From Sulfuricurvum sp. (lineage in GTDB: Bacteria > Campylobacterota > Campylobacteria > Campylobacterales > Sulfurimonadaceae), in assembly GCA_024637215.1 (NCBI GenBank), contig JAGXFM010000078.1:1-50755 (forward strand): a stretch of 50,755 bases of DNA, written 5' to 3'. Within the stretch, counting starts at the first letter, position 1; each line of letters opens with the position of its first letter. The notes beneath the pieces are model-generated. The model searched no databases and was not told where the DNA came from. It saw only the letters and a list, made by a program, of their open reading frames with translations. The translations under genes were made by a program, and so were the position numbers. Of the stretch, positions 1 through 50,755 are shown one piece after another.

Positions 1-304
1 GAGTCTGGCCGTTGCGGTGCCATAGCCAAACATAGATGAAGAAAAATAATCCGACTTGAATTATCGATGCAATAGGATTGGGAGGATTGGTTTGGGCTTT
101 GGGATCATGAACTAACACATCCAAACCGCTTGCCGTATCCATTTGATCATAACCGAATATCAACATGCTCAGAAGTGATATGGGTAATCCGATCATAAAA
201 ATATCGGTGACGAACCCTGCGGCACGAGGCCAAAAGGGGGCAAACACTGTTTTTGGTTTTGTGCGTGTAGATTGTTTTTTTGTTTTTAGGGTTCGCCATC
301 TCAT
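1..304 (-). CDS. RDD family membrane protein (partial, C-terminus beyond window)
   Basis: This minus-strand frame is open from an ATG at 302-304 to the window edge, giving about 101 residues. It begins MRWRTLKTKK, a basic N-terminus, followed by the RDD-like stretch PRAAGFVTDIFMIGLPISLL, where an Arg and an Asp flank the first hydrophobic segment. A second hydrophobic segment (QVGLFFFIYVWLWHRNGQT) follows after a polar loop. RDD proteins are small polytopic inner-membrane proteins, mostly of unknown function; a few relatives are linked to ion transport. No good Shine-Dalgarno sequence precedes the ATG. Instead the start overlaps by ATGA the stop of a micro-ORF, so translation may be coupled from upstream. 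The family call rests on the visible motif, and the protein is incomplete. Confidence 0.75.
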   Translation of the reverse strand, partial: MRWRTLKTKKQSTRTKPKTVFAPFWPRAAGFVTDIFMIGLPISLLSMLIFGYDQMDTASGLDVLVHDPKAQTNPPNPIASIIQVGLFFFIYVWLWHRNGQT

Positions 305-351
305 AAGTGAAAGTATAACGATATTACTATTCGTTTACCAAATTGATTCAT
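301..351 (-). CDS. Putative 16-codon micro-ORF linking leader ORF to RDD gene
   Basis: A 16-residue frame (starts MNQFGKRIVI) begins at an ATG overlapping the stop of the 19-codon ORF upstream and ends in a TGA that overlaps the ATG of the RDD gene. Both junctions read TTATGA. No ribosome binding site of its own is seen. It may be a coupling device or chance; there is no evidence that the peptide is functional. Confidence 0.25.
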   Translation of the reverse strand: MNQFGKRIVISLYFHL

Positions 352-407
352 AATATCGTTATCCCAAATGACAGCAGCAAGTCAGCGGGTAACGTTTTCT
401 CATTCAT
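348..407 (-). CDS. Putative 19-codon leader ORF upstream of the RDD gene
   Basis: A 19-residue frame, MNEKTLPADLLLSFGITIL, lies between flgE and the RDD gene. It has the best ribosome binding site in the region (AAGGAG, six bases before the ATG), whereas the RDD gene has none. It is followed by a second micro-ORF and then the RDD start, each joined by an ATGA overlap. A hairpin lies just upstream at 432-456. It could be a leader peptide, a short membrane peptide, or the remnant of a longer gene. It is not recognised as any known family. Confidence 0.35.
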   Translation of the reverse strand: MNEKTLPADLLLSFGITIL

Positions 408-431
408 CACTCACTCCTTAAGTTTCAAAGT

Positions 432-456
432 TCCGGCGTTCATCCTTCTCGCCGGA
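432..456 (-). promoter_or_regulatory. Hairpin in 5' leader of the RDD transcript
   Basis: TCCGGCG and CGCCGGA form a perfect 7-bp stem with an 11-base loop, between a possible -10 (TAGAAT, minus strand, 474-479) and the leader ORF. The bases just 5' of the stem in the RNA (ACTCC) could instead pair with the GGAGT of the ribosome binding site at about 413-417, so the two states may compete. No known riboswitch class was recognised. Confidence 0.35.
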
Positions 457-514
457 GTTATCTTCCTAAAAAAATTCTACTATATTAATAATCAAATGTA
501 ATCAGTGGTAATTA

Positions 515-534
515 CTAACGCAAAAAAGCGTTAG
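515..534 (-). terminator. Possible flgE terminator hairpin
   Basis: CTAACGC and GCGTTAG form a 7-bp perfect stem around a six-base loop, and it includes the flgE stop codon. On the minus-strand RNA the loop is six U residues, but only a short AU-rich stretch follows, so intrinsic termination may be weak. It is the only hairpin between flgE and the next gene's leader. Confidence 0.35.
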
Positions 535-2693
535 CGTTTGAGGCCGATAAGGGTTTCGAGAAGCGTGTCAGAGGTGGTAATGGTTTTACCGTTGGCTTGA
601 TATCCGCGTTGAATAATAATAAGCTGTGTTAGTGATTTAGACAAATCGACATTTGATGCTTCAAGTGCTGACGATTGCATAAATCCGCGTCCAGCGGTTG
701 CCGCTGTTCCGATAATCGGGTCACCTGAGTTGGCAGATTGGAGATAAACATTTCCGCCATCACTCACTAACCCCTCGTTATTCGAAAACTTCGCCATTCC
801 GATTTGAGCAAGTCCGAATGAACGTCCGTTGGAGAATGATCCTACTAACGTACCACTTTGGTCAATCCGGATACCGACGAGGTCCCCTCCGGGATAACCG
901 TCTTGGCTGATACCGCTGGTTCCTGATGGATTGTCAAAACTGGTCATTCCATCAAATGAGTTGATCGTACCGAAATTCAAATCAATTGTCTGATTAGGAG
1001 CCGAACCGTTATTGGCGGTATAGGTAAGACTTGGAATCGTCGCAAGAGCAAGGGCTCCAGTATTAGTAAAGCTGATACGTCCGGCATCTAAATTTTTAAG
1101 TTCATTTTTATTGATTGTTCCCCCGATATCTCCGGGTGATGGGACACTGATTTCATAAATCCACTCAGTTCCTCCACTGGAGTTGAGTGCCGTTTTACGG
1201 AAATCGAGTCGAAGGGTGTGTTTGGTTCCAAGGGAGTCGAATACATCAATACTCGCCGAGTGAGTAGCGGCATTAAACGATTGGCTCAATCGTGAGATGC
1301 TTGAACCGGTGGTCAACGTTCCCGATAAGGTTTGGAAGTTTTGGGTAAATCGAGTGTTTTCAGTGACCCCAGCCGAAGTTAATCCCGTGACGGCAACTCT
1401 GAGATCGTATTCATCCGTTCCTGCACTTCCGGGATTTTTGATCTCAAATTGCCCTTTGCTGTTGATTTCAACCGTAATAGCACTCGTAAATACACCATCA
1501 TTACCAACAGTATGATCATCCCCGACAAGGCGCGCATCGTGCTGCATCTGAGCCCGTAAATCTTCCGTTGATGTGAATTGACGTATAGCTCCGGTTGCAT
1601 TGGTTTCACCTATAGGGGTGGCTCCGGCACTAACAAAAGAATATTGAAATGCGGTGATATCGCTTCCACTGGTAAAACCGGTCGCTGCGACATCCGAGGT
1701 TACAACTAAGCTAATATTTTTACTGGCGGCGGTTGTCCCCCGCGTATTATCATTAGTAAGGATCAAAATAGCCGGATTTGAGGGATCTGGTGCCGCACTC
1801 ACACCCGTAGTTGCCGTATTGGCATTGATTTTAGCGGCGATCATACTGGTCGCTTGAGCTGCCGTTTCTGTCCCGGCGAATACCAATGACATAGAAACCC
1901 CGTTCACGTCAAATGCTAAAGCACCGGCAGCAGGGGCGGCAATCGTATCACTGTAAGTTGAGGGCTGATAGCTCGTCCACATCCCTTGACCGCTTTGGAG
2001 ATTCAACGCATTTCCGCTCGCATCAAACAAAACGTTAAAAAACTCAGGGCGATCATCATCCGAAGTATTAGCTAAACCATCGGCACCTGATGTATTAAGA
2101 CTATTGGTATCAAGACCATAAATAGGTTTGAATTGCTCTACTTGATCCCCTGAACTTAGGTTCGCTTTGATCACCACTTCAGTCGTTGATTGTGCCGGAG
2201 TGGTTAACCCCGGTGGAATTTGAATATTGGAGATCGGTGCGGTAGCATCAACAAGCCCTGTTGTTTTATCGCGTACCCATCCTTGAACAATGAATCCGTT
2301 ATTATCGACAAAATTTCCGGCCGCGTCAAATTTAAAATCCCCCGAACGGCTATACTTATAGGTATTTCCCCCATCGGAACTGACGATAAAGAAACCGTCA
2401 CCTTGGATTGCTACGTCGGTATTTTTATCGGTATTTTGAATCGATCCTTGAGAATGGATACGGGTGACCGAACTAACGGTTGTCCCTAATCCGATCTGTA
2501 CGGCATTTTTTCCCCCGATTTGTCCTTGCGGAGCGGTCGCGATTTGATTGGTTTGGGCTAACAAATCAGAAAAGTTTGCACGCGAATACTTATACCCGAT
2601 CGTATTAACGTTAGCAATATTGTTGGATTCAACGTCCATTGCAACCTGATGCGATTGCAACCCGGTAACACCTGCGAAGAGTGATCGTAACAT
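531..2693 (-). CDS. flgE: Flagellar hook protein FlgE
   Basis: Structural protein of the flagellar hook, the flexible joint outside the outer membrane. It is 720 residues long, close to the long hook proteins of Helicobacter and unlike the roughly 400-residue enterobacterial form. The N-terminus (MLRSLFAGVTGLQSHQVAMD, then SNNIANVNTIGYK) and the C-terminus (LTQLIIIQRGYQANGKTITT) are the conserved rod/hook-family coiled-coil termini that form the inner hook tube; the middle 500 residues are the variable, Ser/Thr/Gly-rich surface domains. It is the last gene of the fliK-flgD-hook-like-flgE block, but a 51-bp gap with its own sigma-54 promoter precedes it, which suits the large amounts of hook protein needed. 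Confidence 0.95.
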   Translation of the reverse strand: MLRSLFAGVTGLQSHQVAMDVESNNIANVNTIGYKYSRANFSDLLAQTNQIATAPQGQIGGKNAVQIGLGTTVSSVTRIHSQGSIQNTDKNTDVAIQGDGFFIVSSDGGNTYKYSRSGDFKFDAAGNFVDNNGFIVQGWVRDKTTGLVDATAPISNIQIPPGLTTPAQSTTEVVIKANLSSGDQVEQFKPIYGLDTNSLNTSGADGLANTSDDDRPEFFNVLFDASGNALNLQSGQGMWTSYQPSTYSDTIAAPAAGALAFDVNGVSMSLVFAGTETAAQATSMIAAKINANTATTGVSAAPDPSNPAILILTNDNTRGTTAASKNISLVVTSDVAATGFTSGSDITAFQYSFVSAGATPIGETNATGAIRQFTSTEDLRAQMQHDARLVGDDHTVGNDGVFTSAITVEINSKGQFEIKNPGSAGTDEYDLRVAVTGLTSAGVTENTRFTQNFQTLSGTLTTGSSISRLSQSFNAATHSASIDVFDSLGTKHTLRLDFRKTALNSSGGTEWIYEISVPSPGDIGGTINKNELKNLDAGRISFTNTGALALATIPSLTYTANNGSAPNQTIDLNFGTINSFDGMTSFDNPSGTSGISQDGYPGGDLVGIRIDQSGTLVGSFSNGRSFGLAQIGMAKFSNNEGLVSDGGNVYLQSANSGDPIIGTAATAGRGFMQSSALEASNVDLSKSLTQLIIIQRGYQANGKTITTSDTLLETLIGLKR

Positions 2694-2727
2694 GATATGT
2701 CCTTTTTATGACAAAGTAAAATTTAAA

Positions 2728-2743
2728 AGCAAAAATTATTCCA
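2728..2743 (-). promoter_or_regulatory. Sigma-54 promoter of flgE
   Basis: On the minus strand TGGAATAATTTTTGCT matches the sigma-54 consensus (TGG...TTGCT), with GG and GC exactly ten bases apart. It lies directly after the stop of the upstream hook-like gene and about 35 bases before the flgE start. Hook and rod genes are RpoN/FlgR-dependent in Campylobacterota, which supports the call. Confidence 0.85.
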
Positions 2744-2744
2744 A

Positions 2745-4082
2745 TTAGCGGTGCATCTGCAATGCTTTTTGAATTAATTCATCTCCGGTAGTGATACTCT
2801 TCGCATTGGCCTGATACGCACGCTGCATAATTATCATATCGGTAAGTCCTACGTCCAATCGCACATTGGAATTTTCGAGTTTTCCACTGTAAACTAACGC
2901 CCCTGTAATCGCTTCACCGTTTTCATCCGTCCAAAAAATCGGATTTCCGCTATCGGTACTTTCCTGAAAATAGGTATCTCCGGCACGATTTAACCCTTGA
3001 TCATTTTGAAAATGGTATACCGCTACGCGACCGATAGCACTTTGTCGACCGTTTGAAAAGTCGGCAACGATAATACCGTTGGAGTTAATCCCGTATTTGG
3101 TTAACGTCCCGCCTGAAACACCGTTAGATCGTGACGTTCCCGTAATCGCGGCACCGTCGATAGAGATAACGCCATCAAAGCCGCTACCCAAATCAATCGC
3201 CACCGCATTACCGTCATTATCCATCGAAGCAATATCAAAACTGCTCAGCCCCCCACTTCCATCAAATATCGCTTGTCCATTTTTTGTATCGTAAACAACA
3301 CTTCCATCATTCGAGGTGACGGAAGCGGTGACATCCCAAGCAACACTTCCGCTGGGTTGGACGGCACTCAGAGTAAAAGAGAGACTCAAACGGTTTCGCT
3401 CATTATTGGCACTAACAACGTCGGCGCTGATGGTACGCTTTTCGTTATCGGTTCCGAGATTACCGAAAAACTGTGCCGTGGTTGTTGGCTCAACCGGATA
3501 GGCGATACGTGTGGGGAATTCCAAAATTCCCTGCGAACCAACTGTCCCCATAGCGACTTCATCGGTCGGGTCACTGACCACGTAAGCCCCCATAACACCG
3601 TTTAAATCAAAATCACCGTAATCAAAGGTTCCGTTGTAGGCAAAGTTGCTCAACATCGTCCCCGTTACATATTTACCGTCATTGGTAGTAAGCCGTGCAA
3701 CCGAAGAGTTAGGATCTCCCGCTACGGTTTGGTACTCATCGAATACAAAATTTCCGGCTCGGGTGTAATAGGCATCATTTCCCGATACAACACCAAACCA
3801 ACCGTTTCCACCGATCGCAAGATCATTAAAACGATCACTCGCGAGAAGTGTCCCATTTTGCATTTGGGTTGTCGTGGATTGCAAACGTGACCCCATGCCG
3901 ATACTGTTCGTGGTCGGAGTAGACCCAGCACTCACTAAAATATTTGTAAATAACTCGTTGAATTCAGCCGTTGAGCCTTTATACCCTACTGTATTTACAT
4001 TGGCAATATTATCGGAGACGACATCCAGTCCATACTGATGGGTCATAATCCCCGATATTCCAGAATAATAGGCTTGATTCAC
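2745..4082 (-). CDS. Second flagellar hook/basal-body (FlgE-like) protein
   Basis: A 445-residue member of the FlgE/F/G family. It has the N-terminal flg_bb_rod signature (YGLDVVSDNIANVNTVGYKG) and the C-terminal signature (LTDMIIMQRAYQANAKSITT), with FlgE-type central domains between. It is much shorter than the neighbouring 720-residue FlgE and clearly differs from it, so it is a paralogue and not a fresh duplication. Campylobacter and Helicobacter also carry two FlgE-like genes, one next to flgD and one encoding the main hook. It starts 10 bases after flgD and has no promoter of its own, so it should be made with fliK and flgD. Its exact role (minor hook, hook base or cap-proximal protein) is not settled by sequence. 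Confidence 0.88.
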   Translation of the reverse strand: MNQAYYSGISGIMTHQYGLDVVSDNIANVNTVGYKGSTAEFNELFTNILVSAGSTPTTNSIGMGSRLQSTTTQMQNGTLLASDRFNDLAIGGNGWFGVVSGNDAYYTRAGNFVFDEYQTVAGDPNSSVARLTTNDGKYVTGTMLSNFAYNGTFDYGDFDLNGVMGAYVVSDPTDEVAMGTVGSQGILEFPTRIAYPVEPTTTAQFFGNLGTDNEKRTISADVVSANNERNRLSLSFTLSAVQPSGSVAWDVTASVTSNDGSVVYDTKNGQAIFDGSGGLSSFDIASMDNDGNAVAIDLGSGFDGVISIDGAAITGTSRSNGVSGGTLTKYGINSNGIIVADFSNGRQSAIGRVAVYHFQNDQGLNRAGDTYFQESTDSGNPIFWTDENGEAITGALVYSGKLENSNVRLDVGLTDMIIMQRAYQANAKSITTGDELIQKALQMHR

Positions 4083-4092
4083 TATAGTATCC

Positions 4093-4770
4093 TTAGTTGT
4101 TTGTCACTTCGGAGATCGTACTGAAGTCAACATAATTAGAGCCGAGTTTGGCATAGGTGACCCCCTTGTCAAATTTAATGGCTTCAATAGGGTAGAGTCC
4201 GACACGTGAGGTAGCCGTTGTCCCATCCGTTTTGGTATACGACGATTCAACATAGTAAACACCTGCATCCAGTTCTACCCCGTTGTTATTAGTGCCGTCC
4301 CAGTTATATTTTGCGATTCCCGCATCAGTAGCACCAATCGCCATACTACGGAGAACATTCCCGCTACTATCGAGAATATTAACCTTTCCACTGCTAACAG
4401 CATCTGGGAAATAGAGCTCAAAATCAACGTCTTCACCCTCTTCCCTGACAATAGCGTTACTGCCGGTATCCGCTAGTTTACCGATAGCAGAAATACCGGT
4501 GTATTGCAAAGATGCGTTGAGGGATGCGGCCAATGTTTCAAGCGCTTTATTGGTATTTTCATTTGCCTCTAATGTCGCAAGTTGTGAGGTTTGTGTTAAA
4601 ATTTTCTCGCTGTCCATCGGAGCAGTCGGATCTTGGTATTTGAGTTCTAAGAGTAACAATTTAAGAAAGTCGTCTTTTCCTAAAACACTTTTATCTTCGT
4701 TTGTGGCAGCCGTAGTTCCGCCTGTATAGGCGGCATCTGTTGTGTAAGCTCCGTAAGCATTAATAGCCAT
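4093..4770 (-). CDS. flgD: Flagellar hook-capping protein FlgD
   Basis: FlgD caps the growing hook and is needed for FlgE subunits to polymerise. The 225-residue protein carries the conserved N-terminal segment (LGKDDFLKLLLLELKYQDPT, then QLATLEANENTNKALE), which is its strongest marker. The C-terminal half has FlgD-type beta-sandwich features, for example GATDAGIAKYNWDGTNNNGV, resembling the FlgD Ig-like domain. It lies 15 bases after fliK and 10 before the hook-like gene, so the three are probably one sigma-54 transcript. Length is normal for the family. Confidence 0.93.
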   Translation of the reverse strand: MAINAYGAYTTDAAYTGGTTAATNEDKSVLGKDDFLKLLLLELKYQDPTAPMDSEKILTQTSQLATLEANENTNKALETLAASLNASLQYTGISAIGKLADTGSNAIVREEGEDVDFELYFPDAVSSGKVNILDSSGNVLRSMAIGATDAGIAKYNWDGTNNNGVELDAGVYYVESSYTKTDGTTATSRVGLYPIEAIKFDKGVTYAKLGSNYVDFSTISEVTNN

Positions 4771-4785
4771 AATATCCTCCTTGGA

Positions 4786-6183
4786 TTACGCGTAATTCGG
4801 GATTACGATTTCAAGAGCCGAAATCTGCTCTTCATTTAGTTCGAGTTCTTCAAACGACTCATAAGAGCGAAAACGGTTTTGTTGTTGCTCTTGTTGATGT
4901 TGTTGTTGTGCCTGTTGTCCATTTTCACCTCCGGACATAAAATTCATTGTAGCGTTGGTAATCCCCTGAGAAGCGAGCTGCGCTTTGAGCTCCGTCGCAT
5001 TGTGGGCTAAAAAGGCGACACTGCTAGCATTGGTTGATTGGATATTGACATGAACATTATTACCGCGCTGTACGAGGGTTACTTCAACTTCACCGAGCTT
5101 TTCAGGATTCAGCTTCATCGTAAGACGTGTAAACGGGGGTTTATACTCTTGTACCGCCTCTTTCAGATCGCTCGCAAAAAGACGCATGCTTTGCTGTGCT
5201 TCTTTCGATTTTACTTCCAGAGAATCCGCTTTAAGAGGATGGGCTGTTTTAGCCCCGTCCCCTTCAACTTTTAAAGAGTTACCGCTCTCCCCTTGGGATT
5301 CTTTATTCTCATTTGTCCCCTGTAATAAAGCGATTAACCCATCTGTTTTTGTGGTTTGCTGTGCAGGTGACGCCGTTTTTACTTCTATCTCCAAAGCAGA
5401 TGCAGAGGTTTCCTTAGCCGAGTCTGTGCCTTCGCGTTTGTCAAGCGTTTGTAGCAATGTTTTCAACGGCTGTGTTTCAGTTTTTTCGGAAATAACATTT
5501 TCTACGGACTCTGACGAACTTGTTTTCGTACTTTTTTGCTCTTTATTCTTTATCTCATTAATAAGCTGTGCCAACGTCTCCATTGACATATCCTCTTGCG
5601 ATGCACTCGGAAGGGCGGCCAGGGCTTTCGTCTCCAAAAGAGGTTTTGAAAGGAGCTCGTTCGGAAACGGCGCTTTCTCTTCCGAATCATTTACTAAAGT
5701 AGAAAGGCTAATCGATTGCGGCTCTAATCCCATTTTTTTAGCCAGTTCAACGAGACCCGCCAACGTTTTCGGCAACGTTTTCGGATCGACTTGATATTCG
5801 GGGGTTTTAGCGGTAATCTCATTTTTAAGATAATCTTTTGCCCGATTCATAAGGGTGCGTACTTGATCTTCAGAAAGAGTTCCGAGAAGCTCTTTGGAGA
5901 GCAGTGCCGATTCTTTCTCTTCACTCCCCGTTAAAAGTGACTGGAGTTCTTTAAAAGAAGATGATTTTATTTCTAAATTTTTTGTTGAACTGTTTTTAGG
6001 ATCGATGACCGCTTTAAAATCATTGGATTTGACGATTTTACTCTCATCCGTTTTAGATTGCCCGAATGAACCCAAAAGTTTAGAAAACAGGTCATTCGAT
6101 TTTGAAGAAGATTTTTTTGAATTCCCCCCTAATAAATCGGCCAGTGATGTTTTCGCCTGAGCTTCGTTACTTTGAATGATCAT
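4786..6183 (-). CDS. fliK: Flagellar hook-length control protein FliK
   Basis: FliK measures the hook and switches the flagellar export gate from hook to filament substrates. The 465-residue protein has a long, low-complexity Ser/Lys/Glu-rich N-terminal region, as expected for the ruler. A conserved C-terminal Flg_hook domain spans about residues 350-420 (LTMKLNPEKLGEVEVTLVQR, then a region on the Ala-rich helix TELKAQLASQGI). A Gln-rich tract follows at about 425-440. The start is supported by AAGGA eight bases upstream. It is the first gene of the hook operon and has a clear sigma-54 promoter 55 bases before the start. Repeat-poor N-terminal sequence makes homology weak there; the C-domain and context carry the call. 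Confidence 0.9.
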   Translation of the reverse strand: MIIQSNEAQAKTSLADLLGGNSKKSSSKSNDLFSKLLGSFGQSKTDESKIVKSNDFKAVIDPKNSSTKNLEIKSSSFKELQSLLTGSEEKESALLSKELLGTLSEDQVRTLMNRAKDYLKNEITAKTPEYQVDPKTLPKTLAGLVELAKKMGLEPQSISLSTLVNDSEEKAPFPNELLSKPLLETKALAALPSASQEDMSMETLAQLINEIKNKEQKSTKTSSSESVENVISEKTETQPLKTLLQTLDKREGTDSAKETSASALEIEVKTASPAQQTTKTDGLIALLQGTNENKESQGESGNSLKVEGDGAKTAHPLKADSLEVKSKEAQQSMRLFASDLKEAVQEYKPPFTRLTMKLNPEKLGEVEVTLVQRGNNVHVNIQSTNASSVAFLAHNATELKAQLASQGITNATMNFMSGGENGQQAQQQHQQEQQQNRFRSYESFEELELNEEQISALEIVIPNYA

Positions 6184-6237
6184 GAGTGATCCTTATTTGG
6201 GCACATATCGCACCCTTTTGTTAAAGTAGTAAAGCAA

Positions 6238-6253
6238 AGCAAAAAATATTCCA
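6238..6253 (-). promoter_or_regulatory. Sigma-54 promoter of the fliK-flgD-hook operon
   Basis: Minus-strand TGGAATATTTTTTGCT has the sigma-54 -24 (TGG) and -12 (TTGCT) elements with exact spacing and differs from the flgE promoter at a single base. It lies about 55 bases before fliK, in the divergent fliK-typA gap. The shared motif suggests both hook transcripts are switched on together. Confidence 0.85.
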
Positions 6254-6320
6254 CTTAAGGAAAGTAACCAAACAGTAATTTGCAATAATGTGCTTAACAT
6301 TTCCTTAACCTTATGTGCGA

Positions 6321-6326
6321 TATAAT
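6321..6326 (+). promoter_or_regulatory. -10 element of typA promoter
   Basis: A perfect TATAAT lies 36 bases before the typA ATG, in the gap shared with the divergent sigma-54 fliK promoter. No convincing -35 hexamer is visible, which is common for sigma-70 promoters in Campylobacterota. Confidence 0.6.
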
Positions 6327-6362
6327 CCGCGAAAATCTTTGCCCTCATTTTAAAGGACAGCA

Positions 6363-8168
6363 ATGCAAAAAATTCGTAACATCGCCGTAATCGCGCACGT
6401 TGACCACGGTAAAACGACTCTAGTTGACGGGTTGCTCAAGCAATCCGGTACATATGGAAGCCACGAACAAGTGAATGAAAGAGCTATGGACTCTAACGCC
6501 CTTGAAAAAGAGCGCGGAATCACCATTCTCTCAAAAAACACGGCGATTCGCTATGGCGATCATAAAATTAACGTTATCGACACTCCGGGCCACGCCGATT
6601 TCGGTGGAGAAGTTGAGCGCGTATTAAAAATGGTTGACGGGGCTTTGATCCTTGTTGATGCGTATGAGGGTGTTATGCCTCAAACGAAATTCGTTGTTAA
6701 AAAAATGTTGGCTCTTGGGCTCAAGCCAATCGTTGTTATCAACAAAATCGACAAACCTTCCGCTGATCCTGAGCGCGTAGTAGACGAAGTATTCGACCTT
6801 TTTGTTGCAATGGACGCGACTGAAGATCAACTCGATTTCCCAATCATCTATGCAGCAGCTCGTGATGGTATGGCGAAACTCAATATGTCTGACCCTGATG
6901 GTGACTTCACTTGTTTGTTCAACACTATTCTAGATAAAGTGCCTGAACCTACCGGTGATCCTGAGAATCCAACACAATTACAAGTTTTCACATTGGACTA
7001 CGATAATTATGTTGGTAAAATCGGTATTGCTCGTATCTTCAACGGACGCATTTCAAAAGGGGATAATATCCTCCTTGCAAAAGCTGACGGCGAAATGGTT
7101 AAGGGTAAAATCTCTAAACTTATCGGATTTATGGGTCTTAACCGTACAGAAATCCAAACCGCAGAAGCGGGCGACATCGTTGCACTCGCCGGTATCGAAA
7201 CCGTAGACGTTGGAGACACCATCTGTGATCCTAACAATCCTATGCCATTGGATCCAATGCACGTTGAAGAGCCTACGCTAAACGTATTCTTCTCGGTTAA
7301 TGATTCTCCCCTTGCAGGTCAAGAGGGAAAACATATCACGTCAAACAAAATTCGTGAGCGTTTAGAAGCAGAGATGAACACCAACGTTGCAATGCGTTGT
7401 GAAGTTATCGGTGAGGGTAAATTCCAAGTTTCAGGACGTGGAGAACTTCAAATCACGATTTTGGCTGAAAATATGCGTCGTGAAGGCTTCGAGTTCGGTA
7501 TCGGACGTCCTGAAGTTATCGTACGTGAAATCGAAGGGGTCCAATGTGAGCCGTTCGAGCACCTTGTAGTTGACCTTCCTCAAGAATTTGCAGGAAGCAT
7601 CATTGAGCGTCTTGGTCGTCGTAAAGCAGAAATGACAGCGATGGTTCCAATGGGTGAGGGCTTTACGCGCGTAGAGTTCGTTATCCCTGCACGTGGACTT
7701 ATCGGTTTCCGTGGACAATTTTTGACAGAAACCAAAGGTGAGGGTGTTATGAATCACTCATTCTTAGAATTCCGCCCATACTCAGCAAGTGGTGTTGAGA
7801 GCCGTCAGTACGGAGCATTGACCTCTATGGAAGATGGTGTTACCTTGGCATTCTCCCTTGCAAACTTGCAAGAGCGTGGAGTATTGTTTGTTAATCCTCA
7901 AACCAAAGTTTACAAAGGGATGATCGTAGGCGAGCACAGCCGTACCAACGACCTTGATGTTAACCCGATCAAAGGAAAAGCACAATCAAACGTCCGTTCA
8001 TCAGGAGCAGACGAAGCGATTAAACTCATTCCACCACGTGATATGAACCTTGAGCGTGCACTTGAATGGATCGAAGACGATGAGCTTCTTGAAGTAACTC
8101 CTCTTACTATCCGTATCCGTAAAAAATGGTTGGATCCAACTGACCGTAAACGTTACGGAAAAAAATAA
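6363..8168 (+). CDS. typA: Ribosome-associated GTPase TypA/BipA
   Basis: A translational GTPase related to EF-G and LepA that binds the 70S ribosome and supports ribosome assembly and stress adaptation. The 601-residue length is typical. G1 is AHVDHGKTT (residues 11-19), followed by the switch II motif [12 protein letters not shown] and the NKID motif. The C-terminal BipA-specific region includes the stretch from [18 protein letters not shown] to the basic C-terminus. AAAGGA precedes the ATG by six bases. It is monocistronic and runs convergently into the flavoprotein gene at 8189. Confidence 0.97.
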
Positions 8169-8171
8169 GTT

Positions 8172-8189
8172 AGTGCGCATTCGCGCGCT
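8172..8189. terminator. Hairpin between convergent typA and flavoprotein genes
   Basis: AGTGCGC and GCGCGCT pair with one G-U wobble around a four-base ATTC loop in the 20-bp gap between the two convergent genes. It is GC-rich and placed where a shared terminator would be expected. No long T tract follows on the plus strand, and only an interrupted one on the minus strand. Confidence 0.35.
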
Positions 8190-9409
8190 TACTTCGCTAT
8201 CTCTTTACCCGCAATCATCCCACTAGCCCATGCAAAGTTAAAATTATATCCCCCGCGACGTCCTACTATATCCAAAACTTCACCTGCAAAATAAAGCCCC
8301 TCTACCAGTTTTGATTCCATCGTTTTGTTATTGACTTGTGCCGTACTGACACCGCCACCGCTTACTTCGGCGTGCTTGAAACCGTGGGTATCGGTCACTT
8401 CAAACTTCCATTCACCGATCAAATGGGCTAGTTTTTTGACCTCTTTTGGATTGAGGGCGGATACAGTTGTAGTAAGAGCAAGTGCAGCGTCTTCGAGGAG
8501 ATAGGTCGCTATTTTGGCAGGGATGAGACCACAAAGAGCGGTATGAACATCATGGTTAGGGACGGAGGCAAATAGTTTTTCGATGAGACTCACAAGCTCT
8601 CCTCTATCATAGCGGGGGAGGAGATTGAGGGAGATACTAACGCGCTGTTTGTGTAGCAGAGCATGAGACGCTCTCTGGCTGATGTCGAGGATGGCGAGTC
8701 CCGAAATACCGTATGCAGCAAAGAGGATGTCCCCTGTTACTTTTGTGTTACTTTTGTTTTCGATAAATAAAGTGACTTCTGCCGTCGTTTTAACCCCTGC
8801 CATTTTAGGGTGATTTTTAGAATCCAAATGGAGCTGTACCAAAGAGGGATAAGTCGGAAGAATTTCATGCCCGAATGCGCGGGCGAAGATGTAGCCATCC
8901 GCCGTTGCACCGAGTTGCGGAGCCGCTTCACTCCCTGTGGCGATTAAAACGTTGTTATAGCTTTGTTTGTCCTGATCGGTTTGGACGTTGAAAAGGGAGT
9001 CGTTTTTGGTAATCGCGGTTACTTTGGACTCGGTGATGATTTTTACCCCCGCTTCACTCACAGCACTTTTGAGGGCAATCAATACCGATTTGGCTTCATT
9101 GGAGAGGGGGTAGCATCTGCCGTCGTCTTTGATGTCGAGTAATAGCCCGATGGAATGGCACAGTTTTTCGAAATAGCCAAACGAGAGTTGTTTGAGTGTG
9201 TACGTAACGAACTGTGGATCAGCTCCCGCATAATCTTCGTATGAAGCGGTAGTATTAATAATATTGCACCGTCCGTTACCGGAGGCCAATATCTTTTTGC
9301 CCACGCTATTGTTATGTTCATAAATAGTGACATTCGCTCCAGAGCGTGCCGCAAATAGGGCTGCCATTAAACCGCTTGCACCACCGCCGATAATTGCTAT
9401 TTTTTTCAT
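8189..9409 (-). CDS. NAD(P)/FAD-dependent oxidoreductase, HI0933/YhiN (BaiN) family
   Basis: A 406-residue flavoprotein. The N-terminus has a clear Rossmann FAD-binding motif (IGGGASGLMAALFAARSG, then an acidic YEHN end), followed by the HI0933-family motif KKILASGNGRCNIINTTASY. A second dinucleotide-binding signature (VLIATGSEAAPQLGATADGY) and the C-terminal FAD-contact stretch (GLYFAGEVLDIVGRRGGYNF) are present. The family is widespread and mostly uncharacterised; some members are described as 3-dehydro-bile-acid reductases, but the substrate here is unknown. It stands alone, convergent with typA, and is separated from ccoG by a terminator-like hairpin. Confidence 0.9.
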   Translation of the reverse strand: MKKIAIIGGGASGLMAALFAARSGANVTIYEHNNSVGKKILASGNGRCNIINTTASYEDYAGADPQFVTYTLKQLSFGYFEKLCHSIGLLLDIKDDGRCYPLSNEAKSVLIALKSAVSEAGVKIITESKVTAITKNDSLFNVQTDQDKQSYNNVLIATGSEAAPQLGATADGYIFARAFGHEILPTYPSLVQLHLDSKNHPKMAGVKTTAEVTLFIENKSNTKVTGDILFAAYGISGLAILDISQRASHALLHKQRVSISLNLLPRYDRGELVSLIEKLFASVPNHDVHTALCGLIPAKIATYLLEDAALALTTTVSALNPKEVKKLAHLIGEWKFEVTDTHGFKHAEVSGGGVSTAQVNNKTMESKLVEGLYFAGEVLDIVGRRGGYNFNFAWASGMIAGKEIAK

Positions 9410-9448
9410 TGAAGGTATTGTACTATAAAAGAAGAATGAGGCAGAGAA

Positions 9449-9468
9449 AGAGGGGGGTACTCCCCTCT
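9449..9468 (-). terminator. ccoG terminator hairpin
   Basis: AGAGGGG and CCCCTCT form a strong GC-rich stem of seven to eight pairs with a very short loop, a few bases after the ccoG stop. On the minus-strand RNA the hairpin is followed by UUUCUCU, a moderate U tract. It separates ccoG from the flavoprotein gene. Confidence 0.6.
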
Positions 9469-9473
9469 AAAAA

Positions 9474-10916
9474 TTATTTTAACATATCCGAACGCGGGAA
9501 GGTAAAGGTTGATTGACGGGTTACCGCCACTTTATCTTTTGCATCTACAGCATACGCATTGATGGTAATCGGGATAACGGTATCTTTACGATCGTCATTC
9601 ACCAACATCTCATCGGTATAAAGAACAACGACTTTTTTCTTAACAACACCCGGTTTTACTTTGAACGCTTTTTCAGGCTGATCAATTTTGATTTTACCTT
9701 CCATTCCTGCAGGGGCAACAATGTCGAAATAATACTCATGGTCTTCGTTCAGGGTATTTTGTAACAAGAACGTATAGGCATTATCAACTTGAACTTTACC
9801 CTCATCATTCGTGTGAATAGAATAGAGCCGATTCTCTTTGTTGATGTTCAAGAGCATATACTCTTTTTTACTTCCCATCATCCCGAGAATTACACTGACA
9901 ATGACCAAAATAGCGATATAACCCAATATTTTCGGACGGAAATAGTGCGTTTTACCTTTCATATAAAGGGTCTCTTTTTCACTTGACCACTCTACCAGAC
10001 TCGGCTTGCCAAGTTTACCCATAACCTCGGTACACGCATCAACACACTCTAAACAGTTGATACACTCTAATTGAAGCCCGCGTCGGATATCGATATGGGT
10101 CGGGCATACCGTAACACAGCTCTCACAGGTTGTACACTCTGCTTTAGGATTAAGCGCAAGAAGATCATTTTGTTTGATAAACATTTTCTCTTTATGCTCG
10201 TTATAGATCTCTCCACCTCGATTTGGGTTGTAAACTGCCATAACAGTATCATCATCATAGAGAACCGATTGAATACGTGAATAAGGGCAAACGTAGACAC
10301 AAAAATTCTCTTGTAAGAAAATAACGTCGTACACCAAAAAGGCGACAATCCCTAAAATAGAGCCAACTAAAACAGGATGCTCAGCAGGATTTTGAATATA
10401 CGCCAAGAAATCTTCCGGTGGTACAAAATACCACATCAAATCGGCGGCGGCTACAAATGCCAACCCTGTCCAGAGCAAAATAGCGACCAGACGTTTTACT
10501 TTGTTTTCAAATTTAGAGTAATCAGGTTCTTGTTGCTTATTCTTGATACGCTTACGAAGCCCTAAAAGCTTTGTCTCGATCAAATCACGGTACACAACAC
10601 GGAAAATAGTTTGGGGACACATCCATCCGCAAAACACACGTCCGCCTAATACGGTAATACCGAAAATACCAATAAACAAAATCATGAGCAAAAACGGCAT
10701 CAAATAAAGCTCTTGCATATCAAATTGAATAAACATCAAATGAAGTTTCAATTTATCAAAGCTCAACAAGAAAAGATGATTTCCCTCGATCGTAATCCAT
10801 GGCACCGCCAATGCAAAAAGGGTGACTAACCCGTAAAACCAATACCGTTTAATACGCCAAGGGGTCCACCCAGACAAATACTCTTTCCCTTTTGGGGACA
10901 TTGTTTCTTCACTCAT
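9474..10916 (-). CDS. ccoG: Cytochrome cbb3 oxidase accessory protein CcoG (FixG/RdxA)
   Basis: A membrane iron-sulfur protein that reduces copper for the CuB centre during assembly of cbb3-type cytochrome c oxidase. Several membrane segments fill the N-terminal half. Cys motifs are GRVFCGWMCPQ, ENFCVYVCPYSR and a two-cluster ferredoxin domain (CTTCESCVTVCP and CINCLECVDAC). The C-terminal 100 residues are the periplasmic FixG Ig-like domain. An upstream in-frame ATG at 10934 would overlap the previous gene by ATGA. I prefer the ATG at 10916 because GGAGG sits eight bases before it. The previous gene, a recombinase-like regulator, is thus closely linked. A terminator hairpin follows. Confidence 0.95.
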   Translation of the reverse strand: MSEETMSPKGKEYLSGWTPWRIKRYWFYGLVTLFALAVPWITIEGNHLFLLSFDKLKLHLMFIQFDMQELYLMPFLLMILFIGIFGITVLGGRVFCGWMCPQTIFRVVYRDLIETKLLGLRKRIKNKQQEPDYSKFENKVKRLVAILLWTGLAFVAAADLMWYFVPPEDFLAYIQNPAEHPVLVGSILGIVAFLVYDVIFLQENFCVYVCPYSRIQSVLYDDDTVMAVYNPNRGGEIYNEHKEKMFIKQNDLLALNPKAECTTCESCVTVCPTHIDIRRGLQLECINCLECVDACTEVMGKLGKPSLVEWSSEKETLYMKGKTHYFRPKILGYIAILVIVSVILGMMGSKKEYMLLNINKENRLYSIHTNDEGKVQVDNAYTFLLQNTLNEDHEYYFDIVAPAGMEGKIKIDQPEKAFKVKPGVVKKKVVVLYTDEMLVNDDRKDTVIPITINAYAVDAKDKVAVTRQSTFTFPRSDMLK

Positions 10917-10930
10917 TTCTACGACCTCCA

Positions 10931-11581
10931 TCATATGCTTGATTCATCGATTGGGCATCGAATTGTCCCAATCACCGTAGCTTCCGCATCCGCATCGCTT
11001 CCGATACCAATAACACCGCTCACTACCTCTTTAAGTTCACGTGATTCGATATAATCTTTGAGGGAGCTTCGGCTTACCCCTAAAATACGAGCAATCTCAC
11101 TGACACTTTTTCTTTTCTTCAACAACTCAATTATTTGTTCCAAATGTATATCGAATTTAGATGATGATTTGGACCCGCGCGGACGCCCTATCCCCTTTTT
11201 TGCATCGTCTTGAAGCACCTGTCGGAGCTGATCAATAAGACCAAGGACAACCATTGTATCACTTTTGCGGTCGATTATGACACCCGGTTTGACAAAATGA
11301 ATTGTGTTGTTATTTTTAAGAAGGCAGCTAAACATTTGGACAACATCTTCGATACAATTACTCAATGTCCATGTGTCATAAATGATCAACGTGTCACTCT
11401 CTAATGAACGAAAAAATCGCACCACTTCATGACGTTCACTTAGCCTTTTATTTTGAGACGTTTGATCCACCATCTCTTCGTGGATCGTAATCTCTTTTTG
11501 ATCGGCGTAACCGTTAATCAACTTAAGCTGTTCATAGACACCGTCAAAATCTTTATCCGGACGGATATAACTTACTGTCAT
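10931..11581 (-). CDS. Degenerate serine-recombinase-like protein with HTH domain
   Basis: The 216-residue protein has the architecture of a short serine resolvase/invertase: an N-terminal domain (1-125), a GRPRGSKS linker (132-139) and a Hin-type helix-turn-helix (about 144-180, with SVSEIARILGVSRSSLKDYI). The catalytic signature is lost. Where resolvases have YxRVS with the nucleophile Ser, this has YIRPD (5-9), and the DRLxR active-site region reads YDTWTLSN (68-75). It is therefore unlikely to recombine DNA and more likely acts as a DNA-binding regulator. Its stop lies within the ccoG leader, and the two genes probably share the strong promoter upstream. No inverted repeats or invertible segment are visible nearby. 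The last 35 residues are unrelated to resolvases. Confidence 0.75.
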   Translation of the reverse strand: MTVSYIRPDKDFDGVYEQLKLINGYADQKEITIHEEMVDQTSQNKRLSERHEVVRFFRSLESDTLIIYDTWTLSNCIEDVVQMFSCLLKNNNTIHFVKPGVIIDRKSDTMVVLGLIDQLRQVLQDDAKKGIGRPRGSKSSSKFDIHLEQIIELLKKRKSVSEIARILGVSRSSLKDYIESRELKEVVSGVIGIGSDADAEATVIGTIRCPIDESSI

Positions 11582-11620
11582 TGTATGCTTAAATCCTTTA
11601 GTATATTTAGTTTCATCGTC

Positions 11621-11649
11621 ATTTTATCAAACATGACGACTAAAGTCAA
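11621..11649 (-). promoter_or_regulatory. Sigma-70 promoter of recombinase-like/ccoG operon
   Basis: On the minus strand a -35 of TTGACT (11644-11649) and a -10 of TAAAAT (11621-11626) are separated by 17 bases, the optimal spacing. This is among the best sigma-70-like promoters in the window and lies 39 bases before the recombinase-like gene. Confidence 0.7.
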
Positions 11650-11679
11650 TATAAAATATTATTTTTACGTCACATCTTC

Positions 11680-12456
11680 TTATTTAATAAGGATCACTTC
11701 ACATTGTAAATCAATATTGAATTCTCTTTTGACGCGCACTTGAGCCTCATTGATGAGTGTTAACGCATCCGCATAGGTTCCACCACCCGTGTTGACGAGA
11801 AAATTAGCATGGACTTCACTGAATGCCATTGCTCCTATCCGATGACCCCGCAGGCCTACCGCTTCAATAAGACGACCGGCATAATCACCCGAAGGATTTT
11901 TAAAACAACTTCCCGCACTCGGCTCATGAGGTTGATTGGAACGCATCTGATTAAACATATCGTACCGTTCTAGTGAATACCCTTGTTCTGCTTCAAATAC
12001 GGCTTCAAAAACCACTTCATCAATCGACGTTTTACGGTAGCCGTACTCGATCTCACTTTTTTGTTTCCAGCCGCTTTGAGTACGGATGGCGATGAGATGG
12101 TTGAAAATCTCAAACTCTTTCAGTCCCGCATTCATTTTCAGCATACCTCCGAGGGTGCCGGGAAGTTTGGAAAGATACTCGAAATGGGCGATATCGTTCT
12201 TTTTACAAAACGATACGACACGCCCTCCCGGCGTTGCTGCACCGACATGAAGACCGTCCTCTTCAAGCGTGATAAAATCATACGCTTTAGAAAGCATCAT
12301 AAGCGGCGGCGGTGTAGGCGAAATGAGAACATTGTTTGCGGCACCGACGATAAAATATCCCTCAGGGACAACGTCATTTTCGATTAAAGCGACCTCTACA
12401 ACAGGACCGATACGGATTGAGCTGAATTTTGAAAAATCAACCGTCTTGGTATTCAT
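11680..12456 (-). CDS. murB: UDP-N-acetylenolpyruvoylglucosamine reductase MurB
   Basis: A cytoplasmic flavoenzyme that reduces UDP-GlcNAc-enolpyruvate to UDP-MurNAc in peptidoglycan synthesis. The 258-residue protein is of the short form usual in Campylobacterota. FAD-binding signatures GAANNVLI and LPGTLGGMLKMNAG are present, with the catalytic Ser in AGSCFKNPSGDYAGRLIE and the C-terminal SEVHANFLVNTGGGT motif. Its start overlaps the fliQ stop by four bases, so it follows mqnD and fliQ in one minus-strand transcript. The mixture of menaquinone, flagellar and cell-wall genes is probably compact packing rather than shared function. Confidence 0.95.
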   Translation of the reverse strand: MNTKTVDFSKFSSIRIGPVVEVALIENDVVPEGYFIVGAANNVLISPTPPPLMMLSKAYDFITLEEDGLHVGAATPGGRVVSFCKKNDIAHFEYLSKLPGTLGGMLKMNAGLKEFEIFNHLIAIRTQSGWKQKSEIEYGYRKTSIDEVVFEAVFEAEQGYSLERYDMFNQMRSNQPHEPSAGSCFKNPSGDYAGRLIEAVGLRGHRIGAMAFSEVHANFLVNTGGGTYADALTLINEAQVRVKREFNIDLQCEVILIK

Positions 12457-12722
12457 TGCATAAACGTCGGAATCATGTTAAACATACGGATCGTGAAATC
12501 CTGCATCTCATTCATCATCCACGGCATGGTAAGGATAATAACAACAACGATTCCGATGATTTTCGGAATAAAGCTGAGAGTCATCTCATTGATTTGGGTT
12601 GTCGCTTGAAAGATACTGACTGCAAGGCCCAGAAACATCCCCACAAGCAGTGCAGGGAGCGATAAAATGAGGGCGATTTTAAATGTTTCGATTCCCAACC
12701 CTATAAGTTCTTCTTGCATCAT
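12453..12722 (-). CDS. fliQ: Flagellar export apparatus protein FliQ
   Basis: A small core component of the flagellar type III export gate, in the basal-body membrane ring. The 89-residue protein has the two long hydrophobic hairpin segments of the family and the conserved central motif (VGMFLGLAVSIFQATTQINE, then LSFIPKIIGIVVVIIL). Length is typical. It lies two bases after mqnD and overlaps murB by four, so translation of the three is coupled. Confidence 0.95.
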   Translation of the reverse strand: MMQEELIGLGIETFKIALILSLPALLVGMFLGLAVSIFQATTQINEMTLSFIPKIIGIVVVIILTMPWMMNEMQDFTIRMFNMIPTFMQ

Positions 12723-12724
12723 GG

Positions 12725-13588
12725 CTAGGAGTACCTCAATTCAGTGTATTCGAGGGGGATCATAAATTCTCTCGGATCGATGGCTGCATCAAAAAAGCCG
12801 TGTTTGTAACCAAGATCAAACAAAAGTTCAATCGCTTTGTACTGAGTTTCGTTAAGGGAGATAGACTCATCATTGGCGTAAAGTTCAAGATATTTCTCCA
12901 AAGTCTCTCCGTCGATGCGGACAAGATTGCGTTCCATCAACATTTTAGAGAGGTTCTCTTTGTGATCCCGTGCGATCTGAACCGCTTTGGTCAAAAGGTT
13001 CTCGTATTCGATTGCTGAAGTGAGTGGGAGTGATCGTCGGATCGCCATACCGCCTAGGGGTAAAGGGAGATTTCCTCCACTTAGCTCACACCAAATATCC
13101 CACATTTCACGCTCAACCTCTAAAGAATCGTTATACCCTAAGATAGATTCATGGATGAGGACACCTGCATCAACGTTACCGTCTAAAACGGCTTGTTCAA
13201 TCTCTAAAAAATTCATATATATGATTTTGGCATCGGGATAGGCGATACGAAAGAGGAGAGCATTGGTCGTATATTTCCCGCTGAGCGCCACTTTGAACCG
13301 TTTTTTAAGAACGGACTCTTTTTTGCGGATCAACTTGGGGCCGTATCCTTGACCGAAACTTACCGCTGTACGTAATAGAGCATAATCGGCTCTAATATGG
13401 GGGTAGAGACCGAAACTGATCGCAGTTATGTCGTATGTTCCTTTGAGGGCCTCGGTGTTGAGGGTTTCAATATCGAGGGCTATATTGTCGAACTGAATAT
13501 TCTCTTTTCCAACCCAACCGAATTTGATGGCATAGTACATAAAAATATCGTCGGCATCGGGGGAGTGGGCAATCACCATTTTTTTCAC
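12725..13588 (-). CDS. mqnD: 1,4-dihydroxy-6-naphthoate synthase MqnD (futalosine menaquinone pathway)
   Basis: MqnD converts cyclic dehypoxanthine futalosine to 1,4-dihydroxy-6-naphthoate in the alternative menaquinone pathway used by Campylobacterota. The 287-residue protein has a periplasmic-binding-protein-like fold without a signal peptide. Family motifs are HSPDADDIFMYYAI near the N-terminus, LSGKYTTNALLF, the catalytic-His motif GVLIHES, and LPLPLGGMAIRR. These distinguish it from the related MqnA. It heads the mqnD-fliQ-murB run and is divergent from recA, with a 174-bp gap holding both promoters. Confidence 0.88.
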   Translation of the reverse strand: MKKMVIAHSPDADDIFMYYAIKFGWVGKENIQFDNIALDIETLNTEALKGTYDITAISFGLYPHIRADYALLRTAVSFGQGYGPKLIRKKESVLKKRFKVALSGKYTTNALLFRIAYPDAKIIYMNFLEIEQAVLDGNVDAGVLIHESILGYNDSLEVEREMWDIWCELSGGNLPLPLGGMAIRRSLPLTSAIEYENLLTKAVQIARDHKENLSKMLMERNLVRIDGETLEKYLELYANDESISLNETQYKAIELLFDLGYKHGFFDAAIDPREFMIPLEYTELRYS

Positions 13589-13678
13589 ATAAAATCCTAT
13601 TCAAAACGACATATCAATTAAATTTTAACCAAATAACGCTAAAATATCTCTATTCCAGAATGCGAATTATTAATATTG

Positions 13679-13738
13679 CAATTTGTCATATTTTATAAAT
13701 ATATTTCAATTTGTCATATTATGACGTAATTTTAAAAC
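13679..13738 (+). promoter_or_regulatory. recA promoter with direct repeats and palindromic operator
   Basis: CAATTTGTCATATT occurs twice, at 13679-13692 and 13707-13720, 28 bases start to start. The second copy runs into a perfect palindrome GTCATA-T-TATGAC (13713-13725). A plausible promoter has -35 TTGTCA (13711-13716), a 16-base spacer and -10 TAAAAC (13733-13738), so the palindrome covers the -35 and spacer, as a repressor site would. It does not match the proteobacterial LexA box CTG-N10-CAG. Confidence 0.5.
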
Positions 13739-13762
13739 ATATTAGTCTCAGGAGAGCACAGC

Positions 13763-14803
13763 ATGATGGATCCAAACAAACTTAAATCGCTTGAACTTGC
13801 GATGAAGCAAATCGACAAAACATTCGGAAAAGGGACGTTGATGCGTCTTGGGGACAAAGAGATTGAACCTATTAATTCCATCAGTACAGGTTCTATTGGT
13901 CTGGACTTAGCCCTTGGAATCGGTGGAATCCCCGAAGGTCGCGTTATCGAAATCTACGGACCTGAGAGTTCGGGGAAAACAACCCTCAGTCTTCAAATTA
14001 CTGCTGAATGTCAAAAAAACGGTGGAATTTGCGCTTTTATCGATGCGGAACACGCTCTCGACATCGGATACGCTAAAAATCTCGGTGTCGATGTTGAGAA
14101 TCTTCTCGTTTCTCAACCCGATTACGGTGAGCAAGCACTTGATATCGTGGAAACAATTGTCCGAAGCGGAGCCGTTGATTTGATCGTTATAGACTCGGTT
14201 GCGGCATTGACTCCTAAAGTGGAGATTGAAGGGGAGATGAACGATCAGCAAGTAGGTGTTCAAGCCCGTTTAATGTCAAAAGCATTGCGTAAGCTCACCG
14301 GTATCATGCACAAAATGAACTGTACGATTATCTTTATCAATCAAATCCGTATGAAAATCGGAACGATGGGATACGGTTCACCCGAAACTACAACGGGGGG
14401 AAATGCGTTAAAATTCTACGCATCCGTCCGTATCGATGTCCGCAAAATCGCTACTCTCAAACAAGGGGAGAGCCAAATCGGTAATCGTGTGAAGGCTAAA
14501 GTTATTAAAAATAAAGTAGCACCGCCGTTTCGTCAAGCAGAATTTGATATCATGTTTGGAGAGGGTATCTCTAAAGAGGGAGAACTCGTCGATTACGGGG
14601 TTAAACTTGATATCATTGATAAAAGTGGCGCATGGTTTAGCTTCGAAGATGTAAAACTCGGGCAAGGGCGCGAAAACGTTAAACAAAAGTTTAAAGACGA
14701 GCCGGAACTGGCACGCAAGGTCGAAGAAAAAATTAAAGCGGCGATGGGTGTCAACGGCATCATTGCTATGGATGAATCTGATATAGGTGAGGTAGATGAA
14801 TGA
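13763..14803 (+). CDS. recA: Recombinase RecA
   Basis: The DNA strand-exchange ATPase for homologous recombination and repair. It is 346 residues long, with Walker A GPESSGKT at 66-73, the [13 protein letters not shown] Walker B region, and loops L1/L2 ([14 protein letters not shown], then [20 protein letters not shown]). An ATGATG doublet forms the start, with AGGAG eight bases before the first ATG. The stop overlaps the eno start by ATGA. The recA-eno pair followed by a small FtsB-like gene and an AMIN gene is the arrangement known in Campylobacter. Confidence 0.99.
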
Positions 14804-16068
14804 TTTTTATTGATGAAGTAAGTGCAATCGAAGTAATGGACTCTCGAGGGAATCCAACCGTAAAAGCAACCGTACAGTTAAGTGATGGAACTCGTGAAAG
14901 CGCTATCGTACCAAGCGGTGCAAGTACCGGTAAGCGTGAAGCATTAGAGTTACGTGACGGCGATGCGCGTTACATGGGCAAAGGTGTCCTTAAAGCGGTG
15001 GAAAATGTCAATACTCAAATCGCGGATGCGGTTATGGGGCTTAGTCCGTTTAATCAAGCCATGGTCGATGCAGTTATGAAAGAGATTGACGGTACGGAAA
15101 ACTACGGTAACCTTGGTGCTAACGCCGTTTTAGGTGTCTCTATGGCAGTAGCGCGTGCGGCAGCTGCGAGTCTCGGTATTCCATTGTATCGTTATCTTGG
15201 CGGCGCCAATGCAATGGTGCTTCCTGTACCGATGCTCAACATCATCAACGGCGGAAGCCATGCGGATAACAGCGTTGATTTTCAAGAGTACATGATTATG
15301 CCGATCGGATTCAGCGATTTTTCTGAAGGTTTACGCGCCTCTTCTGAGGTGTATCATAATCTTAAAACAATCCTAAAAGACCGCGGTGCAAATACAGCGC
15401 TCGGTGATGAGGGGGGATTTGCACCCGATTTGAGTTCTAACGAAGAACCGATTCAAGTGATTATGGAGGCCATTGCCAAAGCGGGCTATAAAGCAGGTGA
15501 GCAAATCGCTATCGCTTTGGATGTTGCGGCATCTGAACTTGTAAGCGAGGGAGGCTATCGTCTCGATTCTGAAAATCGCACCGTTACTTCCGCACAATTA
15601 GTGGATTATTATGCTGACCTTTGTTCTAAATACCCTATTGTTTCGATTGAAGACGGATTAAGTGAAGATGATTGGGAGGGATGGAAAATCCTCACTGAGA
15701 GATTGGGTGAAAAAATCCAATTGGTTGGAGATGATTTGTTTGTAACTAATGCAAATATCTTGGCGGAGGGAATTTCAAAAGGGATCGCCAACTCCATTCT
15801 TATCAAACCTAACCAAATCGGTTCTGTGTCGGAAACAATGCTTACCGTACGCCTTGCTCAACGCAACGGCTATAAATGTGTTATGAGCCACCGTTCTGGA
15901 GAGAGCGAAGATGCCTTTATCGCTGATTTTGCCGTTGCCCTCAACTGCGGCGAAATCAAAACCGGTTCAACAGCACGCGGCGAACGTACCGCTAAATACA
16001 ACCGGTTACTCGAAATCGAAACGGAAGTAATGTACGGCGAATATCTTGGGAGTTCGCTCTTTAACTGA
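14800..16068 (+). CDS. eno: Enolase
   Basis: Glycolytic/gluconeogenic enzyme interconverting 2-phosphoglycerate and phosphoenolpyruvate. The 422-residue length is normal. Conserved elements include the substrate loop [16 protein letters not shown], the Mg-binding [14 protein letters not shown] and GDDLFVTN, the catalytic-Lys motif [10 protein letters not shown], and the signature [14 protein letters not shown]. The ATG overlaps the recA stop by four bases, and the TGA overlaps the start of the next small gene by one base. It is transcribed with recA. Confidence 0.99.
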
Positions 16069-16355
16069 TGCATCAAGACGATCAACATCTATTTGTCCAT
16101 GAAGAGATAGAGAGCCTAAGCGAGCGTTATTTTGGCTTGCCGACCCCTAAATTTCTCCTCGCGGCCAGTGTTGTTTTAGCGGTAGGTGTTTATATGGGAT
16201 TTATCTTTTTTGGGGATAACTCTCTAAGCGTCCTCCTTGATCTTGAAGAGCATCAAAATTACCTAAGCGAAGACATTGAACGTCTTAAAGCTGAAAATGC
16301 CGCTTTGCAAAAACAGTACTTCGAGCTAAAAGAGCTTGATGCTGATTCACAATAG
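16068..16355 (+). CDS. FtsB/DivIC-like septum formation protein
   Basis: A 95-residue bitopic protein with a short cytoplasmic N-terminus, one membrane segment at about residues 28-50 (FLLAASVVLAVGVYMGFIFF) and a coiled-coil heptad region from about 62 to 92. This is the FtsB/DivIC layout, and the protein occupies the place of the small gene between enolase and the AMIN-domain gene in Campylobacter. FtsB acts in the FtsQLB divisome complex. Sequence similarity in this family is low, so the role is inferred from topology and position. The start shares a TGATG overlap with eno. Confidence 0.75.
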   Translation: MHQDDQHLFVHEEIESLSERYFGLPTPKFLLAASVVLAVGVYMGFIFFGDNSLSVLLDLEEHQNYLSEDIERLKAENAALQKQYFELKELDADSQ

Positions 16356-16368
16356 TGATTGGGGATTT

Positions 16369-16986
16369 ATGAAATACTCTCTTTGTCTCTCTTTGTTGCT
16401 CCTCTCGCCTCTCATGGCTCGAGAAAACCCTTTTTTCGCTGTTGAAGAATCCAAAAAGCAAAAAGTAACCTCTAATCTTTCTGACGCAAGACCAAAAATG
16501 GGCACCGTAACCTATACTTTTCCCGATCAAGCACGTGTTTTAAAAGAGGTTACCTTTACGATTCAAAATCTAGATGGCAGTATCGAAGAGAAAAAAGTAC
16601 AAATTGATCAAACTATTGATTGGCACCGTCCTATTTCACTCTCACAAACAAAAGGTAGCAGTCCAACAAACGCTGTAGTCACAAAAAGTTCATTGATGGC
16701 TAATTTTGGATTTATTCAGTTTTACTCCAAAGGAGAAAATATGAGTATTAAAACCTCAGATAAACTCGTTCGTCATTTTGTCCTAAGTGATCCTAATCGC
16801 ATTGTCCTCGATTTTAAGCGGGACGCCACTTTCAAGTCAAGTAAAATCTCCCTCAATGCAGCCCCTTATCTCGATGTCTCTCTAGGAAACCACGAAAAAT
16901 TTGCGCGTGCCACAATAACCCTTGATGGCCACTATAGCTATACATTACAAAAAACTGATGGATTGATTAGCATTACGTGTAAATAA
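16369..16986 (+). CDS. AMIN-domain periplasmic protein
   Basis: A secreted protein with a clear signal peptide (MKYSLCLSLLLLSPLMARE). The C-terminal 85 residues resemble an AMIN domain, which usually targets envelope proteins to peptidoglycan or septal regions. An in-frame ATG at 16336 would give 11 extra polar residues before the signal peptide and overlaps the previous gene. I chose 16369, which has GGGGA upstream, although the spacing is short. Last gene of the recA operon. Campylobacter has a related gene at the same site, whose product is a glycoprotein. No enzymatic domain is visible. Confidence 0.75.
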   Translation: MKYSLCLSLLLLSPLMARENPFFAVEESKKQKVTSNLSDARPKMGTVTYTFPDQARVLKEVTFTIQNLDGSIEEKKVQIDQTIDWHRPISLSQTKGSSPTNAVVTKSSLMANFGFIQFYSKGENMSIKTSDKLVRHFVLSDPNRIVLDFKRDATFKSSKISLNAAPYLDVSLGNHEKFARATITLDGHYSYTLQKTDGLISITCK

Positions 16987-17012
16987 CGTTAGGTGAATAG
17001 GTGAAGTGAAGA

Positions 17013-17032
17013 TTCTCTCCAAGAGGAGAGAA
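17013..17032. terminator. Hairpin between convergent AMIN and tpx genes
   Basis: TTCTCTCC and GGAGAGAA form a perfect 8-bp stem with an AAGA loop in the 52-bp gap between the convergent genes. There is no strong T tract on either side, so it may end transcription only weakly or protect 3' ends. Confidence 0.45.
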
Positions 17033-17038
17033 AGAGGA

Positions 17039-17542
17039 TTATTTTACGGCAGCCAATGCAGCTTCGTAATTTGGCTCTTCTGTGATTTCAGGAACGATCT
17101 CTTTATACGTTACGATACCTTCTTCATTTACTGCAAAAATTGCACGACAGGTTACACCGGCAAGTACTGAACCACCGAGTAATACACCGTATGCGTTTGC
17201 AAACTCTTTATTACGGAAGTCTGAACATACTGTCAAGTTGTCAATACCTTCAGCTTGGCAAAAACGGCCCGCAGCAAATGGAAGATCAAGAGATACAATA
17301 GTCGTGATAACGTCTTTTAGACCTGCAGCTTTTGCATTGAAATTACGTGTTTCCGTTGCACATACACCTGTATCCAATGAAGGAACAACAATAATAAGTT
17401 GTTTTTTACCTTGTGCTCCACCTACGGTAACATCACCGAGTCCCGCTGAGTTTACAACCGTGATTGAAGGTGCTTTATCACCTACATTTACAGTGTTTCC
17501 TAAAAGCTCTACATCAGTACCTTTGAATTTAGTCGTTGCCAT
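17039..17542 (-). CDS. tpx: Thiol peroxidase Tpx
   Basis: An atypical 2-Cys peroxiredoxin that reduces hydrogen peroxide and alkyl hydroperoxides with thioredoxin. The 167-residue protein has the peroxidatic Cys at 61 in the motif PSLDTGVCATETRNF and the resolving Cys at 95 in AAGRFCQAEG, the same positions as in E. coli Tpx. Length is normal. The ATG is preceded by AGGAG. It has its own leader with two candidate -10 elements, and it lies downstream of tsaD on the same strand with a 95-bp gap, so it is probably transcribed separately. Confidence 0.96.
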   Translation of the reverse strand: MATTKFKGTDVELLGNTVNVGDKAPSITVVNSAGLGDVTVGGAQGKKQLIIVVPSLDTGVCATETRNFNAKAAGLKDVITTIVSLDLPFAAGRFCQAEGIDNLTVCSDFRNKEFANAYGVLLGGSVLAGVTCRAIFAVNEEGIVTYKEIVPEITEEPNYEAALAAVK

Positions 17543-17574
17543 TAAAAGCTCCTATTATTTGTGTTGGTACGGAA

Positions 17575-17611
17575 ATTGTACTTAAATCGGATAATTTAAC
17601 TCTGAATTATA
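17575..17611 (-). promoter_or_regulatory. Candidate tpx promoter elements
   Basis: Two minus-strand -10-like hexamers lie before tpx: TACAAT at 17575-17580 and TATAAT at 17606-17611. Neither has a clear -35. No PerR-type palindrome was recognised. Confidence 0.4.
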
Positions 17612-17637
17612 GAAGAGATGTTTGGTTTTAAGCTATT

Positions 17638-18615
17638 TCAAAGTTTACAGCGGGGATTGACGCTAATACTTTTATAATGGCAGCTATGTCCCATCTGATA
17701 CGCTTCGATCGCTGCACGCCCTATCATAGCGGCATTATCAGAACAATATTCAAGCGGTGAGAGCAACAACTCTGCATTGTGCGGGCGAAGAAGTTCTAAC
17801 ATACGCTCTCGTAAGTAGAGATTGGCACTGGCTCCGCCGACGATTGCTAAACGGACAGGAGGGTGTGATTTAAAATATTTTTTGAGTTTTTGTAGCAAAT
17901 GTTCGGTTGCCGTTTTCTGAAAAGCCGCTGCGATATCGGGATAAGCAGAGCGCTCATTGGCTTCTACGGCAAGCCGTACTTGATTTTTAAGCCCTGAATA
18001 ACTAAAGGCGATGAGCGGAGATTGCCATAGAGGTACCGTAAAGGCAAATCGAGACGCATCAGCACTTTGGGCTAGTTTCTCGATTAAAGGGCCACCCGGG
18101 TACCCTAACGCCATCATCTTCGCTACTTTATCGAAGCTCTCTCCATAACTATCATCCATCGTCGTTGCAACCGTCTCCATCTCAGTGTATGATTTTACTT
18201 CAATCAATTGCGTATGTCCACCGGAGACCAGTAATACGGTAAGAGGAAAGATTGCCTCTTTTTCTATAAAGAGAGAATAGATATGCCCTTTTAAATGGTT
18301 GATTGGGAGGATAGGGATTCCAAGTGAAATACTCAGCGCTTTGGCCATCGTAACCCCTTCGATCAAAGTTACCCCTAATCCGGGCTCATTGGTCACAGCG
18401 ATTGCTTTTAATTGACTAAACCAAGGCTCACATTCACTCAAAATATGCGGCAATGCCTCCGCGTGAAGACGGCTGGCAAGTTCAGGAACAACGCCGCCGT
18501 ACACCGAGTGTGCTAACTCCTGAGAAATCTTCTTGTGATAAATGAGTTTCTTGGTAACGATTTCGGTAATGGCAATGGAACTGTCGTCACACGAACTTTC
18601 GATGCTGAGAATCAT
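17638..18615 (-). CDS. tsaD: tRNA N6-threonylcarbamoyladenosine transferase TsaD
   Basis: Catalytic subunit for t6A37 modification of ANN-decoding tRNAs. The protein starts [16 protein letters not shown], the family's conserved N-terminus. The metal-binding NHLKGH motif, [30 protein letters not shown] and [13 protein letters not shown] are present. A frame open from 18645 would add 10 residues ([10 protein letters not shown]), but the ATG at 18615 overlaps the upstream stop by ATGA and gives the standard N-terminus, so I use it. It is the last gene of the cdsA-dxr-hydrolase-tsaD operon. Confidence 0.96.
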
Positions 18616-19142
18616 TGCATTACCCACTCTTTGACCCATGGCCATTCACCAAATCCTGAAGCAGTATTGATGTGTCCGCCATTTTCAATCACTTTCATCT
18701 CAACACCCAATTCACGTTGTAGCTTCAGTGCCTCTTTGGAGGTCATATATTGATCATTGTCGGATGTTACCAATAATACCTCTTCAGCGTATAAATGTTT
18801 AGGTGATACAAGAGGAAAAAAGGTTTTTAGGGTTTCGATCTCACAATTCAAATGAGGAGGAGCGACGAGTAGTAGACGTTTTACAGGGGAAATTTCCCCT
18901 TCATGGCATAAATGAAACCACGCGATATTCGCCAAAGAGTGGCAAATAACGACATCCGGTTTGAAATCCTCTAAAAGCCCTTTAATTTGCTTCATCCATC
19001 GGTTTTTACTCGGGAAATGGGGATTGTCCAAAAGAGGAAAAGAGACCGTTCCATAGTTTTTAGCTATCTCACCGGAAAGCCATGCTTGCCAATGAGGATC
19101 ATCACTTCCGCCCCAACCGTGCAGCATCAATACTTTTAGCAC
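18612..19142 (-). CDS. RBBP9/YdeN family alpha/beta hydrolase
   Basis: A 176-residue small serine hydrolase. It starts [19 protein letters not shown], typical of RBBP9/YdeN proteins, and has the nucleophile elbow VICHSLAN with Ser69 in place of the usual GxSxG, which is common in this family. The candidate catalytic His is in [17 protein letters not shown] near the C-terminus. The substrate is unknown. It overlaps dxr by seven bases and tsaD by four, so its expression is tied to isoprenoid and tRNA-modification genes without an obvious shared pathway. Confidence 0.85.
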
Positions 19143-20212
19143 GATAAACCTCGAATGTAACGGCGCACCTCATCATCCAGAGCAAAAATAGCGTCAATTG
19201 ATTCCGGTGCGCCACTAAAATGCTCATACGCACGCAGTATCATCGTTGAAATATCAATAAAGCGGATATCCCCCGCGACAAAACGTTCAATCGCCGCCTC
19301 GTTTGCGGCATTAACGATAACCCCACGCGCAGGATGAGAGAGAAGATCCTCTTTGATTTGCCAAATCGGGTAACGCTCTTTCTCGATCTCTCTAAATTCG
19401 AGGGCACCGACACGGGTTAAATCGATTCGATTCACAATAGGGATATCCACTTTCCCCATAAGGGCATAGGCGATGGGGAGGCGCATATCGGCATGGGCAA
19501 AATGGGCGGTCGTTGATCCGTCTTTGTAATCGATAAGAGCATGGATCAATGATTTCGTCTCGATGAGGGCGTCATACTCCCCCTCCCCGAAAAGCCAACG
19601 GGCTTCGAGAAGCTCAAAAAGTTTGTTCACCATCGAGGCACTATCGATAGTAATCTTCTGCCCCATTGACCAATTAGGGTGTTTGAGAGCATCCGAAAGT
19701 GTTGCGGTGGAAAGTTTTTCCAGCGGCCAATCGCGAAATGCCCCACCGCTGGCGGTAATGACCATACGACTTACAGGGCGCGGCGTTTGATTAAGATACC
19801 ATAAACCGAAATGTTCTGAATCAATAGGGATAATAGCGGAGGTATCCACAAATGCACCGCCGACAACCAACGACTCTTTATTAGCGAGGGCTAGTTTTTT
19901 ACCGCATTCGAGTGCTTTAAGTGTTGGGCGAAATCCGGCAAAGCCGACAAGGGCATTGACAACATGCTGCGAAGAGGAGTGTTCAATCACTTCCAAAATC
20001 GCCGCTTCGCCGCTTTGAACATTTTGGTGATGAACCAAAAGACAATCGGCCTCATCCATCACAACAACACGTTTAGGCTTATGGCGTTTGATTTGTTCAT
20101 TTAAAAGGGTGATGTTGCGTCCCGCAACGAGAGTATCGACGCTCAGATTAAATTGTTCAGCGATGTTGAGGGCATTGACCCCGATGGAGCCCGTAGAACC
20201 CAGTAGGATCAA
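19136..20212 (-). CDS. dxr: 1-deoxy-D-xylulose 5-phosphate reductoisomerase Dxr
   Basis: Second enzyme of the MEP isoprenoid pathway, converting DXP to MEP with NADPH. The 358-residue protein has a slightly short N-terminus that opens directly with the NADPH motif (MILLGSTGSIGVNALNIAEQ), as in Helicobacter. LANKESLVVGG, the substrate/metal motif PIDSEHFGLWYL, ITASGGAFRDWP, and NWSMGQKITIDSASMVNKLFE (written here in part) mark the active site. It overlaps cdsA by four bases and the hydrolase gene by seven. Confidence 0.96.
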   Translation of the reverse strand: MILLGSTGSIGVNALNIAEQFNLSVDTLVAGRNITLLNEQIKRHKPKRVVVMDEADCLLVHHQNVQSGEAAILEVIEHSSSQHVVNALVGFAGFRPTLKALECGKKLALANKESLVVGGAFVDTSAIIPIDSEHFGLWYLNQTPRPVSRMVITASGGAFRDWPLEKLSTATLSDALKHPNWSMGQKITIDSASMVNKLFELLEARWLFGEGEYDALIETKSLIHALIDYKDGSTTAHFAHADMRLPIAYALMGKVDIPIVNRIDLTRVGALEFREIEKERYPIWQIKEDLLSHPARGVIVNAANEAAIERFVAGDIRFIDISTMILRAYEHFSGAPESIDAIFALDDEVRRYIRGLSC

Positions 20213-20967
20213 ACAAGTCCCCGAAGGAGGACAAGCATGATTACGGAGGCAAAAAGATAACCGTCAATTCGGTCTAATACCCCGCCGTGACCCGGAAGGA
20301 TAGAGCCGCTGTCTTTGACTCCGGCTTGACGTTTGAGATAACTCTCAAACAGATCACCGAATACTGCACCGACAGCCGCAGCCATCGAAATAATAACCGC
20401 TTGAGTAATATCCACAATGGTGATACCGATAAAAAATCCGGCACCCGTCGCGACGGCAATACCGCCATAAACACCTTCTCGGGTTTTACTCGGGCTAGAG
20501 ACGCTAAAGGGGGTTTTACCGATACTCCGACCTACCACATAGGCTCCCACATCCGCGGAAGCTACGACAACGAGCAACCATAACATAGCGCCCATACCGT
20601 ACTCTTGATACATGCTGAGCATAAATAGCATCCCCGCCGTCGGATAGATAAACGGAAGGAAGTTTTTAGGAGGGATATTTTGGGTGTACGCAACCGCTGC
20701 GGCAAAAATAAGTCCCGCAATAACAAACAAATCTTCACCATAGGGATAAAGTGCCGCGGCAAGCCATAAAATAGCGGCATAAGCATACAAAGAACTGTTG
20801 TTAATCCCGAATAAACGGGTCGCTTCATGAAAAGCAAGAAGGTAAATAACCCCCATGACTGCCCACATGAGCCAAAAGTTGTTGATAAGGCCAACAATAA
20901 GGACACCGATAACAAGAAAGACTGCGGTAACAATACGCTCTTGAATTGAATTTTTTGCAGTTTGCAT
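20209..20967 (-). CDS. cdsA: Phosphatidate cytidylyltransferase CdsA
   Basis: Inner-membrane enzyme making CDP-diacylglycerol for phospholipid synthesis. About 252 residues with multiple hydrophobic segments. The C-terminal CDS signature is clear (SPSKTREGVYGG, then GDLFESYLKRQAGVKDSGSI and LPGHGGVLDRIDGYLFA). The frame can start at a TTG at 20982. I chose the ATG at 20967, though neither has a strong ribosome binding site. First gene of a four-gene operon. A TATAAT lies 34 bases before the ATG. Confidence 0.94.
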   Translation of the reverse strand: MQTAKNSIQERIVTAVFLVIGVLIVGLINNFWLMWAVMGVIYLLAFHEATRLFGINNSSLYAYAAILWLAAALYPYGEDLFVIAGLIFAAAVAYTQNIPPKNFLPFIYPTAGMLFMLSMYQEYGMGAMLWLLVVVASADVGAYVVGRSIGKTPFSVSSPSKTREGVYGGIAVATGAGFFIGITIVDITQAVIISMAAAVGAVFGDLFESYLKRQAGVKDSGSILPGHGGVLDRIDGYLFASVIMLVLLRGLV

Positions 20968-21000
20968 AGTATGATTAACCAATGGTTTTAAAATTACGCG

Positions 21001-21006
21001 ATTATA
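21001..21006 (-). promoter_or_regulatory. -10 element of the cdsA operon promoter
   Basis: A perfect minus-strand TATAAT in the gap upstream of cdsA. No clear -35 hexamer at 17 bases. Confidence 0.5.
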
Positions 21007-21060
21007 CCATTTATTTTATTATAAGACAGATGCAAATCGGCGTGTATACTGAAGGGGTGA

Positions 21061-21366
21061 CTAAACTTTAACATCCAAAATATGGAGAGGTTTTAACGGG
21101 ATTTCGCTCTCCTCTTTTTTCTCTTCGTGCGAAGGACGTCTCTCCTCCTGCTCCGCTTGCTCTTTGGTATGTTCCCGATCCGGATCAACCCCGTGATTTT
21201 CCTCCGGAGGGCGCACCTCTTCAATCTCCTGTTTCTCTTCTTGCGCTGCAGTGGCTGCCGCAAGTGCTTGCAATTCAAATCGGTTTAGAATGGCATTTTT
21301 CTCACTTGCAACCGTTGCCATTTGTTGATTTACATAGATAGCATTACCGATAGGACCCAGTGCCAT
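21061..21366 (-). CDS. Small charged protein, unknown function
   Basis: A 101-residue protein. The first 45 residues (starting MALGPIGNAIYVNQQ) look amphipathic and Ala-rich. After EEVRPPEENHGVDPDREH the protein is highly charged, dominated by Glu and Lys, and probably disordered, ending in a short hydrophobic HILDVKV. No signal peptide or membrane segment. I do not assign a family, though the EEVRP-(P/T)EE...DP-(D/E)RE pattern resembles small uncharacterised proteins I associate with Campylobacterota. It starts four bases after the NFACT gene on the same strand, so the two are probably cotranscribed. Confidence 0.65.
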   Translation of the reverse strand: MALGPIGNAIYVNQQMATVASEKNAILNRFELQALAAATAAQEEKQEIEEVRPPEENHGVDPDREHTKEQAEQEERRPSHEEKKEESEIPLKPLHILDVKV

Positions 21367-21370
21367 AGCA

Positions 21371-22696
21371 TTACCCTTTTTGGATATTCAACGTCTTATA
21401 ATTGGTGTAGAGGACATTTGCACCCTCTTGTACTTTTACTTCTCTTCGTGGAGTATAATCGACCAAATAACGCCCTTTTTCAAATACGGAGAAATCGACA
21501 CACAATTTTGCCGCCGCTTCAAGGAGTTTTTCGGGAAGCTGTTGCTTGTCAGTCGAAATAATGACGTGTGCGGATGGGCGATCTTTTAGATGCATCCAAA
21601 TATCGCGTGCTTTAGCATTACGGAGGAGTTCGATATTCCCCTTTTCACTTTTTCCGAGGGAAACTTTTATCCCCTCAATCCAAAATTCGGCAATCGAATC
21701 ACCATTTTTTTGTTTGTTACCCTGTGCCTTTGGAGGAAATAAAAGGGCTATCTCTTCGGGAGTTGAAGCCTCTGAGACGGTTTGGATAAAAAGCTCAAGG
21801 TGACGGATTTTAGCTTCAAGATTACTACGCTCTTGATAAAGACCGTGTGCTTTTTGTTTCGATTTTTTGGAACGTTTGAAAAAACTTTCCGCGCATCCGG
21901 CCGCCGTTGTGCATCCCTCAGGAAGTTCTAAAAGAACACTATCCCCGTCAAAATTAGACAATTCGACCGTTTTGTCATACGGTTTTATACGATCCAAATG
22001 GGCCAAAACCAAATGTCCCGCATCTTGCGCCGCTTTTGCCTCTTGGATCAATTCCGATTCTTCATCAAGGGCATCCAAATGTTTTTTGAGTTGGGCTAAG
22101 CGTTTGTGCAAAAGGGCTTTTTTCTCGTTTTTAAGTCGATCAAGCCGCTCATTACTGCGACGGGAAAACTCATCTCTTAAATAATCATAGACACTCTCCA
22201 GCGGATACTCTTGAGGCTCATACGGAGGTTTAGGAAGCTCCCCCAGTTTTTGTCCGACTCGAACACTTCGAGTGGAAATCTCTTCATCAATATGACGCAA
22301 TGCCTCTAAAACAGTCCCCTCTTTATCTAAAAGGATCACATTGGTGTGTTTACCCGTAAATTCGAATTGTATAACGGTGGTTTCAGATTTATACGAGCCA
22401 CTCGTGCTTACGGTAAGGCGGATAATTTTATCGTTATTATGAAGGGTAACGGAGTGAATAGTAGAACGATTTAATCTCTTGGCAAGCAAAACATCAAACG
22501 GGGCTTGATACATTTTACCCCGATTAGGGATCTCCCCGAGGGTAATGGCCGAATTCCCCCGAGCCATCTCAAAATTCCAGCTGTTTTCACGGTTAAAAAC
22601 CAATTTGACAGAGGTATCGTTAATTCGATAGGCCGCAGTAATATGGGTTAACTGCTGCATATACTCAACGATCTGTTTTAGATAAGAAAATCTCAT
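21371..22696 (-). CDS. NFACT family protein (RqcH/Rqc2/FbpA-like)
   Basis: A 441-residue member of the family that includes bacterial RqcH, which binds stalled 50S-peptidyl-tRNA and directs Ala-tail synthesis in ribosome quality control. NFACT-N covers about 1-170, a Lys/Glu-rich coiled coil about 180-330, and the NFACT-R domain about 340-430 (AKARDIWMHLKDRPSAHVII). The protein is shorter than Bacillus RqcH (about 570 residues), mainly in the central region. The conserved Asp-Arg pair of the NFACT-N domain appears here as Asp89-Lys90 (HNNDKIIRL). Activity in Ala-tailing is therefore plausible but not certain. Divergent from the chemoreceptor gene. Confidence 0.85.
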   Translation of the reverse strand: MRFSYLKQIVEYMQQLTHITAAYRINDTSVKLVFNRENSWNFEMARGNSAITLGEIPNRGKMYQAPFDVLLAKRLNRSTIHSVTLHNNDKIIRLTVSTSGSYKSETTVIQFEFTGKHTNVILLDKEGTVLEALRHIDEEISTRSVRVGQKLGELPKPPYEPQEYPLESVYDYLRDEFSRRSNERLDRLKNEKKALLHKRLAQLKKHLDALDEESELIQEAKAAQDAGHLVLAHLDRIKPYDKTVELSNFDGDSVLLELPEGCTTAAGCAESFFKRSKKSKQKAHGLYQERSNLEAKIRHLELFIQTVSEASTPEEIALLFPPKAQGNKQKNGDSIAEFWIEGIKVSLGKSEKGNIELLRNAKARDIWMHLKDRPSAHVIISTDKQQLPEKLLEAAAKLCVDFSVFEKGRYLVDYTPRREVKVQEGANVLYTNYKTLNIQKG

Positions 22697-22762
22697 AATT
22701 TTACCTTGGCTTTAGAAAAAGAGAACTACAATGACACAATACCCTAAACAGGATCCAAATCA

Positions 22763-24340
22763 ATGAGTTTATTCAATACTATTAAAGCAAAATTTATCGT
22801 CAATTTGATCGCCGCCGTAGGTGCTATCTTAATTAGTGTGATTGTAGCATACTTCATCGCCACCGGTTCGATCAAAACTATTATGATCAGCGACCTTAAT
22901 ACGGTTGCCGATGTGTTAGAAAAAAACGTTAACTATATCTCTAAAATAGAACCTAAAGCATACGAAGAAGAAGGGTTTAAAAGCGAAATAAAAGAGATCA
23001 AAATCGGTAAAAGCGGTTACGTCTATTTTATCAATGCCGAAGGGGTAATGACCATTCACCCGAAACCTGCGGATGAAGGGAAAAATAAATCGGGTCATGA
23101 TTACATCGATCATATCCGTTCGGACAAAGCGGGGGGAGTGTATGAATATACTTCGGCAACGACAGGGCAAGAGAAAATTGCCGCATACCGCTATATTCCG
23201 GCATGGGATATGTGGGTCATTCCCGGGATCAACAAGGCCGATTATTTCGATGAGCTCCAAGCCAGTTTTTTTAAATGGTTTTTGCTTCTGGGCTCTATTC
23301 TAACCGCTATGCTTATCGCGATTAACTACTTATCCGGTACCAGTATTCTTCATCCCATCGAAGAACTTGACAAAGTATCGGGTGATCTTGCTCACGGAAA
23401 CGGTGATTTAACGAAACGTCTGCCGATCCTTAACAAAAATGATGAGATCGGGATAGCGAGCAACTATCTCAACCAATTTATCGGTAAAATCCAAAGCACA
23501 ATCAATGATACCAAACAGATTACCTCAGCAGCAGTAGGCTCTACTGCAACTTTAAACAGCGCGGCGGCAAACCTCTCGACCCAGTCTGAAAAAACAAACT
23601 CTATTGCTCAAAATACCAATATCACGGCTGCAGAAATCGGTGTCACGTTGGAGCAAAGTGTCAATATGGCCAAAATGACACTTGAAAATAGCCGTTCTAC
23701 CGAAACAGAACTGAATCATGTTCGTGATATTGCTACCGCTATTACCAATGAAGTTCATAAAACGACCCAAATGAGCAATGAGTTAGGCGAACGCTTTGCG
23801 CAACTCTCAAGCGATGCGGCAAGTGTCAGCGGAGTACTTAGTATTATTTCCGATATCGCCGATCAAACCAATCTACTCGCCCTCAATGCCGCTATTGAAG
23901 CGGCGCGTGCCGGAGAGCATGGTCGCGGGTTCGCCGTTGTTGCGGATGAGGTCCGAAAACTCGCCGAACGTACCCAAAAAAGTTTGACCGAGATCAACTC
24001 GACTATCTCTATTGTCATCCAATCCATCTCCGATTCTTCCGACATGATGAACTCCAACAGCGAAAATATCGGACGGCTTGCCGAGCGAAGCGAAGAGATC
24101 GATGTGAAAATCGATTCCGCTTCGAGTGCCTTGCGTTCCAATGTTGATGCGAGCCATCAAAGCGTTCAGCAAGCTGAGAATATGGCACAAAAAATTCACG
24201 ACATCATCCAGAAAGTGTCTGAAATGTCGAGCCTTTCTCAAAGCAATCAAGAAGAGATCAAGCAAATTTCTAATATTGCCGCAGAGCTTTACAATGCCGC
24301 TACAAACTTGAATACCCAACTGGGTCAATTTAAATCCTAA
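22763..24340 (+). CDS. Methyl-accepting chemotaxis protein with Cache sensor domain
   Basis: A 525-residue chemoreceptor. TM1 is at about 11-33 and TM2 at about 168-190, with a periplasmic single-Cache domain between ([20 protein letters not shown], then [18 protein letters not shown]). A HAMP segment follows ([16 protein letters not shown]), then the methylation helices and the highly conserved signalling tip near residue 375 ([20 protein letters not shown]). The ligand cannot be read from sequence; Cache domains of this type commonly bind small organic acids or amino acids. No sigma-28 promoter is evident. A weak TTGGCT/TACAAT pair with 15-base spacing lies at 22706-22732. AGGA precedes the ATG. 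Confidence 0.95.
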
Positions 24341-24352
24341 ATAAAATCTAGC

Positions 24353-24358
24353 TATAAT
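24353..24358 (+). promoter_or_regulatory. -10 element at the start of the btuB leader
   Basis: A perfect TATAAT just after the chemoreceptor stop codon. It would start transcription near 24365, within a few bases of the 5' side of the long-range helix at 24368. No strong -35. Confidence 0.5.
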
Positions 24359-24367
24359 TCCCAAAAC

Positions 24368-24470
24368 TTTTGGGGAGGATAGCGATGCGTTCACCACGCG
24401 GATTCGGTAAAACATACTTTTCTCTTGTCGCTATCCAAGCGTATGCCTCACAGGTGCGCCTCCTCCAAAA
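24368..24470 (+). ncRNA. Structured leader RNA upstream of BtuB-like gene (candidate riboswitch or ncRNA)
   Basis: Two stacked long-range helices close this element. Bases 24368-24378 (TTTTGGGGAGG) pair with 24459-24470 as 11 pairs plus one bulged T. Directly inside, 24379-24385 (ATAGCGA) pair with 24428-24434 (TCGCTAT) for seven perfect pairs. A small hairpin GCGT/ACGC (24387-24399) lies within. The 24 bases at 24435-24458 form a third arm, so the fold is a three-way junction. It sits between a TATAAT and the BtuB-like gene. It lacks the cobalamin riboswitch core and B12 box, and no known class was recognised. The strand is inferred from the promoter; the complement would fold as well. Confidence 0.5.
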
Positions 24471-24538
24471 TATCACCCGCATAGAGCTAGTTGCTCCCGT
24501 TTGTCCTATCTATATCTATTCAGCTGTTTCTCCCCCTA

Positions 24539-24583
24539 AGAGTGTCCTACTCTCAACCATTATTACACTTATTCAAGGACACT
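24539..24583 (+). promoter_or_regulatory. Alternative hairpins covering the BtuB-like ribosome binding site
   Basis: AGTGTCC (24541-24547) is complementary to GGACACT (24577-24583), which contains the ribosome binding site (AAGGA) just before the ATG at 24585. The same upstream bases also take part in a local hairpin AGAGT/ACTCT (24539-24543 with 24549-24553). The two are mutually exclusive, as in a translational expression platform. Confidence 0.45.
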
Positions 24584-24584
24584 T

Positions 24585-26378
24585 ATGTACAAACACACCT
24601 TATCACTTGTCGCATCCGCGACACTCGTTGCCGCACTAGGGGCTAATACACTTCAACTTGATCCTATCGTAGTTTCCGCTTCCAAAACCGAACAATCTCT
24701 CAAAGATACCACCGCTAACATCGATGTTATATCCGCCCAAGAGCTCGAAGAAAAACATATCACCTCGGTTATCGATGCACTTAAAACTCTCAGCAATATT
24801 CCGATAGCCCAAAATGGGGGAATAGGAAGTCAAAGTTCATTCTTTCTTCGCGGATTTAGCTCTGAAAATGCCATCGTACTGGTTGATGGTATCCGTTACA
24901 ACGATCCCACTACCACCAAAGGGCAAGCACAGCTCGAACACCTCATGGTCAATGATATTGAGCGGATTGAAATCTTAAAAGGGGCGCAAAGTGGAATTTG
25001 GGGAGCAAACGCCGTCGCCGGTGTGATCAATATCATCACTAAACAAGCAACTGAAAAACTGCGGGTAGGTGCAACAGCAGAATACGGCAGCTACGCAACC
25101 ACAAAATTGGGGGCTAATATCTCCCAAAAAATCGACAACTTATCCTACTATTTCGGGGCGAATCAAATTAAATCCAACGGGTTTTCTTCGATAACACCAA
25201 AAGGGGGGAATCCTGAAGATTACGAAGCAGACGGTTATAAAAATGAAACGGTAAATGCAAAACTCAGCTACAATTTGACCTCATCTGATACCCTCAACGC
25301 ACAACTGAATTTTATTGATGCTTCATCTCAGTACGACGCTTACGCGCAACCTAACAGCGAAGCCAATGAAATTCATCAGATCAACCGTTTGGGAAGTATC
25401 AGCTACGAGCACCGTCTTAATCGTGAGGATTCGATCAGTGCCTCGTTCAGTATCTCTAGTTTTGATAAAAAAGATCCTCTCGGATATACCAAAGCATTTA
25501 TCGGGAATCACAAAGAGGGTTCACTTCAGGGGGGCTATCACTATGCTCCAAACGCCTTTTTGGTTGTTGGAGGAAATGTGCTTAATTCTAAAGATACCGT
25601 TAGTGCTAAAGAACTCGATTCAAAAGGGGTTTTCATAACTAACACAAATCGCTTGGACAATTTCATCCTTAGCGAATCGATCCGCCACGATACATACGAT
25701 ACGTTTGAGGATAAAACTACCGGAAAAATAGGGGCTAAATATAATTTTACAAATGATGTTTCGCTTAGCACCAATTACGGAACCGCCTACAGAACACCTT
25801 CGCTCTTTGAACTCTACGCAAGCTATTATGGGAATACCTATCTCCAACCCGAAACTACCAAAAGTTTCGACATCACGGGAAGCTACAAACATCTAAGTGT
25901 AACGTACTACAACAATCTAGTCGATAATTTAATCGGATCCGATCCATCCACCTACGTCTACGAGCAAGTTCATGGGAAATCACGCCTCAAAGGGTTTGAA
26001 CTCGCTTATAAAAATACCGTTGCAGCAGATTTAGTACTCGATCTTGGATACAACCGTCTTTGGGCTAAAAACCAAGATGACCAAAATATCCAGCGTCGGG
26101 CAAAAAATACGTTTCGAAGTGCTTTGGATTATTATGGAATTAACGAAGTACATTTAGGACTCAACACGCACTATATCGGAACACGCTATGATGATTTAGC
26201 ACAAACAAAACAAACAGGACGTTATACCCTATGGGGGGCAGTCGTTAATTATGAGGCGACCGAGAGTCTCAGTTTCTATCTTAAGGGAGACAATTTGACC
26301 GATAAGCTTTATCAAGAAGTAGAGGGATACGGAACTGCCGGACGAAGTTTTTATGTCGGGCTAAACGCACAATTCTAA
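24585..26378 (+). CDS. TonB-dependent outer-membrane receptor, BtuB-like
   Basis: A 597-residue outer-membrane receptor for active uptake of a scarce nutrient, driven by TonB. It has a signal peptide (about 1-20), a TonB box region (LDPIVVSAS), a plug domain at about 30-150 (FLRGFSSENAIVLVDGIRYN, then IERIEILKGAQSGIWGANAV) and a 22-strand-type barrel ending in an aromatic residue (SFYVGLNAQF). Size and plug sequence fit the BtuB group. The corrinoid substrate is inferred mainly from the operon, which includes cobyric acid synthase. It follows a structured leader. The stop overlaps the next start by TAATG. Confidence 0.85.
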   Translation: MYKHTLSLVASATLVAALGANTLQLDPIVVSASKTEQSLKDTTANIDVISAQELEEKHITSVIDALKTLSNIPIAQNGGIGSQSSFFLRGFSSENAIVLVDGIRYNDPTTTKGQAQLEHLMVNDIERIEILKGAQSGIWGANAVAGVINIITKQATEKLRVGATAEYGSYATTKLGANISQKIDNLSYYFGANQIKSNGFSSITPKGGNPEDYEADGYKNETVNAKLSYNLTSSDTLNAQLNFIDASSQYDAYAQPNSEANEIHQINRLGSISYEHRLNREDSISASFSISSFDKKDPLGYTKAFIGNHKEGSLQGGYHYAPNAFLVVGGNVLNSKDTVSAKELDSKGVFITNTNRLDNFILSESIRHDTYDTFEDKTTGKIGAKYNFTNDVSLSTNYGTAYRTPSLFELYASYYGNTYLQPETTKSFDITGSYKHLSVTYYNNLVDNLIGSDPSTYVYEQVHGKSRLKGFELAYKNTVAADLVLDLGYNRLWAKNQDDQNIQRRAKNTFRSALDYYGINEVHLGLNTHYIGTRYDDLAQTKQTGRYTLWGAVVNYEATESLSFYLKGDNLTDKLYQEVEGYGTAGRSFYVGLNAQF

Positions 26379-26938
26379 TGAAACTCTCATTTCGCCCCTA
26401 CCTCCGTTACAAATTTCTAAACGCCCTCTTCACCGGTATGGTGGGGGGATCGGTATTTACAATCTATGCGACCCTTAGCCCCTCGACATTCTCGATCGGG
26501 GGGATACTCCTCGCACTGGGGATGATGGGGATGGCATACGTGTATCATCGCCTGATGAATCTCCGTACTTTTTTCCGCTTTACTCTGGCTACCGAACTCA
26601 TCATGCTCCTTATGGTAGGGTATTATCTGCTGTTTTCCACTCATATTATGAGCGCTTTAATCATTTACGTCGCCTATCAGTTCTCCTTTATCTTCGGGGG
26701 GTATTTGGTACGAGCTGAAACCCATTTTGCCCGACATGCACGGATGATGGGATGGATCGATGTTGCTAAACAGCAAGGCTCTCTCGCAGGGCTAGCACTC
26801 TCGTACGGATTTTACAAACTCATAGAGCATTATGGAGTCATCAAAGCTTCAGAACAAGTCTATGATTTGCATTTTGTACTGTTTGCTCTGGAGGGGTTGA
26901 TTATTCTTGCTTTGCTCCGAGCGTTTAGGAAAAAATAG
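26378..26938 (+). CDS. Polytopic membrane protein between BtuB-like and CobQ genes, unknown function
   Basis: A 186-residue protein with about six hydrophobic segments (roughly 14-32, 38-56, 64-84, 88-108, 130-146 and 165-182) and a positively charged N-terminus and C-terminus. Between segments four and five is a cytosolic-looking loop with RAETHFARHARMMGW. I do not recognise the family. The six-segment layout is like half of a major-facilitator transporter, but no MFS signature is visible. It overlaps the receptor gene by one base, and cobQ begins immediately after its stop, so it is firmly in the corrinoid operon. No BtuCDF genes are in the window. An inner-membrane step in corrinoid transport is an attractive but unproven role. 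Confidence 0.7.
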   Translation: MKLSFRPYLRYKFLNALFTGMVGGSVFTIYATLSPSTFSIGGILLALGMMGMAYVYHRLMNLRTFFRFTLATELIMLLMVGYYLLFSTHIMSALIIYVAYQFSFIFGGYLVRAETHFARHARMMGWIDVAKQQGSLAGLALSYGFYKLIEHYGVIKASEQVYDLHFVLFALEGLIILALLRAFRKK

Positions 26939-28279
26939 ATGCGATCAATTTCCATTTTCGGCACCTCGTCTGATGCGGGAAAATCGACGCTCACCTTTGT
27001 GATCGGAAAACTCCTCCAAGAACGGGGGATCAACGTCGGGGTGTTTAAAGCTCAGAACGTTTCCAACAATGCTCATGTCTGCGACGACGGGTCTGAAATC
27101 GCCATCGCTCAGTATTTTCAAGCCGACGTATTAGGGATACCGACGAGCTACCACCTCAACCCGATCCTCCTCAAATCGGGGCATGGAAACAGCGCGTCGT
27201 TGATTGTAAAGGGGCACGTCGTGGAAGACAAAGAGGTGCGAGAGTATTACCGTGATCTCGATTCTCTAAAACCCGCCGTGGATGAGTGCTTTGAATATCT
27301 GAGTGAACGTTATGAGTGCGTAATATGCGAGGGGGCGGGGAGCCCCGTCGAGCTGAACCTAATGGAGAAAGACCTCTCCAATATCTACATCGCCGATACC
27401 TACGATACTAAAATCATCCTCGTCGCCGACATCGAACGCGGAGGGGTTTTTGCCTCGATCTGGGGGGTTTATAATCTCCTCCCCCAAAAGCTCAAACATA
27501 ATGTTATCGGGGTGATCATCAACAAATTTCGCGGGGATCGGAGTCTGTTTGACGAGGGGATTACGATCATTGAAGAGCGTTTTGGTATCCCTGTCCTCGG
27601 AGTCCTCCCCTATACCCCGTTCAACCTCGGGTTTGAAGACTCCCAGAGTCTGAAGAACTTCGTTCAAAACAAACCCAATCCCGTGAAAAAGATCGGGATC
27701 ATTAACTATCCCACGATGAGCAACTACAACGATTTTGAACCCCTTATCGCAAATGAGGAGCTTTTCGTCGAGTTTATCACCTCCAATGTTTCGCTGGAGA
27801 GTTTTGATCTCATTATTCTCCCCGGAAGTAAATTGGTCATAAAAGATTTACAGTGGCTGAAAAAAACAGGGCTGTTCGACGCACTTAAAGCGCGACAAAA
27901 AGAGATACTGGGGATTTGCGGCGGATATCAGATGATGTTTGAAACCATCATCGACGAGTGGTGTGTCGAAACCTCAGAACCGATGAGCGAAGAAGCTCTC
28001 GGGTTTGTCGATGACGTTATTGTCTTTCAAAAAGAGAAAATACTTAAAAAAGGGGAATACACCCTCTTCGGCAAAACGGTGAAGGGCTTCGAAATCCATC
28101 ATGGTGTGAGTACCAAATATCCGCTGTCGTATGAAAAGGGAAATATCAAAGGGACGTTTGTTCACGGAATTTTTGAGGATGAGGTGTTTAAAGCGTATAA
28201 GAAAAAAACGATTGATGCGTTTATGGAGACAATGAGAGGCGAGATCGATATGGAGAGGATTCTGAAACATGTCGTATAG
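26939..28279 (+). CDS. cobQ: Cobyric acid synthase CobQ/CbiP
   Basis: Glutamine- and ATP-dependent amidase that amidates four carboxyl groups of adenosylcobyrinic a,c-diamide. The N-terminal ATP domain has the modified P-loop GTSSDAGKSTL and the family motif KAQNVSNNAHV. The C-terminal class-I-like glutaminase domain has the nucleophile Cys in GICGGYQMM and the His motif GTFVHGIFED. The 446-residue length is slightly below the usual 480-510. The last 11 bases overlap the next gene. Its presence next to a BtuB-like receptor suggests salvage or late-stage synthesis of cobamides; early corrin-ring genes are not in the window. Confidence 0.94.
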   Translation: MRSISIFGTSSDAGKSTLTFVIGKLLQERGINVGVFKAQNVSNNAHVCDDGSEIAIAQYFQADVLGIPTSYHLNPILLKSGHGNSASLIVKGHVVEDKEVREYYRDLDSLKPAVDECFEYLSERYECVICEGAGSPVELNLMEKDLSNIYIADTYDTKIILVADIERGGVFASIWGVYNLLPQKLKHNVIGVIINKFRGDRSLFDEGITIIEERFGIPVLGVLPYTPFNLGFEDSQSLKNFVQNKPNPVKKIGIINYPTMSNYNDFEPLIANEELFVEFITSNVSLESFDLIILPGSKLVIKDLQWLKKTGLFDALKARQKEILGICGGYQMMFETIIDEWCVETSEPMSEEALGFVDDVIVFQKEKILKKGEYTLFGKTVKGFEIHHGVSTKYPLSYEKGNIKGTFVHGIFEDEVFKAYKKKTIDAFMETMRGEIDMERILKHVV

Positions 28280-28700
28280 AAAATGGTTCGACGCTCACGG
28301 CTTAAAACATCGTGTTATTATGGAGAAACTCACCCACCTCAGTGATGAGGAGGTGATTGTCTATTTTCGGTTTGAAAACATGGTCAAAAACGAGAGTGAT
28401 TTTTGCCCACTCTACGCGGAGAATAAAAAGTGCCACGATACGAAAGAACTTAACTGCTATCTCTGCGCTTGTCCCAACTTCCGTTTCAACGATCAAGGCT
28501 TTACGCGTGAGGGTGAACAAACCCTCTTTAGTACCTGCTCCATCGAGAGTCCTGAGGGGGATCGTTTTACGAGTGACACCGCCATCCACCAAAACTGTAC
28601 CGGATGTATCGTTCCCCACCGTGAGAGCTATATTAAAAAAATGTTCAATCGCGATTGGTTTAGCATAATGGAAGAAGTCCCCTCCGATAAAAACTTATAA
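28269..28700 (+). CDS. Cysteine-rich small-domain protein (corrinoid operon)
   Basis: A 143-residue soluble protein. Its core has the metal-binding pattern FCPLYAENKKCHDT, NCYLCACPNFRF, a Cys-Ser pair and HQNCTGCIVPHRESY. This matches a family known as the Cys-rich small domain, often found beside cobalamin genes. The clustered Cys and His residues suggest a zinc site or an iron-sulfur cluster. Exact function is unknown. It overlaps cobQ by 11 bases and ends the operon. Confidence 0.75.
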   Translation: MSYRKWFDAHGLKHRVIMEKLTHLSDEEVIVYFRFENMVKNESDFCPLYAENKKCHDTKELNCYLCACPNFRFNDQGFTREGEQTLFSTCSIESPEGDRFTSDTAIHQNCTGCIVPHRESYIKKMFNRDWFSIMEEVPSDKNL

Positions 28701-28702
28701 CG

Positions 28703-28740
28703 TTACCGTTACCTAGAGTATACGATTGTTACGGTAAAAT
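28703..28740 (+). promoter_or_regulatory. Promoter region of tamA with inverted repeat
   Basis: TTACCGT (28703-28709) and ACGGTAA (28731-28737) form an inverted repeat, and GTTACC is tandemly repeated at 28702-28713. A -10-like TAAAAT (28735-28740) overlaps the right arm, so a bound protein could affect transcription of tamA. No known regulator is recognised. Confidence 0.35.
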
Positions 28741-28768
28741 GGAGTCAAAATCATTATAAGGGGGGTAC

Positions 28769-30463
28769 ATGCGGTTTGCGGTAGGGATAGTGTTAATCGT
28801 CGCAACGCTTTTAAGTGCACCCCTTCCGATCTCTTTCAGCGGCAATGAAAAAATCTCGTCCGATCAGCTTTTCGGGGTATTAGGATTACGAAAACCCTAC
28901 GGAATCGAAGTGTGGGAAGATCAACCCGCCATCGAGCCCATCGCGGTCTCCCAAAGTGTTTCGGCCCTCACCAGCTTCTATCGCTCCAAAGGTTTTTACC
29001 ATGCCCGTGTTACCTCCGAAGCAACCGAAGAGGCCGTTGTTTTTAAAATCCAAGAAAACAACCCCATCCGTATCGGGGATATTAAAATCAACAGCTTGTT
29101 AGATATTGAGCCGGTTATTGCACTCAAAATGGACGCTCTTTTTGATCAAGAAGCCTTTTCTGAATCCAAATCGGCGATTAAAAAACGTTACGGTGAAGCG
29201 GGCTATTGTAATGCACAGTTCAACACCAAAGCGTGGGTCGATATCGAAACCGACCGTACCTATCTCCTCTTTGAGGCTACTCCGGGAGAGCTGTGTACGT
29301 TTGGAGCGATCAGCGCCGAATCCACTCCGAATATCAATGGGCAACTCACCGCGTCAATGCTCAAATTTAACGAGGGAGACCCCTACAGCGTCGAATCGAT
29401 TCGTTTGAGTTATGAAGCTCTTTACGCCCAAGAGGGAATTACACGTGTTGTTATCAACGATAATGAACGCAACGGAAGTATCGTTCCGATCTCTCTCAGC
29501 ATCGAAGAGGCGGAGCGTCCGATCCGCTTTACTGCCGGTGTGGGGTACAGCAGCGATCAGGGTTTCGCGGCACAAACGGGACTCAAACACCGTAATTTTT
29601 TCGGTGATCTTAAAACCCTCTCGCTAGATGCACGCTATTCTGAGATTAAACAAGAGGCCTCGGGGAACATTGCACTCCCTCTGCGTAATCGTGGGACCTT
29701 AGGGGGAGAAATCGGTTATAGTAACGAAATTTTTGATGGGTATAAAACCGAAAGTATTTACGAAAAATTAACCGCAAAATATCAAGACACCCCCGCGTCT
29801 GCGATGGTCGGCGTATTGTTCGATGAGGTGAACACTTATGAATCAAAAGATACCAGTACTTTTCCTAATTCCAAGCTCTTCATCACCTCACCGCTGGGAG
29901 AGATCAACTATGATACCCGCGATAAACCGCTGGAACCGACCAGAGGGTATTGGCTCAATGCTAAAGTGAGCGGATCCCTCCAATCGGTCGTTGTTTCAGA
30001 CGCTACCTATTTTAAAAGCCTCCTCTCCGGAGCGTACATCACCAGTATCGAGGAACATGTCTTCGGGGCGAAACTCAAATGGGGAACCCTGCGATTATAC
30101 AACGGAGAGCTCCCCTCATCGTACCATTTTTATGCAGGGGGGGTGAACTCCAACCGTGCCTATACCTATCGTGATTTGGGACCTAAAAATAGCAGCGGCG
30201 ACCCTATCGGTTTCTCCTCTCTCACGGAGGGATCGCTAGAATACCGTTTTCCGATCTATCAGGAATTTCGGGGGGTCTTATTCACCGATCTCACCTTCGC
30301 TTCGCAAGAGACTTTTCCTGATTATGCGAACGATAGCTATCTAGGGGTAGGGGTGGGGCTTCGTTATGTTACTCCCGTCGGTCCGGTCGCCCTTGACGTA
30401 GGATTTGATCCCGAAGAGATGGGACAATACGCCATCCATTTTCGGATCGGAGAGCTGTTTTGA
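28769..30463 (+). CDS. tamA: Omp85-family outer-membrane protein, TamA-like
   Basis: Outer-membrane half of the translocation and assembly module. The 564-residue protein has an N-terminal signal sequence, POTRA-like domains over about 20-240 (IRIGDIKINS, YRSKGFYHARV) and a C-terminal Omp85 16-strand barrel (GVGYSSDQGFAAQTGLKHRN, YDTRDKPLEPTRGYWLN, and the lid/barrel motif with GGVNSNRAYTYRDLGP), ending in aromatic RIGELF. TamA rather than BamA is inferred because a TamB gene follows, overlapping by four bases. Confidence 0.9.
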   Translation: MRFAVGIVLIVATLLSAPLPISFSGNEKISSDQLFGVLGLRKPYGIEVWEDQPAIEPIAVSQSVSALTSFYRSKGFYHARVTSEATEEAVVFKIQENNPIRIGDIKINSLLDIEPVIALKMDALFDQEAFSESKSAIKKRYGEAGYCNAQFNTKAWVDIETDRTYLLFEATPGELCTFGAISAESTPNINGQLTASMLKFNEGDPYSVESIRLSYEALYAQEGITRVVINDNERNGSIVPISLSIEEAERPIRFTAGVGYSSDQGFAAQTGLKHRNFFGDLKTLSLDARYSEIKQEASGNIALPLRNRGTLGGEIGYSNEIFDGYKTESIYEKLTAKYQDTPASAMVGVLFDEVNTYESKDTSTFPNSKLFITSPLGEINYDTRDKPLEPTRGYWLNAKVSGSLQSVVVSDATYFKSLLSGAYITSIEEHVFGAKLKWGTLRLYNGELPSSYHFYAGGVNSNRAYTYRDLGPKNSSGDPIGFSSLTEGSLEYRFPIYQEFRGVLFTDLTFASQETFPDYANDSYLGVGVGLRYVTPVGPVALDVGFDPEEMGQYAIHFRIGELF

Positions 30464-32448
30464 AACGATGGTTCTCACTCCCGTGGCGCAAATGGTTTAA
30501 ACACCTGTTTGTAACCGCCCATTTTCTCCTCTACAGCGCCGTCCTCATCTTCTCGGCGATACTCTATATCGCCTTTCGTCCCGACGGTTTGCACCTCGTC
30601 AATACCTACTTTTTAAAACCGCTCGGAATAAACTATTCCCATGCAGAAGGGTCATTACTCGAAGGGTTTACCCTCCATAACCTCCGCACCGAGAATACCG
30701 AGACAAAAACATTCATCCTCAAATACAACCTTGTTAAAATGATAGAGGGGGAGCACACGATCGATTCGGTGAAAATCGACGGTTTACGCCTCCATTTGGA
30801 TGACTTTCTAAGCGAAGACGACTCCATTTGGCCATTTCCTACTTTCAAACTTCGTGAGGTCACAATCACCAATCTTCAGCTTATCAGTTCTTATCCGATT
30901 GAACTCGATATCTATGGGAAAAACGGAACCTACGATGGAGACAACCTGAGCTTCGCTTCGTTGAACGCAACCCTAAAATCCCGTTATGCGAGCGGTGCTA
31001 TTCACGGGACACTACGCAATAACGCCCTTAGTGGGATAAGTGATATCTATCCCAATGCTGCCGAACTCACCTCCTACAGCGGTCGTTTTACAACGCTTCC
31101 CAGAGTTCTACGTGTAAACATTACGGAACTCTCAAATGAAAAAGCGATTTTACGAACGAATATTGCTGTGTTGCACTCCAAACAAAACCCCGAGATTCAA
31201 GCTAAAGCGATTACCCTTGATTTTAACTACCTCTATGAAAACGGCTATTTTAATATCAATGCCCTCTACTCTCTAGTACATCGCTCAGATGCGATACAAA
31301 CCAAGCAGCATCTCCGTTACGCGCTTGAGGGGAGAACCTCTACGGAGTTTGAGGGAAAAATTTCCTCGGTTCACCCCCTCCCCTCCAATATACTGCGCGG
31401 AGAATTTACCGATGATACTAAGGGGCTGATCGGAAAACTCACCCTCGATGGGAGTACCCTATATCTTTCCAGTAAAGATTATGACCGTTTTAACTGGAAG
31501 ATCCAAAGCAACTACTCCAATTTAGCCTTTGTTAAAACGCTTCCTAAGATGCTCCGTTCCTCGCCGCTTCGTTTCAGCGGAGAAGGGAGCTATCTCGTTA
31601 GTACGGATACCCTCAACGGAAAAGTTGACGCCGCACATAGCCATGCCCTCTTTAGCGGATCATTTTCAACCCGAGACGGACACCACGCACTAGATGGAAA
31701 TCTCACCCTCCCCAGCGATGCACCCATGTGGAAGAACTGGGCACATAAGCCGCCGAAACATCTTAACCTCTCGATCAATGATGAAAATAACGCCACCCAT
31801 ATTCATCTTGCAGGCGATTCGCTCTCCCTTTCCACCCTTATTTCAGGGGTAAAAGTTACTGCATCAGGCAACTATCTCGGTGCATTTTTTGACATTACCG
31901 GTTCCCTCGGTGCAACCCAAAACAGTTTCGATGTCGAAACCCTAATCCCATCGGTGTTTGCCACCCTCTCTAAAGTACACCCGATGGAGTTGTATGCAGG
32001 GGAATACTACGATGGCGAAATTCGTGCCAAAACCCATATAAGTTTGGGCAATACCCTCAGGGTTCAAAGTGATATCAAAATTCCGTGGTACGCCGCCGTT
32101 CTCGATTCAAAACGGGCGTATGGGGGGACTGATGGCTCTATGCGTATGGAGTATCGCGATGGCAAAATTACCGTAACAAACTACCGCTTTGAAATCGCCG
32201 ATCATATTATTACAACCGATAAAACCTCCTACCTCCATCTGAGCCCTGAGGGAGAGCTTATCATCGACGAGTGGTGGATATTGACACCCTGCACCTCAGT
32301 GGAATTATTGCCTCAGATCTTCGTACCTCGCTGCGGCTGCGTTCGGATCGTTTCAGTTATAAAGGGCCCGAAGGGGATGCACACGCTTCTGCTGATATCA
32401 CCTTTATCCGGGATACGGAAGCAAACCAAAATCTTTACGGTGTGTTAA
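30460..32448 (+). CDS. tamB: TamB, N-terminal and central part (frameshifted gene)
   Basis: TamB is a very long inner-membrane-anchored beta-helical protein that spans the periplasm and works with TamA in outer-membrane homeostasis. This fragment starts at a TTG overlapping the tamA stop (TTGA), with GGAGAG upstream. It has an N-terminal membrane anchor (about 17-38) and long stretches of beta-rich repeats. The true TamB reading ends near residue 604 (LSPEGELIIDE). The remaining 58 residues, starting WWILTPCT and rich in Cys and Pro, are out-of-frame sequence. The C-terminal TamB domain continues one frame away in the ORF starting at 32271. Confidence 0.8.
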   Translation: MKRWFSLPWRKWFKHLFVTAHFLLYSAVLIFSAILYIAFRPDGLHLVNTYFLKPLGINYSHAEGSLLEGFTLHNLRTENTETKTFILKYNLVKMIEGEHTIDSVKIDGLRLHLDDFLSEDDSIWPFPTFKLREVTITNLQLISSYPIELDIYGKNGTYDGDNLSFASLNATLKSRYASGAIHGTLRNNALSGISDIYPNAAELTSYSGRFTTLPRVLRVNITELSNEKAILRTNIAVLHSKQNPEIQAKAITLDFNYLYENGYFNINALYSLVHRSDAIQTKQHLRYALEGRTSTEFEGKISSVHPLPSNILRGEFTDDTKGLIGKLTLDGSTLYLSSKDYDRFNWKIQSNYSNLAFVKTLPKMLRSSPLRFSGEGSYLVSTDTLNGKVDAAHSHALFSGSFSTRDGHHALDGNLTLPSDAPMWKNWAHKPPKHLNLSINDENNATHIHLAGDSLSLSTLISGVKVTASGNYLGAFFDITGSLGATQNSFDVETLIPSVFATLSKVHPMELYAGEYYDGEIRAKTHISLGNTLRVQSDIKIPWYAAVLDSKRAYGGTDGSMRMEYRDGKITVTNYRFEIADHIITTDKTSYLHLSPEGELIIDEWWILTPCTSVELLPQIFVPRCGCVRIVSVIKGPKGMHTLLLISPLSGIRKQTKIFTVC

Positions 32449-33293
32449 ATATTCTTGATGCGACCGTTACCTACCTGCCGCTTCAAGAGTTCAAAGTAAT
32501 GGACGATGACATTATCATTATCCAAGACGTTCGTCCCCCTAGCAATGCGAAACTCTCCATGAACCTCCGTATTACCGCGAGTGAACCGATCCGTTTTATA
32601 ACCAAAGAGCTTAACGTGCAGCTTATTCCCGATATCACCCTCTGGAAAGATCCTACCGAGGCAATGGAGATTTTGGGAATGGTCACTATCCCCTCAGGCA
32701 GTGCAACAACAGCAGGAAAAGCATTTACAATCAAGCCCTCAGAGATCTATTTCGGCGGAGATGTCCCTATCAACCCTTATCTCAACCTCACCATTGGACA
32801 TGAAGTCGATTACAAAAAAATCCTTATTTATGTGACCCATACCCTCGATTCGCCGATCTTCCTCTTTAGTTCCGATCCGGTCATGAGCCAAAATGACATT
32901 ATGAGCTATATCCTCTTCGGCGGTCCCGCCAACACCACCTCCGGTGGAGACAGCTCTACCTCAACCGTACGTGCCGATGCTACTAATTTTATGCTGGGAG
33001 CAGGGCTCAAAGGGCTCATTAGTGGAGCGACCAAACTTCAGATCGATACCATGAACATTCTCACCACCGCAGAGGGGGGGATGGGATTTGAGGTTGGGGC
33101 ACGCCTTAATAAAGATTTGAGAATCCTTTACAAAAATGATACCCTCTCCAGCGTCCTCATCCAATACTCACTCAACCGATGGCTAAGGTTGGATGCCGAT
33201 GTTCATGAGTTGGGGCAGGGGATCAATGCCATCTATATCAAAGATTTTCGCGATTTTCTCCCCCACAATAAAAAGGTTAATACCGCCAAGTGA
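32271..33293 (+). CDS. tamB: TamB, C-terminal DUF490 domain (frameshifted gene)
   Basis: This 340-residue frame holds the conserved TamB C-terminal domain: LGMVTIPSGSATTAGKAF, YFGGDVPINPYLNLTIGHEV, a segment with SDPVMSQNDIMSYILFGGP, and a final DFRDFLP. It overlaps the first fragment by 178 bases in another frame. It can start at GTG 32271 but has no well-placed ribosome binding site, and the same frame is closed at 32247-32249, so the frame change must fall in 32250-32271. One extra G in GACGAGTGG would restore one protein of about 945 residues. Either the gene is truly broken or the base was lost in sequencing or assembly. Confidence 0.8.
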   Translation: MVDIDTLHLSGIIASDLRTSLRLRSDRFSYKGPEGDAHASADITFIRDTEANQNLYGVLNILDATVTYLPLQEFKVMDDDIIIIQDVRPPSNAKLSMNLRITASEPIRFITKELNVQLIPDITLWKDPTEAMEILGMVTIPSGSATTAGKAFTIKPSEIYFGGDVPINPYLNLTIGHEVDYKKILIYVTHTLDSPIFLFSSDPVMSQNDIMSYILFGGPANTTSGGDSSTSTVRADATNFMLGAGLKGLISGATKLQIDTMNILTTAEGGMGFEVGARLNKDLRILYKNDTLSSVLIQYSLNRWLRLDADVHELGQGINAIYIKDFRDFLPHNKKVNTAK

Positions 33294-33311
33294 GGGAGAA
33301 TTAAATGGTTC

Positions 33312-33325
33312 TTGATTTTGATCAA
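33312..33325 (+). promoter_or_regulatory. FNR/NNR-type site of hemerythrin operon
   Basis: TTGATTTTGATCAA matches the FNR-family consensus TTGAT-N4-ATCAA perfectly. A -10 element TATACT lies at 33348-33353. With a start near 33360, the site is centred at about -41.5, the classic position for activation by FNR/CRP-type proteins. This predicts induction by low oxygen or nitric oxide. Confidence 0.75.
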
Positions 33326-33382
33326 GAAATATCTCCTTTGGACTTTTTATACTGTCACATCTAAAAAACCAAAGGAACAGCC

Positions 33383-33817
33383 ATGATTTTAGAATTTATG
33401 CGGGATGATCATCGTGCATGCGACCATTTTTATACGGATGCTGAAAATGCGTTAGCGGCAAAAAAAACAGAGGAAGCGAAAGAGCTTTTCGATATCTTTT
33501 ATGACGCGACTAATCACCATTTTGATAGGGAGGAGCGTGAACTCTTTATCACGTTTGAAAAACGGACGGGGATGATGGGAGGGCCGACGCAGATGATGCG
33601 TTATGAGCATCAACAGCTTCGAAGTCTCCTCGAATCAATGCGTTTAGCCTTGAGTGAAAATCGCACCGACGATTTTTTCGGTATCGGCGAATCGATGATG
33701 ATCATGCTTCAGCAACACAACATGAAAGAGGAACAAATGCTCTATCCGATGATCGATCGAGCGTTAGGTGATGACGCTGAGTTGATGGTTCAGACCCTAA
33801 AGGATATGGTAAAATGA
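33383..33817 (+). CDS. Hemerythrin HHE-domain protein
   Basis: A 144-residue four-helix protein with the HHE metal-ligand pattern: an N-terminal DDHRACD, TNHHFDREE, MRYEHQQL and QQHNMKEEQMLYP. These His/Glu residues could bind a non-haem di-iron centre that reacts with oxygen or nitric oxide. It is monodomain with no signal or membrane segment. First gene behind the FNR-type promoter, overlapping the DUF2249 gene by ATGA. RIC/YtfE-type iron-sulfur repair is a possible role, but the protein lacks the N-terminal ScdA domain. Confidence 0.88.
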   Translation: MILEFMRDDHRACDHFYTDAENALAAKKTEEAKELFDIFYDATNHHFDREERELFITFEKRTGMMGGPTQMMRYEHQQLRSLLESMRLALSENRTDDFFGIGESMMIMLQQHNMKEEQMLYPMIDRALGDDAELMVQTLKDMVK

Positions 33818-34056
33818 TTCTCCTCGATACTCGGGAATTTGATCACCCTCTGCCGCTTGAAATGGCGGTTGAACACTTCAAAGATCTCTCAGAGGATGCA
33901 ATAATTCATATGATTCACCGACGTGAACCGCTCCCGCTGTTTGAAATCATTTCCAAGAACGGCGGTCGATACCTGAGTATTAGGGAAGATGAAAATCTCT
34001 GGCATATTTACATCACCCGAAGTCAAAACGTGAAACTGGAGCACCCTTATGTTTAA
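33814..34056 (+). CDS. DUF2249 domain protein
   Basis: An 80-residue single-domain protein. The fold resembles the TusA/SirA-like DUF2249 group, with the beta-alpha pattern ILLDTREFDHPLPLEMAVEH and REPLPLFEII. Proteins of this family are often linked to hemerythrins and denitrification or nitric-oxide genes, but no biochemical role is established. It overlaps both neighbours, by four and eight bases, which suggests strictly co-ordinated expression with them. Confidence 0.75.
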   Translation: MILLDTREFDHPLPLEMAVEHFKDLSEDAIIHMIHRREPLPLFEIISKNGGRYLSIREDENLWHIYITRSQNVKLEHPYV

Positions 34057-35308
34057 CGGACTCTCTTTGGATCAAGCGCCTCCTCTATCGGTTGTTATCC
34101 GCTTTTTTATCACGGTACCCGTATTCGGGATACTCCTCTCGTTGATTATTTTTTTTAACCCCCATGAAGTTTTAATCCCTACCCATCCAATCTCCCTCGC
34201 AGCGGTTCATCTGATGTTTTTAGGGGTTATCACGATGAGTATGTTCGGTGCGCTGTTTCAGATGCAAAGCGTTTTAGGAGGACGCCCTATCCCCTCGGCA
34301 CTCGGCAATGCGTTTCTAATCCATCTGTTTTTAGTGATCGGAATCTTTGCCCTTTGCGGAGCATTTATCTTTTCCCTTCCTGAACTGTTTATCATCGCTT
34401 CAATCTTTTTAGGTGCTTCGATTCTCTATTGTGCCAACCTCATCCTCCCTTTGCTTTTCGGCGACATTACCCATGATACTCTGAGGGGAATGCGTCTACC
34501 CCTTATTGCTCTTTCACTCACGGCTGTTTTAGGTATTGTTATGGCGAGTGAATACGCAAACAGTTCGTTCAGTTCTGTACATGAAGCCGTTCGTGCCTCA
34601 CACTATTCGTTTGGATTGATAGGGTGGATTGCCGCGTTAATCATCGCCGTAGCCTTTCAGGTTATTGAGATGTTTTACGTTACAACCCCTTATGGCTCAT
34701 GGTGCAAACGCAATGCTTTCCGAATTATCTCAGCTTCCTTGCTACTTAAAGTGCTTTGGATTTTTACACACCTCCCTTATAGCTGGGTGTTTGACCTGAT
34801 TATGGGGGCGTTATTGTCCGGATTTATTTTCACTACCTTGAAAAGGCTAAATCAGCGCAAACGGCGTGTTAGTGATGTGAGTATTTGGTTTTGGCAATTA
34901 GGGATGGCATTGTTGTCTTTGGCTATTCTTACCTACGGCGCATTTATAGGCAGCGGTTATGATGCTTTGCAAAGTGTCGCACTCATTGCATTCGCCCTCT
35001 TTGCTTTGGCCATTATTCTAGGGATGATGGGGAAAATCGTCCCCTTTTTAGTCTGGTTTCATCTGAGTTCCGCAGGGTATATGGATGCTCCGATTATGTC
35101 CAATATTATTCCCGCGACGCGTGCAAAAGGAGTTTTTTCCCTTTTTGCTCTTACTTCCGTCACAATGATTGGAGGGGTATTTTGTCTCGAATCACTTCTT
35201 GTCGGTGCGATTATAGGGGGGGGAATGTTTGGATTATTGTTACTTAATCTTATCCACGCACTTCGCCTCTATCGCGATACCCTTATACACGGCAAGCGTT
35301 TCGGATAA
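34049..35308 (+). CDS. Polytopic membrane protein, NnrS-like or haem-copper-oxidase-I-like
   Basis: A 419-residue protein with about twelve membrane helices. Conserved-looking His residues sit in HPISLAAVHLMFLG (helix 2), HYSFGLIGW and VWFHLSS, which could be haem or metal ligands. The GALFQMQSVLGGRP stretch resembles stretches in NnrS-like and oxidase-subunit-I-like proteins of denitrifiers. I cannot decide between those families. It lies in an operon with hemerythrin and DUF2249 genes under an FNR-type site, so a role in nitric oxide or low-oxygen physiology is the best inference. It converges with fliI, with only eight bases between. Confidence 0.7.
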   Translation: MFNGLSLDQAPPLSVVIRFFITVPVFGILLSLIIFFNPHEVLIPTHPISLAAVHLMFLGVITMSMFGALFQMQSVLGGRPIPSALGNAFLIHLFLVIGIFALCGAFIFSLPELFIIASIFLGASILYCANLILPLLFGDITHDTLRGMRLPLIALSLTAVLGIVMASEYANSSFSSVHEAVRASHYSFGLIGWIAALIIAVAFQVIEMFYVTTPYGSWCKRNAFRIISASLLLKVLWIFTHLPYSWVFDLIMGALLSGFIFTTLKRLNQRKRRVSDVSIWFWQLGMALLSLAILTYGAFIGSGYDALQSVALIAFALFALAIILGMMGKIVPFLVWFHLSSAGYMDAPIMSNIIPATRAKGVFSLFALTSVTMIGGVFCLESLLVGAIIGGGMFGLLLLNLIHALRLYRDTLIHGKRFG

Positions 35309-35316
35309 TCGACTTT

Positions 35317-36621
35317 TTAAGCCATTAACTCGATCATTTGATCAATCGATTCTTGATAGCCGGAGATACTCATCGCCTCTTGAGAGAGAAAGGATTCCAT
35401 TTTCTCTTTTTTCGCGATCGCCTCATCCAACTCTTTATCACTTCCTCGTACATACGCACCGATACGAATCAGCATCTCATTCTCTTTGAGCAGTGTATAA
35501 AGACGGCGGAACCGTCTCACAGCCGCGAGATGTTCAGGGGTAATAATGTCGTTCATAACCCGTGATGCAGAGTTTAGGATATGGATCGGAGGATAAATTC
35601 CGAAATCGGTCAATTCGCGGGAGAGGACAATATGCCCATCGAGAATAGAACGGGACTGATCGGCAATCGGATCGCTCATATCATCCCCTTCGACCAAAAC
35701 GGTAAAAAAAGCGGTAATCGAACCGTTCCCCTCCTCTTTCCCCGCACGCTCCATCAGCTGAGGCAACAGGGTCAATGACGACGGGGGATACCCTTTTGAA
35801 GTCGGCGGTTCTCCAAGTGCAAGTCCAATCTCCCGCTGTGCCATGGCGAAACGGGTCACGGAATCCATCATAAAAAGGACATCGTGCCCTTGCGCTTTAA
35901 AATACTCTGCCACACTCATCGCACTGAACGCCCCGTATTTACGCATCAGGGGAGAATCATCACTTGTAGCGACGACAAGGACGGTATTTTCGAGATTTCC
36001 GCCGAGTGATTTTTCGATAAATTCAGGAACTTCACGCCCCCGCTCACCGATGAGGGCAACCACTTTAATCGGGGCATCCGCTCCACGGACAATCATCCCC
36101 ATCAACGTCGATTTTCCGACACCGCTTCCGGCGAAGATTCCGAGTTTTTGCCCTTTTCCGCACGTGAGTAATCCGTCAATCGTTTTGACTCCGACACTGA
36201 AAGGCTCATCGATCATCCCCCGCTTCATGGCGGCAATCGGTGCTTTAATGATCGATTCGAGATGGGTACCGTTAATAGCCCCTTTTCCGTCAATGGGATT
36301 CATAAACGGATCGACCACTCGTCCGAGCAGCGCCTCACCCACTTCAATCATCATTCCACTCTGGTTCGGATAGACTTTATCTCCGGCACGAAACCCTTCC
36401 ACAAAACGAAACGGGGTGATAAAAAAGCGGTTACGCTCTACTTCGCTCACCATCCCTAACGCTTCTGCGCCGTTTACCTCGGAAACCATCAGCACGGTAT
36501 CGCCGATGCTGACATGCAACCCTTCGGCCATAATCACGGTAGGGCTAATTTTCGTCACCGTACCAAATACGGTAGTGAGCTTTTCAATCCCTAAACGACT
36601 GCGTAATGCTTTTAGCGGCAT
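35317..36621 (-). CDS. fliI: Flagellum-specific ATPase FliI
   Basis: The ATPase of the flagellar type III export apparatus, a relative of F1-beta. The 434-residue protein has Walker A GIFAGSGVGKSTLMG, Walker B VLFMMDSVTRFAMAQREIGL and the motif LGEPPTSKGYPPSSLTLLPQ, all typical of FliI/YscN. The N-terminal domain is complete. The ribosome binding site (GGGAG) lies 11 bases before the ATG and partly inside a hairpin at 36635-36651. It follows folE on the same strand after a 110-bp gap with two palindromes. Confidence 0.97.
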   Translation of the reverse strand: MPLKALRSRLGIEKLTTVFGTVTKISPTVIMAEGLHVSIGDTVLMVSEVNGAEALGMVSEVERNRFFITPFRFVEGFRAGDKVYPNQSGMMIEVGEALLGRVVDPFMNPIDGKGAINGTHLESIIKAPIAAMKRGMIDEPFSVGVKTIDGLLTCGKGQKLGIFAGSGVGKSTLMGMIVRGADAPIKVVALIGERGREVPEFIEKSLGGNLENTVLVVATSDDSPLMRKYGAFSAMSVAEYFKAQGHDVLFMMDSVTRFAMAQREIGLALGEPPTSKGYPPSSLTLLPQLMERAGKEEGNGSITAFFTVLVEGDDMSDPIADQSRSILDGHIVLSRELTDFGIYPPIHILNSASRVMNDIITPEHLAAVRRFRRLYTLLKENEMLIRIGAYVRGSDKELDEAIAKKEKMESFLSQEAMSISGYQESIDQMIELMA

Positions 36622-36634
36622 ATTTTACTATTCT

Positions 36635-36651
36635 CCCACATGCAATGTGGG
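36635..36651 (-). repeat. Hairpin before fliI (overlaps ribosome binding site)
   Basis: CCCACAT and ATGTGGG form a perfect 7-bp stem with a three-base loop. On the minus-strand transcript the GGG of the stem is part of the GGGAG ribosome binding site of fliI, so the hairpin could reduce translation. Confidence 0.5.
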
Positions 36652-36669
36652 TAGCTTTAGGGGATTGCA

Positions 36670-36687
36670 AAGGACACATGTGTCCTT
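36670..36687. repeat. 18-bp perfect palindrome in folE-fliI gap
   Basis: AAGGACACATGTGTCCTT is a perfect 18-bp palindrome, extended by GC/GC pairs on each side with a bulged A. It has no loop, so it is more like a protein-binding site or a REP-like element than a terminator. The CACATGTG core resembles the arms of the neighbouring hairpin. Confidence 0.5.
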
Positions 36688-36731
36688 GCCACTAAAATGA
36701 GCTTTGCTTATTTTTGTGTATTCCATGATGA

Positions 36732-37316
36732 TTAGTAACGATTCCCGGTTGAAGAGTTAATCAGACTAAAAAATTCCATCCGTGTCTTTTCATCGCGCTT
36801 GAACAACCCTCGTAATGCGCTCGATGTCGTTGTCGAACTGATTTTCTCTACACCGCGCATCTCCATACACATGTGACGTGCTTGGATAACGACCGCTACC
36901 CCTTTTGGGCTGATGGCTTCCATCAATGCATCGGCAATCTGTTCGGTGAGCTGTTCTTGGATCTGCATCCGACGGGAAAACACATCGACGACACGGGGAA
37001 TTTTAGAGAGCCCCACCACTTTACCATCAGGAATATAGGCGACATGCGCTCGACCGATAATCGGGAGAAGATGATGCTCGCACGTTGAATAAAACTCGAT
37101 ATCTTTGATCAATACCATCTCATCGTTAGAGCTTTGGAACATGGCCGAATTCAAAATGGCTTGAGGGTCTTCTTTGTATCCGCCGAAAATGAACTCATAC
37201 GCCTTTAAAACACGCTCGGGAGTTTTAAGCAATCCTTCACGTTCCACATCTTCACCGACATGAGAAATCATCGTTTTGACCGCTTTTATAAATTGTTCAC
37301 TGTTATCCAATTCCAT
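36732..37316 (-). CDS. folE: GTP cyclohydrolase I FolE
   Basis: Converts GTP to dihydroneopterin triphosphate, the first step of folate synthesis. The 194-residue protein has the zinc-site motif [20 protein letters not shown] (including Cys and His ligands), [21 protein letters not shown] (written partly) and the C-terminal [14 protein letters not shown], with the third zinc Cys. The folE/fliI neighbourhood is also known from Campylobacter. Divergent from tig. Confidence 0.97.
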
Positions 37317-37452
37317 ACTCTCTTATCCGTATTAAATATTGCTATTACTCTATCATGTCTTTGCTTTTATTTTAATTCAGCGTAGCATTAACCCTTTTTG
37401 GATATTATTGCCACCATTTAGTCTACTAAGACATGTCACAAAAGGGATTTTA

Positions 37453-38748
37453 ATGCAAATAACCACGAAAAAAATCGACTCAGCTAATGCCAAAATCAAC
37501 GCAGCTATCACACGCGCTACAATCGATACCAACGTCGAAAAAATCGCTAATCAGCTCTCTAAAGAGGCAAAAATTGCCGGTTTCCGTAAAGGTAAAGTAC
37601 CTCTTAGTGCCGTAAAAAAACAATACGGGGATCGTTTGGTTCAAGATGCTGAAGCACAAGCATTGCGTGATCTTTTAAGTGCCGGGCTTAAAGAGATGGC
37701 AATCGCGGCAGACACCTTGATCGGTGAACCTCAAATCGTTAAATTTGAGAAAAACGACAACGGTATCGATGTTGAAGTGGTTATTGCAACCCGTCCGGCA
37801 ATCAAGCTTGGCGATTATGCGGCAATGGTTCCGGATGTTGCGAAACCTGCAATTGAGGATGCAACTATCACCGCACGTATTGAAGAACTCGCTTCAGCAC
37901 AAGCCCCTTTGGTTAATGTCGATGAAGATCGTGCGTTAGTAAGCGGCGATACAGCGCTTCTTGATTTCGAAGGATTTGTAGACGGTGAACCGTTCGAGGG
38001 GGGGAAAGCGGAAGGTTTTTCACTTCGTCTGGGAAGCGGTCAATTCATCCCTGGGTTTGAAGAGCAACTCATCGGAATGAAAAAAGGGGATGAAAAAACC
38101 ATCGCGGTAACGTTCCCTGAAAACTACGGCGGAGCAAAACTTGCCGGAAAACCTGCTGAATTCAAAGTAAAAATCCACGCGATCCAAGAAAAAGCACCGG
38201 TTACCATCGATGATGAACTGGCTAAAAAAATGCTTCCGGGTTACGAAGATGCCAGTGTCGATATGCTCAAAGAAAAAGTAAAAGAGCAACTGGAGAGTGA
38301 AGCGATGAGCGTTCTCTATAACGATGAACTCAAACCGAATCTCATGGAAACGTTTGTAACTTCTTTCACTATCGATCTTCCTGACTTTATCGTAGAGCAA
38401 GAGATGGATATGGCACTCAACAAAAAAGCCCGCGATTTGAGCGAAGCACAACTTGAAGAGCTCCGCAATGATGCGGAACAAGTAAAAGCGATGCGCGAAA
38501 CTTTCCGTGAAGATGCTTGCCGCGCCGTAAAAGCAACCTTTATCGTAGACGCATTGGCAAAAGCGGAAAACATCCTCGTAAACGAACAAGAGTTGATGCA
38601 AACCATCTACTACGAAGCAATGCAAATGGGTCAAGATCCTGCAGCCGTCTATAAACATTACCAAGAATCAGGTTACTTGCCTGCGATTCAAATGGCAATG
38701 ATCGAAGATCGCGTGTTGAGTAAATTGCTTAACGATAAAATCAAGTAA
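37453..38748 (+). CDS. tig: Trigger factor
   Basis: Ribosome-bound chaperone and peptidyl-prolyl isomerase that receives nascent chains. The protein is 431 residues with the ribosome-binding N-domain (motif [20 protein letters not shown]), an FKBP-type PPIase domain at about 155-235 ([20 protein letters not shown], then [17 protein letters not shown]) and the C-terminal chaperone arm. The frame is open back to 37339, but the extra 38 hydrophobic residues do not belong to the family. The ATG at 37453 with AAAGGGA upstream is the right start. clpP follows five bases later, a standard pairing. Confidence 0.97.
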
Positions 38749-38753
38749 TCACG

Positions 38754-39350
38754 ATGAGCTATATCCCTTACGTTATTGAAAAAACGGGGCGCGGAGAGAG
38801 ATCGTATGATATCTATTCTCGTCTTCTAAAAGATCGTATCATTATGCTCAGCGGTGAGGTAAACGATCCTGTTGCCTCTTCTATCGTAGCGCAGCTTTTG
38901 TTTTTGGAAGCGGAAGATCCGGCGAAAGACATCTATTTTTATATCAACTCTCCCGGCGGTGTCATCACCTCAGGAATGGCGATTTACGATACCATGAACT
39001 ATATCCGTCCGGATGTCTGCACTATCTGTATCGGTCAAGCGGCATCTATGGGTGCATTCTTGCTCAGTTCAGGGGCTAAAGGGAAACGCTATGCGCTCCC
39101 ACATGCTCGGATTATGATTCATCAACCTCTCGGCGGAGCACAAGGACAAGCTACCGATATCGAGATTCAAGCGAAAGAAATTTTGCGTATGAAAGCCGAG
39201 CTCAATGAAATTTTGGCCAAAAACTGTGGACAAAGTGTTAAAAAGCTCGAAAAAGATACCGATCGTGATAACTTTATGTCAGCCGCCGAAGCGGTAACTT
39301 ATGGTATCATTGACGAAGTATTGGTTCAAAAAGAAAAAGAAGAGAAGTAA
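38754..39350 (+). CDS. clpP: ATP-dependent Clp protease proteolytic subunit ClpP
   Basis: Serine protease that forms the tetradecameric degradation chamber used by ClpX/ClpA. The 198-residue length is normal. It has the start [20 protein letters not shown], the catalytic Ser in [14 protein letters not shown] and the catalytic His in [20 protein letters not shown]. It lies in the tig-clpP-(GGDEF-like)-def run and is probably cotranscribed with tig. Confidence 0.98.
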
Positions 39351-39360
39351 GAGGTAACCC

Positions 39361-40419
39361 ATGGCAGCTCTCAGTGATCTCAAACGCGCTCAACGACAGT
39401 CTTCCCAAAAAAGCAATGAGGAGGGTGTTTTCAACCCTGCCGCTTCACTAAATGATCCGACAAGTGATCTTGAGATTTTTGCCAAAGAGGTTCTTACCGC
39501 TCTTATTTCAGATAATCTTCCCCCTACCCCCAATAATTTTGCCCTCTATTTTGATCGTATTCTTGAAGATAAAAGCGAGAGTCTTCGCCGACAAATTGGC
39601 TCTATTTTAGAGCTTGAAGAAGATAATCACGACGAAACCAGCATTGAACTTGAAAAAACTCTCAAACAAGGGTTCTCTTCCGTAAAAAGTATTTTACAAG
39701 TGAGTGCCACTCTCTATAAAAATATCTCTTTGATGGAGAAAATTTTGGAGAAACGGAAAGAGGAGATGAAAAATATCCCTTCTTTGAATGGAGCCAACGA
39801 TCTAATTACTTCACTTGAAGCGGATATCGGGAAATTGGGCTCCATTTTAAATAAACAAGTCACTCATATGAAAGTGATCTATGATGAGACGGCAACGATA
39901 GTCAAACAAGTTGAAAATGAGACCATTTTTGACAACCAATTCGGTGTCTATAATAAACGTTTCCTTATCACCAAACTTGAACAAGAACGCCACCTCATCG
40001 ATGAGTTTAAACACAAAAGTTCTCTTATCACCGTTCGGCTCTCTAAATCAACCGGTGAAAAAATCCAAAGTGAAAAAGCACAGCATCTTATGGCACGTAC
40101 CGTCGCAAGACTACTGCTTAAAACCTCAAGACGAAGTGATATCGTCGCCCATTATGGCGAGGGTGTATTTGCAATGGTATTAAAACATACCGATATTGAG
40201 AGTGCAAAACGGGCATCGGAACGTCTCTTTGATCTTGTCTCTTCGAGTAATTTTTTCCTTGCCGAACAAGAGATACAACTGCGAATCGCCATCGGTGTTG
40301 TTGAATTAAACTCGACGCTCAGTGTAGAAAAAACCCTCGTATGCACCCTAACCGCGATGGATGCTGCCGATAATAATCCTAAGCTTCGATACATGGTCTG
40401 CAACGGAAACGACGAATAA
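39361..40419 (+). CDS. Degenerate GGDEF-domain protein
   Basis: A 352-residue soluble protein. An N-terminal helical domain contains NLPPTPNNFALYFDRIL, a motif common in Campylobacterota GGDEF proteins, followed by a long coiled coil (about 75-185). The C-terminal part (about 188-345) is GGDEF-like: DNQFGVYNKRFL corresponds to the DxLTGLxNRR motif. The active-site loop reads HYGEGVFAMVL (264-274), so the GGDEF sequence is GEGVF. The metal and substrate residues look altered, so diguanylate cyclase activity is doubtful. It may be a c-di-GMP or GTP sensor. It sits between clpP and def with 10- and 7-base gaps. Confidence 0.75.
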   Translation: MAALSDLKRAQRQSSQKSNEEGVFNPAASLNDPTSDLEIFAKEVLTALISDNLPPTPNNFALYFDRILEDKSESLRRQIGSILELEEDNHDETSIELEKTLKQGFSSVKSILQVSATLYKNISLMEKILEKRKEEMKNIPSLNGANDLITSLEADIGKLGSILNKQVTHMKVIYDETATIVKQVENETIFDNQFGVYNKRFLITKLEQERHLIDEFKHKSSLITVRLSKSTGEKIQSEKAQHLMARTVARLLLKTSRRSDIVAHYGEGVFAMVLKHTDIESAKRASERLFDLVSSSNFFLAEQEIQLRIAIGVVELNSTLSVEKTLVCTLTAMDAADNNPKLRYMVCNGNDE

Positions 40420-40426
40420 TATCCCT

Positions 40427-40942
40427 ATGATTCTCCCTGTTATTACTTACCCAAACAAACAGCTCAAAGCACGTTCGAAAGACGTCGTCAATTTTGACGC
40501 GTTACTCCACCGTTTTTTAGACGATATGTACGAGACGATGATCAACTCCAACGGCATAGGTCTCGCCGCGATTCAAGTCGCCAATCCCATCCGAGCCCTT
40601 ATACTCTGTATACCGGATGATGAGGGAAACCAAATCCAAGAGAATCTTTTAGAAATCATCAATCCTGTTATACATGCTCCGCAAGGGAATGTACTCTATC
40701 AGGAGGGGTGTCTAAGCGTACCCGGATTTTACGAAGATGTAGAGCGTTATGAGAAGCTTACCCTCCATTATCAAAACCGTCACGGTGAGCCCTGCACACT
40801 GAAGGCTGATGAACTCTTAGCGATTGCGATTCAACATGAAATCGACCATCTTGAGGGTAAACTTTTTATCGAAAAACTTACCTATAACCGCCGCAAGAAA
40901 TTTGAAAAAGAGTACAAAAAAGTACTCAAAGAGAAAAAGTAG
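40427..40942 (+). CDS. def: Peptide deformylase
   Basis: Metalloenzyme removing the N-formyl group from nascent proteins. All three motifs are present: NGIGLAAIQV, EGCLSVPG (metal Cys) and QHEIDHLEG (two metal His and the catalytic Glu). The open frame extends to 40361, inside the upstream gene; I chose the ATG at 40427, which gives the usual start MILPVITYPNKQLKARSKDV and 171 residues. The substitution of Ile-Asp in HEIDH is normal (HExDH). It is the last gene of the tig-clpP run. Confidence 0.97.
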   Translation: MILPVITYPNKQLKARSKDVVNFDALLHRFLDDMYETMINSNGIGLAAIQVANPIRALILCIPDDEGNQIQENLLEIINPVIHAPQGNVLYQEGCLSVPGFYEDVERYEKLTLHYQNRHGEPCTLKADELLAIAIQHEIDHLEGKLFIEKLTYNRRKKFEKEYKKVLKEKK

Positions 40943-40950
40943 TCTTCTTT

Positions 40951-40975
40951 TTAATATTGCAAACTGCAATATTAA
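40951..40975 (+). repeat. Perfect 11-bp hairpin in def-comM gap
   Basis: TTAATATTGCA and TGCAATATTAA form a perfect 11-bp stem with an AAC loop, starting 9 bases after the def stop codon. It is AT-rich. No T tract follows on the plus strand, so it may be an operator or a 3'-end stabiliser as well as a terminator for def. Confidence 0.45.
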
Positions 40976-41031
40976 CCGCTCATTAAAACCATTTTGATAC
41001 CATAAGTGTTAAATAATATTTTGGATACTCC

Positions 41032-42540
41032 ATGAAACAGTTACTCTGTGCTACCTTTGAAGGGATCGATGCCGCGCCGGTCGAAGTACAATTCACCGCG
41101 ACCAAAGGGCTACCCGCCTTTACCATAGTCGGAATGGCCAATACCGCTATCACCGAATCAAAAGAGCGTGTTAAATCAGCCCTCTTAAGTAACGGCTTTA
41201 CGTTTCCTCCCAAACGGCTTACCGTTAACCTTGCCCCCAGTGATTTGCGCAAAGAGGGGAGCCATTTTGATCTGCCCATTGCCACCCTGATCGCACTGGG
41301 AAATTATGAGGGAGATATAGGCGATTGGTATGTATTCGGGGAACTAGGATTGGACGGAAGTGTTACCGAAAATATTCTCCTCTACCCTATTATTCTCTCA
41401 CTTGCCAATCAAGGGACTATTTCTCGTGCCATAGTACCCAATGTAAGCCTCTCCAAGCTCTCTAAAATCCCTAATATCACTTTTTACGGCGTAGACTCTC
41501 TCTCCGAAGCACTTGAACTCTTACGCTCTGAAAAACTGCCTGAGGGGAAAGCGCATCTCAGTACCTTTGATTTCAATCATATCGTTCATAACGAAAAAAG
41601 CTACTATTACCATGAACACTATCCCCTCGATTTTATCGATATTAAAGGGCAAGAACACGCCAAACGCTCCGCATTGATTGCCGCTGCCGGAATGCATAAT
41701 TTGTTGCTTGAGGGCTCTCCGGGATCAGGGAAATCGATGATAGCCAAACGACTGGTTCACATTATGCCGCCGCTTCATAATGATGAGATGCTCGAGTGTG
41801 CCAAACTCGAAATATTAGAGGGAAAAGAGCCCTCGTTTACGCCGCTTCGCCCTTTTCGTTCCCCTCACCACTCCAGTACGGGGGCGAGTATCTTCGGAGG
41901 CGGAACGCATAAAGCACAAATCGGTGAAGTTGGATTGGCGCATGGGGGGATACTCTTTTTCGATGAACTCCCCCATTTCTCTAAAACGGTACTCGAAGCG
42001 CTCAGAGAGCCGTTAGAAGATCGCCATATCCGCATCTCGAGGGTGAATACCAAAGTCACCTATAATGCCAATTTTCTTTTTGTAGCGGCAATGAACCCTT
42101 GCCCTTGCGGGAATTTATTCAGCACTACCATAGCCTGCCGATGCAGTGATTTGGAGATCAACCGCTACAAATCACGCCTCTCCGACCCTTTTTTGGATCG
42201 AATCGATCTCTATGTGCAAATGCATGCCGTAAGTGCGGAAGATAAACCGAGTATCAGTTCCCATCAGCTTCATCTAAAAGTGCGAGAAGCATTTTTACGC
42301 CAAAAGATGCGCGGACAAGAACGACTAAACGGCGCATTGAGCGATGCTGAAATCGCACATTATTGCCCCTTAACCCCTGAAACACAGCACGTTATCGATC
42401 AGGCGATAGGGAGATTCGGATTATCGTTTCGGGCAGTGAGTCGTGTCCTCAAAGTAGCCCGAACGATTGCCGATATTGAAGGAGAAACAGATATAGGCAA
42501 AGCGCATCTTTTAGAAGCGCTCAGTTATCGGAAACGTTGA
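41032..42540 (+). CDS. comM: YifB/ComM family Mg-chelatase-like AAA+ ATPase
   Basis: A hexameric helicase family that promotes branch migration during natural transformation. The 502-residue protein has an N-terminal Lon-like domain (1-170, with FTIVGMANTAITESKERV and PSDLRKEGSHFDLPIA), Walker A GSPGSGKSMIAKRL, Walker B ILFFDELPHF, and zinc-finger-like Cys motifs (NPCPCGN, ACRCSD). The C-terminal domain has GLSFRAVSRVLKVARTIADI. Complete by length. The last 30 bases overlap the tail of the convergent histidine kinase gene. Confidence 0.93.
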   Translation: MKQLLCATFEGIDAAPVEVQFTATKGLPAFTIVGMANTAITESKERVKSALLSNGFTFPPKRLTVNLAPSDLRKEGSHFDLPIATLIALGNYEGDIGDWYVFGELGLDGSVTENILLYPIILSLANQGTISRAIVPNVSLSKLSKIPNITFYGVDSLSEALELLRSEKLPEGKAHLSTFDFNHIVHNEKSYYYHEHYPLDFIDIKGQEHAKRSALIAAAGMHNLLLEGSPGSGKSMIAKRLVHIMPPLHNDEMLECAKLEILEGKEPSFTPLRPFRSPHHSSTGASIFGGGTHKAQIGEVGLAHGGILFFDELPHFSKTVLEALREPLEDRHIRISRVNTKVTYNANFLFVAAMNPCPCGNLFSTTIACRCSDLEINRYKSRLSDPFLDRIDLYVQMHAVSAEDKPSISSHQLHLKVREAFLRQKMRGQERLNGALSDAEIAHYCPLTPETQHVIDQAIGRFGLSFRAVSRVLKVARTIADIEGETDIGKAHLLEALSYRKR

Positions 42541-43767
42541 TATTCCCAACCGATTATCTGTTTTAAAGATTAAATAAATCTGAAAATACTGCTTATTGCT
42601 TTGGATAGTGTAACCAAAGCCTAGTTCGTGACTTAACCGCTTTAACATCTTCTCTCCAATCTTTGAACTGAACAAATATTTTTCAGCGCCAATCGTATTG
42701 ATGATCACTACGGTTCGGCTTATCGGATCACACCCAATTTCTACAGTGGTATTTTCTTGTGCATACGTAATAGCATTTTCAAGCAGAGCACTCAAAACTT
42801 TAAGCAAGAGTTTTTTGGGAACTTTAACTGAAAAAGAGTCTTTCGGCAATTGAAGTCTTAATTGTTTGCGTTGAATCAATATTTCCATTTTAGTTTTGAG
42901 CATCTGGAACGTGTTAACTATATCAACCGTACTCGCTTCTTCAAAATCCGAACTCTCTAAAAATAGTACATTTTTAAGTTCACTGGTTAGCCTCTCGATA
43001 TCATGACCTAAATCATCCATAAATTTATCTTTACTATAGTCATTATTGCTTTGATAGACATCGAGCCTAGACTGCATCAGGGCTAAAGGAGTTTTTAGCT
43101 CATGGGCTGCTTCTTTAAACAATTCTGTTTCTTTCAGCCGATACCCCTCTATTCGTCGTACCAATGTTGCAAATGCGGCAGAGACTTCTTTGATCTCAGA
43201 TGAAGCATCATTAATAGTTAAATCAAATGGATTTTCCCGTTTCCATTCACGAGTTTTGAGTGCTAACAATACCAAAGGTTTCATATAAAAATCTAGTATA
43301 AAAATCACAATAATTAAAATGATCACCAACGAAATAATATAACGCAACAGTAATTTTTCACCATATTTACGGGTAGACTTGTCAACTTTAAGATGATTAC
43401 TAGTGGCATTGAGATAATACCCGCTAGAGAGTTTTATAGAAGCTGCAATCTGTTTTTCATGAGTCCTATACGGATTAACAGAAACAATAAAGTTCAATCC
43501 ACTTACTTCTGAGTCAGATAGAATCATCTTATTATGGGGAATTGTATAAAGGAAACTCATATTACTAGAAGGAGACAAAGGTGAAGTGATATATTCATCA
43601 ATGCTTTCAATGAGAAGATGTTGAAGTATCTTTTCGGCATCTTCCGTTTTTTCTGTGTGAATTGTTTTGATAGCGATAACCCAATTGACACTGAATGCGA
43701 TTGCAATCCCTATCGAAAAAATAAGGGTGATTTTAAATTTTAGTGAATGGCTCCATTTAAAATTCAA
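42511..43767 (-). CDS. Sensor histidine kinase of metal-efflux operon
   Basis: A 418-residue membrane kinase with TM1 at about 10-30, TM2 at about 142-160 and a 110-residue periplasmic sensor domain between. A HAMP-like linker follows. The phosphoacceptor is His222 in the H-box (EAAHELKTPLAL). The N-box is LLENAITYA. The expected D-x-G-x-G motif of the ATP site is poor (INTIGAEKY), with Asn for Asp, and the G2 box is reduced to HELGFGYTI. Such changes are seen in some working kinases. It overlaps its response regulator by 11 bases and is the last gene of the operon. Confidence 0.88.
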   Translation of the reverse strand: MNFKWSHSLKFKITLIFSIGIAIAFSVNWVIAIKTIHTEKTEDAEKILQHLLIESIDEYITSPLSPSSNMSFLYTIPHNKMILSDSEVSGLNFIVSVNPYRTHEKQIAASIKLSSGYYLNATSNHLKVDKSTRKYGEKLLLRYIISLVIILIIVIFILDFYMKPLVLLALKTREWKRENPFDLTINDASSEIKEVSAAFATLVRRIEGYRLKETELFKEAAHELKTPLALMQSRLDVYQSNNDYSKDKFMDDLGHDIERLTSELKNVLFLESSDFEEASTVDIVNTFQMLKTKMEILIQRKQLRLQLPKDSFSVKVPKKLLLKVLSALLENAITYAQENTTVEIGCDPISRTVVIINTIGAEKYLFSSKIGEKMLKRLSHELGFGYTIQSNKQYFQIYLIFKTDNRLGISTFPITERF

Positions 43768-44404
43768 TGAGATATCCTCGTGTTTTGATTGTTTTTATAA
43801 TATTGGGATGAACTTTTCGACGTATACGACCTATCAACTCATCAATTGCATTCGAAGTAATATTTTGCGGATTGTCATAGATTGCATCCATAATTTCCTC
43901 CCGAGATGCAATCCTGCCTCTCTCAATAAGATAAAAAAATACACTTTGCTCAGTAGCACTGAGGATAATAGAAATTCCATCTTTTTTAATCGTTTTATTC
44001 TGTAAATCGACTTCAACCCCTTCAAAAATTCTTATGTTAGGCGCATAGCGTCGTTTAAGAGCCAACAATCTTGCCCGAAGCTCTTTGATATCAAACGGTT
44101 TTTCGAGATAATCATCAGCACCGTATTCAAGGCCCTGCACTTTATCATCAATACTTCCCATCGCACTCAGGACTAAGATACCCATTGATGCATTTTTATT
44201 TTTACTATACCTGATCAGTTCTTGTATATGATCCGTACCGTGAAATGTTCGATCAACAATGAACATACTATAGCTATAAGCATCTAAATACGATTTTACT
44301 TCATCGATTTCGCTTGCCGTATCGATAATCCATTCACTATTTTGCAAAGAAATATTTAGCAACTCAAGAAGTTCAGGTTCATCATCAGCAATTAACAATC
44401 GCAT
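43757..44404 (-). CDS. OmpR/PhoB-family response regulator
   Basis: A 215-residue regulator. The receiver domain (1-115) has the acidic pair D7-D8, phospho-acceptor Asp51 (IVDRTFHG) and conserved Lys102 (EKPFDIKEL). The C-terminal winged helix (about 130-215) ends in the canonical IIKTIKTRGYLIEF. It pairs with the adjacent histidine kinase. It likely controls the RND efflux operon in which it is encoded; direct repeats near 50389-50405 upstream of the first gene suit this type of regulator. Confidence 0.92.
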   Translation of the reverse strand: MRLLIADDEPELLELLNISLQNSEWIIDTASEIDEVKSYLDAYSYSMFIVDRTFHGTDHIQELIRYSKNKNASMGILVLSAMGSIDDKVQGLEYGADDYLEKPFDIKELRARLLALKRRYAPNIRIFEGVEVDLQNKTIKKDGISIILSATEQSVFFYLIERGRIASREEIMDAIYDNPQNITSNAIDELIGRIRRKVHPNIIKTIKTRGYLIEF

Positions 44405-44692
44405 TTATAGCTCACTGACCCCATAAGTATACATTCGGATTGTTTTACCTATAAGTTGGTTTTTTATTGACTCCGCCAGTACTATCACTTGTTCACGCTC
44501 TAAAAAGAGCCTGAACATGCCGAACTCTGCTCTAGCACTCACTTGTTCCTGTGCACTGACCAAAAAAGCTCCTGCACCATAGCGTTTACAGGGAAAATAA
44601 TAAAAATCATTATACCCCTCTGCCAACAAAAAATCGACTAAGATGTCTTTATTACTTATTTCAAAATAGATATCCATGCCATCCAAATTCAT
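44405..44692 (-). CDS. DUF3240-like small protein of heavy-metal efflux operon
   Basis: A 95-residue soluble protein with a ferredoxin-like beta-alpha-beta pattern (MDIYFEISNKDILVDFLLAE, then the C-terminal IRMYTYGVSEL). It resembles DUF3240 proteins, which are encoded beside CzcA/CusA pumps and recall PII-like regulators in fold. Motifs such as RLFLEREQVIVLAES fit the family. It overlaps the pump gene by four bases and is followed directly by the response regulator. The function is unknown. Confidence 0.75.
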   Translation of the reverse strand: MNLDGMDIYFEISNKDILVDFLLAEGYNDFYYFPCKRYGAGAFLVSAQEQVSARAEFGMFRLFLEREQVIVLAESIKNQLIGKTIRMYTYGVSEL

Positions 44693-47600
44693 TTTTGCCC
44701 CCGAATATAGATCATTTTAAAGGCCGGTGGCAAAATGAGAAGCGTTAAAATAGTGGATGTCACCAATCCTCCTAATACAACAATTGCCAGCGGCTTTTGG
44801 ATTTCACTCCCAATGCCTGAGGCAAATAACAATGGCAAAAGACCTAAAGCGGCAATAAATGCCGTCATAAGGACTGGTCGAAGCCGTCTGCGCGCCCCCT
44901 CAGCAACTGCATCATCAATCGAATAACCATTTCCTAAAAGTGTATTGAAGTAGCTGACCATCACAACTCCATTAAGTACGGCAATTCCAAAAAGAGCGAT
45001 AAATCCGACGGATGCCGGAACAGAAAGATACTCTCCACTAAAATACAATGAGATAATACCTCCCGTTACTGCAAACGGAATATTAAGCAAAATAAGTACA
45101 GTAGCACTTACAGAGCGGAACGTAAAGAAAAGAATTAGAAAAATGACCCCTATACTGATCGGAATAACAGTCATTAACTTAGCGGCTGCACGCTGCTGAT
45201 TCTCAAATTGTCCGCCGTATACAATACTATACCCTTGAGGAAGTTTGATATTGACATCGATTTTTTGTTTGGCTTCTTCTACGAAACCAACCAAATCACG
45301 CCCTTCAACATTTGCACGTATCGTACTGTATCTTTGTCCGTTTTCACGATCTACTTTCAAAGCGCCTTCACTCGTTTCAATTTGGGCAACACTCGAGATA
45401 GGAACCGAAAAACCGTCGCTTAACGGAATTTCTAAAGATTTAAAAAGTTCCATATCCTGTGAAACTTCACTGTCAAATCGCATTAATACCGGTATTCTTG
45501 TATTGTCGACTGAAAGCTCATCAATAGTGACTCCTTCCAAGGCTGTTTTCAAAAAGAGTTCAAGCTCAGCTGTATCGACACCTGTTTTAGCCGATTCCGT
45601 TCGATTCGGCTTTACACTAAGATAATTTACCCCTTCATTCAGTGTCGTAAACACTTCAGATGAGCCTTTGATTTCACCAAGGGTATCCGCAATATTTTGA
45701 CTGAGTTCATTCAGCTTATCAATATCACTTCCATAAATCTTGACAGCCAAATCACCCCGCGAGCCCGTTAACATCTCGGATATCCTCATTTCAATCGGTT
45801 GCGTAAAACTGAAACTAATACCCGGGAAATTTTTGAGTGATTCTTGAATTTTACTTTTTATTTCCTCTTTATTTTTAGCTTTCCACTCTTCTTGGGGTTT
45901 TAAAGTAATAAACGTATCCGTTTGATTTAATCCCATAGGGTCAAGCCCGAGTTCATCTGAACCGGTTCTTGCAACAATCGTTTGAATCTCTGGGACATGT
46001 TCTAATATAGTACGTTGTATTGCAAGATTAAGTTCTTTGGATTTTTCAAGTGAAATGGAAGGAGGGGTTTCAATTCCTAAAATAATATCACCTTCATCCA
46101 AAGTCGGCATAAAGCTTTTTCCCACAAAGGCAAATAATGTAAAACTCAGAATTAAAAACACAATAGCACCGGTAAAAAGTACTTTTGTACGTGTCATTGC
46201 AAAATTCAACATTGGTGCATAAAGACGAGTAAAAAAATTCCCAATGAAAGTCTCTTTATGCGGAGTACTTTTTAAAATTAGAGAGCATACAACTGGAATG
46301 AGTGTTAAAGAGAGGAAAAGTGAACCGAAAAGTGCAAAAACAATGGTCATTGCTACAGGAGCAAATAATTTTCCCTCCAGCCCTTCCAGTGTCAATAACG
46401 GTAAAAACACAACCGCAATAATCAAGATACCGCTGAAAACTGCTGTACTTACCTCCTTCGTAGCGCGATAAACCTGATGTAATTTTGGAAGTGACGTATC
46501 GTTCTCACTGAGTTTTGAAAAGGAATTTTCAACAACGACGACCGCAGAATCAACTAACATGCCAATTGCAATTGCCAACCCTCCCAAACTCATCAGATTG
46601 GCACTCAACCCAAAATATTTCATGAGTAAAAAAGCAATCGCAATTGAAAATGGTAAAATGACACTCACAGCAATCGCCGCACGTACATCTCCTAAAAATA
46701 CCATCAAAAGAATAATGACTAAGATGATGGCTTCAATCAAAGCTTTAGAAACCGTCCCTACCGCCTTTTCGATCAAATCACTTCGATCATAGAACGGAAC
46801 GATACTAACACCTGATGGGAGCATTGGTTTAAGCTCATCAAGTCTCTCTTTTATCTGCTCAATTGTCTCTTGAGCATTCGCCCCTTTAAGTGTCAGAACA
46901 AGCCCCTCGGTTGCTTCACCAATACCGTCTTTTGTTACATATCCAAGACGTGTTCGCGAGTCATCCCTTACTTCACAAAAATCCCCTACACGAATCGGTC
47001 CGTTATGGGAGTGGATCGTAATATTGGCAATTTCGCTTGCATCTTTAACACCGCTTTGAACTTTAACTAAATAGCTCTCTTCGTTTGCATCGACCCGCCC
47101 CGCACCGTCGTTCTTAAGATTTTTTTCCAATGTCTCCTGAAGCACACTCAGCGGTATCCCCAAATTTTGCATGGCCGTATAATCGGGCTGAACTACGATG
47201 GCACGTGATTCACCCCCAAGAGCATTTACATCAGCAACACCCTTTGCTCCTCGTAATACTGGACGAATAACAAAATCAAGAAGTTCACGTTTCTCTTTTT
47301 GACTCAAACTCCCTTCAATGGTAAACATAAAAGCTTCGCCTAAAGGCGTAGTGATAGGTGCCATACCTCCATTAACCCCTTTAGGGAGTGTAGGTAAAAG
47401 TGATGCAAGTTTTTCAGAGACCTGTGCACGTGCACGGTAGATATCGGTACCATCATTAAAGTCAATCGTGATATCTGCAATGGCATATTTTGAAGTACTT
47501 TTAAGAAGCTTTTGATTTTCAAGTCCTAATAACTCAGCTTCAAGTAGCTTAACAACACGGTTTTCAACCTCTTCAGGTGTCATCCCCGGCGCTTTTAAAA

Positions 47601-47748
47601 TGATTTTGACCTGAGTCGATGAAATATCAGGAAACGCATCAATCGGTATTTTATAAAAAGAGTAAACCCCATACCCGAACAACGCCAAAGAGAGGAGAAT
47701 AACAATGAGTCGTTGTTTGAGTGAAAATTCAATAATAGAATTAAGCAT
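44689..47748 (-). CDS. Heavy-metal efflux RND pump, CusA/CzcA family
   Basis: A 1019-residue inner-membrane proton-driven pump. It has twelve predicted helices and two large periplasmic loops. Family motifs are PIDAFPDISSTQVKII, PGMTPEEVENRV, FMPTLDEGDIIL and the TM4 motif AIGMLVDSAVVVVEN, containing the proton-relay Asp. TM4 is not the DFG-type of Zn/Co/Cd pumps (CzcA), but I cannot see the Met triad that defines CusA, so the metal is left open. The start overlaps the adaptor stop by TAATG. Forms a tripartite envelope complex with the adaptor and TolC-like proteins upstream. Confidence 0.95.
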   Translation of the reverse strand: MLNSIIEFSLKQRLIVILLSLALFGYGVYSFYKIPIDAFPDISSTQVKIILKAPGMTPEEVENRVVKLLEAELLGLENQKLLKSTSKYAIADITIDFNDGTDIYRARAQVSEKLASLLPTLPKGVNGGMAPITTPLGEAFMFTIEGSLSQKEKRELLDFVIRPVLRGAKGVADVNALGGESRAIVVQPDYTAMQNLGIPLSVLQETLEKNLKNDGAGRVDANEESYLVKVQSGVKDASEIANITIHSHNGPIRVGDFCEVRDDSRTRLGYVTKDGIGEATEGLVLTLKGANAQETIEQIKERLDELKPMLPSGVSIVPFYDRSDLIEKAVGTVSKALIEAIILVIILLMVFLGDVRAAIAVSVILPFSIAIAFLLMKYFGLSANLMSLGGLAIAIGMLVDSAVVVVENSFSKLSENDTSLPKLHQVYRATKEVSTAVFSGILIIAVVFLPLLTLEGLEGKLFAPVAMTIVFALFGSLFLSLTLIPVVCSLILKSTPHKETFIGNFFTRLYAPMLNFAMTRTKVLFTGAIVFLILSFTLFAFVGKSFMPTLDEGDIILGIETPPSISLEKSKELNLAIQRTILEHVPEIQTIVARTGSDELGLDPMGLNQTDTFITLKPQEEWKAKNKEEIKSKIQESLKNFPGISFSFTQPIEMRISEMLTGSRGDLAVKIYGSDIDKLNELSQNIADTLGEIKGSSEVFTTLNEGVNYLSVKPNRTESAKTGVDTAELELFLKTALEGVTIDELSVDNTRIPVLMRFDSEVSQDMELFKSLEIPLSDGFSVPISSVAQIETSEGALKVDRENGQRYSTIRANVEGRDLVGFVEEAKQKIDVNIKLPQGYSIVYGGQFENQQRAAAKLMTVIPISIGVIFLILFFTFRSVSATVLILLNIPFAVTGGIISLYFSGEYLSVPASVGFIALFGIAVLNGVVMVSYFNTLLGNGYSIDDAVAEGARRRLRPVLMTAFIAALGLLPLLFASGIGSEIQKPLAIVVLGGLVTSTILTLLILPPAFKMIYIRGQK

Positions 47749-48797
47749 TATTCAAATCCCAGTCCGCTTAATGCGCCTTTGAGAGTAATGATTCCATCGC
47801 TTGCAACTTCTGATGTTACGCTAAAGCCCTCCGGTTTGACAGCTATGTGTTCTTTGTAAATTTTTTGAACCTGAATTACTTGAGCCTTAAAACCGCCTGC
47901 TGTTTTGACAAAACAGATATCATTTTTCTTATATTTTGTAACAGAAGATCGTGGCAATAACATCCATTTATCTGTTTGGGTTGAAGCGATATAAAATTCT
48001 CCCGAGGTCCCTGCCCGATAATTATTGTTTGAATCTAAAACGGCTATTGCGATAGCTGAATTGTTCATCACGTCAACAGCAGAGGATATCGCCGTGATTT
48101 TCCCCGCTTGTGAGCCTGTTTTATCGGTTACCAATGCTCCTTTATGAATACTTCCGATCATTTTAGGTGGAATTTTAATGTATGCACTAAGGGCATTTCC
48201 ACTGGCTATCTTTAGATAAGGGACAAAAGGTTCAATCTTTTCTCCGGCTTTGAGGGGAGCATGCGCCAAAATTCCATTTTGGCGCGAGCGTATTGTAAAC
48301 ATCATTCCATTTTTTGGACGAATATCCGCACCTGAAAATATAAAACGGTTCTCGATTTCAGCTACTTTAGATTGTAAACTCATTACTTCTAGTGTACTCT
48401 TTTGTGATTCGCGTAATGATATTACTCCGTCTTTGTAAAGAGCATGATCTTTTTGTGCATATTCTTGAGCTAATTTTAGACGATTCCTAAGATCGTTGAG
48501 TTCGTAACTGCTCGCAAGTAGCGCAGAAGAAGCTATCGTACAAATTACCTCCCCTTTTTTGACACTATCACCCGTTTGTTTCATTAATTCAGACACAGTG
48601 GCTTCAGAACTTAAACTATAATTTTTTGCTCCCTTGTCACTATAATCAAACGTTCCAATAAAAGGTCCCATAGCTTCAGACTGTATCATTCGTACTGGTT
48701 CAACCACAACACCCATTTTTTTCATTTGTGCTTCGCTAATCGTGATTTGCGCCATTACTGCCGTTGCTGCCATAAGCAGTAGTAAACTTCGCTTCAT
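47748..48797 (-). CDS. RND efflux periplasmic adaptor (membrane fusion protein)
   Basis: Adaptor linking the RND pump to the outer-membrane channel. The roughly 349-residue protein has a signal peptide (MKRSLLLLMAATAVMAQ), a split lipoyl/barrel domain (YSLSSEATVSELMKQTGDSV, MFTIRSRQNGILAHAPLKAG), a short alpha-hairpin with about two coiled-coil helices (80-140), and a C-terminal membrane-proximal domain. An in-frame start two codons upstream (48803) is possible; I chose ATG 48797, because it overlaps the preceding stop as TAATG. No extra His/Met-rich N-terminal metal-binding region is seen. Confidence 0.9.
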   Translation of the reverse strand: MKRSLLLLMAATAVMAQITISEAQMKKMGVVVEPVRMIQSEAMGPFIGTFDYSDKGAKNYSLSSEATVSELMKQTGDSVKKGEVICTIASSALLASSYELNDLRNRLKLAQEYAQKDHALYKDGVISLRESQKSTLEVMSLQSKVAEIENRFIFSGADIRPKNGMMFTIRSRQNGILAHAPLKAGEKIEPFVPYLKIASGNALSAYIKIPPKMIGSIHKGALVTDKTGSQAGKITAISSAVDVMNNSAIAIAVLDSNNNYRAGTSGEFYIASTQTDKWMLLPRSSVTKYKKNDICFVKTAGGFKAQVIQVQKIYKEHIAVKPEGFSVTSEVASDGIITLKGALSGLGFE

Positions 48798-49981
48798 TAC
48801 CAAATTCTCCCTATTTTTTCTTCGATTTCAGCCATCTCTTGAATGTAGCTTTGTTTCAATTCAAGGGTGTGCAAACGTGCATCATAATACGCATTTTTGG
48901 TGGCTAAGTATTCAAACTGCCCCATTACTCCCCCTTCATACCCTTTTTGTGCCATTACAAAAAGAGTCTCATATTGTTTTTCATTTTCACGTAACACTTT
49001 GATTCTCTCTTCACGCTCGCTTAAGTGCTCTACTAATCCAGCGACACTAAGTTGAAGCTTTTGCTTACTTACTTCCCGTAAATGAACTAAAGCACTGCGC
49101 TCACTCATTAAAGCAGCAATTTTGTTCTCATTTTTGCTACTAAAGGCCAAGGGAATCGTGAGACGGAAATCAACACTGTTTTGTGTTGGTTCTTGTGTTA
49201 CTCCGATCCCGATCGATACCGATTCAACGGTTGAATGTCTAACAGATGCAATTGATCCATTCAATGCTTCAATACGGTCATCCAATGATTTTAGTAATGG
49301 AGCCTCTTTGAGACGATCATCTAAAGCACTAGATTCTATAAACGTGAATTCCATATCGTCGATGATTACTTCATCCTTCATCATTACCGCTTCTTTTAGA
49401 CGGTATTGAGCATGTTCGGCTTCCATAAGAGTTGCTGCAACTTCTTGGAGTGTAGCGCGATACTCGCTATCCAAACGTAACAGTTCCATCTGTGACAATC
49501 GTCCTGCTTTAAATTTTTTCTCTCCTGCAAGGTAAGCTTCATGGGAAAAATCCCGTTTTTGGGTAAGAATTGAACTGCGTTCTTGTTCCAACCCGTACAA
49601 AAGCCAATCACGCTTTAAACTAATTTGTATCTGCCCCTTCTGGGCAACCATCTCATGCTGTATCCCTTTTTTTAACAGTTCAAACTCATGTTCTTGTGCC
49701 GAACGAAGTACTGGATTTTTAAGCGAGTAGTCCACCATAATCCCATATTCTCTACCGCTATTAGCACTATCATCGGCACGAATTTTTCGCGCCGATGTTT
49801 CGATACTTATAGGTTCAGAAGCCATACTGGAAGCTTTTTCAAATCCTATAGTATTCATACGTCCATTGGACTGAATCATCTCCCCGGATGTAGAATAAGC
49901 ACGTTCTGAGAGATCGTTAAAACTGATCCCATATCCCAAAAACGGTATGAAAAGGAGACTATACCCACACACATACTTCAT
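48797..49981 (-). CDS. TolC/CzcC-like outer-membrane efflux channel
   Basis: A 394-residue outer-membrane factor with a signal peptide (MKYVCGYSLLFIPFLGYGIS). Two repeats of long alpha-helices fill the mature protein, as in CusC/CzcC (for example GRLSQMELLRLDSEYRATLQ, and GVMGQFEYLATKNAYYDARL near the end). Length is slightly short of typical TolC (about 450). It overlaps the PepSY-like gene by four bases and the adaptor by one. Confidence 0.88.
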   Translation of the reverse strand: MKYVCGYSLLFIPFLGYGISFNDLSERAYSTSGEMIQSNGRMNTIGFEKASSMASEPISIETSARKIRADDSANSGREYGIMVDYSLKNPVLRSAQEHEFELLKKGIQHEMVAQKGQIQISLKRDWLLYGLEQERSSILTQKRDFSHEAYLAGEKKFKAGRLSQMELLRLDSEYRATLQEVAATLMEAEHAQYRLKEAVMMKDEVIIDDMEFTFIESSALDDRLKEAPLLKSLDDRIEALNGSIASVRHSTVESVSIGIGVTQEPTQNSVDFRLTIPLAFSSKNENKIAALMSERSALVHLREVSKQKLQLSVAGLVEHLSEREERIKVLRENEKQYETLFVMAQKGYEGGVMGQFEYLATKNAYYDARLHTLELKQSYIQEMAEIEEKIGRIW

Positions 49982-50340
49982 TGGAGCGGTTCCGTTTTTA
50001 AAATCGACCCGTTAGTAGGATCAACATAAAGACGTAACATTTTTGCACTCGTATCCGTAGCATATACTTGATACACTAATTCCGAAGCAATATCACGAAG
50101 TTTGATATTGCTAATAGTATAGCCTTGTAAAGAGAGTTTATTTTTAATTTGCATCTCATCCATAGGGGCAAGTGAGCGTAAATATTGACGCTCTTCGAGT
50201 TTTTGCACAGGATGATTTTTATGATTACCAAAAGTGTATTTAAGATGTTCTTGCGTCGGTACGTTGACAGAGGAACCTATTGATGTACCATAGAGCGAAA
50301 GAGAGACGAGTGCTAGTGAGATAAGCGGAAGTGTTTTCAT
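49978..50340 (-). CDS. Periplasmic PepSY-like domain protein
   Basis: A 120-residue secreted protein with a signal peptide (about 1-19). The C-terminal 65 residues resemble a PepSY domain: EMQIKNKLSLQGYTISNIKL, ASELVYQVYATDTS, then LRLYVDPTNGSILKTEP. PepSY domains in metal operons are thought to bind metals or control proteases or sensors. It is the first gene of the seven-gene efflux and two-component operon, so it may help the kinase to sense or the pump to collect its metal. Overlaps the channel gene by four bases. Confidence 0.75.
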   Translation of the reverse strand: MKTLPLISLALVSLSLYGTSIGSSVNVPTQEHLKYTFGNHKNHPVQKLEERQYLRSLAPMDEMQIKNKLSLQGYTISNIKLRDIASELVYQVYATDTSAKMLRLYVDPTNGSILKTEPLQ

Positions 50341-50362
50341 GATGCGACCCCATAATTTAAAT

Positions 50363-50405
50363 ATTATGTTGACATCTTATGCATCCTGCATGAGAAAATC
50401 ATGAG
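50363..50405 (-). promoter_or_regulatory. Promoter and response-regulator-type direct repeats of the efflux operon
   Basis: On the minus strand CTCATG occurs twice (50400-50405 and 50389-50394), 11 bases start to start, the spacing used by OmpR/PhoB-family regulators. A CATAAT -10 candidate is at 50363-50368, so the repeats fall at or just upstream of the -35. No good -35 hexamer is present, which fits an activated promoter. Confidence 0.5.
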
Positions 50406-50459
50406 AATGGAATCCCCCTCAAGCAGAGAGGTTGAAGTTCGATTCACTTAAAACAGGAA

Positions 50460-50755
50460 TCAGAACGTTGCCACTACCCATGTAGTAATAAAGTATCCGC
50501 CGATAAGTAACCAAGCAAACATTGCACCTGCCGTATAAAGCGGAGCCATCCCTAGCCCTTTAAACTTTGCGAAACGTGTCCCCATTCCTAAAGCCGTCAT
50601 TGCCATCGTGAGTAAAAAAGTATCGATGAGATTAATATTCTCAACGGCAGAGGTGATAAGCACTGAAATCGATTCTCCCGTATGAGCAAAGGTGTATTGC
50701 GTAAGGAGAGAGTTAACCCCTGTCATACCGATAAAATAGACGGCAAACCACGGGA
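50460..50755 (-). CDS. YeiH-family membrane protein (partial, N-terminus beyond window)
   Basis: The C-terminal 98 residues of a polytopic membrane protein; the 5' part lies beyond the window. Visible sequence reads PWFAVYFIGMTGVNSLL, then FLLTMAMTALGMGTRFAKFK and a last hydrophobic segment ending TTWVVATF. This pattern is typical of the YeiH family, whose members are annotated as putative sulfate exporters without firm proof. The frame is open to the window edge, so the first Met seen (50724-50726) is internal. Confidence 0.8.
   Translation of the reverse strand, partial: PWFAVYFIGMTGVNSLLTQYTFAHTGESISVLITSAVENINLIDTFLLTMAMTALGMGTRFAKFKGLGMAPLYTAGAMFAWLLIGGYFITTWVVATF

Follow-up and report, generated by a model that had tools for sequence, protein, structure and literature searches.

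We describe here a small open reading frame (ORF) in front of a btuB operon that probably acts in cis as a corrinoid-responsive nascent-peptide leader. Its leader peptide is encoded at positions 24385–24537 of the window, as we call the whole 50,755-nt stretch of DNA analysed, and we consider it likely both that it controls the operon it precedes and that a sister leader in front of metE works in the same way. The family of leader peptides to which it belongs probably does in Campylobacterota the job that cobalamin riboswitches do elsewhere. If this is true, nascent-peptide control, known for amino acids, polyamines, antibiotics, protein export and copper, extends to a vitamin.

The segment at 24353–24470 sits between a methyl-accepting chemotaxis gene (22763–24340) and the gene of a BtuB-like TonB receptor (Table 1). 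The initial annotation rightly placed it before a BtuB-like operon and found a TATAAT just ahead of its fold, and it overlooked the ORF that the segment contains, with its own Shine-Dalgarno sequence (SD) and ATG. Most aligned relatives have TATAAT or a near match at the equivalent place, and an SD-like purine tract upstream of the leader start is preserved in relatives. In the window the open frame of the leader overlaps btuB by 55 nt. The operon includes cobQ; two further proteins of the operon, of 186 and 143 aa and both unnamed, are found in the corrinoid operons of many relatives, and a homologue of the 143-aa protein gave a weak, sub-cut-off match to PF04071.

Table 1. Positions in the window of the leader, the hairpin, the genes of the operon and the fold described earlier.
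Feature	Position	Strand	Remarks
TATAAT, putative -10 box of the leader-btuB operon	24353–24358	+	Read directly
SD GGGGAGGA of the leader ORF	24372–24379	+	Strong SD, read directly
Leader ORF, 84 aa, MRSPRGFGKTYFSLVAIQAYASQVRLLQNITRIELVAPVCPIYIYSAVSPP...	24385–24639	+	ATG at 24385; conserved part stops at codon 51
Codons of the N-terminal module, P(R/K)GFGK(N/T)YF(S/T)LxAI	24394–24435	+	Family-wide in leaders
Ser-Pro-Pro codons, proposed ribosome arrest site	24529–24537	+	End of the conserved part of the leader
5' arm (anti-SD) of the hairpin	24540–24548	+	Begins 2 nt past the PP codons; p = 0.002 against shuffled arm
3' arm of the hairpin, AGGACACTT	24576–24584	+	Contains the btuB SD (AAGGA, 24575–24579); ends at the ATG
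BtuB-like TonB-dependent receptor	24585–26378	+	Best NCBIfam model TonB-B12, 327 bits, under the cut-off of 600
186-aa protein, probably membrane	26378–26938	+	Recurrent in corrinoid operons of relatives
CobQ, cobyric acid synthase	26939–28279	+	Above curated cut-off
143-aa Cys-rich protein	28269–28700	+	Recurrent in corrinoid operons of relatives
Three-way-junction fold of the initial annotation	24368–24470	+	Leader SD and start codon paired with the leader's own codons; close relatives only

The leader ORF evolves as a protein. Across 27 sequences of the window's genus, pN/pS is 0.21 in the leader frame as against 1.66–1.86 out of frame, and the differences among same-genus leaders number 9960 at third codon positions but only 3150 and 2368 at first and second positions. 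Among 100 relatives searched by BLAST, convincing matches to the segment came only from its own genus, where the peptide reads M(R/H/Q)(S/A)P(R/K)GFGK(N/T)YFSLxAIQAYASEVRLLQNITRIE, followed by LVAPVCPIYIYSA or WICPTHPIHTYST and then by (V/I)SPP. The two C-terminal versions, ELVAPVCPIYIYSA and (E/A)WICPTHPIHTYST (positions 24485–24528 in the window), are scattered over otherwise similar leaders (L001–L030), with L025 and L030 intermediate, a distribution that looks like exchange by recombination. Searches for known families gave nothing: ten leaders had no match in Pfam, three had none in NCBIfam, DUF2946 did not match three btuB-type and seven further leaders at E <= 10, and no tRNA or tmRNA was found. 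The conserved, information-carrying element is the peptide and not a structured RNA.

Leaders of this kind are widespread. A leader-peptide profile found matches in 190 of the 228 genomes of the family and in 17 of its 18 genera, and the N-terminal module is present in 41 of 68 genera across the phylum (in L152 and L153 the N-terminal profile matched a second time inside the leader frame; these matches were disregarded). Outside the window's genus the leader is 50–125 aa long; the N-terminal module is followed by a middle region that varies and is often acidic, then in many cases by a CHCNC(Y/F) motif, and SPP closes the peptide. CHC(N)C occurs in many btuB-type and in all metE-type leaders; the window's genus has this Cys/His motif in reduced form, and so do the short btuB leaders of Sulfurimonas. 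In nearly all genera of the family related leaders stand ahead of BtuB-like receptors of corrinoid uptake and salvage operons: 59 of 65 downstream genes group in two clusters of BtuB-like TonB receptors, sampled members of which fit the B12-receptor model best, and the operons of relatives continue with BtuF-, BtuC- and BtuD-like transporter genes and with CobT, CobU, CobS, CobC, CbiA/CobB and BluB. Three of the loci from the family search have metE downstream, and at two others the leader precedes an unidentified outer-membrane-type protein that is not a known B12 gene. Three same-genus leaders (L008, L019, L028) stand before a different subfamily of BtuB-like receptors with a nearly identical signal peptide. 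BtuB-like receptors of 625–706 aa from other Campylobacterota families (L189–L196) have the N-terminal module (as PKGFxxKYFSLAAI) at their own N-terminus. Leader and receptor N-termini look homologous, the latter probably being a signal peptide; the sharing of this module suggests that the leaders, too, may have an export-signal-like region there, in the manner of the CutF leader discussed below.

The association with genes of B12 uptake and salvage extends to metE, which was found in 113 of the 228 family genomes, the window's own genome (84% complete) not being among them. At all 25 metE loci with a located start, an HPP-ending leader lies upstream. The end of the metE leader reads, with variations, KPCHCxxFFxxKxxLxxLLNHFIPRCPFYTTYFAFRR(T/S)GVHPP, and some metE leaders share the N-terminal module of the btuB leaders. 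We collected 89 metE-type leader loci from Sulfurimonas, Sulfurovum, Arcobacter, Sulfurospirillum and other Campylobacterota, 80 of them with a pattern that included HPP and the others by profile or place searches; metE is directly downstream in 88, and the remaining contig ends too soon. The metE-type C-terminus occurs in 39 of 68 genera of the phylum, and further genera have divergent leaders with HCNC and PP before metE. Within the window's genus the two types have closely similar ends, HTDTSPP for the metE leader and HTYSTVSPP or similar for the btuB leader.

Both types of leader end their conserved part at two prolines, right after which comes a hairpin that sequesters the downstream gene's SD. 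In all 82 leaders that we scored, the btuB type having been chosen for a PP and the metE type for HPP, the residues ahead of the anti-SD arm are SPP, HPP, APP or DPP; SPP accounts for 53 of the 56 distinct btuB-type leaders with a located PP, three other btuB-type loci without PP having been left out of the scored set. Many different pairs of proline codons encode the PP in these 82 leaders, and its preservation despite such varied codons argues that selection acts on the peptide. Thus the leaders have what is expected of arrest peptides, namely consecutive prolines near the functional C-terminus that are kept as peptide. The stop codon lies 0–39 codons beyond the PP or is missing, the frame then entering the receptor; in L064, L074, L084, L095 and L097 the stopless leader frame continues in frame into the TonB receptor (~700–775 aa). 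In the window the hairpin has 9 bp and buries the btuB SD (p = 0.002 against shuffled arms). By the same comparison 32 of 56 btuB-type and 15 of 26 metE-type leaders, 47 of 82 in total, reach p < 0.05, and about 40% of leaders are without a significant SD hairpin; related leaders are non-independent tests, and Fisher-combined p-values, inflated by relatedness, are not used as evidence. The sequences of the arms differ by clade (anti-SD/SD pairs AGUGUCCU/AGGACACU, CUUAAACAU/AUGUUUAAG, UUAAUAAAAC/GUUUUAUUAA, AAUAUCC/GGAUAUU and UUUAUCCUUUAA/UUAAAGGAUAAA), and what recurs is their pairing and their place right after the PP. This hairpin, downstream of the fold noted initially and absent from the initial annotation, is the sole conserved RNA structure of the locus.

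Few riboswitches are as widespread as those for cobalamin, and btuB and metE are their classic targets. In the window, however, the cobalamin riboswitch family RF00174 had no match at either gathering or relaxed thresholds, and the genomes in which it exceeded the cut-off were just 1 of 228 for the family and 3 of 397 for the phylum, in a search whose stricter filters may have missed weak riboswitches and which 8 of 14 named controls passed. With cobalamin riboswitches nearly absent from the phylum, the leader family is a candidate for the missing B12 regulator of Campylobacterota. Two of the three real riboswitches of the phylum (L290/L297 and L291/L298) lie near an ORF of ~1450 aa, possibly CobN-like, and not near metE or btuB. 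Weak, sub-cut-off matches to the cobalamin riboswitch were also seen on the opposite strand beside leaders that precede an outer-membrane-type protein (L132 and L137 in genomes G243 and G245, L066, L070).

The mechanism that we infer is a ribosome arrest that allows expression of the downstream gene and that is governed by corrinoid. A ribosome translating the leader would pause at the C-terminal Ser-Pro-Pro and, while paused, would cover the anti-SD arm of the hairpin, so that the btuB SD would be freed and btuB translated. Were sufficient corrinoid sensed by the nascent chain, either directly or via a factor, the pause would be absent or released, the hairpin would reform and btuB would be shut off. 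The metE leader, ending in HPP, would act likewise, and a shared mechanism would place both classic targets of the B12 riboswitch under peptide control in Campylobacterota. Against the model count the btuB-type loci without PP, the leaders with no significant SD hairpin and the two loci with an outer-membrane-type protein downstream. So does the frame of the window's leader, which continues through the hairpin, meaning that a non-pausing ribosome would also unwind it briefly. Elongation factor EF-P might relieve pausing at (S/H)PP, a motif that differs from the proven RAPP/RGPP. A bolder version, which we put forward tentatively and with clearly less confidence, is that the nascent peptide itself binds corrinoid, perhaps through His/Cys axial ligands, and that stalling of the ribosome at Pro-Pro depends on this binding; this would be a peptide-based B12 sensor across Campylobacterota and, as far as we could find, the first of its kind. 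Our search covered the open-access literature, from which absence is not proof, and yielded no report that links an arrest peptide to B12, btuB or metE. The model gives direct predictions for in vitro translation.

Several known systems resemble these leaders, which would work like CutF and CruR but are a separate family, unrelated in sequence to DUF2946: (i) CutF of Rhodobacter capsulatus is an exported-type leader protein with a Cys motif and a proline-rich C-terminus, directly followed by an mRNA stem-loop that masks the SD of the downstream gene; its translation opens the stem-loop, and a copper signal switches the multicopper oxidase target on (PMC9973294). The B12-linked leaders are likewise of an exported type, with a Cys motif in many of them and prolines at the end, and the position of the leader directly before an SD-shielding stem-loop is the same in the window and in the 47 leaders with a significant hairpin; however, the B12-linked leaders have no DUF2946 match, and the signal (copper), the target (a multicopper oxidase) and the logic (metal meaning on) of CutF are different. 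(ii) In Bordetella pertussis, CruR is an upstream ORF (uORF) before a TonB-dependent receptor, with a CXXC copper sensor, an arrest at RAPP that copper relieves, and Rho-dependent termination in a 162-nt intergenic region (PMC9426467). Here too a uORF with a C-terminal arrest motif, putative in our case, precedes a TonB receptor that nutrient excess would presumably lower; in contrast to CruR, the motif is (S/H)PP with an SD hairpin starting 2 nt after the PP, and in place of the CXXC and RAPP that DUF2946-type proteins carry at conserved spacing the leaders have CHC(N)C and (S/H)PP, the window's leader being without CXXC. (iii) RAPP/RGPP arrest peptides (PMC12992588, PMC10951233) are small proteins with Pro-Pro near the C-terminus, encoded upstream of the gene they regulate, and their targets include TonB receptors; cobalamin, B12 and methionine synthase do not come up in the text of the survey. 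The B12-linked leaders have (S/H)PP and no RAPP, RGPP or RAGP core, and in the leader ends listed, where S, H, A or D comes before PP, RAPP and RGPP are absent. (iv) With the cobalamin riboswitch the leaders share the targets (btuB, metE, corrinoid transport and salvage) and the presumed off-with-B12 logic, but they have no RNA aptamer, the conserved information being the peptide. (v) Translated uORFs accompany the B12 riboswitches of metE and ppe2 in Mycobacterium tuberculosis, where the riboswitch senses B12 and the uORF modulates it (PMC11260477). The resemblance is that translated ORFs precede B12-regulated genes, metE among them, but at the Campylobacterota leaders no riboswitch was found.

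Given the likeness to CutF and the fact that both CutF and CruR sense copper, the peptide could instead be an arrest or coupling peptide whose Cys/His motif senses a metal, be it cobalt, zinc or copper, the B12 genes being controlled via metal supply. The occurrence of CHC(N)C in many btuB-type and all metE-type leaders agrees with this, as does MetE being a zinc enzyme; we nevertheless hold it unlikely, as corrinoid uptake and salvage operons together with metE fit corrinoid status and not any one metal, and the motif is reduced in the window's genus and the short Sulfurimonas btuB leaders. It is decidedly improbable that the ORF merely couples translation, with moving ribosomes holding the hairpin open so that btuB or metE is expressed and nothing is sensed. 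An SD hairpin between leader and gene, and an ORF that overlaps btuB in the window, are what such coupling would produce, but it would need neither strong amino-acid conservation at both ends, nor a conserved PP with a free stop position, nor a restriction to B12 targets. A stable small protein that works in trans, say as a corrinoid chaperone or a small membrane protein, would account for the conserved peptide, for the Cys/His motifs and for an N-terminal module like receptor signal peptides; we regard it as very improbable, for the leader is always immediately upstream of its target, its open frame often overlaps or enters the next gene, its length and middle vary widely, and a separate copy stands ahead of metE.

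For a structured regulatory RNA, whether a new riboswitch class or a small RNA, we see next to no chance: the segment has a low folding energy against dinucleotide shuffles and, in the close clade, a start region paired beyond codon-shuffled controls, but its substitutions follow codons, its long helices are mostly lost beyond seven close relatives, Rfam gives no match at gathering or relaxed thresholds, and other genera have quite different leader RNA with the same peptide ends. The fold itself is there. Positions 24340–24490 fold with a minimum free energy of -41.6 kcal/mol, which lies at z = -3.5 relative to 200 dinucleotide shuffles, and the optimal structure, in which 24368–24376 pair with 24461–24470 (one bulge) and stack on 24377–24386 paired with 24427–24436, with an inner hairpin at 24387–24399 and a third arm at 24439–24459, is essentially the three-way junction of the initial annotation. 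That annotation, however, judged the pairing very unlikely by chance, and this did not hold up: synonymous-codon resampling brings the z of the window to just -1.2, and 27 same-genus leaders average -0.49 under this codon-preserving control. The fold loses most of its significance when the encoded peptide is held constant and is mostly a by-product of the coding sequence; in its helices the V-A-I and L-L-Q codons of the leader pair with the leader's SD and start codon. Outside the group of seven close relatives, most pairs of the two long helices form in ~25–55% of sequences, and the score of the whole fold (60% paired, as against 37–48% for slid versions) comes mainly from pairs between invariant coding positions. 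The three-way junction is thus not kept past close relatives, the kind of loss that the initial annotation had itself named as refuting its structured RNA, and on the pair counts and the codon-preserving control we rejected this model. That the segment belongs to no recognised riboswitch class was borne out, with no Rfam family and no cobalamin riboswitch matching; the Infernal search that had been proposed returned 0 matches to Rfam 15 over the gathering score in the 50,755 bases. As for the suggested new corrinoid-responsive leader class, the corrinoid response is probably right in spirit, and the conserved element is the peptide in place of the structured RNA. The case points to a general pitfall, in that an SD and start codon paired with conserved coding sequence can mimic a new structured RNA. 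A local structure may still matter in the close clade, where the SD/start region of the leader is more paired than in codon-shuffled controls (p ~0.00–0.01 for six of seven members, 0.095 for L002); this excess makes a clade-specific initiation hairpin at the leader start (24370–24390 in the window) possible, perhaps as a second control of the leader.
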